Of a stretch of DNA of 64,000 nucleotides, positions 1 to 64,000 are shown in pieces. Both the position numbers and the translations under genes were made by a program. The notes under the pieces are model-generated. The model was not told the DNA's origin. It ran no database searches and saw only the letters and a program-made list of their open reading frames with translations. Location of the stretch: the NCBI RefSeq assembly GCF_014805625.2, contig NW_023998414.1, positions 32,350,002 through 32,414,001 on the forward strand. Direction: 5' to 3'. The first letter of the stretch is position 1. Every line of letters starts with the position of its first letter. The stretch comes from Glossina fuscipes (taxonomy: Eukaryota > Arthropoda > Insecta > Diptera > Glossinidae).

Positions 1-1783
1 TTCTTTACTATTCCGGGTAACCAGTAGTTGGTTTTTGGAGAATAAAACGAATAAATTTTTAAAACTCCACCTTTACGGGTTTACGGGATTTTCATTTCGC
101 GCACGGCGACATGAACAGCGTGGGTAACGCCTTGTGAAAAGCAAAAAAAAAAAAATTGACATCGTGTTAATACCTTCTCGGAAACTTGTAATGTCCTTTT
201 CCTTTCCGTGCATTATGAGCATAGGATTATTACACGTTTGTCCGATTGCTACAAATTAACGCTATATAGCACATATAGATTTGCGCGAAAGACGAAAGCG
301 AATATTCGTAAAAAATGTTGGGTAATTACCGAGTGTTATCCAAACGATTACTTTTTCAAGAATAAACGGGCCGACTTTAAATAGCTGGAAAAAGGTCAAA
401 AATAGTTTTAATAAATGTCATGGTACAATTGTAAAATTCGAAACCACGTACGGAAAAGATTCGTGGAAAGAAAATATAATAGGTAAGTAGAAAAGAAAAC
501 CATCGTTGCTCCTTTCTAATGTCGGTAAACGCCTGCAAGTAAAGAAATCTAATAAAAGCATAACAGCAGCAATGTCAACTATATATATATATATATATAT
601 GTTTTATGTATATATGTATTTTAAGTATACTTTCTTATTATTGAAGTAGGTTTCGTTTTATTCATAATTCTCTATTTAAAAGTAATTTATTATTATTATT
701 ATGTTTCTTTTTTATTTATTTATACTTTAATACAAACTAATTCTAATATTATCTTTAAAATAATTTTAGCCATAACGGGATGTTGTTTACGCAAGTTCTC
801 ACACGAGCTTTTCAAAGTTTTTTTATTTTCAAGGGATGCGCAATTTACATAATGAATGAAATTAAATGCAAATATGCAAAAAAAAAATATCTTTGAAAAA
901 AGAAATTCAATATCATTCCAAGGGTCTTACAATTTTTTGATTACATTAAAACAAATATTACTATATTTTAAATTCAAATAAAATATTTTTTCTATACAAA
1001 CAAAATGAGACAGGAAGATAAAGAGGCCGACAGAGACAGAGACAGAGAGAGAAAGAGAAAGTGAGAGAGAGAGAGAGAGAAATAAATGTTATATTCGCCC
1101 TAAGGTCGAACCTTTAATACCCACCATTGACTGTGAATTGTCAAAGCCTCGAGATGCGATGACATTTTCTTTCATTCGTAATTAAATTTTTCTTCCAACT
1201 AATTTTTTCTTTCCTAATTTTAGAAATTGCTATTAAAAAATGAGACAAACAAACAAACAAACAAATGCAATAAACAGAATAACAGACAATTTACAATAAA
1301 ATTCAATTCTCTAATTAAAACAAATCTTTTTTACATAACTGATTTCGATATACAGGTAGACGACTTTTTCTAGTGTTATATAAACACATATGTAATATGC
1401 ATGTATATATATATATGTCTACACGTATTACAATCACTTGACAAATATAATATATTTACCCTGAGTACTGTGATGGTGGATACATAATTAAGGACGGGTG
1501 TGCAGAGATTATTTTTAAATTTTTCGTAATAAATTCCATAATTTTTGCGAAAATTTTGAATAAAAGCGAATAGCGACATTTGTTGTGAGGAATTAATTAA
1601 TTCTATGTTAATTGTACACTTTTTTTTTTTTTTTTTCTTTTCATTGATTATAAAAAACTGGTTTCAGAGAAATTGTGGAATTTTGTATAGCACACATTCT
1701 TATGGGCAAAACACTGCACACGTAGCACGTAAATTATCTCGTTGGTTTTCAATTCTATTTACAACGAAAGAAGAGGCGAATAT
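1..1783. other. 3' flank of the ERp44 gene, no gene seen
   Basis: This AT-rich stretch lies downstream of the ERp44 stop codon. It holds an (AT)n run near 579-600, a purine-rich (AGAG)n run near 1030-1082, and scattered A and T homopolymers. Reverse-strand AATAAA candidates occur around 688-720, so part of it may be ERp44 3' UTR. I see no coding pattern; the short open frames are AT-rich and low in complexity. Confidence 0.5.
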
Positions 1784-4700
1784 TTACAATTCATCTTTTT
1801 GCAGCAAAGTGTAACGGTTCTTTGACGGTCCTAACTTTTTAAAGCTGGATTCAGGCGGCGAGGTATTAGGTAACATTTCTATGGTATTATCATTGCTAAC
1901 CGGATCGGGTCCGTAGTGAAATTCCCTATAAATAAAAATTTAGAGAAAACAAAATGCTTTTCACGGCGAAAAAACGAACAAAAGAACACACACACACACA
2001 CACTTGAAATTTGAATTTCAAGTGTATTCAAAACTTACCGATGCAGTTTACCGCTATAGAGATCTTGTAGAAATTGTTTCAATTTCCCCGAAATATACAT
2101 ATCACGGAAATTTGTAAACAAATACATATGCCTAAATGAGTCGATAGCAATTAATGGCAAATCTTTTTCCGTTTTTCCCAAATGATTTAAGGGATGAGCA
2201 AAACGTTTGCCATCAGCCGTCAAGAAATTCACATTTTCTGAGAAATAGCAATAATAATAAGAATAAATATTTTTTTTTCACATTTTTAAATTTGTTTAGT
2301 ATCGATCAACTTACGTTTTTCATCTAATAATTGCGTTTCAATGACCGCCTTAAAGTCTTTAATTGATCCAGTATCGTCCGGATGATGAAACAATATTAAG
2401 AAAGGTAAGCCTTCTTCGGTTAATTCTTCTGCGTTCTCGAACGTTATTTCACGTACCAATGGTACACATTTCTCCTGTATCCATATTTTCAATTCATCGA
2501 AATTTTTTAAACTACCCACGTATGTTTCATCGTTTTCATGACTCAGAGCCACATCCGGACGAAATACAATAATTGGTGTACCTAAATAACGCGATAAATA
2601 TAAATGGATCCAGACAGACAAATTCGTAGTAAAATTTGAAAAATACACTTTCATCTAAGGCAAAAGCATAAAATATGTATACAATAACAAAAACAAATGT
2701 GAAGGAATTACATTCGGAATTTTTCTTTCGAGCAATATTCCCTGCCCTGCATACGACAAAATCATCATTCATCTCAATATCTTGTATCTTGTCTGTTGTG
2801 TCAAAACAATATCGACAAAGCAGTTTTTAAGTTTCGAGAATAGTCAGGCGAAGGTAAACCGAGCAAACAGACTGATTGCGGCGAGATATGAGTTAAATTC
2901 TCAGTAAATGACGTAAACACGGCACAATACATTGGGCGAAGACGCTTCACGCGAAACAACTATTATGTTCATACAATACGTCAGGCGACACATAACAATA
3001 GTTGAAACGAAGTACACTATTTTTTTGAATACTGCCAATGTTTTTGGCAAATTTGCATTGGACATCCAAATTTGATGAGTAAAAGCACTAAAGGAAAAGG
3101 AAGGCATTCTCAGTGTACGTTGTACAGTAGGCGCGCCTTTTGCATAACCAAATAGCGTACAACAAATGGCAAATGTTTGTACCAAATTCGGACCTAGTTA
3201 ACTTAACTTACACAAACGGACAGATAGACAGACACTCTTAGATTGATACAAAATTTGATATACTTGATCAAGCTTTATTTATAGGATGATTGAAATGAAA
3301 GGAAGGAGAGTATAGAAAAAAAGAAAAAAAAAAAAAATAGAAATAATAATCTGCTTATTACCTGGTGGGTGCATGGCTTGAACAACTTCACCGAAGCCGA
3401 CGTGAAATTCGCAATCCTCCTTCAAATTTGTGGCTACTTTACGGAATGTATCGTACTCTGGTTGATCGCGACGATCAAAATACCCAAAGATAATACGTTT
3501 CTTTACATCCAACTCGTCCAGTTCCTTTAATAATTTAAACTCCTTAATTGGATCCTCTAATTGTTTGCGTACAAATTCTACGAAGGCGTCAACTGAACGT
3601 TGTCCGCGATATTCACGTTTACTTAGCTGACCATTCCGGACTATTTTCAAGGTCGGATATTTGGTTATATGAAAACGTGAAGCTATTGCTGTTTCTTTAT
3701 CACAATCAACTTTGCCAAGTACAACTTTGCCCGATTCGGGAAAGGCCTCTGCAATCTACAATATCAATTTTAAAATCGCCCCCCGCCCCACACCCCCATC
3801 ATGTGTAAATAAAGCAATTATTAATATAGTAATGAATGAACAAATAATGATGACATTTCTTACCTTCTCGGCAGCTTCATTAAATATTGGTGCTAATAAA
3901 TTACTAAATCGACACCATTCGGCATAAAAATTCAAAAACACCAATTCATTAGAGGCTGTAATGACATAATTTAAGTTTTATTAATAGGTACGGAGACGCA
4001 ATACAAAAAGTTTCTTAAATTGAAAAAGTAGAACATTGTCAAACATTAGACACGAGGCCCTTATCCATCTAAAACTTAAAATGAATAAGTAATATACACA
4101 CACAATACATATAATATAATAAATTTTTTACTTACAGATAATACAACATAATTGATTTAAATCTTCTCCGAGTTACTTCAATTGGCAAACGATTAACTTA
4201 ACTACTGACTCGACTGACTTATATTTAAGAAAATATTCTTCAATCCTAACATGCACTATCACTTCAAGATTACTCTAGATTTCTTGGTACTTTCCTTTTC
4301 GTTCGATACTTTCGATCCCAGTCTGGCATTAATAGCCACTCACAAATTCTAAAAGCTGATGACTTTCTTTTCACCTCATTCTTTTTATAAATAAAAAAAA
4401 AAAAAAAAAAAAAAATTACAAATTTGGAAGTTGGAATTTGGTTCCAAAAAAGAAGGACCAAATAGAGAGAGTAAACAATTAATGTAACATTTATTAAATT
4501 GGCAGGGAAAGCAAGAATTCGTAGCAAATGTTCATCAAAGATTTCACACAAGCGCGAATAAATGAAAATGAAAAGACAAATAAAGCACGAATGCATTGTT
4601 TTCAAATTTTTGAAATAAATAAGATTTTTGAAATATTTTTCTAGATTTTCCTTTCATACCCATCACCGAGGAATGGGAAGCATATTAAGTTTACAACACC

Positions 4701-5268
4701 CACACTCTACCCCATAAAGTATACATATATATATATTCATGATCGGCAATCAAATTATAAACCGATTTAAGTTTGTCCGTCCGTCCGCCTGTCCGCATGT
4801 CTGTGTAAACACTTTTCTGATCGCAAAAATGAAGCTAAGCTAGTTCTTGCAGGCCTAGGTGATATTGAAAATGGGACGAATCGGTTAAATCATCCGACGA
4901 CAGTACTACTATATTAGCTGAGACCATCACCTTAGTTTTTAAAAATGAAAACAATTTCGTTTTTTGCTCGTTACTTATAAACTACAATCAGATATAACGG
5001 TATAAATTTGCATGTAGTCGATGATTCAGCAGCACTTGGGCCTAATGTTTTCCGCTTGTTCTCTTCAGATAAGCAGGATAGAATGTCGAAAATTATTCTC
5101 AATATTTTTTACATGAAGATATATTATCATCTATGTATTTACTATCTACGTAAGCTCTAAAATAAACATGATTGGCCCCATCTAACGTGGAGGATTCGTT
5201 TTTTCTTTGCAATACAATCAATTAGGACTTGAAGGATAGAATGCGATAAGCTAAGTGCGTTAATCCAA

Positions 5269-5305
<37 letters not shown>

Positions 5306-8300
5306 ATTTTAGCCAGAGAATAAATTCTAAGACTAAAAGCACACTCTTAAAGCACACTAGGGATTTAAGGCTTCCGGCTTTATTAAAAACTCTACCGCAC
5401 TTGAGATTTGAGCCCACGACTATTGAGTTGCTAGTCGAAACACTTGCCTACTCGGCCACTCAGGCGGATAATCCGAAAGTGAATATCGTATGCACCACGG
5501 CTAACGGTGACGGTAGCGGGCCTAAACGATGTGATCACCACCGAATATCATTTTCTTACTTTCTATTTGTTACAATTAAATAAGATTTTTGTTACACCCT
5601 ATTATAACGGTAACGTTGTTTATAGACTTTACTTTCACATTTTTCTTTCCCCACTGAAATCCAATTAGAATACATTCAATGGGCGAACTAAATGAATACT
5701 AAAGACCAGAGAAGATTTTTGATTTTTTTTTTTTTGAGTTTTTGTATACACCTAGAATATTGCAAGGGACCCTTTCCTTTTTTTATTATGTTAAAATGAT
5801 TTAAAAAAAAAAAAAAAAAAAAAACTTTCGCGACCGGCTCAACAATCGTGAGGAATTTATGCTTTCACTTCACGTGTTCAAAACTAATTTGAGATTTAAT
5901 TGTGCTTCCCTTGCGCAATGTAATGCCTCTTTGCTATGGTATAGAAAATATGTCTTTAAGCACTTAACCTATTTATACTGTTGAAAGACAGACATTCGTT
6001 TGAATGAGTCTATCTTTCACATCGTTTGCCTAAATAATACAACATTTAGATACTGACGTTTATTAAACAGATAACATATATCTTGTGTGCTTTTCTGCTC
6101 ATGAATATTCAGCAAACTCGAAAAGCCTTTGAGAAGCCATCGTCAGTGACGAAAAAGGAAGAAAAATGTATTTTATGTTAGAGCATACCTTTGATACCCA
6201 TCGTCCCAAAAGAACAACACATTATAAGTGCAGTCGTTATTAGATACGGACTTGTCAGTCAGTCGTTTGGAATATTTTCTAGACTCCTATAATACATTCC
6301 ACATGGACACATGGATTGTGTCGTTTTTCTATATAAATATATTTTATAGGCTGCAAGTTGCAAGTATGATTTTTCTCCATTGCTGGAGCATTTCTAGACT
6401 TGGGGTGGAATGATGCTAAATACATGCTACATCTTGGTCTTATATCTCAGTTTTTTTGACCGGTATCTCAGCAATCGAGGGCAAACGATTAGCGTTAAAA
6501 CAACTCACCATCTTACGTCGATCGGGAATATATATATAAGATGGATTTACGAGATCGGGGGTTCGATATGTATTTCTGGATTTCGCAAACACTAGGGATA
6601 ACACAACTTCCCAACAGGGATTCATTTGAAGCAGCCGGAAATTTCAAGGAGAAAGCTCTGTTAGGTATTCGTCTTTTTTGCACCGCTATTCGGTGAATAA
6701 GAAATTTTCCGCCACAAAGAGGAAGTTTCACTAATACTAACTCATAACTTCGATGGTCTAATTAAATATTAAAAGAAACGATTAGAAAAAATCAAGCAAA
6801 AAAAATAACGGCTTCGGCAAAAATAGTAATTCGTCTTCACTGCTAATGCGAGCAGGGGAGGACAAGCTAATATTACCGAAAGCAAGAGCATCATTAACGA
6901 TGCGATCGATCCATCCCGCAAGAATTTTGTGCGTAAAACAAGTACCTGATTGAATGATTTCGGTGTATGGGGCTTACAGTCTATTATATAGAATAATGTC
7001 TTTATTGTTATATCGATACGTAAAGTATTTATGCTACAAAATATTTCGCATTATCCTTTTAAAATAAGCGAGTTTTTCATTAAAAAAAAAAAAAAAAGTT
7101 CCTCGGACTTTTTTCAACATCTGACAAAATACTTTCAATATTGGAACTTTGAATAAGCTCCTCAACACTCCAAGAAGTATTAGAGAAACTTCAAAGTCAA
7201 CACCACGGATTTATAGAAATTATAAAAACGCTTTTCGGATTTACTGAAGACATCGATGAATATGATCGGCAATTAAGTAGAAATGCGCAAAAAAAGGATG
7301 ATATAATTGATAGGAAGAGTGGCCGTGGCCTTTGCCAAATCACTATTAGCAAAATATAAATACTTTTAATATTTTCAGCTCTACTATCCTATAAGCTAAG
7401 CACTTACCGAGAGAAAGATTTGTAATTTGCCAGAGTAAATTAGTTATACAGCTAAGCAAATGGAATACTAGAAATGCATCAACGGAACCTTCAAGCTATG
7501 TATAGTATATAGAAGAAGTTTCAACAAAACTTTTGCTATAAATATGATATAGAAAATTTTTCAACGACTTTTGGGAGTAGGAAAACAATGTTCGACTAGC
7601 TCTTTGCGGGAAGAAAATGGCCCTCAGTTAAATAGAATTAACAATACATATGAAGTGTATTCTTGCCCAATCAGAAGAAGAAACTAACCTTTCATATAAT
7701 TTAATATATAATTTCACTCTTTACTGCGGGCAGAGGAAGTAAGTGTCGGCACATATTGTTGTATTAAATACATACTTGAAAAATACTAAAGACAACTTAT
7801 TTTTCCTACAAATAATTCTTTGTTTAATAAGAACTATTTTTATATAATTAAAGATGAAAATTTTAATTCGCAATTCAATCATACGAACTCAAGTACATTA
7901 ACTGTACTGATTCATAACAGAATCGAAAAGATAATTAAATATACATTAAAATTATAATTGCATATGTATTAAAAACTGTTTGGTTTTATCATGTAACTTG
8001 GCAAATGAAATTGCTACGGTTAAATTGTTTAAATAAAAAAAAAAAGAAGAAAAGCTGCTACCAGATTCGAGCCATATAAAGCACCTAGCATCTCATTATT
8101 GCTATTGACTGCATGCTTTTGAATTATTATCATACGCTATTCATTTTATAAGTGACACGTCAAAAGGGTGAATATTTAAAATATATAAACACATGCACCC
8201 CTCCTATACATACATTTTGCATGCTTTGATTTTATAGCAAACGAAAATTATATAGAAAGACTCCACACAACTATTAACCAAATAAGACCGAATAATAATT

Positions 8301-11300
8301 TTTCAACATTTTTACAGCCTACGCTATTTTTTATTGAACATGAGAGACACACTTACCTAAAGTCATATCAATATTTTCACTGGTCATTGACACGGCTCCA
8401 CTATCTGTTGGATGATAAAATACGTAAAATGCCTGCAATAAGTAACAATAAAGATCAAATTTAACAATTTTTACATTAATTCAGACTTTGATTTAAGAAA
8501 ATAAAACTTAAAAAGAATTCTCTTTCCGATGACCGGTCGACAGTTTGAGTAATGAAACATGCCTGCTTTTATTTTAAGGGGCAATTCAATTCTTACCACA
8601 AATATCGCAAAATAGCAACATTTTCGATGGCTACACAATTGCATTTCACTAAATTTTTATTTAATAAATTAAATTATTTTCGAAAATTTTCAATTTTTAG
8701 AATTTTCCTTGGCTGCGTTATTACAATGCAGACGTTTTGCTTTTTTCCTTTCTCCTTTCTTCTTTATTTTCTTTGCCCGAGTTACCCTCATTTGTCGTAG
8801 ATTTGCCAACCTTTCGGGAATAGTTTTGCATAAACACACAGTTTTTCTCATTTCCTTTATACCAGGCACAGTGGAGAGAAAAATCGCCGATTGCGTATAC
8901 GTTTATTAAAAAAAAAAAAGTATTCTTTTGCCTTATTTTGACACATCCATTGACCTATATATATGCGCTTTTTATAGTTGAACTTAAACTTGAGACAAGT
9001 ACATAGCTAATATTAATTTCGTTGTCGATATCAAAATTCAACTAACCAAAGGCCGGATCTAATGCTTTCAAACTGTAACTGTAATAAAAAATTCAATCAA
9101 TCAATCACAGACTGAACTTAACACTATCAAATTGTAGCCTCTATTGAATATAAAATTCGCGTTTTTGATTGATTGACCATTATGAATCCTTTCAAAAGGC
9201 TAGAACTTAACAATAGAATAATATAAATAAATGAAAAGAAAAAATGTTCATGCCTAACTAAGATCATAATAATATTGAACCCGTGAGATATGCTATACTT
9301 ATGGAAATGCTGTTATTTCTGTGCTGAAAAATACAAAAGCTATATGCTTACATATATATACTTTATACATTTTGGGACAAAAATTTGAATACCTATGACT
9401 GTGAACGGCAATTAAAAAATAGCTTCGGTATGAATATATAAATGCGAATTAGAAAAATTTCTTCGAACTATTCAATCTAATAACTGAAACTAAGTGAATA
9501 AATAGATAAAAATAATTTGTAATTATGCATTGGTTAATGTATATGCAATACAAACTGCATTAGATCTCTGCGTACCTTGAGAAGTTGAGGGGGAAATTGC
9601 GTATATGCATGCAATATAGAATTTAAAAAAATTATAGATTCGATTTTTGCGACTATATGAGATTTTAACATGCTAAACTTCTTTTATTCGTTTAATGCAT
9701 TTATTTATTTATCTAGTGTCGTGCTGTAGACGCCTAAAATCTTATTCCAATTTAAATATAATCAAAATTAAATGAAATTAAAATAATGCTCAAATTCAAA
9801 ATGCATTTTGGCTTCGCCTTAACTAGTCTGCTGTTTTATGTGATATATTTTTTAAAAATATGTTCATATGAATCACTCTATAAACGTAATTACTTTAGAT
9901 ATTTTTGCTTTTTGATTTTCTAGTTATTCATTCTACACTTCGCTTAAGCTTGGTATGTAAAGAATTTTTATTCGTGTGTGCTATAACAAATAGTTGTCTG
10001 ATAAATATTTTTCAAACGGTGAAAAAAATCATAAGAATCCGTGAAAATTAATTGAATAATTATTAAAAATATTTATTTTGAAAATAGGATTTCGACTTGA
10101 AGGGATTTTAATCGAATTGTACATGAAATTTGACGACGAAAATTGAATTGCAAAAATTGGCAAAGAGAGAATGAAATTAATAGAGAATAAATGTAATCAG
10201 CAATTTTTATTTGAACAAAAGAAAAGGAAAAACAAAACTAGATAAAACGAATAAATGTTAAAAGTAGCGAATTAAAAAGAAATTGTTCAATTGGTAACCC
10301 CGTTTATAGCCCCGTTTAAGCAAAAATAAAAAAAAAAAATAAAAGCAACAAAAGAGCAATTACCTAAGGCCGTATACGGGAAATAGCAGGCACAGACAAG
10401 AGAGTCGCTAAAGACAATAAAACGAATGCAAAAAAATTAAAAAAAAAAAAAAAAAAAAAAGAATTCAACTGTTTTCGCTTGTTCACCTTCAGTTCGTTTT
10501 TGTTTTCGGTGCAAAAAAAAAAAATAAAAATTAAGAAAAAAAAAACGTTAAATAAAAATATTTCTTTTGTTTAAACAATTGTGTTATGAGAAGCTCTTGT
10601 GTTCGGTTTATTTAAATTATTGCAGTTCAAAGAAGTAGTGATTGTGCTTGTTGTTCGGTTTTTATTATAAGCAATAAACATTTTTTTTTTTTTTTTTTTT
10701 TGCAACACCGAGAACCATCCTACGATTTTGTTGTGATTAAGTAACATCTGCGTTTTCCCTTGCAATTTTTATCTCCCTTATCGGAGAGATTTAGGTGTAT
10801 GTGGCTTTTGTAAATGACGTCAGCGCAAACGCAACATTTCTTTTATAATCGACGTTTAGTTTAGTTTTTTGTCATTGCTGCAACATCATCTCAATATATT
10901 TGGCTTTCATTTCTTCAGCTTGAAATTCCCTTTCTTCGGGAAAAAATCAATTTCCGGGTAAGTTGTATTATAAATACACGATCTTTTTTATTTCCTTATT
11001 GCTTCGTTCGTACGTATTTTTAAATCCTTGGTAAATGCAAAAAAAAGAAAAGAAAAAAAAAAAAAAAATAAGAAAAGAAAAGAACATATTCTCTCTTTGT
11101 CTTTGTCTTGATTTTTTTTTTTTTTTTAGTGTAGTATAATATTATGATTTTATTATAATATTAATCGTAATATTCTTCATAACTGTGTCCTTCCAAATAT
11201 ATACAGGCATGTATATAATATATGTATCAATATATATGCGATGGTGTCTGCATAGCTTTCATATTTACAATTAGACTTTGTACTTGCTTTGCCGGCTTTC

Positions 11301-13271
11301 ACCGTTATTGCTATAGTTATTGTTTTTGCTGCTGCTGCTGCTGCTGTTGCTGCTGGTTTGCCCACATTGTTCAGTTTAGTTAGTGTCTCTCAGTAAGCAA
11401 GTGTTGTGATATTTCTACAGTAAATAGAAGGAGTCTGTTTACTGTAAAAGAAAAATATACCGTTTAAGGGAATAAAAACAAAAAACCTCAAACATTTTAA
11501 TTATCGCATGTATGTATATTCGATAAATAGTATTATACCTTATAGTGTACACATATATAGATATAAAAATTTATAATATTAAAAATTATATAAAAAGATT
11601 TTTCTCTTTTTAAGTCTTTTCCACTCTAAATACTTAACCATATGGTCTGCAATACATTTTCAATGAAATTACTGATATGCACTTACCGCCTGTTTTCAGT
11701 TTTCGTATCTTATTTTGTTTGTTTCAATAAATTTTATATCTATAGACAAATCTATTTTCACTTACTCTACTTAACTCGCGATCTTAACTATAACCGATCA
11801 AATAAATTCTTTATACGTTTATATAAGTATATCTTGCTTACTTATATGGCAAATAGAAGTTTAGACTAAAATTCATTTCATAACTGTTCTATTCGATACT
11901 GTGAACATCTGTAGACAAGTGCTGGCTTTATTTAAGACCATCTGACAATATTCAACTGAATTAACCTTTAATCGATAATTGAAAATTGCCTTTAGTTTTC
12001 CGTATATGTAACCGGTCGCATGATTAACCGACCGCTAAGTAAATATATATGTAGCATTTGCCTTCTGTTTGTCAAAATGTGTAAAATGAAAAAACACCGA
12101 CTTTCAAAGGTTCAAAGGTTGTCGAGAAGAAGTTCCAAATGTGCCCAATGATCAATCAAGAAATCGAAAAGCAAAAAAAAAAAAAGAAGAGGATAATTTT
12201 ATTGCAGAGAAAATCAATTTATGCCTCAAGTGCTGCAAGTATTTGTCGTTGATAGGCAATTTGCTAATGTCTCGGATTGGAACTTGGATTTGGAAAATAT
12301 TTGAGAAAATTTCCCATGAAATATTTTTTTTTTTTGATTATTGCTATACAGCAAACGTCAAATTCTATTTGACGGAACAATATGTAGACAACTTATGACC
12401 AATCAATCATTCACCAATGCGTGTACTACGGTGACAATCGGAAAGATGGGAACGGAAGAGAAGAGAAAGAGATGGGGAAGCGGCCACAGCCTAGTAGGGC
12501 TATCTATACCCAATCGGTAAATGTTATGCCTTTTATCGACCGAGCGCACCCACTATAACTGCGACGAAAGTAAACTCTGTCGCCGTCGTATTACGATTTG
12601 AGTTTGATTGAACTCTCAGCTACTCGTCTAGGCATATACGGGTAAAGATAATTCGTAGGCATAGTTTTCCAGAGGGTGTAAGCAATGTATTTGAATCACA
12701 AGCATATATATATATATATATATACACGCGATACATTTTTGTTATGAGGAGATTCGTGAAAAAGTGAATTTTCCTTTTCAAAATACCAACTTTTCTAATT
12801 TCTTTCAAAGCTAATCCAGTTTTAAACTCATTTAAACAGCTTAAATAATGAAATTGACATGTGCATCTGTGTCGAAACATCTCACGAAAATGACAAACAT
12901 GATTGTAAAGTTTTACTTTCAAAATGTCGTCGGACCGAAAAGCTGCAATATTTGCATTTTTATGGCTGGAGAAGTTGTTCGATTATTAGAGAAATTTCTT
13001 GACTTTTCGGTATTCGGTGGCAAATTCATCAATTTTCCTTGTTTACGTAGGTATGCTGCAAACAGATGAGAGAATTTACCGCTTCATTATTTGTAATAAT
13101 AATTTTATTTACCAAGTAAGTAAATACATAAGTGTTTCGCATAAAATCAACGAAAGTATCGGAAAGCCGTCTAGTTTCCTCTTGTCAAATAATAACGCAG
13201 TGACAATTTTGTGTTAATGGGCTAAAAAAAAAAAAAAGGCGCGCGATTAAAAACGACACATATTGTTGCCA

Positions 13272-13313
<42 letters not shown>

Positions 13314-13668
13314 TACACGCACAAGCGGACAAGCGAAGGTATGTTTATTTTATCAAAGTGATTTGAATTGGAATCCGCCCAGACGATTCTGTACGACATA
13401 TAATATTTTTATTGATATCAAAACTGTGAAGCATGTCTGTCTATCTGTCCGTCCGCCTGTGTAAATTAATTTAATGCTTAGCTTTGAATTTGACAAAAAC
13501 ATTGCAAGTCCTTGCATGCTCCGTGTTTACGAAAATAAGCCACTAGGCGACACTAGATGCGGCGATAATAACTGACCATACAGTAAATGTATAAAAATAG
13601 CTAAAGGCCGGACAAGCTCGCACAATATTATGAAATATTAAAATTTATTTTATTATTATTATTATTAT

Positions 13669-13706
<38 letters not shown>

Positions 13707-15466
13707 GATAAAGGTGAGTGAGGGGTATAATAGAATCGGCCATAACCGAATGCCATTTTCTTTTGTAAAATGATAAATGATTTTTTTAAATTAATTTTTT
13801 TGACAATAGCAAGGATAGATAGAATTAAGACCAAGTTTATTTTTCCAGAAAATATTGTGATACCGTAACCGTGATTTTTTTTTATACGCAACAGACATGA
13901 GAAATTATATTTCGCGCGCTATTCACGCAAGAACTGGCAAATTATCGAAACGTATTTGAATATGTAAGAAAGTTTTGATAAATTTAATTTATATATGTTT
14001 TTATTATAATAATGGGCGTAAAAATTATAATTTCAAGTGGAGGGGAATGAATGAATGAATCGTGCTCGATGCAGGCTAATAAAGAGTCTAACTTAATTTT
14101 CTTCCCATCTTTACATATCCATATTAAGGCTACGTGATAATGTGAATTGTCTTGGCATACCGTTATAATAGAATCGAACATGTATGTATGTATGTATGTA
14201 TGTATGTTATTCTGTTAAATAAAGACAACATTTTTTTTTTTTATTTAAGGTGTGAAAAAATAAAAATTCAAATTGAAATTCGAAAAAAGCCCCCAATAGA
14301 AAGTATAAGGAGATCCCTTTAAGCATTTGGAAATCATAGTTAAATTGGATTAGAGCTTATTAGGCCTTATGTTTGTGTGCATAATCCAGTTTTTATTTGC
14401 GAACTCTAGGTCAAATATTAAATCAATCAGTAACTTGTCAACTAAAAGTCATTGAGCGAGCGCTGTATGACGCTGGTCGAGACAGCGATTACCATTTTAT
14501 AGCTATTTTCCAAAATATTTTTTTTTTTCATTTTTAAAATATTTCAAATAAAAAAAAAAAAAAATAAAAAAAAAAACAATCAATTTTCTTCTTTCAATGA
14601 GCGGATTTTAAATCTTATCTTTCAAGTCTGAATCTCCCCATACGCGTATCAATGGAATTTCTGCGAGCGGACTATTAAAATTCTTGTTGTCCACGCTCTT
14701 TAAAGGCTGGCTATTGATGCGATAATATTAAGATGGCTATGGATAATGCTTATCGCATGGCTATTGAATTTATATTCTCATCTATCGACTTTGAATTTGC
14801 AGTTGTGTGTTACTTATGATATAATGTACTTAATGTATTCCTTGTTTTTTTTTTTTTTTGGTTTTTGAAACGAATAGAAAGCAACAAACACAGATAATAA
14901 CAAAGAGCAAATACTAAATATAGTAAAAACAAATCTATATATATATATAAAACAATCAAAAATAGAAGCAATAAAAGCAAAAATTAAATAAAACAAACAA
15001 GAGAAAAGCAAAGCAAAGCGGAATCTAAAAGCTTCATACGAATGAAAGTGTTAACAATAACAACAACAATAATAATAATAATAATAATAATATAGTGAGA
15101 ATGCCGATAACGAAATGATAATGACATTGCAAGTTTATAAATATATTATCGAGAAGAATACGAGCTTTTAACATTTTGTCTCTGAAACATATTTAAAAAA
15201 AAAGACACAACATAAAGAGATCATTTTTTTCTTCGGCAATTTATTTATTAATTGTAATTGTCATATTTTTCTCAAAACTTTCTACAACGGTTAACGGTAT
15301 GCGATACAATCTCTGCACTGCTATGCTTACTTGCTGACTTGCAGTGCGTTGCATCAAGTTTCCTTCGATCATACGTTACTGCGTGCAGAGTAGTGCAGCA
15401 TAATATAAGTGGGAGCACGATTTGCTTCCCCGATTGCAGTAGAAATTTTTTGCACTTTTCACACAT
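1784..15466 (-). CDS. ERp44: ERp44, ER-resident thioredoxin-family chaperone (7 exons, 418 aa)
   Basis: ERp44 acts in the early secretory pathway, retaining unassembled thiol-bearing clients and Ero1 through mixed disulfides. Coding exons on the minus strand, 5' to 3': 15466-15380, 8432-8357, 3955-3864, 3755-3362, 2581-2315, 2237-2039, 1925-1784. The lengths sum to 1257 nt, exactly 419 codons, and every junction has GT/AG with matching phase. The protein has a signal peptide (about residues 1-29), a thioredoxin a-domain with the family's single-cysteine motif W-C-R-F-S (Cys69), two further thioredoxin-like domains including VPLVREITFENAEELTEEGL and IAIDSFRHMYLF, and the conserved tail segment GKLHREFHYGPDP. 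It ends in KDEL, the ER retrieval signal (human ERp44 ends RDEL). Human ERp44 is 406 aa, so the length fits. Confidence is very high for exons 2-7 and lower for exon 1. Confidence 0.95.
4655..4900 (-). repeat. Dispersed noncoding repeat, 'GACGGACAT' family, reversed
   Basis: Read on the minus strand, this carries the same ordered signals as the copy at 42885-43580: a run of GGAC units, then a TGAT...ATATATATACTTTATGGGG tract, then a terminal ATACCC/GGGTAT signal. In this orientation it shows as ATACCCATCACCGAGG, CCCCATAAAGTATACATATATAT and GTCCGTCCGCC. It has no coding capacity. Similar noncoding repeats are widespread in flies, but I cannot name the family. Confidence 0.5.
5272..5466 (-). 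mobile_element. tRNA-derived SINE, family 1, copy a
   Basis: Read on the minus strand, it starts with CCGCCTGAGTGGCCGAGTAGG (tRNA-like head with an A-box-like segment), has a B-box-like GGGCTCAAATCTCA (near 5402-5415), a tRNA-unrelated body, and a (TAA)n-type tail (plus-strand ATT repeats from 5272). The same arrangement and wording recur at 24832-25006 and 26347-26533, which defines the family. Confidence 0.8.
7153..7359 (+). pseudogene. Orphan open frame, unrecognised
   Basis: This is a 68-codon open stretch between a TGA and a TAA with no ATG start, inside ERp44 intron 2. It has a balanced, helix-like composition (for example LQEVLEKLQSQHHGFIEIIK and FTEDIDEYDRQL), unlike the AT-biased shadow frames nearby. 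It could be a fragment of a transposable-element gag-like protein or chance. I do not recognise it. Confidence 0.2.
12440..12650 (-). mobile_element. SINE-like repeat, family 2, copy a (reversed)
   Basis: It shares an ordered set of segments with 33105-33340 and, in the opposite orientation, 38315-38470: a GAAGAGAAAGAGATGG purine stretch, GACCGAGCGCACCCACTATAAC, a CGAC..AAAGTAAACTC stretch, and then a tRNA-like end. The copies are clearly diverged from each other. Boundaries are approximate and I could not see clear target-site duplications. Confidence 0.5.
13275..13309. repeat. (GT)n microsatellite
   Basis: An uninterrupted dinucleotide run of about 17 GT units followed by TATATTACACG, inside ERp44 intron 1. 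The Val-Cys-rich open frame over it is an artefact. Confidence 0.95.
13400..13520 (-). repeat. Fragment of the 'GACGGACAT' dispersed repeat
   Basis: It carries TTTTTATTGATATCAAAACTG followed by GTCTGTCTATCTGTCCGTCCGCC, the reverse-orientation signature of the repeat seen at 4655-4900 and 42885-43580. It is short and truncated. Confidence 0.4.
15380..15466 (-). CDS. ERp44: ERp44 first coding exon (signal peptide), inferred
   Basis: This exon has 29 codons from the first ATG after an in-frame TGA. It reads MCEKCKK, then a hydrophobic core (IVLPLILCCTTLHA) typical of a signal peptide, and ends at a GTAACG donor in phase 0. The next exon (8432) starts in phase 0 with AFYVFYH, giving a plausible cleavage site around the junction. 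With this exon the total coding length is an exact multiple of three. The donor is not a strong consensus and the intron is about 6.9 kb, so a cDNA would be needed to be sure. I found no better signal-peptide exon between 8433 and 15379, but I did not search every frame exhaustively. Confidence 0.72.
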
Positions 15467-15620
15467 CTTCCTAACGATGGCGCCGCCCAATGATGGCGCG
15501 ATGAAATACGGATTATCGATTCGCTTCTCGTAATCTTCTCAATCTTATACAGTGATCGCAATCACTCAGAATATGATTAAAAATTAAAAGTTAAAAATTT
15601 CAAAAATAATTCTTGAAAAA
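15467..15620 (-). promoter_or_regulatory. Probable ERp44 5' UTR/promoter with DRE-like motif
   Basis: This is the sequence just upstream of the inferred ERp44 start. It contains TATCGATT at 15514-15521, close to the DRE element (TATCGATA) found at many fly housekeeping promoters. It is less AT-rich than its surroundings near the ATG. The transcription start cannot be placed from sequence alone. Confidence 0.4.
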
Positions 15621-16607
15621 TATTTATATATTTATATATATATATATATTTCATTTTTTTTTTTTTTCACTTCTTTACAAAGGTGTATGCACATAGAATA
15701 TCGCGTTCCATGTTGAAATAGTCATCGTTTTCTAATTGGAACGTACTCTCCATAACGTTTATTCGAAAGACTCACCGACGAACGAAAGATTCCATTCCTT
15801 TTAAATCGAAATTGAATTTTAACACATCATCCAATGAATCTTTTGTCTCTTCAGATCCCTATGATTTGTGTATTGTGTCATCCTTCAAACAATATGTGGC
15901 AAAATTTCATAACATTTCGGCCAGAGTTGTTTTAATGGCTCTTACTACTTTTTTGGTACGTTTGAACGGATTTCGCCTAGTGTACACTAGGATCACTGGC
16001 GAATTGACCTTGAAATGTAGTGATGAGCCTATGTTTGCATTTCGCCTAAACTGTGGCGCAAACATCGCTCTGAGTTAGCAGCACGTTATTGTCAAAAGTG
16101 AGCAAACGCGGCATCAACTGCAAACCGGGCTTTCTCATGAGACAAAAAATAATTTAATAGATTGCCTTTCGATATTTTAAAGGTGTCCAGCTATTACACG
16201 CAACCTCACTTTTCGGTCAGCCAAAGCGATTTTTCGCGAGCACTTTTCTATATTTTATGGAACAATTGCCGAATTTGGGCGATCAGAGTGTCAGAGTGTT
16301 CAGCATCATCGATGTCCGTACGGCTATCTTTAAAATTAACAAATCGCCTATAAATTTGTCTTATCGCCATAAACCTTTCCTAGCCGATATTGATTTTGAA
16401 CGGTACGTTATATGCCCACCACTAAAAAATAAAGGGATTACTCAATTTGTTTTTGTCAGTAAGTGTGTAAGTGTGTTAATTCTAAATTAATTATGGTAGA
16501 TGTAACAATTGAGTCGATGAGTTGTTTTCGTAAAAATATCATCGATCAATATAGATATCAAATGAAAGGAGTCGAAGCGTAGAATACGATAAACTGTGCT
16601 AACTATA

Positions 16608-16820
16608 CGGTAAAAGTTCCTCATTCGGGAGATATATGTGCCGCGAATACGGAATTTTGCTTGGATACCTATTAGAATCCTTTTATTCGTATGTATTTAC
16701 TTATTAGAATCCGCGAATAAAGAAATTTATAGCCGCGAATAGAGGAATTTTATCGCATTCTTTTAACCCGCGAATAAGGAGACCCCGAATGAAGGAAACG
16801 CGCATTAGGAACTTTTACTG
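16608..16820. mobile_element. pogo/Tigger-type MITE (213 bp)
   Basis: It begins CGGTAAAAGTTCCTCATTCGGG and ends with CGCATTAGGAACTTTTACTG, imperfect terminal inverted repeats flanked by TA on both sides (16606-16607, 16821-16822), the Tc1/mariner-superfamily target duplication. Internally it repeats CGCGAATAAGGA-like words. The ends match those of the larger element at 24013-25308, so it is probably a non-autonomous relative. Confidence 0.8.
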
Positions 16821-19383
16821 TAATTTAATTGTGATGGATGTTTGATGCATAAAGTCTTGGGATTTTAAAGAAAGAAAAATTCGATTTCTTGGACATTAAT
16901 ATCTTAAGTGAACCAATTATCTATATGGTGGATATAATTTTTTTTTACTTGTTTTCTCATCAAAAAGCAACATCTGATCAATTTGATACGAAATTCTTCA
17001 GATATTTCGATTGTTTTGAAAATTACAAATGTACTACTAGCACTAAAACAAATGGCACTTGTAAGCTAATGGTCGAAATGTCATGAAAAAATTTCGTCAA
17101 ATATCGTTTGAAGGTTAGGTCGTTCCGGACATCATAGTCGTTAGCAGTGTTGCCATATATATGTTACATCGTAGATTTCCAATTAGATCTTCATGAAGCT
17201 TAAGAACATATGCGATATTTTGTATTTTGCTCGCATGACACTTTTAAAATTTGATATAATTTCAAAAATATCATATATGAAAAATTATTACATATTTGGG
17301 CTATCACGTCAGTGGGTGGAGAACTTTGCTAAACAATATCTATTTTTTTTTCATTTTTTCAAATTGGAAGAGTTTGAGGTAACTTTGACTATCTCTATTG
17401 TGAACGGAATGCAAGGTAATACACTCAATGTTTACGCTGGTAGCCCTTGAATTATTCTTATTTAGATTTCAGTTCTAGATACTGTTTGATTAGTTAGTTT
17501 CCACGTTTTGGAATTGCAAATATTGTGAATATTCTTTTCTTTTTTTTCTTTTTTTTTTTCACGTTTTCACATTGTGTACGTAACTATATAAGATAGCAAT
17601 AAGCGTAGAGAGTGTATAATATGAACACGTACGCACTTTTCATATATCCGAGTAAGTGCGATTGTTCGTTACATTCATTGAATACATACGACACGTACTT
17701 GAAGAGATATGCTAGTCCATAAGGTATATGGCATATGTACATGTGTACAGACAGTGTATTTGCTGACATTGTTTACGCATGTTTTGTCTCCATATGGAAT
17801 GTCGTCTACCTAAACATACTTCAAATATATTCATTTTAGCGTGAAGTAACTGGAAGTTTTCGCTTTCAATAATAATTTACGTTAACATATTGAAAAAAAA
17901 AAAAAAACAACAAAAGGAAAAAGATTAAATAAATAAATAAATATAAAATGTACTGATTTAGATCAGTTGGCATAACGATATTTAATATACTGTTTCTATC
18001 TAGGATTAGTAAATTTCATGCAAAATGAATTAGCAGAGAGAAGATGAGAATAGGAATAGGAAATAGGATGAGAAAATATTTGCAAAGAAGGAGACATATT
18101 AATAATGTTAATTTTTTACTTCAAATTGCTGTGTGTGTGTGTGTGTGTGCGTGCATAACTTATGTATCGCAGCGCATCAAATTTTAATTTCTTCACTTTC
18201 ATTGCAACAACTTTTTTATAGTTTTGAGTGTCATCAAGCGAGTGCTTAAAGTTGTTGAATAGCATCTCCGTATCTAATTTCAATTCTTTAATTCAATTTA
18301 TGTAAATGCGAGGGTGCACCATAGCGCCTACATCAACTTGGCAGCCATCGTGTGCTAACACTATGCCGAGGAATTTAAAGAGGGGGCAGTAGTGTCTGTT
18401 TACGTTTGACTTAAAAGTAGAAATATCAAGCATGACGGGCGCAGTGTGTCATACGATACGCAGGCAATTCCACAACAAGCAAATGGGCTAATCTGGGCTT
18501 AATCTAGACCTTTTCTACGCATTTCTTTTCATAGTCTTCTTAGTCTTAGTGGGCTAGCAGCCGGTTTTTTCCTTCCTTTATTTATATTTGAGCAAGCCTT
18601 TCTCACCTTACTTGACACTAGAACTACCGACATCTTGCATACGTGCATTCATTTCTAACAAAAAGGACCATTTTTATTCCCTATTTTTGCGATTCACCGG
18701 GTCGATTAAGAATCCAAATCTCTTATGAGTCGACCAGTCCATCAGCAAGCAAGTATTTTGTCGATATAATCGGCATAAGAATCGAAAACATCCTGTTCGG
18801 ACAGATAATAATTAGTTGATCGAAATCACTGTTAATACAAAGAAGTTGGATATAACAAGCAAGCAGGACAACACATTTCTGTTCAATGCTTTCAGTGTTC
18901 CGTGGACATGATTTTTCATAACGAGCCGGACGTTATCGCCCTGAAAGTCCGTTTCACATATTGCACCGATTGTGCATTCCCGAAGAATCGGGGATGTGAT
19001 ATATTATTACCACATCCCCTTACCCCTCCCCGCAAATAGCGACATCATAATCATTCATATCGACTATTGGTTTCAATGACGCGTCTAGTGTACGTCACAG
19101 TTAAGCGAACTTTGCTTAACGTAACGCATCGCGCAAGACAGTTCAGCAACGCAATCTACCGAGTTAAGCCAGAAACGTAACTCTCCTTTTTGCGTTTGGC
19201 GACTTTTTTTTTACAAAGAACTCGATCTAAAAATCATTGTTGCTGCGTATGTTTCAGCAGAATAAATAATGCTGATGCGTAAAACCTGAAGATAATAGAT
19301 TGATATGGAAAAGTCATAATATATCAAAGACTAAGAGAAAACGCAACATCTTCTGTTACGAAAAACTAACTCATCAAGATTTA

Positions 19384-19420
19384 TTGCTATATTGCATATT
19401 ACGTATATGCAATATAGCAA
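19384..19420. repeat. Perfect 16-bp inverted repeat (hairpin), 5-nt loop
   Basis: The left arm TTGCTATATTGCATAT (19384-19399) and the right arm ATATGCAATATAGCAA (19405-19420) are exact reverse complements around a TACGT loop. No gene is nearby. It could be a cruciform-prone sequence, a remnant of inverted-repeat DNA, or chance in AT-rich DNA, although the arms include G/C positions. Confidence 0.9.
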
Positions 19421-20493
19421 ACATAGTTTCAGTTTAAGGTAAAACCAGGAGTCTGTGTGTAATATTTTTGCATTCTTTTTAAGAAATGTTTGTCATATTA
19501 GTTTACGTTGAAACAAGTAGTTAAACGAGAATGCTTGTGTTCCATAGATATTTTCGACTTATGTGAACTTAATTATGTGATCTATATATTAGGGCCTATC
19601 TTTTTCTATATAAATTTCATTTTATCACGTATCGATGATATTGGCAATGACGAGCCATTATAATGAGTTTGACCCAGTTACTTATTATTGACTATAGATA
19701 TTATGTCTTTGTAACATTTACATTAAACATCATCCTCCTCGTTCTCGCATTTTCATTTATATAAGAGATGAATGCGCATAAAATTGCCAGTGCACTTGGA
19801 CATAAGAAGGAGAAAACAACTTGAAAAGAGATATCGAGTATATGCAGCAGTATATTAAGTTGCGTCAAATGCTAGATACATTTCTCTTAACACTTTAGAA
19901 AAGATAAAAATGTAGACCAGCAGTGGCAGCAATGTCAGCTAGACTAACTTCCATAGAGAGGATAAAGAGAAGAAGGAGGAGGTGGGGTTTTTGTTTATAT
20001 ATTGCACATTTTATTGAATGATTTAAGAATGATGACATTTATATCAATAAATAGTTTGTTTGGTATTCATTCTCTCCATATCCTCTTTGACTAATAGTGT
20101 GGCATACTTTCCTATAATAAAGAATAATAACATTGTGAAATGTTTATATAGCATACTTCAAACGATTGCAAATCTGAAAGCAAATTTAATGGGTTTTTAG
20201 GAAGAAAACACATAGGAAATTATTTATTGACTCTAACAAGGTCAAACGTACAGCAAGAGCAAGCGTACTATTTGTGTTTCTTCAATAACAAAGACAACAC
20301 TACAGTTTAAAAAGTTATGAAATGAGTAACACAAAAGTAATAATTTGTAAAGTGATTTGCAAGGTTTGTAAACTGAATCAAATAGTCCTTTTTGTTGTTG
20401 TTGTACCTTTCCAATTATTAATAAACGGTAAATCGTGGGAATGGCCGGAATCGTTCCGGCCATTGAGAAAGATTGGTGATCATCTGAAGTCCT

Positions 20494-20561
20494 TGTCTCT
20501 CTCTCTGTCTCTCTCTATCTATCTATCTGTCTGTCTCTCTCTCTCTCTCTCTATCTGTCTA

Positions 20562-20654
<93 letters not shown>

Positions 20655-20664
20655 NNNNNNNNNN

Positions 20665-20719
<55 letters not shown>

Positions 20720-20802
20720 ATCTGTCTATCTATCTATCTCTATCTCTCTCTATCTATCTATCTGTCTATCTATCTCTATCTCTCTCTATCTATCTATCTC
20801 TA

Positions 20803-20843
<41 letters not shown>

Positions 20844-20882
20844 CTCTCTCTCTCTCTCTATCTCTATCTCTACCTCTCTCTA
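20494..20882. repeat. (CT)n / (TATC)n compound microsatellite
   Basis: About 390 bp of CT dinucleotides interspersed with TATC and TGTC tetranucleotides, interrupted by the N gap. True length is unknown because the assembly breaks inside it. The long Ser/Leu open frame spanning it is a translation of the repeat. Confidence 0.97.
20655..20664. other. Assembly gap (10 N)
   Basis: Ten consecutive N inside the CT microsatellite, most likely a fixed-size placeholder for an unresolved repeat length. Confidence 0.99.
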
Positions 20883-22019
20883 TTCAATTATAATATCAAT
20901 AGGTTGCAACAATTAAAGAATTTATGGTCAAGCAAACGCGACATTTCAAGACCGTACACCAATTGGTCTTGCAACATTGTTGCTCATACATTTTCGTAAT
21001 AAAATGATACAAATTATTCTTGCATAGCGTAGGATTTTAAAAAACAAACTTTCTTGGTAAAGGCATTTTTATTCTTCTCCCTCTCTATTCATGACTCTAT
21101 TTTTGGCTTAGTTATCATGCGAACATGTGGTCCGGTGGTCTCGTTTTAACTAGCTTTGATATATCACAGATAAAGTAGAGATCAACAGAATACTGATATT
21201 GTCACTACAGCAATTTCTGCTCCTTGACGAAATGAAGGACCCTTTCCGTGTTCCCACCCACTCAACTTGAAGCCATCTATATACCGCATAGTACGCTATC
21301 GTGACTTGTCGTTCTCATCTGCATACTGCCAGCCTTTAGCACAATCTATCAGCAGTGAGTGGTCTTTCCCGCCATAACTAACCGCCACCAAAAATCTCAA
21401 TGGTCTCAAACATTCATCTTTATCCTCTCGGCTATGCGATGTTATGTAATTTTTTTTAAGTTCCCAAAAAGTTTTCTAATTTCTGGCTTTTTGGGGAGAT
21501 TATCATATAAAAATTGTTAAAATCGCCCTGGTACGGTTAAAGTTGGAAAGTGAATGGGATGAGTTTTAATAACTTGAGACGATTGTTGTTGTTTATACGA
21601 TAGACTTTGGCAAAAAATCAAGAGAAACTAGAACGCATGTCGCCGCAATGCAATGACTAAATATTTATTGCGGAATACACAATAGATAGATAGATAGCGT
21701 GTAAATGTGTTAAATGAAAAGAATGTTGAAATTAATATATTGATTAAATGCCATTGATGATTATAAGAAACCAACACTTCTAAGTCTTGCCGTTTATTAT
21801 TAACCACTTTTAATTTCTTATATGTGATTGTTTTACATACTTCAAGTGTTCGCATATGGCTTACTTACTCGTTTATGTAAGTACAGGTAACGGATTGTAG
21901 TAATGTAAGATGTCTCGGTTCGAGTTAATCAGAGCACGCATATGTGCGTATTTTATGATCACTATTTTCCCATAAAAGAAGCAGTCTATACATCTTTAAT
22001 TAATACCGTAATATATGCC

Positions 22020-22053
22020 CACACACATATATATATACATGCGTGCACTCACC

Positions 22054-22090
<37 letters not shown>

Positions 22091-22095
22091 CAATC
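22020..22095. repeat. (AT)n/(CATA)n microsatellite
   Basis: Alternating TATA and CATA runs in the intergenic interval. Similar short (TA)n runs occur at about 579-600, 32476-32508, 39780-39806, 41995-42020, 55797-55817 and 57210-57236. They carry no other signal. Confidence 0.9.
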
Positions 22096-24012
22096 ATATA
22101 TTTATACATACATAGGTGCACATGCAAATATAAAAAAAAAAAAAAAACCAGAAAAGCGTTCATACGGAATATTAATATATTTTATGCAAACCGACCTACA
22201 CCAATAAATACTATTTTCATAGCATGTATTTAATCCCGAAGAAGAGTAGCACACAAAATGTTTACGAAGTACTTTAAAAATGACAGTGAAAATTGAAAGC
22301 ATTAGAACGGCGCTTTTTTGAAATTTATCAGACAACAAATTTGTTGAAATGAAAACAATTTGGGAGGGGGAAGGGGTAGGGGCTTAAAATACAAATACAA
22401 CAGCTGACTGCAATTGTTTACATTTCCCACCTACGAATATGATATTGATCATGCAGCGACGAATAAAACGTGAAAATTAACATTGTTTGTGTTGACAACA
22501 ACTATCTACCTCCTGCGCTCTTTGCATAATAGTGTGCTTATATACGCAGCCCCTTTTTCTTTTTTTTTCTTTTTTTGCACGATTCACCAGTGAGAACAAA
22601 TGCATTTCTTTTTACACGAATTTTATGTTCTAGCACGAATAATGCAAAATGCAAAAGAACAATTGTTATTTTAATTCCAATTTTGACAGTGTGTCTTACA
22701 GAGTTTTATGTATGCAGCAAACAGTCGAAGGTGAAGTTCACCTACTAACGGCTGATTTAATTCCCGAGGGCTTGAAATTTGCTATTTGATCTTGACAAGA
22801 CGTGTGCTCTTAATTAATCAACATGATCTTAAGATTTGCGTTATATAAACAACTTTGAGAAATTAAAAAAGCAGATGCTAATAAGAGATGACTTTATAAC
22901 AACAAAAAATCAATAGAGATCGTTAACAATTAACGAAATTCTTCCCAAACCCAGCAGTTATGCCACAAATCCGACATATCTGACATATCGATTGACGATA
23001 GCCTCTTATCGAGTAGTGATGTGTATATATGGGAGATTGATTTTTATACCCAATTTCAATTGCAATTTTTATATGGACTAAGTTTCCCCTGTACATTAAT
23101 TTTAATCATTTTTTTTATACTGAAATTGTTTTTGTCTTATAGATATGGATTTCATTATTAGTTTTTTTTGCACAATTTTCTGGGAAAATATTAGAGCTTT
23201 TCCCGTCCGACAAGCTCCTTTAAAGTTGCGGAACATATTACTAAACTTACCATATATCGTATGTATTTTTTTGCACTTTTGTTCTTTTTTTTTTTTTTTT
23301 GCGCGCGTATTTCTAAGGCGCGCATCTGGCGTGTAAAAAAGAGTTCGATGTATAAATTTAAATTCAAGTCCGAGTCGAGAAGAACGAAGGCTAACGAATT
23401 TGTCCACAGTGCGAAAACAGATGACCAAAAATTATAAAATTAATATGAACCATATGAACCAATGCTTAAGGAAACTCTAGGCACTTTACCTTAGTTAAGC
23501 TTGCTTAGTCAATATAAATATAATTATGAGCTGTTTAATCCCACACAAATCATATAACAAACCAATTATGAAGAAAAGTTGTAATAATTACATGTAAGTC
23601 CCGCCATAGCTCAAACGGATGGGAAATGAACGAACGGCAGGTAAATAGTGGAAATCGTAAAAAGAGATTAACGAAGATCACAAAACTCGAGTGTTTAACA
23701 AATACAATCGAATATGTTATTAAATGTGTTTACTTAAAAGCCGACCATAGATTTCTACTAACTTAACCCATTTTAGACGGCGAATATTTTGCGAACACAA
23801 TCCGAAGGAGTGAATTTTTTTATTTTTTTTTATTTATTTTTGCTTTATATTCTTAATTTTTAATAAAAACACTTGTGCACTATAGACATAAGCAAAAGTT
23901 GCTCGCAACTCAGTTAGCACAAATAAGTATAGCGTGTGCGTAAAAACAATTTTTTTTACACGGAACGCATTGACAACCCTGTGTGTGTGCAATGTAAAGT
24001 AAAATAAAAATA

Positions 24013-25308
24013 CAGTAAAAGCTACTTATTCGCGGTTTCACTATTCGCGGCGACCCAAAATGCAACCCAATCCCTGTATTTGCGACTACAAAATTTCTTT
24101 ATTCGCGAACTTTTTGTGACTGGTTCGGGAATTGTTTTGTTTCTGAGGTTGAAACTTATTTAAAATAAAAACAAAATTTAGACTTTAAAGCACTTCTAGT
24201 TTTGGAAAATGCACTCGCGAACTTGAAACTATGCATCCAAACATAAAAGTGACATTTTTATCTCCCAACACGACGGTTTTGCTTCAATCTATGGGCCAAG
24301 GAATAATCCAGGCGTTTAAGTTCCATCACATTAGACGAACCTTCAAAATCATAATGGATAACATGGAATGTAATCCTGATGATGATGAATGTTATGGATT
24401 GCAGGAAGAAATTTGACATAGCAAAATGCATCGTAAACATAAAAGAATCATTAGAAGAACTGAAGCCATGCTGGAAAAAACTGTGGCCTGCTCTGACTGC
24501 GGAAAATGACGAAGAATCTGTGCAAGTTCAAAATTTTAACTGCAAATATAGCCGAAATTGCGAATGGAATAGGACGAGATGAATTCGAACAGATAGAATC
24601 AAGTGACATTCAGGAATTGCTTGGATCGCAAAATGACAATTTGACTGAAACCGTCTTGGAGGAAATGTTAAATTCACCGCCCATTGAAGAAGAGGCTTCA
24701 ACAAGCACTGCAAACGTGACATTTAATTTGAAAAGTCTTAGTGAAGGTTTAAGAATGGCAAATGACCTTGGCGATTTTTTTAGGAACATTGATCCGTCTA
24801 TGGAACAAAGTCTTATTTTTATTTGGCAAATCAATCCGCCTGAGTAGTCGAAGGGAAGGAATCTCGACTAGCAAGTTAATGGTCGTGGGTTCGAATCTCA
24901 AGTGCGGTAGAGTTTTTAATAAAAAGCCGATAGCCTTAGATACTAGTGCTTTTAAGAGTTTAGTCTTAGAATTTATTTCTCTGGCGAAATTAATAATAAT
25001 AATAATATTTGGCAAATTGCTAATGCGACTGCTGCGTATCAGTCTGAATTGAAGGAGCTTCTAAAAACTGCCAAGCCAAAGAAACTTACAAAATTCTTCA
25101 AACCATTGCCTAAGCCTTAAGATAATTAACGAAAATGTTCAAAAACTTCAATTAAATTGATTTTTTTATATAATTGATTTTTTTTTTTTTTTTTTTTTTG
25201 TCACCTTGGAACGTATCCCCTATAATCCCATATAAATTACGATTCACGGTTTCTCTATTCGCGGCATTTTTATGGAACGTATCCCCCGCGAATAAGGAGC
25301 TTTTACTG
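24013..25308 (+). mobile_element. Degraded pogo/Tigger-like DNA transposon with transposase remnant
   Basis: The ends are inverted: CAGTAAAAGCTACTTATTCGCGG at the left, and CCGCGAATAAGGAGCTTTTACTG at the right. TA duplications flank them (24011-24012, 25309-25310). Inside, from about 24231, lies the C-terminal part of a Tigger/jerky-type DDE transposase: HPNIKVTFLSPNTT and a QSMGQGIIQAF segment, typical of that family where Gln-Pro-Met-Asp-Gln is expected, then FDIAKCIVNIKESLEELKP in another frame and a downstream acidic region. The frame is broken at least twice, the N-terminal DNA-binding half is absent, and a SINE sits in the 3' part. The element is therefore dead. It could only be moved in trans. 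Confidence 0.88.
24832..25006 (+). mobile_element. tRNA-derived SINE, family 1, copy b (nested in the pogo element)
   Basis: It has a tRNA-like head (CCGCCTGAGTAGTCGAAGGG), a B box GGTTCGAATC at 24888-24897, the same body as copies a and c (TAGAGTTTTTAATAAA and TTAGTCTTAGAATTTATTTCTC), and a (TAA)n tail. Exact 11-bp target duplications ATTTGGCAAAT flank it at 24821-24831 and 25007-25017. This shows target-primed insertion into the transposase sequence. Confidence 0.93.
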
Positions 25309-26346
25309 TACACCGTTTAAGTTGATGAATCTTTTTGTTTCAAAAAAAAGTTCGCTAGATAACATAAAACCGTTATGTTGAATTGTTGGGATCAGATCTT
25401 ATTTTGAAAAATCTATGCTTAGCTAAGCGAAGCGGTGTAGTAGGGTATTTAATGGTGGCTTCTTACTTACTTGTCTTATCTGATTTTTCCGCAAAATTTA
25501 TCATATTTACATTTATATATGATTTTAATTATATGTGAGCGAGTAGGAGAAGGGTGGGGGCGGAAGGACTTTTAAAAATAAATTACGCATAGTTGTTACG
25601 CATAATGGTTGAATTTGTCTTTCGGGGAATTCGTTTCAACGATCGGCGTAAAAATGATTCTAATCAGGGGGCAATTGAATATCATTAATTAACCAAACAT
25701 CATTTTGCACTTTTTCGATATGATCGTCGATATGATGAAACTTGTTTTTTTTTTTTATTACGATTGCGATATAAATAATTATTTATAATTGCCGGGTATA
25801 TAAAATATTCGATTTAATTCAAAAGAAAAGTTTTTCTTGCTTTGTTTTCAAGTTTGTGTACTACATATAACATTCATGCACTTATATATTGGATGCCGTG
25901 TGCGGTCAACAAAATTAAAACAGCAGACATTTGGCGCCCACCTAACATTCGCTCATGCATAGAAATGCACGTCTATAACGATTTGTACAAGTTATAGACA
26001 TAGTATGATTTTAATCATTGTCTGGCTAAAGCGAATGACTCTTATAATCCACTGATTGAATTAAGAGCGGCAGAAATTTTATAAATTATGATGAGCGGCA
26101 GCGTATAAAACTTATTAATAAATTATGTGAAACCCTTTCTCAAGGTTAAATTAACTTAAATCTCTAACGTAAATTAACTTAAAAATTAACATCATTTAAA
26201 TTATATGTGAAATTTTGACAATTTCTTTTTAACGTAACATCATCATTTTCCCAATCAAGTGTGTAATTAGTGGAATTTCATGAGAAATTATAAAAAAAAA
26301 TTATTTCGAATATTATTAATTTATGTATTATATATAAACTATCCGG

Positions 26347-26533
26347 TCCGCCTGAGTGGTCGGGTAGGCAACAGTCTCGACTAGCATCTCAATGGTCGTG
26401 GGTTCAAATCTCAAATGCGCTAGAGTTTTTAATAAAGTCGAAAGTCTTAGATCGCTAGTGCGCTTTAAGAGAGTGCTTTTTTTTGGTCTTAGAATTTATT
26501 TTCTCGCTAAATTTTTAATAATAATAATAATAA
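26347..26533 (+). mobile_element. tRNA-derived SINE, family 1, copy c
   Basis: The head is CCGCCTGAGTGGTCGGGTAGG. The B box is GGGTTCAAATC (about 26400-26410). The body matches copies a and b, and a (TAA)n tail follows. Near-identical 14-bp flanks TATAAACTATCCGG (26333-26346) and TATAAATTATTCGG (26534-26547) look like a target duplication that has gained two substitutions. Confidence 0.88.
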
Positions 26534-26805
26534 TATAAATTATTCGGATTTGAAGTTAATGAATTAAATCAAAAAAAGGCGCAATCATTGTAGAGAGTTA
26601 GATTACTTAACCTAATCTACAGTTTTTCATCTTACTTACAACAACAAATAATATCAAATAATATTAAATAGTTATCAATAGCTGTGCACGATTAAGGCGG
26701 CAAGTCCACGAATTTCTGAATGATATGAAAAAGATGAATTAAAATTACTAAGTAAAAGAATTATCATCGGATGTAATCGAATACTTCTATGCCTACTAAA
26801 TTTTC

Positions 26806-26836
<31 letters not shown>

Positions 26837-26837
26837 C

Positions 26838-28700
26838 AAGTCGGACTACACCGACTGTTACATATACCCTGCACAACACTCTCTAACACAATTCTTACTT
26901 TTTTCATAGAACACACGAAAATTCTGCCTAAACTTACTATTACGGAACTGTATATTAAAAATTAGATCTCTTCGCAAATAGTCTTCGCTTCCGTAAAAAT
27001 GGTTGTGCCCAAGAGGTTTAAAAATAGAGTTACATTGTCAAAAATTCAATAAAATACTAAAACTTCGTCTTCTCTGCTTTAAAAAAAAAAAAAAAAAATT
27101 CGTTCATATCCCTGCATAGAGTATGATTTAAAAAAGTAGGCGTGGCTCGTCAAATTTTGAAGAATTCATTTTTATATCGAACTACTATTATAGGCTAATA
27201 GTGAAAATCCTTATATAGGGTAAAATGCAAAAAATAGGCTGAAGAGGTCCAAATTTGCTACAGTTAATTTTTTTTTTCTTTTTATCTTAAATTACTATTA
27301 TAATCTGATTGAATTAGACATTTTTGTTGTATGAGAGACGGTTCAAAAAATTGCCTCAGCCGGTCCAAAGTTTCCACATGGATTTTTGCTATTACCTAAC
27401 CACTTTTGAAAATTGCAAAGGCTTTTGAAAATAGAGCATTTTATGGTCGAGTGGTCGAGTGGTCGAGTCGACCGATCTGGGCTATTTTCAATAGCGTTCG
27501 TCTTCGGATTAAAACACGTCAGTGTACAAAATTTCATCAAAATATCTCAAAAATTCCATCCTGTAGCTTGAAAGCGAATGTACATCGACAGACAGATGTG
27601 TAGATAGGCGGGTATAATATGTTTAAGGTGGGTCTATGTCGGGTGAGTCTTTCTGCGCGTTAGATATGCCCGCATAAACTAATACCATAAGTGATGTAGG
27701 ATATTAAAAAAAAAATTGAGACAAAGAAAATGAAATTTTAACATTTTACAATATTGGGTGGGTGGGTTGGGCCGATATCGGTAAAAACCTGACTTTATTT
27801 TTTACTTTTGAAAACCTACAAAGCCACAATTTCAATTGTGTTGTCCCCGTGTTCTTTGGCCGGCTTCACCTCATTTTCAATCCAAACTTGTACGCAATAG
27901 TTTCCCGTATGTTCTTTGCCCAATTTGAAGCCGACATGTTTATTACTGCCAGCAGGAAAATGTTTACCGCAGACATAACAAGATGTGCAGACAGACAGAC
28001 TTAAATTGAATCAAAATTTGATAATGATCAAAAATATATGCATATATATATGCTTTATAAAATCTTCGAAATTTGGGAACGTTTACGCTAATAATTATGT
28101 CGAAAAAGTCAAAACGAATACTAGGTCAATATCGATGATTAAATATTCCGCTTCACTTCGCCGAATACAATTCTTCATTTATTTTCGTAATAAAATACAA
28201 AAATTGCATTTTATTTTCACGTAAAAGCTTAACGTGTAAGAACGGAGTCCACAACGTGAACTGAAAAAATTTTGATTTTCTTTTCTAATTCTTCGCCTAT
28301 TTTCGTCATAAAGCAATAAAAAATTCGACTTTATTTCCACATAATGGTCTATATTTCATGAGAAGTCTTTCTTGAGCGGGGCAGAGTCCAACTTTCTGAT
28401 CCAGGATGTTCCAAATTTGATACAATTAATATCTGTGTCAGATTACTATTATGAGCCAAAGTTCGTTCATCGCAAAATATCGAATATGTTGCCGGGTAAA
28501 GGTCTACCAGTCGAAAATAACAGTTATATGGAGAAGAGTTAAACAAAATTTCGCCATTTCTTCAAAATTTTCCATATAAGTTAGGTCCGGTTACTCAGCG
28601 TTTCTTTCCATCTGACGAATGTTTCAACAAAATAAGGTGCTATGCAGGGAAAGCTTGTAAAATCGGGCTGAACTCGCCGTCACAACTATTTATCTTATGT
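26838..28700. repeat. Composite of dispersed 'GACGGACAT' family repeats
   Basis: It starts after a 26-nt A run with AAGTCGGACTACACCGACTG (itself an inverted repeat GTCGG...CCGAC) and TATACCCTGCAC. It contains AGGCGTGGCT, a CAAATTTG(C/A)TACA(G/A)TTAAT segment twice (near 27250 and 28410), AAATTTCATCAAAATATCTC, and CAGACAGA runs near 27590 and 27995. These recur in order at 42885-43580 and partly at 4655-4900 and 48600-49200. No protein is encoded. At least two copies appear juxtaposed. Confidence 0.5.
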
Positions 28701-30135
28701 TGATTTTTATCTTTTCGTTAATTCGAAAATCTATGATGGCTGGGCCGTACCATAGATTCCACGACTATGTACCAAAAGTGAGGGAACACATCTTAAATAC
28801 ATTTCGTTAGAGCGGCCTGCAACCTTTCGAAGAAAACAGTCCGTTGCTTTTCGAAAATAATTTCACCTTGAAACTCGATTGAGTTCTATAACAGGCACAG
28901 GATACGTCATGTGGCATAATTGAATGAAACTATCAGAGCGAGTCACTACTACAACGCGTATAGCGTTACGCATCAGAGAAGAGCCGAACTTTTTTTTCTT
29001 TTTCCGTGAATGAAGGCAGTGGGATATAAAAATCAGTTTATATTATACCCGATAAGGGATTACTGTCTCTCTCTCACATGATAGGGTGCGTGTAGGCGGC
29101 TTTGGCCATACTTGTTACAAAATATTAACTATTTGATGCCAGAGATACATTCGAACATGCGTAGAGGCATTTTATGTCTCTATATTACGTTCAGACATAA
29201 GGTGTAGGAATGGATTTGTGAAAACATTCTCTACTACATACGTGTATTGCTTGTGGCTGTAAAAATAATGCAAAAAAAAAAAGGCAAACAAAAACCTGAT
29301 CTTTTTTGATCGTTTTATTGCGCTATCCGTGTACCCGTGAAAGGATATCAAAACCATTGCAATGTGTCTATGCATACATACATACATACATAATTTGCTA
29401 TGGACGTAAGGCGGCTCATTAAGTAAACTTAATAATACGACTTTTTCAATTGTCGTCCAATCATATCACATCACCCACCATTGGCTTTCTTTCATTCATA
29501 TCTATGCCTATTATATTCTATGCAATGGGAATGAAAAAACAAAAAAAAAAAGTTGAATATTTATATATAAATGTTTTATTTATTTATTTTTTTTTATTTC
29601 ATTCTCTTAACCTGATGACCGAGTACTAAGTTGACTATGTGAGAAGCTGTGCAAAATAGATTTGCAATTACCTTGAATCACCCTACAGATTATGAAATTT
29701 GAGATTAAACCGATAAATTGTTGAGATCATGTCTAGATCAGTAGTGTCTGATGCGGTAAATATTTTTGTATCAATTTTAGCATGAACATCACACACGCAT
29801 CACACCATCCAATCCAATCTCCGCTAACCGGTGAAAATGTCATAAATATTGTGACCATTAGTTTATAATTTATTGTGTGTGAGTCTGTCAATAGTGCTAC
29901 GGTCCACAACTTTATTGAACGATTTTTTATGCGCTATATGCGAATTTTGACGATTATTTTTGTTTTTACAAGCGATGCCTAAATTTTAAGAAATGTAGTT
30001 AGATATAAGTTTTAAAACCGTTCACAAAAATATCGTATACAACTTTTCATTGAGAAAAGTTGAAAGCAGTAGGCTATCAGAAGCATGCTCCAGTGGTATC
30101 CTGCTCTAAATAATAATCATTGATTTTTCAGTTAA

Positions 30136-32472
30136 ATGGAACCTTCGGATGGATCACCGCCGCCATCACTTTGTATGATACGTGCAGCTGAGCTATTTCC
30201 AAAAGCACAAATGGAGAAAGAAGATATGCAGCTCGCTGTGCCATTTCAAGAACGTAAGCAAAAACACACAAACATTAGCAAAATGTTTTGTATTATAAGC
30301 GTAAGCGTTTTTCGTTCATCTTTTTTTTTCATATATGCAGTTGCTGGTGAATCAGTAAAGTATTTGGGTCGTACTGACGATGGTGTTCTAGCTCTGTCGA
30401 ATTATCGTATCTTCTTACAAAAGAATTCAGCTAAAGTTGAGACCTCCATACCGTTGGGTCTCATTGAGTCATTGCAAGCCCGGGATCTCTTTCATTTGAT
30501 TATTTGTTGCAAAGATGCCAGCACTATAAAGTGCTCGTTCGAAACAGCTGAACAATGCACCGAATGGCAAAGACGTATCCAATTATCTGTAGGCGTACCT
30601 GAAACACTGGAGTCAATATTCGCATTTCCGTTCTGCTCATGGACATGTGATTCCTTGAATGGTGTAGGTATAAACACAAATCAATTTGTTAGCGGTGGCG
30701 GTATTGGTGGAGGTGTGATTAACGGCGAAAACGGTCAGTTATCTATATATCAAATGGCTGATTGGACGGAACGTTTGCAGCGCACTCCGTCACGCTATGA
30801 AGATGATTTCGTCAGGGAAGTCGAACGTCTCGGCTTCGATTTAAATGGTCCATGGCGCATATCCCATGCCAATGAGGATTTTAAATTGTGTCCTTCATAT
30901 CCACCAAAGCTACTAGTGCCCTGTTGCATACCCGATGAAACACTGCATAGTGTAGCGAATTTCAGGGGTTCACGTCGTCTGCCAGCTGTTGTATGGCGTC
31001 ATCATAAATCAGGAGCGGTTATAGCTAGATGCAGTCAACCTGAAGTTGGTTGGCTGGGTTGGCGTTGTAATAAAGATGAGCAATTGCTCAAGGCTTTGGC
31101 TGAAGCTTGTGCTTTCGATAGAGCTGAGCAATTGCGTTGCTTGGCTCAAGCTACTAACACTAATAATTCAGTGACAACAGCCAACATAACGCCACAACCC
31201 ACTCAAACACAAATACCCTCCGGTGAAAGTTCACCGTCCAGTCTAGAGAGCAGCCATGAAGAGGTGGCCTTAGATGAAGTCAAAGTAATTATGATTTATA
31301 AAAATGCGATTAATGATTGATGGAAATATTTAATTTTTGCTTCTTCCTTCTGCTTCCAGAAAATTCTTATAGTTGATGCTCGAAGTTATACTTCCGCCGT
31401 TACAAATCGTGCTCGTGGTGGTGGCTGTGAATGCATTGAATATTATCCTTCGGCGGAGATAGAATTTATGAATCTGGGCAATATACATGTAATACGTAAA
31501 TCTTTTCACGCTTTACGTCAGCTCTGTGCATCACCACCCGATGTTCCCAAGTATGTTCAAGCGTTTCAACGATCAATGAAATTGTTCTGTAATCACCATT
31601 TAAAAATTTCAGTTGGTTAGGTCTCTTGGAGAAAACGATGTGGTTTCAACATTTATCTGGATTATTGGCAGCCTCAATGACCGTATGTCATGCGATAGAA
31701 AATAAAGGACGCCCTGTTTTGGTGCACTGCTCTGATGGTTGGGATCGTACACCACAAATTGTGGCTACAGCTCAACTATGCTTGGATCCTTTCTATCGTA
31801 CCGTTGATGTAGAGTTTTTACCTAATTACAAATTTTCTATTATATGTCGTTGAACTGTTCAATTTCTTTCTCAGGGCTTTCGAATTCTAGTGGAACGAGA
31901 ATGGTTAAGTTATGGTCACAAATTTGCAGACCGTTGTGGTCATGGCCCAGGTTCAGACGAAGTTAACGAACGTTGCCCAGTATTTTTACAATGGCTAGAT
32001 TTAATACACCAAATACACAAACAGTTTCCCTGCAGCTTTGAATTTAGCATGGGATTTTTGGTAAGCTATTGATAGGACGGACTTTCATATAAAATTTGCA
32101 CCGCTTCATTTGCATTCATTTTTTATTTTTTATTTTTATTCTATTTTTTTTTTTCATTTTTAATTAAGATAAAACTAGCTCAACATTCGCATTCTGGCCT
32201 TTTTGGCACGTTTTTGTGCAACACTCTGAAAGAACGCATCGAAAATTCTGTATTTGAGCGTACGTTCTCAGTGTGGCCATTTTTGTCAGGCCCGCTCTAC
32301 CGAAATCCTCTATATATATCCAATAAAAATAAAGTCCTATGGCCCGCATATAATGTACGCGATTTATCACTTTGGACTGAAGTCTATTTGGGCAGCTTGG
32401 GCGGCAATCAAAATTCAATAGATTTCCCATCCTACGCCAATGATAGCAGCTTACAAGGTTCAATTAGTAAGT

Positions 32473-32512
<40 letters not shown>

Positions 32513-35500
32513 GCATACACGAGTGGTTGTTAATGGTTGTCGAAACCAATTAATTTACAGGTTCTATGTCAAAAACTAGATCCTATGGTGATTTAATAAG
32601 TGCCGGCATCATACAAAACGGTATATCAAGACGTTCCAGTGACCCCAATATGACTGTTGATCCAAAGTAAGTAAAATTGTTCATTTTTTTTCGAATTAAT
32701 CGCGAAAAACGTTGCGAGCGAAGTGATTAAATTTAACATAACCGAATATTTTGTAATTAAAAAATAAATGCACGATACGACATACGGTATTCCCACAATC
32801 CTGTAACCATTAAACATGCGACCAATATACGAAGTTAAAAAAGAAAAAAGTTTCAAATAGGATTTCTACGGATTTATAACAAAATAAAAAGAAAGTATGA
32901 GACTTAATTTCGCACTACAAGAACGTTGACTGTTCGCTTTTAATGAATCGAAGCTAAGCATAATGAGATATTGCAGCATTCTTCATGTTGCAAAATGGCT
33001 TTAACTCAAAAATAGTGAGTGGACTGGAAATGACAAAACACCTGTTAATTATTTTCGGACAGGGAAACATATGCATATATATATATACAGCTTGATGCAA
33101 TGCTGTTAACGCCATCCCAAAGAGGAAGAAATGAAGAAAGAGAATGATATAGGAAGGGGTGGCTATAACTTAGTGGGTTTGTGTGTGTGCTCAATCGATT
33201 AGTGTTGTCCCTTTGCCGACCGAACACTCACTATAACTACGACCAACATAAACTCGACCGCACTGATATTTGAACCCGCCAATATTGCCTTAGTCGCGGT
33301 TCTTACTTACTTGGCTACTTTTGCGGATCTCTTTACGTCTATATATATATATGGATATTTCCGTCAGTTATTGGGGGTAAAGCTTTGTAAATTGATTTCG
33401 TTGTTTTTCGCATTTTTTTTTTTTTTTTTTATGCATTGAAGTGCGAAGTAATTTTGCCAACTTTTAGGCCTTATCTGAAAATGGGTAATAAACAAATGAC
33501 TTGAGATGTTGAGATCATAATTTCAAATGTGAGTAAATTGAATTCACAATCCAGAGAGGATTAATAGATTGAAGAGCTAGAATAGATAGAACATAGACTA
33601 ATAGTTCCCGTCACTTCTAATGGAACAATTCATCTTCATTTTAGAAAGTGTCGACCCGTAAAGGACGCGAATCACATAGTTTTTCATTTCATTTCGATTA
33701 CTTTCGAATTCGAATTTTTTCTTGATTGAATTATATAAAAAGTTTTTTGATTAGAAAAAAAATACCGTTCAAACACAGCATTGACTTGAAAAGTCTTATG
33801 ACAATTTGTCGGCAATGAACGACCATAAAATCTAAGAATTGTTCTCGAAAACAGGGGTTGCGTATTTACAAATGGGCATCGTGTTTACCTACTCCGAGGT
33901 AATCAGTCACCACGCGATTGGCACGCTTAAATGGCAAAAGTTATTTTCTAGATCTAGTTCCTAACGACTCTTGTCTGCGTAACTTAAAAGAATGCTCAGG
34001 GAAAAAGATTTGGATCGTTCTATAAAAAAAGATATATGAACAATTGAAGAGACTATGTACAAATTGTGTACCACTCTTAAAAGAGATTATGTTGAACAAA
34101 AGTTGAATTTTGGGAAAAATTAAATTTTTTTCTTATTTAGTCCCGGGAATTATTAACGTATGTCTTATATATTCTATGGATTATATAGGCGTGATGCAAA
34201 CATTTTAATAATTTAATAAATGCTATAGCGTTAAAGATAACTTGAAGAAGAAGAAGAAGAAGAAAAAAAAAAAATCAAACATTGTCAGGCAACATTAGGA
34301 TACGTTTTCTATTTTACTATACTTTATGATCATAAAAATGTTACACTTTCAGTCTTACCATTGGTTCTAATTCAGAGAATAATTCCATTGCCGATTTGCA
34401 ATCTGACGAACGTGATAATGAATCACCCGATATATTGGCGAATCTAATGCATACGACAAGACAACTTGAAAATTTAACCATCGAACTTAATCTGAACGAT
34501 GACGATTTTCGATTGCAAAATAATAGCAATTCAGTAGCGTTGATTAGCACAAACGAATTGGAAGCAAATCATTTAAATTGTGAAGCGAACGAACAAAATA
34601 ACGGCTGTGAAGAAATCAAAATAAATCAATTGCATTCAGTGAATCCAACAGCATTTCAAATGGATGAAATACAAATGAAGAACTCACAATATGGTTTCAA
34701 TGTCAACACCCAAGAAGAAGAAGAAGAAGTATTGAATTCCTCCACAATATTAAATTATTCGAGAAATATTGATGCAAACATGAAGAAAACTGAAGACTTA
34801 TCTTTGGATTTATTGAAAAGCGTAAATTTGGAAGGTATGTTAATATAAATTTTTGCACGATAATCGAACAGACAGATATATATATATATATATACATATA
34901 TAAATTGTAATTACGTTATTTAGAATTAACTTGTAACGATTTGAAAGCAAATTGTAATGGATCAAAAGTTGCCAGTCTAACAGATGAATTGCAAACTATG
35001 TGGCACGGTTCTGTGAATACAAGCACGGACACTTTGGTGCCGTTAGCGGAATGCAAAATGCAAACTAGTAGCTTTTCGTTGGAGTCTCACGATATAATTG
35101 ATGGCTTTTCACCAGTAAATACCTCAAAAAATACTCAAGAGCCTACGCAGACCGACGCAGATAAACGCAATGCAAATCTTAGTTTAAGTGTCACCAGCAC
35201 AAATTCTAATATATTGCCAAAAGTTCATACCGCCAGCTTATCGAAACCTCATCGTTTAGCCGCCGCCATTGATACAAATAATTCTTCTGCCTCCTGTAGT
35301 ACTACCTGTTCAATATCGACATCAACAGCATTAACCCTAAATAGTTCAATTGAAAGTCATAATCATCATAATGATGACAATAAAATTATTGATCGAATTA
35401 TTAGCGATCTTCCTGCTACTACTACTACTACTACTACTTTATGTAATGATATGGATGAAAGTATTTTGATATTACCTGAACATGAAAAACTTGAAATCTC

Positions 35501-38500
35501 CGTTAGTGGCAAATGCGAAACAATTGTTTCAACGAATTCAAATTCAAGTGCGAATATGACCGTTAGTTCGGTTTTAACAGCACCAACTACTTCAGCTCTA
35601 TCAATGCCTTATGTTACTTCGTTAGTCGGTGCTACAACCGCTCAAAGACGGAGACGTACCTCATCATCAAATTCAAAGCGTGACGGAATAATTCCCAAAC
35701 ATGTTAATAACAGGTAAATAGAAAGAGAGAGAGAGAGAGAAGAAAAAGATTAAAATCATAGATATAATGATGATAGCAAAACAAACTGACATTATCGATA
35801 TATTTCAGTTACATTTCCCGTTTTTCATTACCTGGTGGCGGTGTACGTTCACTACCAATGACACCTCCCGGACTGACTGATCGACCATCTATAGCAATTT
35901 CCTGCCCAGACGGTTTAGCTCACGCGTTGAGCGAAGAAAATATAAGACTACAACAAATTGTCCATGAACATAAGGTAATTCTCTACATACCAATCGCAAA
36001 CCAAGAATAACTAATGAAAGGATTTAATTAAAAGAATCTTTAAAATAAAAGCTTAACTTTATATATATCATAAAGTAGCATCCAACAAATTAATAGTAAC
36101 AACAAGCAGAGCAAGCAATAGCCATCGATTAAGAGGAAATTTCGTTTTGTTGTTTGTATTCTCTCTTACTATATGAAAATCATTTTCATTTTCAAAGTAC
36201 ATTTTAATACTAATGTGTAAGAATATTCAATAGCTATTACACTTTTCTTTTCCTTGCCGCGCCCCTAATTACGCCCCTAATTTTCTTTTTTTTTTTATAT
36301 TTGCTTTAATTTTTCTTTCTTTCTTGCATTATCCGTTTTTCAAATCCCGCTTTGACTTTCATTTAACGGATATGTGCGTATCCGCACTGAATTGTATGCC
36401 AATGATCCATATATCATATATCGCATATCTTATTCAAAGTATTATGGATCGCATATGATACATTTTTTCCACCTATGTGTTTTTGTCTTTTGTTATAATG
36501 CATTTCATTTAATCAAAAGTTTCTGCAAACTTGTCGAAGTTTTTTTTTTTTTTTTTTTTTTTTTTTTGATGGAAACTTTCAAGTGAAGTGTTTGACATCA
36601 TTTTGATTATATTTTACAAGAAGAAGAATACTTATCCATAACGGCTGGAATATTTCCTCCTTTAGAATGTCAATGATTTGCAAAGATATCAATAATTCGT
36701 CTCTTTCAGCTACGGGAAGATGTTTTATTAAGAGAAATTCACGATATGCGTATGGCTCTGCTAAAGAAAATTTGTCCAAATTGCAATAACGCAGCAGCAA
36801 CCACGAACGTAACCGCCACAAATGACGAACAGGTGAGCTTCATATAATAATAATGATCACTTATGATTTAACAGTTACTTTTCACTTCCTCAATATATAT
36901 ATATATAGATATATATATATATTTTACTTAAATATTTATTACTTATACTTTAATTTATTTTGCTATTTTGCTCTTCATTTTTTAATCGTGTAAATATAAA
37001 TAAATAAATAAATTTAAATAATTAAAAAACAAAAAAAAAAAAAAAAAGAATTGCAAAATAGGCAAACGCAAACCGATTAATTATAGAAATGTAGATTTTT
37101 TTGTAAAAATTGTATACACTCTCTGCTATGATGCCTGCTATGGTTCTAATAGTTATTATATATGTTGTTGTTATAATTTACAAATTAAAAAAAAAAAAAA
37201 AAAAAAATGAAGTTTCAACATGATCGACGCGACTATAAAATCCAATCCAAGTATGATCATCGTGCTATTGAGTTATGCAGTCCAACTGGATCTCATCTTG
37301 CATATTTACGCGAAAAGCGAAAATCGCTTCCAATTTATAATGGCAACCGCTCGTATACATGTGACTTTTATCTGGACTCTGAGGATAAAATATTTAATTC
37401 AAATATTAACATCACCAATGATGAGAACGTTTTCATTTGCAATTCAATGTTAGCTGTGGTTAGTTCTATCATAATATGACGAAGAAATTTAATTAAAAGC
37501 AATTTGCTCTCGTTCTGTTTGCGAAGTAATTTTCGTTTCGTTTTGTTTTTTTTTTTTTTTTTTATTTTTTTTTATTTTTTTGATTGTTATTTTGCAATGT
37601 ATTTAACATTTCTAAATTAATGCTTTGTTCTTAACGTTTTTTAATTAATGAATTAATTTTATAAATTTATACATTGGCGTCCATCCTATCCATCATTGGT
37701 ATAAGTCATTACAGCAATACATTCTCTGCAGCAATCCAATTGCTGCAGCATTATGACGGCCATTATATGGGCCGTCTAAAATGACGCCTATTTTAAATGC
37801 TGATTTTCCTCGATGATATATGTATAAAATCGACTGAAGAAACGCTCAATCGATGGGACGCTAAATCGCATCCCAAACAAAGGTAGAATGAATAGCAATT
37901 AGATGTTTGTCTGTATTTTTGAAAAAAAAAAAAACAAAAAAAATCCCTAACTAATTGTTTTTCATTCGCAAACCGATCTCCGATTTCAAAATAGTCATCA
38001 TATAATAGTCATAATAATAGTGATATAAAAAGAAGAAAGCTAACACACATCTAACAATAGGCATTTTTATTGGCCGATACAAATTTTTAATTGATATCGA
38101 ATGCTATTGACGCTTTATGCTATACATTATATAATTACACTAATGGATAGAGTGTTATGTGCATTTTATTGTTGCGTTTGTAACACCTGTCAATGTCAAT
38201 TAAATACAAACCGCAATTTACGTATGTTCGCTTGATTGTCCGTACGATCTCGAAAATTAATTAATTAAATAAAACTCTGAAATTCGTCATCTTTATTCTC
38301 AATTATCCGCATGAATAGTAGGAAGAGTAGGTAAGTGGTAAGCGGCTCCGCGTTCTTGAGTACAAATCTTAAGAAAGGACGAAATTTACTTTCATCATAG
38401 TAACAGTTATTAATTAGATCCAAAGCCATTATCTCTCCCTACCTCTTTCTCTGGCTTAAGACCACATTCATTATGTAAGAAAAAACTTCCAAACGACTAA

Positions 38501-39775
38501 CTGACATGTCCCCTATTAACGGAAAACTTTTAAATTTTGATAGAGTTGTAGTTATATGTTAAAGAAATCTACCGCAAGGCGAATATAATTCAGATTAAAG
38601 TTAGAAAAAAAAACATAAACAGTTGTATTCGGTTTCCATCATTCTTTTGAATTTGAAAAAAGAGAAAATCATAAAAAAAAAGAATAAAAAAAAAATGCCA
38701 ATGATAAATATATTTAAATGGGGCTGTGTTATGTACATATGAGGTATGTGTGTGTGATAGACTATTTCAAAAAAAAAAAAAAAAAAAAGGAAGAAGAAGA
38801 GACATTAATTACCTTTTAATATATTTGAAATCTTATTCTTATATCATTTTCGAGATCTCGTAAAGTATATTAGATGGCAAAGCAGTGCATCGATTGAATC
38901 GAATTGAAGATTTATATGTTTAGATCTGCCGAAAATTTCAAAAAAAAGAGTCAAAAAAGTTGATTGATGTGAACGATAATGACATTTTGCCGGCCTGACA
39001 TCTTGCAGAGCGGTCCACATTTAACAACTTTGCAAGTGCAAAGGAACTTGGCGGCATCCATCATTCGACTGAACTCTCTCTCGCTCTCTCACTCACTCTC
39101 ACTCTCACTCTCTCTCTCTCTCAAATTTTCATAATTATCTTTTTATGTTACCTCTTCGTTATTTAAGGAATCATTTAGGCCATTAAAAAATTAATTAATT
39201 AATTGATTTTCTAAAAAATTTACGAAGAAATTCCCTGCCCCTCTTCAGAGAACTTGAGAATGTTTCCCTTTAAAGTCGGATGAATGACAAAACAGGCTCT
39301 CAGATACTTCGAAAGCAACTTGTTTCTATCATTTATGACGAGAACATTCAATGCCGCATGCTTTTCATTTATGAAAAGTTTTTGTATTACATATACAAAT
39401 AAATTCCGATAGCCTGTGTTGCTAGTGCTCAATGTCTCTTTTTTTAGTCTAAGAATTCAATTCATTAGTCTAAAATTAAAATAATAATAATAATAATAAA
39501 TTCCTTTCAATGAAATTTTTTGCTAAATGTAAAGAGAGCTGTTGATGCTTAGAATTTATCGAAGTAGGCGTCTTCCGAATCGCATATTGTTGAGCATAAA
39601 GAATCCAAAGTTAATGTCATGAGAGCACATTGAACACAGCACGTATCGCACTTACGTTGCTGTCGAAGCCAATCATTTTTCTGGCTTACATGAAAGATCT
39701 TCGCGAGAAAGTAAAAGCCATTGGAAAAGTATGTGGGAAACCACTTACTACTTTCTTTGATGGTAGAAAAAATAG

Positions 39776-39810
<35 letters not shown>

Positions 39811-41324
39811 TGTTAAAATGCCCACTACGACGAATTAAGGTGATGGTAAATTTTTATATAATATATATATGAGTGTATCTATCTATCATTAATCGCATGT
39901 TTATTATTACATTTTAATGATTCTTGGTTTTTAAAATATCTTGAATACGCTTAATGGAGTATTGAGTTTTTTGAGATTTGCCTTTTAACTTCCAGTGCTC
40001 CGCTCTGGATAACGTAGAAAATGCATCGATTAGCTCATGGGAAGCGGTCGAAGATCGCAGCGGTCCGTCATCATGCACTACCAGTTCCTCAATACAACCA
40101 AACGCCGTCAGTGTACTTTGGGTGCCCGATCATGCGGTTTCTCGCTGCACAAGTTGTCAAACCGAATTTTGGCTAGGTCGACGAAAACATCATTGCCGGT
40201 AAGTTGCACGTACCGCAATCTTTATGATAATATAAAATTTTTTTTTAAACAAACTATTAAAAACATCGAACAGTTCCTGTGGCCAAATTTTTTGTGCTGA
40301 TTGTTCCGAATTTTGGGCTCCTTTACCCGGCGAAAATCTGTTAAGTCCCGTAAGATTATGCGGGCCTTGCTATCATTCAGTAACTACACGGATGCAGCAG
40401 GTAAGCAAATTACAAAACATATTAACTAATCTCTGCTATGGACGGACTGTATGAATAAAGCACAAACAATCGACGGCGCAGGCTAATCTGGACTTGATAT
40501 GTTCCTTAATACTAAGAAAGTAGGTTTACAAGTAAGAAAATTATATTCAACTGTGGCACGAAATCGCCTTTACCTGCCCTTTAAGAGGATAGGAAAGAGG
40601 GGAGTGGGTTGGGGAGGGGAGGGGGTTGGGGGGGGCTGTTACCCACAATTTGAGTAATGAATTGCAAAAAAGCCAAGTAGGCTTAGCCGAACTAACCGAT
40701 TTGTGTCCGAGTGCTTTCATGTTTTTACCAAATTTCAAGTCAACTTTATATTAATATTTATTTCGGACCTGGATTTTTCCAATCCGAAACTTATTAATAA
40801 TCAAAAATATATCTAAATAATTTGATGATACCGTATATTTTGACAAAACAAATTAATCTCCACTTTTTTTACTTTTTGAATGAAAATATTGTTGAAAAGA
40901 TCGTTGGAAAAGACTTTGTTTATTGATTATAATATTTTGTTAGAAAAATGAACAACCGCAACAACAAAATCGCCAATTAATGACTCCCCTAGGTGGTGGT
41001 GGTGGCAATGTGCAACGTCAATATATTACTACAACAACAACAACAACCACAACAACAACAACAGCAGCAGCAGCAGTAATAGCAGCAACAGCAGCAACAA
41101 CAACAACGGCGGTAGCAGCAGCAACAATAACAACATCATCAACAATATCATCGTTGACAGCTGTAACTTTGGTCCAAACATTAAACCAACCCGGCATTAT
41201 TAGTCACACTCATAATTCTCTTGGTCTACAGCAACATCAACAACAAAATCAATGCGCTGCCGCTTCTATGAAAGTCAGTAATGCAACTTCAACTAGCGCA
41301 GCTGCCACAACAGCAACCAACTGA
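30136..41324 (+). CDS. MTMR3/4: Myotubularin-related phosphoinositide 3-phosphatase with FYVE domain (14 exons, 1436 aa)
   Basis: The family removes the 3-phosphate from PI3P and PI(3,5)P2 on endosomal and autophagic membranes. Coding exons: 30136-30253, 30341-31284, 31360-31550, 31613-31808, 31875-32060, 32169-32466, 32561-32666, 34353-34834, 34924-35713, 35809-35974, 36710-36832, 39996-40198, 40274-40400, 40944-41324. They total 4311 nt and all junctions are in phase. Domains: PH-GRAM (about 40-140, LGRTDDGVLALSNYRIF), the myotubularin phosphatase domain (about 195-600) with signature HCSDGWDRT (Cys457, Arg463 intact, so catalytically competent), a long Ser/Asn/Thr-rich linker, a short coiled coil (about 1140-1190), and a FYVE zinc finger (about 1242-1304) with WVPDH, RRKHHCR and eight cysteines. 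The C-tail has poly-Gln and poly-Thr/Ala. The ATG follows an acceptor, so a noncoding first exon exists upstream. Confidence 0.95.
32667..34352 (+). other. Myotubularin intron (1.7 kb)
   Basis: It lies between the exon ending in the SSDPNMTVDP coding sequence and the Asn-rich linker exon. It contains a reverse SINE-like repeat (33105-33340), a poly-T run and a GAA run just before 34265. No nested gene is seen. Confidence 0.8.
33105..33340 (-). mobile_element. SINE-like repeat, family 2, copy b (reversed)
   Basis: It carries the family-2 segments in the same order as 12440-12650: a GAAGAAAGAGAATG purine stretch, GACCGAACACTCACTATAAC, ACGACCAACATAAACTCGACCG, and TTTGAACCCGCC, the reverse complement of a B-box-like GGCGGGTTCAAA. 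The edges are approximate. Confidence 0.55.
36833..39995 (+). other. Myotubularin intron (3.2 kb) before the FYVE exons
   Basis: It contains long A/T runs, the open frame at 37207-37479 (judged not an exon because an in-frame TAA and a poly-A run precede it with no acceptor), a SINE-like copy (38315-38470), a CT-rich run near 39075-39122 and a (TA)n run near 39780. A GC-richer block at 38990-39070 (GCCGGCCTGACATCTTGCAG and after) has no recognised role. Confidence 0.75.
38315..38470 (+). mobile_element. SINE-like repeat, family 2, copy c
   Basis: In forward orientation it reads GTAGGTAAGTGGTAAGCGGC, then a degenerate B-box-like GAGTACAAATCTT, then ACTTTCATCATAGTAACAGT and a CTCTCCCTACCTCTTTCTCTGG pyrimidine end. 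The order matches the reverse complement of copies a and b. It is the most diverged copy. Confidence 0.42.
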
Positions 41325-41983
41325 AAATATTGTTGTTGTTGCGTGTGTGATTCGATGAAATTTTTCCATTTTTCTTTTTTCTAATTTTATATTCGAAAAA
41401 AACAAAAACAAAACAAAAAAAAAAAAAACCAAACAAAAAGGAAACAAAAACATGAATCATTTCCGAACAATTGTCTAATTTTCTCTGAAGAATTTTAAAC
41501 GAAGCAAAAACGATTACTTGCTTTCAATTCAAATTCCAATGTTGTTATTGTTAAATGTCTATTGAGTGTGTATTCTTTACATGTATGTATGAGCTGATCT
41601 AATTTTCCATGTGTAAACGTAACTCTTTTTTTTTTTTAATTTTTTTTTAATTTTGCTTAAAATTAATTTTCTTCCGCTTTTACTTTTTTATCTTCAATTT
41701 TATTTTATTTTATTTTACTTTATTTTATTTTTTTTTATTATTATTTCTCATAACTCGTTCAATTTGTACTCATAGTTCTATTTATATCCACTACAGAGGT
41801 TATATTAAGTTTGCAAATAAACAGAAAGAACTAACCATCCGATGTCCAATAAACTAGACGTAGAGCGATATTCGTTTATCTAACAATCAATCGAAAAACA
41901 AATCAAAGAAAGCTACGCATAGAGCAGCCTTGAACTCTTTCTTCGCTTTATTGAGATAAATGTCTATATACATATATATATAC

Positions 41984-42024
<41 letters not shown>

Positions 42025-42790
42025 CCGCGCAAATATTAGTCTACCTTTTAAGGATATTTTTACAGTAATTGTTTCGTTTCTATCGTTGCCTGTATGCATA
42101 TATGTATATAAAAATGTGTTTACATTTACGTAACTGCCACACAATACATTTTCGTTGACAAAAACCGTCAATTATCGTAAACCGAACGTATTTAATAACA
42201 CAAAAGCGAGTAGAGTACGTATTAAAAGATTCGGTGTAAACCGAATATAATCTTTTTTCCGTGTTTTTCTCGACATTTCTCTAATGCTATAAAAAGCTTT
42301 TTCTTAATAACTAATTGTGATAATTACTCTTACGATTATATCATTGCTAAATTTCTTCTTTATTCTTAAAAACAAAAAAAACAAAAAAAATTCCAAAAGA
42401 AAAAACTTATTTGCTTTAATTATTTAGTTTTTGTTATTTTTTATTTTCATTTTTTTCTTTTTTTTTTCATATTTGATCTTAGTTTAATTGCTTCTTAAAT
42501 TTTAATTGCTTTTAAGATCTTTGCTGCAATAATTACAATTATTATTATGTGTAAAAACAAAGATTTAAAAAAAAAAAAAAAAAAAAAGAACAAAAAAAAA
42601 CAAAACGACAAAATATAGAAATATATATAAAAACTTGTTGCTTTTAAAAACTGATTAAATAAAATGAAAAAATTTTAGTCAAAAATAAAATAAAAAAAAA
42701 AAAAGACAAACAAAACAAAATGAAAGAAAAATATATGCGAAATTTTCTGCCAAAAAATAAAAATTCAATAATAGTTTCATTTCTAGTTAC
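41325..42790 (+). other. Probable myotubularin 3' UTR and flank
   Basis: AT-rich sequence after the stop codon with several AATAAA hexamers, the first at 41816-41821 and others around 42655-42775. An (AT)n microsatellite lies at about 41995-42020. The actual cleavage site cannot be chosen from sequence. Confidence 0.5.
41816..41821 (+). terminator. Candidate polyadenylation signal, myotubularin gene
   Basis: AATAAA about 490 nt after the stop codon. It is one of several candidates. Confidence 0.4.
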
Positions 42791-42884
42791 CCGATATGAG
42801 AAATAATAAAAACTATCCTTGTTGTGTAAGCTTATGCGCTAAGATTTGATTGGACTTTGAAAATTATTAATGAAGATATAAAAA

Positions 42885-43580
42885 GTAAAAGAAGTAGGCG
42901 TGGCTGGAAAAATTCAAGTCACTTCCAAATTCTTTTGCAAATTTGTAGACGACATCTTAATAATCGCTAATGGGGCAACGTTTGCCATAAATACTACACG
43001 GTTGCGCAGGCAGGCAGAGAGACACGTTTAGCTGCATCCCACCTTTGAAGCTGCCCACGAACTTATGTAGTTCATTCGGCTTGTCGAGTTTGTTTCTGCG
43101 TTTTGTAAAAAAAAAAAAAACAAAAAAAATTCGATTTTGATACACTATAATAATGGGTAGGCGTGGTTAATGTTTTTCCTTTTTGGACATTTGTGGAATA
43201 TGCGTTCAAACTTTTGTACATTTATCCGCTATAGTTTATGAGTAACGATCAAAAAATTATTTTTTTATACCTTTTGAAAAGCAGAGGTGTTCTTAGTTTA
43301 CATGGTGCTGTCGGCGTGTCCTTCAACCGATTTAACCCATTTTCAATACCAATCAGCAAGATCTACCAATATTTTTCCCAAATTTGAAGTCGATAGATTC
43401 ATCATTTGCGGCAGGAGAATTTCTACAACATGCATTTCACGGACGGACGGACGGACGGACGGACGGACATGTTTTGATGCTGATCAAAACTATATTTATT
43501 TGTTTTCTGGTGCTTCCTTCTGGGCGTTGCAAACGTTTTGACGAAGTGAACATACCCAGTATCCTTCGCTGATGGGTATT
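42885..43580 (+). repeat. Dispersed noncoding repeat, most complete 'GACGGACAT' copy
   Basis: It contains AGTAGGCGTGGCTGG and later GGTAGGCGTGGTTAATG, then GGACGGACGGACGGACGGAC leading to ACATGTTTTGATGCTGATC, AACTATATTTATTTG, GCTTCCTTCTGGGCGTTGC, and a terminal ATACCCAGTATCCTTCGCTGATGGGTAT-type inverted end near 43550-43579. It has no open frame of note. It serves as the reference for the fragments at 4655-4900, 13400-13520, 26838-28700 and 48600-49200. Confidence 0.5.
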
Positions 43581-44295
43581 CATCGGTGTTTACAGCTACC
43601 CAGTCATTGATTTCTTTGCCTTCTGGCGAAGCAACGTCATTACGTAAGTTACGCGAAACTTCTTAGGAATGACTGAGTGTGATCTTGAACTTAAATTATC
43701 TCGTTCTCTTTAGCACAATGAATAATTAACTAGAATGGTCGACAAATCATATAATGTATGGACAGTAAGTGTCCGATAAAGCAAGAGGAATATGAATTTC
43801 GATTTTCGATACCCAATATCTTATAATAATTCAAATCCATAATCGAGAATAAGTGCAGGCTCGTTTGTAACTTGTACTAGATATGTCTTTTTGCAAAAAA
43901 AATATTCGAGATCATACGAGGTTTGAAGGTTAATGCGTACTCACGAGTATGAAAAGGTATGAGAATTTTTTTAATCGTAAACAAAATCTTATAAATTGAA
44001 AGAAGCAATTTTTGTCGATATCGTATGGAAAATCCTTCGCCCATTCGATACGATCGTATCGCTTCCATATTCCGTCACCTGAGCTAACTCAAAAACGAGA
44101 CTTGTAAACTGACTGCAGAATTTTGCTGACATACACATAAACCCAATTTTTATGCAGAAGCGAAGAGTTTTAAAGCGGTCGCATGCTTCGAACTTTAATT
44201 TTACATTAACAAACACATATGTATCTGTTCATGTTACATGAATCTTTCACTTGAGATCTTTAGGAAAAAACAATACAATACATCTTTTAATATAT

Positions 44296-44301
44296 TTTAT
44301 T
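44296..44301 (-). terminator. Candidate polyadenylation signal, HIU hydrolase gene
   Basis: The plus strand reads TTTATT, that is AATAAA on the gene strand, about 63 nt after the stop codon. The spacing is typical of a short 3' UTR. Confidence 0.6.
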
Positions 44302-44363
44302 TATGACTCGAATGCATGCATAGTTCTACGTCACGTTATTTTGCAAATGCAAACTTTCGAAAG

Positions 44364-44783
44364 CTATGATCCTCTGTAAGTGGAATAACCGAAGGGCGAT
44401 ATCAATAACGGTACATGATAGTGTTCATTTTCTTGACATTGCACTGTAACATCTATGAAAGGATAAAAGCTGGTTACATTTTGTAGATTAAAATAAGGCC
44501 GTATGTCAAATCTCAGTTTATATACGCCATTTTGAAAATCCGTGCTATACAATAATTGATGAATGCGACCCTGTTTATCAGTTAAAGATTGATTAATTTC
44601 AAGCCATTGATCGCCGCCATCTTGCTTAATATCGTTTTCGGTTAAACGATACACAATAACGATGACATTGGCTGCCGGCTTACCAACGCTTGTATCTAAT
44701 ACATGAGTGGATATAGTAAGAGTTTCCGATTTAACAGCGGTTTGGTTTTCAGCTTTGGCAAGCATCGGCTTTAGTGCTGGTTT
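44364..44783 (-). CDS. URAH: 5-hydroxyisourate hydrolase (transthyretin-like family)
   Basis: It hydrolyses 5-hydroxyisourate, the product of urate oxidase, to OHCU in the purine-degradation pathway. The exon covers the whole catalytic fold: ISTHVLDTSVGKPAANV near the N-terminus (His of the active site), YKLRFDIRPYF (Arg), SFYPFIDVTVQ, HYHVPLLISPFGYSTYRGS at the C-terminus. The C-terminal Tyr-Arg-Gly-Ser tetrapeptide marks hydrolases and separates them from true transthyretins. The start is uncertain. A strong acceptor (TTTTCTTCTTTGCAG) ends at 44784, so translation probably comes from an upstream exon; a possible 27-nt exon with ATG and a phase-0 GTAAAA donor lies at 45050-45024. Alternatives are an ATG at 44810 that reads across the acceptor, or the internal ATG about 6 codons into the exon. 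Confidence 0.92.
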   Translation of the reverse strand, partial: KPALKPMLAKAENQTAVKSETLTISTHVLDTSVGKPAANVIVIVYRLTENDIKQDGGDQWLEINQSLTDKQGRIHQLLYSTDFQNGVYKLRFDIRPYFNLQNVTSFYPFIDVTVQCQENEHYHVPLLISPFGYSTYRGS

Positions 44784-44810
44784 CTGCAAAGAAGAAAATG
44801 TTAAATTCAT

Positions 44811-47800
44811 TTACTTTATGATGTGAAGCCCAAAAAGTAAAAGATTGCGGAAATTCTAGAAAAATTTCGATAAAATTCTAAAGGCATCGGTATCTATATT
44901 TCTAAAAATTATAAAATTGTCTGAAAAGCGTAGTTCGTCGTAATAAGTTAAACTTATTTAGCAGCATAAGAATTAACTAAATTGTTTAAAGTTGTTGTCT
45001 TGTATGTAAATATTTAATTTTACGTTTAATATGTTTTTCGAGCCACACATAATTAAATGATATTCAGGCACCTAGGCCACTTTACTTAGAAACTCATATA
45101 CATTTTCAAACATACTTTTTCTTTTAATTATTACTTTTTCTTTTAATTAATCGTAACTTTACTATCTATGTAAAACGTTATTGGCTTGCTCCACTTAACC
45201 CCAACAAAACTAATGAAAAAAAATTTAAACTAAACCCGCGATCTTTATATTTTCTATCAAAAACTTGCTTTGAAATCTGTTCTTCTTCTTCTTCTTCTCA
45301 CCAATGCAACAGAAGACGACTCAATGGTTTGAGCAAAAAAAGGACTCAATGAAACGAACACGAAATTCCCGGTTTGAATCAAGTTCGTCGCATAAGAAAT
45401 TCTTAGAAACATATTTGTTTAATTTTTGGGTTGAGTGGAGATGAACTAAACCAATAAGGGAAATTTACTTCAATCCATAAATCGAACAGTGTATATGCAT
45501 AGCTGCATAAATAGAAAGTACAAAATACATGACTTGCCATATTTCATTCTTAAGTTGCAAATATCTTCTGAAAGATGCCAGACCGATGGACATACGTTTC
45601 GTAATAATTATAATGAAGTTTGACTACGTTAATCAAGTAACTTAATCGTGTTCGTTTTTATTGCTTTCATTGCATTGACCGTTTCCTTTTTTTTTTTATT
45701 ATTAATAAGTCCCAAGTGGTTCGAGCAGCAGCACTTGTGCGAAGTAATTTTAATCAAACAAACAGAATTACGTTGGCTTTAAATATGTATTTCTATGTCT
45801 GGCATAAATATAAGCATTTCGACATCTACATTTAAAAGTTAGATATTTAAAAGCATGCATGACGCGTATATGTTTTGTAACGAAAAAAGCAGGTGAGTGT
45901 CTTTTAAATCGTTTACCTACGAGAGAAGGGATGCGTATCTTATCTCGAATTTATTTATTTACACAAAATATTGGTTTTTTTCTCTTTTCCTGCAGGCAAT
46001 GTATTTTTTTCCAATCTATTTGTATATGGTCGCGCTTAATATTTTCATTTGTTTCATTTGCGCAACCGCTAATTTATCGAAATAAAAAAAAAAGAATGTT
46101 TCATTTTTCTTGTTCGATATGGTTTATGTCTTGGCTTTTTGCATAAAATCTCTCCCAACTACTATTGATTATCGGTACACCTCTATCAAAATCCGCCATC
46201 AATAGAGGAAATCGCAAATAACGATTTGAGCGATTGAATAAATTATAGAGTTCGTGCGGAGCGAAAGCACTGTAAATATTTTGCTTAAAATTATTTCTAT
46301 CGCTAAGGCTTGTATGTTTGAACGTAAAAATTAATGCTTTTATGAAGGATATTAGATCTAACTTCTTATATGGAATATGAATTTTGATCGGCATTCATGA
46401 AGTATCCAGTATAAGATTTGGGTGCAATAGAATTGGAAGAACTTCTACAATGAGTCTCTTGAAGGGATATAAAGATTAGCTTAAATTCACTTATAGGTGT
46501 ACAGAGTTCATTAAAATTACTAATAAGTCTCTTCATGTTCCATTGTAGGATTTTAAAAACTTTATTTAATTGTAGTGACGTGAAAACGGAGTGATAGGCA
46601 GATTATGTGGATGTGTCAACATCTCTGTCGGAATTTTGCGTGAATAATTTACTCTTACCAGCAGAATAATCGGTACTTAGGCGGTTGCGTATATATGAAG
46701 TGCAACGAGTGGGCGCACGGGAATAATTTGAAATTGAACAAAGACTGAAATGACTGAGTTTTCGATGTTTCGATCATATTCGGATGCCCCTGATCAAAAA
46801 AGATATATATACGACAACACTTCTATACCTTATTACAAAACTTATCGCGAGTTTTATATATTTGACGACTCACCTTCCGCCCACTTACAACGTTTTAACG
46901 TCAATTTATGAGCGGTATAAACGCTTACGTTCTCGTACAGCAATAAATAACAATCACGTCATTTACATCTACGTTCAAATATTATTTCTAATCGCTGTTT
47001 AATTAATTCATTTATTTATTTCCAAAGGTTATCTTATCTGAATGCGAATAGTTTTGCATTTTCAAGCAAGCGTTCGGTTCATCTTACACATTGAAAGCAT
47101 GATACATTTAGCATTGATATAATGCTATGTTCTGCATAAGCTATAGCTAAAATCTATATCTTGATCAAAGATTTAAAGGTTTAGGTTAAGCTTCTTAAAT
47201 CTTATGTCTAGAGAATCGTATTTTTTTTTTTTTTTTTTTGTTTTAGTTCTGCACCAGTTTTCATTCAATTCTCCTTCTGTTTATGTAATATTTAAACAAC
47301 AGCGGTACTCACAAACATTAATAGTCCATTCGAAATTATTACTAAAAATGTTATATAGATTTTACAAATTTTCCCCGCCATTACGTAAAGGTAGTAATTT
47401 TTTCCTTGACTTTCTAATCCATACTAAAAAAATCGTACAGTAATGAACGCTATAAGCTAACAATATTTATTCGCTTCGACTCGTCATCGGTAATTATGAA
47501 CTTTCTAATACCCTAGACAGCAAATCAAGGGATGACAATAGATCGCAGAAAAAAATTTCTACCTTTACAGGATACTATCTTATATGCCCGTTTGTCATTC
47601 GTACTAATTTCTGGAATCAAAATTCTTGCCATCACTTTTATAGCAACCATCAAAGGATGAAATTTGTTTAATCGCCATAACTGCTACAACGTTCACGATT
47701 GCACAAAATTAAGTTAAAAAGCATATGTTGTATTAATTTGTTGACCGTGGATCGAGCATGAAAATGCAGTCAATTAAGTTCGAATAGCCAACATGAGATT

Positions 47801-50800
47801 ATGACTTCCAACCAATGGCAATTATTGATCGAAGAACTTGTGATTTATTGCACAAACAATACGATTTAAAAATTTATTCTAAGAAAGGTACGCATCGATC
47901 TGTAATTGGTAACAAAATACTGTTAGAGGTAGAATTGTTTCATATTTGCTAACAGTGATAGACGTCCAGAAGATTCGATCAATGATGTCGTTCGGTTCAA
48001 AAACAATTCCTGCTCGCATTGATCACTTCTTAGCAAATTTCTCACTTTAATCCATCGATCGATCTTTCGATTTAATCGACAGATTAAAAATGCTGTCAAA
48101 TAAGATCCACTGTAAATAATGCCCATTATTGTGCAAATTCTAAGTTTGTGTGTAAATGCTGATCATATCGCAGCAATTATTCTCTTATTTGTATACTACA
48201 TCACTTGGTGTATATTAAGTTGTTTGCAATCTATTATTATTGTTATTATTATTCCAATCGATTTAGTCTGAACGAGTCGAGCTACTCTTCGTTTGTATGA
48301 TGTCCATCAACGTATTTCCGTGTCCAGTGTAAAGATTACAATTTTAAAGATATTTTGATGAAATTCCCCCTACATTGGCACTTTTTGGTTCAAGGACAAA
48401 TGCTATTGAAAATAAATTGCATCGAATCACTTTTATGGTCACTCCCCAAGGTGAAGACATTATGGCGGGACAAGGACGGTCTTGAACCATTTTTTCTTAT
48501 ACCTCATCATCATTTCATCATTTATTAGCGAAAAAAAGTCATATCTTGCTTCCTTATAAAAGTATATCTTCCATAGAAGTCCTTATATGGGAAGGAAATG
48601 TAAAAAGTGGTTTGAAATATTGAAAATTTGATACAATTAATGGTACACTACGCATTAAGTTTAAGAGCATTAAGACAAGGTCCGTAATGACTTAAAATAG
48701 ACTCGAGTTTTTTTCATTATGCTGATCGATTCAGAATGATTGTGAAGCATTTTTCCTTTCAAGCAATGGCAGCAAACACATCTGCCGATAGCATTTGCTA
48801 TTTATTATCAATGTCTCGTTCGCATTTGCGAAAAAATACTATTAAAGGCAGTTATTTTGGATGATCTTTTCTCAAAATCCAGCTTTCTACACACCTTGGC
48901 ACAAGACGCATTCGCCTATTTAATTATATCAAAATATTTGAATAACGGCGACTAGGCATAGACAAATTTTGTGTAATAAAAAAATGGATCTCATACGCTC
49001 TGCATCTCACTCTGCTCGCACAAATCGCGTTTGATATATCGTCACTATAAAGCACAGTATAATAATTCATTAAATGATATATAGATTTTGATATAGAAAT
49101 TGTCTCCCATCATTTCGCGTGCTATACAAATGTTGTAGAATAGTTTTTTTCGTGACTATAGCAATGTAGATAGAAAAAGGACAGCGGACGGACATGACTT
49201 TCATCATTCCGATTATTTGGACTAATCAAGCATTTATCCATTTTACGAGACATTCAAGACGTTACGTCTACTTGACAAGTATGTTGCACTCACTGGGTTA
49301 TATAATCAAGTGAAGAATCGTACTAGTTATCTAAATCACAATTTAAGTCAGTTTACTTAGCAACTTATTATCTAGTAAAAAAATGTTAATTTCAAAAACT
49401 TTATCGTTATGATCTCATTATTCTTCATATTATTCTATGTATGTAATCTTTATTTCACAATGATTTCAAAATTAAATAAATATATATTTTCTCTGCAAAA
49501 CTTCTGGTCCGTAAATGCTTAGGCTGGACGTTAGTTTTTCACTTTTAACCAATGAATGGAATATGATTCTCAAAGTACGATTCATTCATTATTCATATGT
49601 AATGTGCCTTCACTCTGCTAAGGTCTTTTCAAAACCCATCCTATCTGGAGGACAACATAAGTTATAATCTTTCGAAAAACATAATGAAAACATAGATCAG
49701 ATCATGATACCAATAACATGGAAAACTGCTAACAATATAATAATCAATTTTTATTGTAAAGCGCATGATAAGAGAGAGATAAAACGCTCAAAACATCTTT
49801 CTTTCTCATAATTCTCGCTTGAGTAACCTTAACGCGTGTATCTTGCTTTTTTGTTTAGTCATACTTAACTATTTATTTCGTAACAAGGTACAAGCTGCTG
49901 CTATACCATTTCTGGTCATATCCACATTTGTTTTACTTTTTTTCTTCTTTCATAGCACAATCATTTTGAAAAACTTCATTAGCTTGCGCGGATAAAGTAA
50001 TAGGAAAATTGTTTCGCGGAAAAACGGGAAAAGGGGAAAGAACGCCCTTGTGATATTATTATTATTAATCTTTCGTTAAACTTGACGGAACGCCTGGTTG
50101 ATATTTCAAACCCTGGTAGAAGTTGAGAGGAAAAAGAATCAAGCAAATGGGACTGCCTGGAAGATAGAAACTTTTTTATTTTTCTCCTAATTCACTTTCT
50201 ATTACCATTTAATTATATGACAAATCGATTTTAATTGTACCGTGTATTCTTTGGACTATAAGACGCGCTTCAAATTTATAAGATTTCGAATCAAAATTTT
50301 TACTTGTTTGTCAACATAATTCGCACTAGCGCAATATTGAATTCATACTCACTCTCGGTACTATCACTCGTTCGTATAACTTTCATCCCAACTATTATTA
50401 TCACTCCTTTCAAAAATTGCGTCACCATCTATAGCATTACTTATCCCGCATTTTTTAAATGGCTTTATAAGCGTGTCTTCTTTCACAGCTTCCTGAGCTG
50501 AGTTTTTCACTCCGGGTATAAACTTTTAAAATTATTAGTCATTTTATACGTCCTGTTGCCGTGACATCATGATTTGGCTTTGCCATCCATTTAATCCGCT
50601 CATCTCGTATCAATTTTTTCCATCCAAGATTTGTAATTGACTTGTCAGGCCTCCAGAAATGACTGCGATTCCTGTATTCATTCTTTTTAGAAGTTTCGCG
50701 GTTGATTCTGCTATATGTGCTGATTGAATTGATCCAACACTAAGATCGCAGTTCTTGAATGTGAATAATAATCGCAGCTAAGATTTTGATCTTTGATAAT

Positions 50801-51060
50801 ATGTTTTCCGTCTTGAAGCTGATCGTGGGCGGTAGGTTTCCATCCGTACGCATAACAAGCCGAAATCACCAATGTAATGAGTTTTTTCGTGACTTGTTGT
50901 TGTTTTGATCTCTATTGTCTTGAGATAACTTGCGTCATACTTACCTTCAGTAGGGTACATAAAATTATCAACAAAAATTGCTACATATATAAATATAGCT
51001 CTATCTAGCTAGCTAAATTTATAATATTTAAACACTTTAACTTAAATAAAAATTCAAAAA
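44811..51060. other. Gene-poor interval between HIU hydrolase and the cyclophilin locus
   Basis: AT-rich sequence with scattered poly-T runs (for example 47221-47239). A possible dispersed-repeat fragment lies at 48600-49200 (AAAATTTGATACAATTAATGG and GGACGGACATGA), and a tRNA-like segment at 45300-45480 (CCCGGTTTGAATCAAG). An unassigned minus-strand open frame of 98 codons lies at 46101-46394. I see no supported gene. Confidence 0.55.
46101..46394 (-). other. Unassigned open reading frame (97 aa)
   Basis: The C-terminal half (YLRFPLLMADFDRGVPIINS and SWERFY) has a less biased composition than the shadow frames around it, but I recognise no domain. It lies upstream of the HIU hydrolase on the same strand and could be an exon, a transposable-element fragment, or chance. 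No clear splice sites define it. Confidence 0.15.
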
Positions 51061-51066
51061 TCCGTC

Positions 51067-51072
51067 TTTATT
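51067..51072 (-). terminator. Candidate polyadenylation signal for Cyp1 terminal exon A
   Basis: AATAAA on the gene strand (plus-strand TTTATT), about 120 nt after the exon A stop codon. Confidence 0.6.
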
Positions 51073-51191
51073 GCAGGCAGACCTCGACGTTTCGATCAAT
51101 CTCAAACTACATGATAATTTATGGGGAATAAGAAAAAAAAAAAATTCGAAAAGCCGTTACTTTTTTTTGATTTCTTTTCAATTTAAACAAT

Positions 51192-51620
51192 TTACTGAGT
51201 TTGACCGCAATCTTCAATAACGATGCGCTTTGCAGGTCTACCTGATTGACCACCATATGCTTCCATTTTCTTGACCGTCTCTAGACCTTCTATCACTTTA
51301 CCAAACACAACATGACGATTATCAAGCCAAGATGTCTTTACCGTGGTTATAAAGAATTGCGATCCATTAGTATTGGGACCGGCATTGGCCATTGACAAAA
51401 TGCCAGGTTCCGTATGCTTCAATATGAAATTCTCATCATCGAATTTATTGCCATAAATTGATTTGCCGCCAGTGCCGTTCTGTGCAGTAAAATCGCCACC
51501 TTGACACATAAAATTCGGTATAATGCGATGAAAAACGCAATCCTTGTAACCGAAACCCTTCTCGCCGCTGCACAAAGCCCTGAAATTTTCAGCAGTCTTC
51601 GGTACAACGTCGGCACGTAG
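51192..51620 (-). CDS. Cyp1: Cyp1 alternative terminal exon A (most distal)
   Basis: It has 142 codons plus stop, preceded by TTTATTTTGCAG and starting in phase 0 with [13 protein letters not shown], equivalent to CypA Leu24. It joins the common 5' exon (59826-60062) to give 221 aa, or 165 aa from the internal Met57, the exact CypA length. All catalytic positions are present: FHR (CypA His54/Arg55), FMCQGGDF (Phe60, Met61, Gln63), MANAG (Ala101-Ala103), QFF (Gln111, Phe113), WLD (Trp121) and RHVVFG (His126). Peculiar changes against CypA are Gly50Asp, Gly96Glu and Cys115Thr. The pocket-edge pair at 81/82 is Asn-Lys. It ends VIEDCGQTQ. Its acceptor lies only 155 nt below exon B. Confidence 0.93.
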
Positions 51621-51683
51621 CTGCAAAATAAATTTACAACAATTTCATAAAACCGCATATAGGAGTTCTGTTAAGCAAATTAA

Positions 51684-51689
51684 TTTATT
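51684..51689 (-). terminator. Candidate polyadenylation signal for Cyp1 terminal exon B
   Basis: AATAAA on the gene strand, about 87 nt after the exon B stop and only about 64 nt before the exon A splice acceptor. Exon B 3' processing and exon A splicing signals therefore nearly overlap. Confidence 0.6.
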
Positions 51690-51775
51690 ATTGAAATCCT
51701 CGCTCTAACAGCATAACAACAACAACAATAATAATATAATATAACGTATGTTATATACGTTTTATGATCTGAGTA

Positions 51776-52204
51776 TTACTTCAGTTCACCACAATCGATA
51801 ATAACGATTTTTTTCATTGGACTACCCGCAGCACAACCAAATGATTCCATCTTCTTCACTACATCCATACCCTGTATAACTTGACCAAAAACAACATGTT
51901 GACCATCCAGCCATGGTGTCTTAACAGTACATATGAAAAATTGCGAACCATTTGTATTGGGACCTGCATTCGCCATAGAAAGAATGCCCGGCCCAGTATG
52001 TTTCAATTTAAAATTTTCATCTTTAAAAGTGATACCATAAATGGATTTTCCACCTGTGCCGTCATGATTAGTGAAATCACCGCCCTGGCACATAAAATTC
52101 GGTATGACACGATGAAACGTACAACCCTTATAGCCGAAACCCTTTTTACCCGTGCAGAGAGCTCGAAAGTTCTCTGCCGTTTTTGGTACTACGTCGTTGC
52201 GCAG
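51776..52204 (-). CDS. Cyp1: Cyp1 alternative terminal exon B
   Basis: It has 142 codons plus stop, with acceptor TTATTTTTAG and phase-0 start [13 protein letters not shown]. The frame is open through the whole exon although no ATG precedes MCQGGDF. Catalytic His54, Arg55, Phe60, Met61, Gln63, Ala101, Gln111, Phe113, Trp121 and His126 equivalents are all intact. It is the most divergent of the five near the pocket: CypA positions 81/82 are Ile-Thr (Glu-Lys in human CypA), Glu43 is Lys ([10 protein letters not shown]), and the late loop is [10 protein letters not shown]. It ends [10 protein letters not shown] shared 5' exon supplies the first beta strands, so alone it could not fold as a cyclophilin. 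Confidence 0.92.
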
Positions 52205-52509
52205 CTAAAAATAAATAAAAGAAAATGAAAGCAACCACACATTTTAAACTTCCCGGTTCGTTCATATATTTTATATTAAATGGTCGAGAGGTATGCAAGA
52301 ATTACATGTGATGTTTTTATTGAATAATGTTTAATTGAAATGCATTTGCGGATAAACTAAAAAAATAACAAAAAAAAAAAAAAAAATAAAATAAAATCAA
52401 ACAAAAAACAAACAGAAGGCAAAACTTCGTTCGTTAATCTCCCAATCTCGTCATCCATAGATTCATCTTTTCCATTCACACGGCTCGTCTTTTTCACATT
52501 TTGTTTTGT

Positions 52510-52515
52510 TTTATT
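52510..52515 (-). terminator. Candidate polyadenylation signal for Cyp1 terminal exon C
   Basis: AATAAA on the gene strand about 15 nt after the stop. A second AATAAA (52529-52534) overlaps the stop codon itself, so this 3' UTR could be extremely short or use a signal further down. Confidence 0.45.
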
Positions 52516-52529
52516 TTTGTTTTTTTTTT

Positions 52530-52958
52530 TTATTTCAATTCACCGCAATCGGCTATAATCACCCTCTTCTTAGTACGGCCCGAATCCGAGCCGAATGTTT
52601 CGATTTTCTTAACAATTTGCATACCCTTAACCACTCGGCCAAAAACCACATGCGCATCATTTAACCAATCGGTTTTTCCCGTACAAATGAAAAATTGCGA
52701 TCCGTTTGTATTGCGGCCGGCATTGGCCATCGAAAGTATACCAGGACCGGTATGCTTGAGTTCAAAATTTTCATCATCAAATTTAGGGCCAAAAATCGAT
52801 TTACCACCGGTGCCATCGTTATTAGTAAAATCGCCGCCTTGACACATAAATTTTGGAATGACACGATGGAAACAGGATCCCTTGTAACCGTAACCTTTCT
52901 CACCTGTACATAAGACACGGAAATTCTCAGCTGTCTTTGGCACTACATCTGAACGCAG
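52530..52958 (-). CDS. Cyp1: Cyp1 alternative terminal exon C
   Basis: It has 142 codons plus stop, with acceptor AACGCTTTTGCAG and phase-0 start [13 protein letters not shown]. The catalytic set is complete ([32 protein letters not shown]). Differences from CypA include Tyr79Phe (KSIFG), Pro105Arg ([11 protein letters not shown]), and 81/82 as Pro-Lys. The segment before Trp121 reads CTGKTDW. It ends [10 protein letters not shown]. Pro105Arg lies close to the substrate pocket and could alter binding; this is inference from position only. Confidence 0.92.
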
Positions 52959-53542
52959 CTGCAAAAGCGTTCATTAACGCAAAAAAAAAGGAAGGGGAAA
53001 GAGAGAAGAAGAGGGCGTGAAAAGTTAATCAAAAAAAAAAAAGAAATTCGAAATTCGAAATTCAATACAATTAAAGTTGTATAGGTGTGTGTTGTATAGA
53101 TGTCTGATGATACGTGTTGTTTTGGCGTGGCTTGTTGTTGCTGCTGCTGCTGTCCCTGCAAAAAAAATTACTAAAACACCATTCACTTTTTTCTTTTTTT
53201 TTTCTTTTTTTTCTTTTAATATAGAATAGGATAAAGAATTGCTAGAGAATGTCTTTATTTCTATTATTATTTTTTTTTTTTTTTAAATTACGAGAATTTG
53301 GAAATTTTACAGTATTTATCTTTTGCTTTATTAATATTTTTGGATATTTTACTGTTCATTTTCCCTTCTTTCCGTTATTTCACTTTTAGAATTGGAAATT
53401 AAGAGGAAATCTTATTACTTCCATCGTTTTCAATATCAAGTGCATGATGATTATTTAAATTTAAATGCGCTTTTTCTCTCTTAAAAATATAAACAAAAAA
53501 AAAAAAAAAAAAAGAAAAAGAAAAAAACTTGAAATATTAGGG

Positions 53543-53548
53543 TTTATT
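53543..53548 (-). terminator. Candidate polyadenylation signal for Cyp1 terminal exon D
   Basis: AATAAA on the gene strand about 64 nt after the exon D stop codon. Confidence 0.6.
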
Positions 53549-53611
53549 TGTTGTTTGTTGTTGTTGTTGTTGTTGTCGTTGCCATTGCTGCTGCATTTGT
53601 ATATGCTCTGC

Positions 53612-54037
53612 TTACAGAGCACCGCAATCAGCAACAACAATTTTTTTAGTTGTCTTTCCTGATTGAGTACCATAGGATTCGATTTGTTTGACGACGTCCA
53701 TGCCATCGACGACTTGGCCGAAAACAACGTGTTTGTTGTCCAACCAGGAAGTCTTAACAGTACAAATAAAAAATTGCGAACCATTGGTATTAGGTCCGGC
53801 ATTGGCCATAGACAAGATGCCGGCGCCAGTATGCTTCAAAGTGAAATTTTCATCAGCGAATTTGTTGCCATAAATCGATTTGCCGCCGGTGCCATTGTGA
53901 TTTGTGAAATCGCCGCCCTGGCACATGAAATTGGGAATGACGCGATGGAAGGAGGAGCCTTTATAACCGAAACCTTTTTCACCAGTGCATAGAGCATGGA
54001 AGTTCTCAGCGGTTTTGGGCACAACGTCACTACGAAG
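53612..54037 (-). CDS. Cyp1: Cyp1 alternative terminal exon D (most canonical)
   Basis: It has 141 codons plus stop, with acceptor TTTAATCTTCAG and phase-0 start [13 protein letters not shown]. Its sequence is the closest of the five to typical fly Cyp1 ([51 protein letters not shown]). It uses more C/G-ending codons than its siblings, which suggests it is the highly expressed version. Catalytic residues are intact; Arg37 of CypA is His here (NFHALC). It ends in Ala-Leu, one residue shorter than the other exons. The pair at 81/82 is Asn-Lys. Confidence 0.94.
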
Positions 54038-54309
54038 CTGAAGATTAAAGAAAAGTTTTTTTTTTTTTTTGTTTTTTTTGTTATTTCTTTTAATTTTATT
54101 GAACCAGTGTTAAAAAAGTATATTATTATTACACATACTTTGCACCTCAATTCAAAATTGTAGCACACATGCATACACGTACACGCAAACCCACACAGAA
54201 TTTTATATATTTATATATACACGAATTTCAATTTCAGGAAACACATACTTTTGCATCATGTACACCAATCACCACCATATATATATATGTATATATGTAT
54301 ATAGATTTT

Positions 54310-54320
54310 TTTATTTTATT
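54310..54320 (-). terminator. Candidate polyadenylation signals (two overlapping) for Cyp1 terminal exon E
   Basis: Two overlapping AATAAA hexamers on the gene strand (54310-54315 and 54315-54320), about 76-86 nt after the exon E stop codon. Confidence 0.6.
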
Positions 54321-54395
54321 GTATGAATCATTAAATATTAAAAAGGCTTTTAGCATGCAATACATTCATTTGAAAATGTACACTTGTGTGTTGTT

Positions 54396-54824
54396 CTACT
54401 GCAATTGACCACAATCGTTAATAATAATTTTCTTTGTTGTCTTTCCTGATTGATTGCCCATTTGTTCCATTTTCTTAACCACATCAATACCTTCTATAAC
54501 TTTTCCAAAGACGACATGACGGTCATCCAACCAAGCTGTTTTTACCGTACATATGAAAAATTGTGAGCCATTTGTGTTCGGACCCGCATTAGCCATTGAC
54601 AATATACCGGGACCGGTATGCTTGAGGATAAAATTTTCATCGTCAAATTTACTGCCATATATCGATTTACCCCCAGTGCCATTGTGTGCCGTAAAGTCAC
54701 CACCTTGGCACATAAATTCTGGTATAATACGATGAAAACTTGATCCCTTATAACCATAACCTTTCTCTCCAGTGCATAATGCTCGAAAGTTTTCCACCGT
54801 CTTTGGAACAACATCTGGGCGCAG
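54396..54824 (-). CDS. Cyp1: Cyp1 alternative terminal exon E (most proximal)
   Basis: It has 142 codons plus stop, with acceptor TTATGTGTTGTAG and phase-0 start LRPDVVPKT. It is the first terminal exon met by the transcript, about 5 kb after the common 5' exon. The catalytic set is complete ([33 protein letters not shown]). Its 81/82 pair is Ser-Lys, and Ala33 of CypA is Val (KTVENF). It ends [10 protein letters not shown]. Its body most resembles exon A in the segment [11 protein letters not shown]. Its own stop and downstream AATAAA signals mean that using it excludes exons D to A. Confidence 0.93.
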
Positions 54825-57800
54825 CTACAACACATAATTGCACAATTTTTAAAACCATGTTATTGTTTATTACCAACTTTACTGGTCAGTTGCAAAGTTA
54901 CACGTCAAGCACTTAACATATACAAATTTCACTTCATGCATTCTCCTCTCATCACACAAGGCTCGCACATAACAAATCTTACAAACCAAACTCTCAATCA
55001 TCACTTATGTATATACGTATTAAAATTAATAAAACTTAAAAACAATACAAAAAAAAAAAAATAAATAAATAAATATATAAATAAATAAATATATAAATAA
55101 AGAAATAGTTACAATAAAGTAACAGAGGCATTTTATAAACACCAACCGCTACTGCACTACAACAAATTTCATTTTTTATTCGATAGCAAAGACATACACA
55201 ACAACAAATTGATAATGCTCACGAAGTTAGAACGAAGAGTGCTAACAGTGTGCTCAACCTTTAATGTGACAATCTTTTTATCTCTTTATCGATCCACATG
55301 TTCATACAATTATTAATAATCAGCCGAGAAAACGGTTGTGCATCCTTCCCCCTCCCGTTTTCTTGTAATGTTTCAAACCATCCTCTGCTCGGATATCAAT
55401 GTAAATAATTTCGCTTTTACTCGACCTTGATCTAACATACAAGCAGGGATCGGGATTCGGTTTACGATTCTCGCGCCTATCGAACTTGCATTTTGTATTG
55501 ATGGTACCCGGATAGCGGCGTTATTTTGCTATATATACATACATCGATGATATCACAAATATTCTCCATACAAATTGCAATCGAGTACCGTCAATCCAAA
55601 ATGCGATCCTGTCGTCTTTGCCGTCGTTTGTATTGTACAATAATTCAGTAACGAGAAGCCCGTTAATCCGGCCCAGCTCAAAAAATATCGAATTTAGATT
55701 CCTTTTAATATGATTTAATTTATGCTTCGAAAATGCAATCCATTTCGTATTCAATATTTCCATACGCAGAATGTACCTATTATTAAACCCTATGTATATA
55801 TATATATATATATATATCCTTATACAGGCCTTTTTGTCTGCTAGCACTTTAATAAAAGACCGACTCCCCAATGATCATTGATAAATTATATGCTGTATAA
55901 TATAGTGATGACAATAAACTAATCCAGCTTAGTGTAGTTGCAGCTCAGTGCCGATACAGTATCCCTCTACCCTCCGTCTCTTCTATCCGTTACTATTTGC
56001 GAAAAAAAAAGTTTTTCAAACTTTTCATACACTGCGGATATGACTGTACTTACTTGTATTTGTAAGCCTCCGCAAGCAATTTTAATAGATTTAATAAAAT
56101 TCTTCCTCTCTTTAACACATTCGCGGACGTGAATACGCTGCTATAGCATACATTTTCATTGTGATGCAAAATGCCATGGCATCATCATACTATACAACAT
56201 TTACACTTGAAAGACAATAATTTTTCATTTAATTTAACATAACCGTCGGCTTTTTTTTTAATTATTGTATTTGCCGAAATATTGATTCAACTGCTTCTTT
56301 AGGTTTTTCCATATTATTGCAATTTTTTTTTTTTTTTTTTCTTAAAGCGCTTTTAAATTCATCAATTTCATGCAAACTAGAAAGAGACAGAGAGAGAGAG
56401 AGAGGTTTTTCTCATTCCTCATTTTTCTCTTTTATATTGAAATGCTATAGCATTCATGTAATTTCAGTTGAAAAATTTCATTTAGAGATATAATCGTGAA
56501 TGCTATATAATAGTATGCTATATGATCTTCTAATTACCCTTAGAAAATGTAATTCAATCAGAGATTTTGGATATCACAACTAATTTCAAAAAAAATCTAC
56601 AATAATTTTTTGCACCTTACTGAAATCCTTATTGTTGGCGAACGTGTTAAAATCACTTAAAAAAAAAAGTGTGCAACAAAAATATTTATAGCAATTCATA
56701 ATCTCAGCAGATAATATAGTTATGAAACGAACATTGTCGTCATGCCTTTAAAAGGAGAAATGATTGAAATTCTTTTCTATTCGTTGCGAAAAAATAAAGT
56801 TTTCAAATGCATTTAAGTAAAGTAATGAAAAGTTTAAGTGAATCATAGGCAAGTATCTCTTTTTTATACAAATGCATTCTAATGACATCATATGGCATTA
56901 TAACGTAATTTGCATTAATATACAAAATCGATTGCCTGCTATTTTTAATGATATTTTAATGTCCTTTACATGAAAAATTGCCCTCCGGCCAATCGTTCGT
57001 CTGGTAGATGCACCACCTATTTAACCAAAAATCGTTGACTGTTATGTTTTTCTTTTATTACATGCATATTCCATGGAGGGTGAGTGCATTAGGAAAACAG
57101 AGTTAAGTAGGTTTCAATTACATCGATAGGCTTAATGTGAATAAAACGCTGCCACCATTTCACCATTCACTACTGCAGATTAATTATGTGAGTTCGCGCG
57201 TAACGAACACATATATATATATATATATATATATATCTTAAGTATATGAGAAGTTTATGTATCCTTTCGTCGTTAAGAAATTCTTTTGATAAATGTCGAA
57301 GACATGCCCCCGCCTACTTTATTATAACAAAGACAAAGAGATTCAAATGCCACACTGGCAAACACTGATCTTAAACGATCATGAGTTCAAAGATACGTTT
57401 AAATTTATTGCGTTTGTTTGGGAGGAGGAAGATATGTGGAACAAACTAATTATTAAAATATATTTGGAGATATATATACATATGTATATATATATTTTCG
57501 TTTATTATTTTGTAAACGATTTCACACAACCTTACAAACGTTGAAACCAGATTTACATACATGGAACCGTCGAATGTAGTGAATTGATTAAAAAGCAATT
57601 TTAAAAACACTTTTAAATAATTAAATTTTGAAATAAATAATAATAAATAATAATAAATAATAATAATAATTAAATTTTGATTAACATACTACACATTCAG
57701 CTCGACTCTACTATTTCAGCTCGATGACTCAATGCATATAAATATGACTGAAGTGGCTCAGAGTCGGTTTATACTTACTCGTAACAATTTTCAAGATTGC

Positions 57801-59825
57801 GACCATAATCAACAAAAAAAAAAAAAAAAAAAAATTAAAACTCTTTTCTCACGTCACGTTTTTTTTCCCCCCTTAAACAATTTGAAATTCTCCTTTCTTC
57901 TTCTTCTTCTTCTTTTTTTACGATAAGCATCATCATGTGGTACCTTACGTAGACAGCGTGTGTTATAAATGCCGTACTGAATGCAAATGTATTTGATGTC
58001 AACAAGCATTATCTTTTAATCAATTGAGAGAAGAAAGAATGATATTGTTTTAGTAAAAAAAAAAAAAAAAAAACTCTACCGCCGGCATCATACTTCACGC
58101 TTTACAAACTCTCGTTTACTAGATCGCATTTGACACGAGGTAGAAGTAGGTAAGGCTATGACATAAAAGAACTCTTTAAAATGCACCTTCTTCTGAACTC
58201 ATGCATTTTAAAGGTACATCACAAAAACAGATTAAATGAGAGAAATGTATGTTTTTCTTAAAACGGATATTCAACATTTCCCACCGGAAAGTGAGTAAAT
58301 AAATTGTCACGATTGACTCTTCCCTTCGGTTTTCAGCTATTTCAGTTGGCTTCTTCATAAGCGATGAAGTCAATTTAAAAATTTTGGTCACTAAAATCGA
58401 GTATGCTATGCCTTAATATTTACGGATAGACGAGGGTGGCTATACCGTTACAGCATTTTACATTGGTCAAAAGTATATACAATTCCCCAAATTTCTCATG
58501 TGATCAAATTTATATGTCGTTAATTCTCTAGCGATAAGTAAAAAATTAGTAGAACTTAGCATTTCGGTATCCAAATCAATCAATGTTACGTGCGCACCAC
58601 ACATTCCTGCTCAATACATGCATACATACATATACATATATACATACATATTTCGTCTCATTTTGTTACTATCGATTTATGCTTGCACACTTTTTAGCAA
58701 TTTTTTTTTTTTTTTTAACTAACGCTAATAACCTTATGCGGAAAAACCTCTCTTTTGCGATTACGTACTGGACGACACAAAAAAAAAAAAAAAAGTATAC
58801 CTGCACCATATATTCTTGGGGTGAACAAAAAAATTTGTATAGAAGAAACGTGGACACATAAACTCATGCGCTATACTCAAGGTCACAAATAGTCATTAAC
58901 ATCCGCACGACACATGGCTAGCAATTTTAACATTTGAATCTCTCTTAAATTGGAAATCTCCGCTCAAAATATAACGCTTTGCTTTAATTAGTAAAAAAAA
59001 TATTTAACTCATTTATCTATCCTTCTCTTTCTTTATGCAAAGCAAAAGAATGTAATGGAAAATTCCAAATGTACGCAAGCGAGAATTTTTAGCTGAACAC
59101 CTTTAGAGGTTATAGTAAATTATGTTTTTTATACAAAAAAAAAAAAAAAAGAGCGGGAACATTACTGAATGAAATAACGACTCTATGCGAAAGTTGACTG
59201 GAAAAATTACCTTAAATAATTCTAAAATTACCAAAAAAAAAAAAAAAAAATCCGGAAACATGAATATGCAGAATCATTCTTCAAAATGTGATTGCTGTAT
59301 TGCAAGCAAATTGCACTTGAAAGCCACCGAAGTTATAATACGTAAATCTCCTGTTTTCTTTAAAATAACCTTCAGAAAAACAATTATTTTCTCAAGCTTC
59401 ATATAAGAAAAGTTGAAAAAAAAAAGAAAAAATGTTCTCATGTCTTTCATACATAAACCCAAACACAGCAATACACACCCGGCGTTCATGCACTCCCACA
59501 TTTAATCATTAAATATATATACATATAGACTTGCGGTGGCGTTGGCCGCTGCCGTCCATTTTACAATTTGTAAGTAGACTGCGGAAAAACGCCAACCAAC
59601 CTAACCCTACTTTCTAATTTCTCATTGCTGTTTGAAAGCAAAAAAAAAAAATTCTGGAAAAGTTACTACATACCACACACGCTCACGCTCGTTATTTCAC
59701 TTTACACATTCAAAAAAAAAAAAAATTGTAATCACACAAAATAAAAAAAGCAATTATGTAAAAAAAAAATAAAAAGAAATTTCTCGTCATGCTGAACATT
59801 AGAAAATGGGAATGTGTATACTTAC
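54825..59825 (-). other. Cyp1 intron 1 (5.0 kb)
   Basis: It separates the common 5' exon from the first terminal exon. AT-rich, with (TA)n runs at 55797-55817 and 57210-57236, poly-A/T runs and an (AG)n run near 56388. A 116-codon minus-strand frame at 55521-55871 is probably chance. I found no additional copy of the GLPRVFFDMTADG coding segment here or between the terminal exons. Confidence 0.7.
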
Positions 59826-60062
59826 TTCCATGACAATGCGTCCCAAGGGTTGACCGTCAGCGGTCATGTCGAAGAACACACGAGGTAAGCCCATTTTTCC
59901 TTTACTTGATAAATTGCGTACACTGAGAAATCTGAATTGAAACTGACTCGTTTTAATTGCAGCTAGCGACGAAGCTGGTTTTCTGGCCAAAATGGCGACC
60001 GGCTGCGACACTCCAAATGTCATTTGACAGCATCGTGCCAGTGTTGCCCCTAAAAAAGACAT
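59826..60062 (-). CDS. Cyp1: Cyp1 common 5' exon: mitochondrial-type presequence plus cyclophilin N-terminus
   Basis: Cyclophilins catalyse prolyl cis-trans isomerisation and assist folding. This exon has 79 codons and ends R-I-V-M-E at a consensus donor GTAAGT in phase 0, matching all five terminal exons. Residues 1-56 lack Asp and Glu, contain eight Arg/Lys and many Ser/Ala (ending FRFLSVRNLSSKGK), as in a mitochondrial targeting sequence. Met57 precedes GLPRVFFDMTADGQPLGRIVME, the first strands of the cyclophilin barrel. Starting at Met57 gives a 165-residue cytosolic protein with exons A, B, C or E. The junction corresponds to CypA Glu23|Leu24. Fly Cyp1 is known to have an N-terminal extension of this kind. 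Confidence 0.93.
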
Positions 60063-60102
60063 TTTTATTGTAATGTTGTACCTTCTAAAGCAGTTCTCCT
60101 TA

Positions 60103-60110
60103 TATCGATG
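60103..60110 (-). promoter_or_regulatory. DRE-like motif upstream of Cyp1
   Basis: TATCGATG about 41 nt upstream of the Cyp1 ATG, resembling the fly DRE (TATCGATA). A similar word occurs upstream of the inferred ERp44 start, consistent with housekeeping promoters. Confidence 0.35.
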
Positions 60111-60687
60111 AATTAAAACTTCGCGAGGATTTGCGTTGATTTCCTTTTAACGCTGTCCTAAGTTCTGTTAAAACTCTATTAATTGAAAAAAAAATTTCCA
60201 CGTAACGATTTAGCGGTTTTTTCCTTTTTGGAGATCTTACGTAAAGATTATATGGTTATATTACCAGAGTTTTGTTTTTTACAATTTAAAAACAAATGAT
60301 GCCAGCTGTTTGAAAAATCGAATTACTATTGAGATTATCTTTAGTGCAAAGATTACGATATATAATGAAATTTATTTGAACGTAAAGAAAGACTTATTAT
60401 TGATATGAGAAAGTTAATTTTATTCCACCTAAAAAATTGTCAAAAACCATTTTTTATTTATATGCATATATTTGAATATACGAATAAATCCGTCATGAAA
60501 ATTGAACGTGTTATATAAATTTAATTACTCGCTGGCAACTATTGATCTAAAGTATTCCTGTTTCTAGAAACTGTATTACTTTTCTTCTTTTCCTGATCAT
60601 TGTGAGATTAACAAATATTATGTGGATGCTAATGAATTTTTGGGGGTTCTCCATCTAGTTACAAAATCGAAATCTTTTTTGGCGGTT

Positions 60688-60921
60688 TTATTTATGGGCT
60701 CTAAACCGCCTAACATTTGAGACGATAAAAATGCTGTTACGTATACGCTTTGACGTTCTTGTAAGTTTGTTGGAATTATTATATTCCGATTCAGTGATTA
60801 TTGCTTCAAATTTTTTTCGTAATATGATCGTATCTGTGCAAGCACTCAATGGCTTTATTTTCTTGTTAAAAAAATCTTGCTTCTTCAATGTGCACGATCC
60901 GCATGTCATTTTGGTACGCAT
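60688..60921 (-). pseudogene. Orphan open frame rich in Lys/Cys, unrecognised
   Basis: 77 codons reading MRTKMTCGSCTLKKQDFFNK, then a basic helix-like segment (IILRKKFEAIITESEYNN) and RTSKRIRNS. A related-looking stretch (RNEKKFEVKIIS) is found about 170 nt upstream in a different frame, so the region may be a decayed, frameshifted gene or repeat. I recognise no family. Confidence 0.2.
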
Positions 60922-61740
60922 TACTCCTGGCTGACGAAAAATCCGTTACTCGGAAGCTGATTTTAGATGTGTGGGCGGCGAGGATAGTAGTAGATCCAAA
61001 TCGATTGGACCTCATTAATCATTCTTTTGCACGATATTTACTTGCGAGCTTTTGGCCGAATGAGATGATTTTCACTTCAAATTTTTTTTCATTGCGAATA
61101 ATACCGAAGCACTTAACACTTAATTTATATAAAAATAGTCGCAAAAGTTTGAAATTATTATTAAAATGCCATATCATATCCAATAAAAGGCTGTAGCTGG
61201 TGTTGAGCTTACTAAAAACACTTTAATCGTTTGGTAAATTAATAGCGTTTTTGCAAGACACCTGGCAATCTTAAAGTCGATTATGTGCAAATATATGAAA
61301 AAAAAGTAATTCCGTCGAAAAGGAAAAAATATTCAGCATTATCGGCTTAGACTATGAGTTATTTGTTATTCAAATTTATGATTACCGGTTATTCGTTAAA
61401 ATTTGTTCAACAGTAGTATCAGTTTGTTGGCAAATGTGCTTTAATAGAAAATAAAAAGAAATATTTGAAAGAAGTGTTCGAAGAATAACTTTCAATCGTA
61501 AAAATTTGTACATTCTTATAAAAGTTATTTCAAATTGAAGACGTAGGCATACAGGTAAACTTTAACCTTCAATAAGCACTTAAAAAATTGATAGAGAAAA
61601 ATCGAAGGATTTTTTAAAGAAAAAAGCAAATTAAAAATGCAGCTAATAATGACTAATTTAAAACTTTATTTATAACAAAGGCCAACGAATAATTTCTGCA
61701 AAAACTATTTATAGCTTTTAATACAACAATTTTATACATA

Positions 61741-62676
61741 ATGCCGTCTTGCGGTGGGCCCGTTTATCAACCAACGACAGTCTCTTATGAGCCAAGAACG
61801 ACTGGTAACGGAGTGGGCGGTGGTTTAGGATTTTTGGCTCCTGCCTCTTCGTTAGGTGTTAATTCGCCGCTACGTCTACTCCGTAAACCCCGATCTCAGT
61901 TGGCTCTGCTAGTGTTTGCTCTCCTGTCTTTGTCAGCTGGTTTAGCGATGTTGGCCAGCGGTGCTGCTGACTGGGTTGAAAGTCAAGGGTATGTGAAAAG
62001 CCAAATTGATAAACCTGTTGGAAATACGAATATAAGTAGTGAGCACGAGACACATTTAGAAGTTATTAATCCCTGTCCGGATATACCATTAGGTATGTTA
62101 CTGGGCGGTGTTTTTCTAATATGTTTGGGCTTGGTTGGTTTAGGTAAATTTTATTAGAATTTCGTTGAAGGATCATTGCAAATTATTGATGCATTTTTGG
62201 CGATTTTAGGCATTTATCTTAAAGTGGCTGATTGGCGTCGCAATTGTGTTTGTCCCTGTTCGTGTTCATTGTTTGATAAAAAGCAATCATTAGCAAGACA
62301 ATTGCAGTGTCAAAGTGGTAACGGTGGTTGCGGTCAGGGCGTTATGGCTTTGAATCCTTCGACGGATCCTTTAGTCTCGCACACACAATACGCTCCAGTT
62401 TCTGAACTACCGTCTTTACGCGCCGAAGACGAGGAACGCCGCAATTTAATGCCCGACAATAAAGATTGGTAGGTACTGACAGCAATACTCATCGACATAT
62501 GCATGCATACATATATATGGCAAGATGATTTTTGTCGATATTAACAAACAATGTATAATTTTTTTTCATTTCTCTTTCGTCATATTAGCCTTAGTAGTGC
62601 TGAAGAATCAGATCGTATGCTTGAGCCAGATCCAAGAATTGTTTTACGTCCTATGGGTCGTGTTGAGGATGCTTAA
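61741..62676 (+). CDS. Unrecognised two-pass membrane protein with Cys-rich tail (3 exons, 249 aa)
   Basis: Exons 61741-62143, 62210-62468 and 62589-62676 total 750 nt. Intron 1 (66 nt) has donor GTAAAT and acceptor GATTTTAG; intron 2 (120 nt) has GTAGGT and CATATTAG. Features: a Gly/Ser-rich cytosolic N-terminus, a basic stretch LRLLRKPR, TM1 about 53-73, a loop with one N-glycosylation sequon (Asn97), PCPDIPLG leading into TM2 about 116-138, then CVCPCSC (147-153), a likely palmitoylation or metal-binding cluster, and an acidic tail ending RVEDA. Intron 1 is a multiple of three and contains an in-frame TAG, so retention would give a 138-residue truncated form. It is divergent from Cyp1. I do not recognise the family. 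Confidence 0.85.
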
Positions 62677-62803
62677 ATCTCGAAAATTTACGAAATATTT
62701 CAAACAGCGCGAGCATTCAATTAATATATGAATCAAATATCAATAAGAGACAACTTAACTTAACAAGTATGATTAAATAAGACGGGCAAATAGGTTTTAC
62801 TTT

Positions 62804-62809
62804 AATAAA
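62804..62809 (+). terminator. Candidate polyadenylation signal, membrane-protein gene
   Basis: AATAAA about 128 nt after the stop codon, directly followed by a genomic A run. Confidence 0.6.
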
Positions 62810-64000
62810 AAAAAAAAAAAAATCAACACCAATTAATGCAATTAAGAAAATATCTTGTGTAAAATAATATTATAAAAATCGCACTTTTTTAGTTTTATTT
62901 AAATTATAACGAATTTACGTGTAAAACGGCGTACATATGCTAAAAAAAAAAAATTAGCATTTCTTAGAAAATACGAAACAAAACGAATACGCGAAAATAT
63001 TTATTTATTTTTTTTTTTTTTTGCTCTTAGACGATAAAATCGTAGTTAATAAAAAATAATTGTAATTGTGGATTCAATATGGAGAATTCATTTAAATGTT
63101 GTACTTATATAAATCACAAGCAATATGTATCACAAATAAAATTCATCATATATATTTATATTTAAATTCTGTACTTACTATTTAAGTTATTAACGCATTC
63201 TTGTCTAAGCGCTAACTTCTTTTTAGCAATTTCCAAAATAATTACGTTGATTATTTATTTAAATAATACTCAGCTTTTAATCACATAAGTTTTTTTTTTT
63301 TTTTATTATAAAATTTTAATTGTAATGATAAATCAATAATCGGAAAATTGATGCGTTCACTTCATTTAGCTTGCAGTTTGTTAGTCAAGCGCAAGTTGCT
63401 TGCAGATTGACAAGCTGGCGTAGATAGTTGCAAAAGATCTGCTACGAACATACAAAACGATATGTAATCAAGCAAAATTTCATTGGAAATGCATAAAAAA
63501 ATGAGGATGCATTGAGAGTCGTAATTAGCTGCGTGGAATGCCGCGTGAATACAGTTAAGTGAAACGATGCAATTACATATGCATTTGCATCTATAAGACA
63601 ACATACACAATATTGATAAAAATTATAGCTCATCATATTTTGTTCAATCGTTGCTTGAACGAATCGGAGAAATAATATAAGAATTGACAATTCTGATGAT
63701 CTATTAAGGATTTCATAGATAATGGAATGGTCTGCGACCAAGTCTTTTTTTTTTCTTTTTTTTTTAATTAAACGACTAAGCAATATTATGTTAAGTAATT
63801 TGCCGCAGTTGCTTCAATATCTTCTTCATTTATTTCTATTAAAAATTTTATACATAATTTTTCAAAAGTATATAAAAATTCTTTGGATTTTAACATATGA
63901 CCAAGAGTCAAACATTTTGAAAATGTATTGCAATTCAATTTTAAGTTTGGCCTTAAAAAGGGAAATTTCAATTATTGATTTAGTTACCACAATACCAAAA
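62810..64000. other. Right-edge flank
   Basis: AT-rich sequence with poly-A/T runs (62806-62821, 63008-63022, 63291-63304, 63747-63767). No supported gene apart from the weak candidate at 63786-63971. Confidence 0.5.
63786..63971 (-). other. Possible 3' coding end of a gene continuing beyond the window
   Basis: A 61-codon frame whose C-terminal part (EFLYTFEKLCIKFLIEINEE, then DIEATAANYLT, stop) has plausible protein composition. The ATG at 63971 may be internal to an exon. It would be convergent with the membrane-protein gene. I recognise no family and the window edge prevents a check. Confidence 0.25.

What the first reader, a model, noticed from the sequence alone, without database searches (positions are those of the whole stretch)
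51192..60062. One cyclophilin 5' exon feeding five tandem, complete alternative terminal exons
A single exon (59826-60062) with a phase-0 donor is followed by five exons (E 54824-54396, D 54037-53612, C 52958-52530, B 52204-51776, A 51620-51192). Each begins at the identical codon (CypA Leu24) right after a good AG acceptor, encodes the whole remaining catalytic domain, and has its own stop. All five frames are intact with full catalytic sets despite heavy synonymous divergence, which argues for long-term selection rather than recent duplicates. The predicted outcome is one promoter and five mutually exclusive catalytic bodies. I know of Cyp1 in flies as a single-body gene; whether such an array has been described I cannot say.
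Basis: partly seen in the sequence, partly recalled or inferred. Interest (0 to 1): 0.92.

Follow-up and report, generated by a model that had tools for sequence, protein, structure and literature searches.

The report
Five-bodied cyclophilin gene in flies
In this tsetse-like fly, one cyclophilin gene appears to have a single starting piece and five different, complete ending pieces to choose from, an arrangement that protein records of several other flies also point to.

Summary
On the minus strand one exon (60062-59826: 56-aa leader plus the first 23 residues of a cyclophilin, phase-0 GTAAGT donor) is followed by five open, divergent terminal exons E, D, C, B, A (141-142 aa). Each starts at the same codon after an AG, keeps all 13 active-site residues checked, and has its own stop and a downstream AATAAA. 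The source is a tsetse: exon 1 + A is identical to a named Glossina fuscipes isoform. Relatives support the one-gene reading: in Teleopsis, Stomoxys, Ceratitis, Bactrocera and Haematobia, two proteins of one species share the exon-1-coded part letter for letter and differ after this junction. Body types are shared across families, and duplication within Glossina is rejected (p-AU 8.8e-09). So this is an old, maintained array of alternative terminal exons. The five leader-bearing drosophilid proteins in the tree are all D type, so Drosophila may have lost the others. The architecture has a precedent (Anopheles GSTD1). Six literature searches for a cyclophilin case listed none, though databases already carry the isoform models. 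No reads were available; use of all five bodies in tsetse is inferred.

The parts
59826..60062 (-). Shared exon 1: 56-aa leader without acidic residues (4 R, 4 K; mitochondrial-type by my judgement), second in-frame start (MGLPRVFFDM) at codon 57, then 23 cyclophilin residues, phase-0 donor GTAAGT at 59825
   Evidence: only one match in the window by tblastn
54825..59825 (-). Intron 1 (5001 nt) up to body E; no second exon-1 copy and no further body copy found by tblastn
54396..54824 (-). Terminal exon E (142 aa + stop), A/E type, nearest Lucilia cuprina X2 (89%); AATAAA 76 nt after the stop; weakest acceptor by a crude score
53612..54037 (-). Terminal exon D (141 aa + stop), the type that groups with drosophilid Cyp1; highest GC3 of the five (0.47 against 0.33-0.39); AATAAA at +64
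52530..52958 (-). Terminal exon C (142 aa + stop), most divergent body; holds an internal donor-like CAG|GTGAGA at 52903; AATAAA at +15 and +209
   Evidence: Pfam PF00160 150.9 bits
51776..52204 (-). Terminal exon B (142 aa + stop), grouped with Bactrocera X1, Stomoxys X2 and the first half of a Calliphora model at 100/99; AATAAA at +87 within the 155-nt gap to body A
51192..51620 (-). Terminal exon A (142 aa + stop); exon 1 + A is identical to Glossina fuscipes isoform 3-T3; AATAAA at +120

Best explanation
This is the Cyp1 (cyclophilin) gene of a tsetse fly, with one shared 5' exon and five alternative terminal exons. Shown: the exon anatomy, intact frames, constrained protein change, and the same junction joined to different bodies in protein models of other flies. 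Inferred: transcription starts before exon 1; the single donor is joined in each pre-mRNA to one of five acceptors; cleavage and polyadenylation after that body end the message. Each body has a stop, so exactly one body enters each protein. The choice is then a competition between acceptor strength and nearby poly(A) sites, with no need for a Dscam-like RNA lock. With two in-frame starts in exon 1 (mitochondrial-type leader, cytosolic start) the gene could make up to ten proteins. Body D is probably the main housekeeping form. The array is older than Glossina: type B is shared by calyptrate and tephritid flies with strong support, and the other types probably reach back to the split from diopsid flies.
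For: Anatomy and open frames. One exon 1, five bodies, no in-frame ATG upstream of any body before a stop. All 13 active-site positions checked are identical in the five bodies (positions recalled). dN 0.13-0.23 against near-saturated pS. Of 6 within-species isoform pairs compared, 5 share the whole exon-1-coded stretch (94, 69, 89, 89, 68 aa) and then differ (bodies 73-82% identical); the sixth, Teleopsis X4/X5, shares the last 66 aa before the junction. Type B crosses families at 100/99; a C clade of window, diopsid, muscid and tephritid bodies is not rejected (p-AU 0.50); holding the Glossina bodies together is rejected, p-AU 8.8e-09. A Calliphora vicina model runs from a B-type into an A/E-type body, the order of the window. 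G. fuscipes isoform 3-T3 equals exon 1 + A letter for letter, so an annotation joins exon 1 to the farthest body. The four gaps between bodies hold 9 AATAAA where the window's rate predicts 3.4; intron 1 holds 6 in 5001 nt.
Against: No reads were seen, and isoform names come from automated gene models (recalled convention). Only exon 1 + A is listed for G. fuscipes; joins to B, C, D and E in that species were not seen (lists clustered at 90% identity; best 120 shown; P0141 stands for 13 sequences I could not see). A D-type body with a related leader is listed for G. brevipalpis (P0151). Body E has a weak acceptor. The A/E and C groups are weakly supported (56/87; C not rejected, not shown). 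A Drosophila immigrans protein without leader stands apart from the D type. The window's own genome could not be searched.
Confidence: 0.88

Rival explanations
1. Five tandem cyclophilin genes, each with its own unannotated first exon and promoter, of which only one uses exon 1.
For: Short unrelated first exons cannot be excluded by sequence alone; gaps of 155-653 nt lie between bodies.
Against: No second exon-1-like sequence in the window and no in-frame start before any body. The first 23 residues of the fold are found only in exon 1. Five of six within-species isoform pairs share the whole exon-1-coded part exactly.
Confidence: 0.05
2. One working body (D) and four dead or dying exon copies that are rarely or never spliced.
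For: D groups with the drosophilid bodies and has the highest GC3; E has a weak acceptor. The six unnamed full-length relatives put in the tree are D type or near it.
Against: All five frames open, 13 of 13 active-site positions invariant, dN far below near-saturated synonymous change. Type B kept across families at 100/99, types C and A/E with weaker support. A named Glossina isoform uses A.
Confidence: 0.05
3. Assembly artefact: a collapsed or misjoined cluster of separate paralogues.
For: The window holds one run of N, at 20655-20664, far outside the array.
Against: The copies differ by 26-31% in DNA with no long shared runs (at most 18 nt), the array has no N, and other species' models show different bodies on one leader, in Calliphora with a B-type before an A/E-type body as here.
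Confidence: 0.02

Closest known systems
Anopheles GSTD1 (aggst1-alpha): common 5' coding exon with several alternative 3' terminal exons
   Same: One shared N-terminal exon and tandem homologous terminal exons encoding the rest of an enzyme (layout recalled; that An. gambiae GSTD1 has alternative splice variants was seen in a figure legend of PMC1761136)
   Different: A detoxification enzyme in mosquitoes; here a housekeeping prolyl isomerase in higher flies, five bodies, two in-frame starts in the shared exon
Drosophila Cyp1 (CG9916; name recalled)
   Same: Related leader, LPRVFFDM segment and body type D; an ERp44 neighbour as in Drosophila (gene order recalled; the window's ERp44-like exons rest on Pfam thioredoxin hits)
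   Different: The five leader-bearing drosophilid proteins put in the tree carry one D-type body each; other bodies were not seen for them, which are capped or clustered lists
lola and mod(mdg4) of Diptera (recalled)
   Same: Shared 5' exons joined to one of many alternative terminal exons
   Different: There the variable ends are zinc fingers of transcription factors, partly trans-spliced; here near-complete catalytic domains
Dscam1/Mhc mutually exclusive exon clusters
   Same: Tandem duplicated alternative exons
   Different: Those are internal, with a common downstream exon (recalled); here each copy is terminal

Membership tests
Cyclophilin-type PPIase (PF00160) | Domain match and active-site residues | tested here: met
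   Body C 150.9 bits against cut-off 21.7 (of the five bodies only C was given); 13 active-site positions identical in all five; solved CypD and CypA match exon 1 + C over 161-164 residues
Cyp1 orthologue of higher flies | Shared leader and same phase-0 junction | tested here: met
   Leader search: 43 proteins of 114 candidates, the named ones led by Glossina, Lucilia, Calliphora, Musca and Stomoxys; the junction falls after VME or TME in their models
Cyp1 orthologue of higher flies | Same gene neighbourhood as Drosophila Cyp1 | tested here: inconclusive
   ERp44-like thioredoxin exons lie in the window; the Drosophila order is recalled, no Drosophila locus was fetched
Gene with a common 5' exon and tandem alternative terminal exons | One shared coding 5' exon; several homologous terminal exons each with acceptor and stop | tested here: met
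Gene with a common 5' exon and tandem alternative terminal exons | A poly(A) site for each terminal exon | tested here: inconclusive
   AATAAA after each of five stops; 9 in the four gaps against 3.4 expected, but no 3' ends were seen
Gene with a common 5' exon and tandem alternative terminal exons | Transcripts joining the shared exon to each terminal exon | tested here: inconclusive
   Isoform models in relatives and one G. fuscipes model; no reads
Dscam-type mutually exclusive internal exons | Each variant has a donor and a common downstream exon | tested here: not met
   Every body ends in a stop; a scan for one donor pattern found a site in body C only

The most novel reading that the evidence does not exclude
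The ancestor of the schizophoran flies turned its single cytosolic/mitochondrial cyclophilin into a splice-selected cassette of specialised catalytic bodies. Many of these flies still use it, in tsetse up to ten proteins from one promoter, while Drosophila, the model, is the reduced exception.
Probability: 0.35. Interest if true: 0.75.

Novelty: new member of a known kind. Interest (0 to 1): 0.56.

Why it matters
Cyclophilin A/Cyp1 is usually taken as one enzyme per gene, and mammals diversify it by separate genes (recalled). Here one gene holds five old catalytic bodies under constraint in a disease vector and, by the protein evidence, several bodies in pest and carrion flies, while the standard fly model may have lost all but one. 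That makes it a clean test case for how terminal-exon arrays are chosen and kept. It also warns that Drosophila data on Cyp1 may not carry over to other flies, and that gene counts can hide enzyme diversity.

Tried and rejected
Specialised substrate pockets: of seven S2 gatekeeper positions (PMC2911226, passages), only 81 (S, N, P, I, N in E, D, C, B, A) and 82 (T in B) differ between bodies, 2 of 7 against 52 variable of 141 positions overall, so variation is not concentrated there. Gene conversion: sliding identity reaches at most 0.88 in 60-nt windows and the longest shared run is 18 nt. RNA docking/selector pairing: of 198 inverted pairs the 25 longest were listed, and they are A- or T-rich or AT-repeat tracts. 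Transposed or dead copies: argued against by open frames and constrained protein change.

Literature: ten searches were answered. Six asked about a cyclophilin array or fly cyclophilin isoforms and listed none; the other four were on Anopheles GSTs and cyclophilin pockets. The library lacks most subscription papers. PMC9423656 and PMC4652233 (passages) name cyclophilins in tsetse antennae and Bactrocera accessory gland; the passages describe no such gene. PMC4195677 (passages and section 9), PMC1847502 and PMC3753621 (passages) gave no closer precedent.

Full report
Observation. The minus strand holds a 237-nt exon (60062-59826) ending in GAA|GTAAGT, and five downstream blocks E, D, C, B, A of 426-429 nt with stop, all in frame and starting L-R after AG. 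In the 64-kb window exon 1 matches once and the bodies match only one another (best other hit E 0.25). Among 453 AG sites examined between exon 1 and 50400, the five body starts lead the five longest open frames. The acceptors vary: by a crude pyrimidine score, 0.9% of these AGs do as well as B, 1.5% as D, 7.5% as A, 13% as C and 19% as E. The array has no unknown bases.

What the copies are. The bodies are 70-81% identical in protein and 69-74% in DNA. In 6 of 10 pairs synonymous change is beyond correction, in the other 4 dS is 1.6-3.7; dN is 0.13-0.23. The 13 active-site positions I listed (from memory, human CypA numbering) are the same in all five. None has an in-frame ATG before a stop upstream, so each needs another exon for its start codon and the first 23 residues of the fold. 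Each stop is followed by AATAAA: E +76, D +64, C +15 and +209, B +87, A +120. The four gaps between bodies hold 9 AATAAA against 3.4 expected at the window's rate; intron 1 holds 6 in 5001 nt.

Origin of the window. Exon 1 + A equals P0141, Glossina fuscipes fuscipes 'isoform 3-T3', letter for letter. The window is thus from a tsetse fly, probably that species or a near relative. Elsewhere in the window are ERp44-like thioredoxin exons, an HIUase/transthyretin gene and a myotubularin-related gene; an ERp44 neighbour fits the Drosophila Cyp1 locus (recalled).

Evidence from relatives. A search with the leader region alone gave 43 proteins from 114 candidates. I compared 7 isoform pairs; one, Calliphora X1 with Lucilia X2, is between species and is left out of the count. 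Of the 6 within-species pairs, 5 share the whole exon-1-coded stretch letter for letter (Teleopsis X2/X4 94 aa, Stomoxys X2/X3 69, Ceratitis X1/X4 89, Bactrocera X1/X3 89, Haematobia X4 and a UniProt entry 68) and differ after the junction, bodies 73-82% identical. Teleopsis X4/X5 share the last 66 aa but not the start. For Teleopsis, Stomoxys and Ceratitis the paired proteins list the same longest contig length; for Bactrocera they do not, so its one-gene status rests on the names. 'Isoform X' names are automated models (recalled); I could not see their read support.

Age. A tree of 46 body rows puts window B with Bactrocera X1, Stomoxys X2 and the first half of a Calliphora model at 100/99; window D with Glossina brevipalpis (96/84) inside a 17-row group with the drosophilids (92/87, not starred); window E with Lucilia X2 (99/92). 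C has a long branch; a C clade with Teleopsis X5, a Haematobia entry and tephritids is not rejected (p-AU 0.50), and an A/E clade has 56/87 (these two groups were named after seeing the tree). Holding the Glossina bodies together costs 107.5 log units, p-AU 8.8e-09. Glossina is a calyptrate, Teleopsis a diopsoid and Bactrocera a tephritoid. So duplications predate Glossina, B at least the calyptrate-tephritid split; the diopsid part rests on weaker branches. Single-body outgroups (Hermetia, Eupeodes, Megaselia, Chironomus, flea) fall beside the A/E types with 83/80, which would make D a derived type; this is weak. The 5 leader-bearing drosophilid rows in the tree are D type; D. willistoni GK14585 falls with them, while a leaderless D. 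immigrans protein stands apart. Two more drosophilids listed (D. takahashii, D. setifemur) were not put in. This suggests loss in Drosophila, but no genome was searched.

How it likely works. One donor and five terminal acceptors, each body with a stop and a candidate poly(A) signal, make the choice exclusive by construction. I infer competition between splicing to a body and read-through to the next; no RNA pairing is needed and none convincing was seen. The 56-aa leader has no D or E and 8 R/K, and a second start, MGLPRVFFDM, lies in frame, so mitochondrial and cytosolic forms of each body are possible (inferred).

Novelty. The architecture has a precedent in Anopheles GSTD1 (splice variants seen in PMC1761136; exon layout recalled). 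For cyclophilins none of six searches listed it, but public databases already carry the isoform models. I call it a new member of a known kind, notable for its age, five full bodies and possible loss in Drosophila.

Noticed in passing
window 52903 (-): Body C contains a donor-like CAG|GTGAGA; if used it would make a 55-nt internal, frame-shifting exon.
   Followed up: no
window 20480-20916 (+): Long TC-type simple repeat interrupted by 10 unknown bases at 20655-20664.
   Followed up: no
window 2286-3755 (-), 30136-31320 (+), 44364-44810 (-): ERp44-like thioredoxin exons, a myotubularin-related phosphatase and an HIUase/transthyretin gene on the same window.
   Followed up: partly
protein P0001 (Calliphora vicina): A public gene model fuses a B-type and an A/E-type body into one 289-aa protein, most likely a mis-annotation of the same array.
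   Followed up: yes
proteins P0014 and P0011 (Teleopsis dalmanni): Isoforms X4 and X5 differ also in the leader, suggesting an optional 5' segment there.
   Followed up: no
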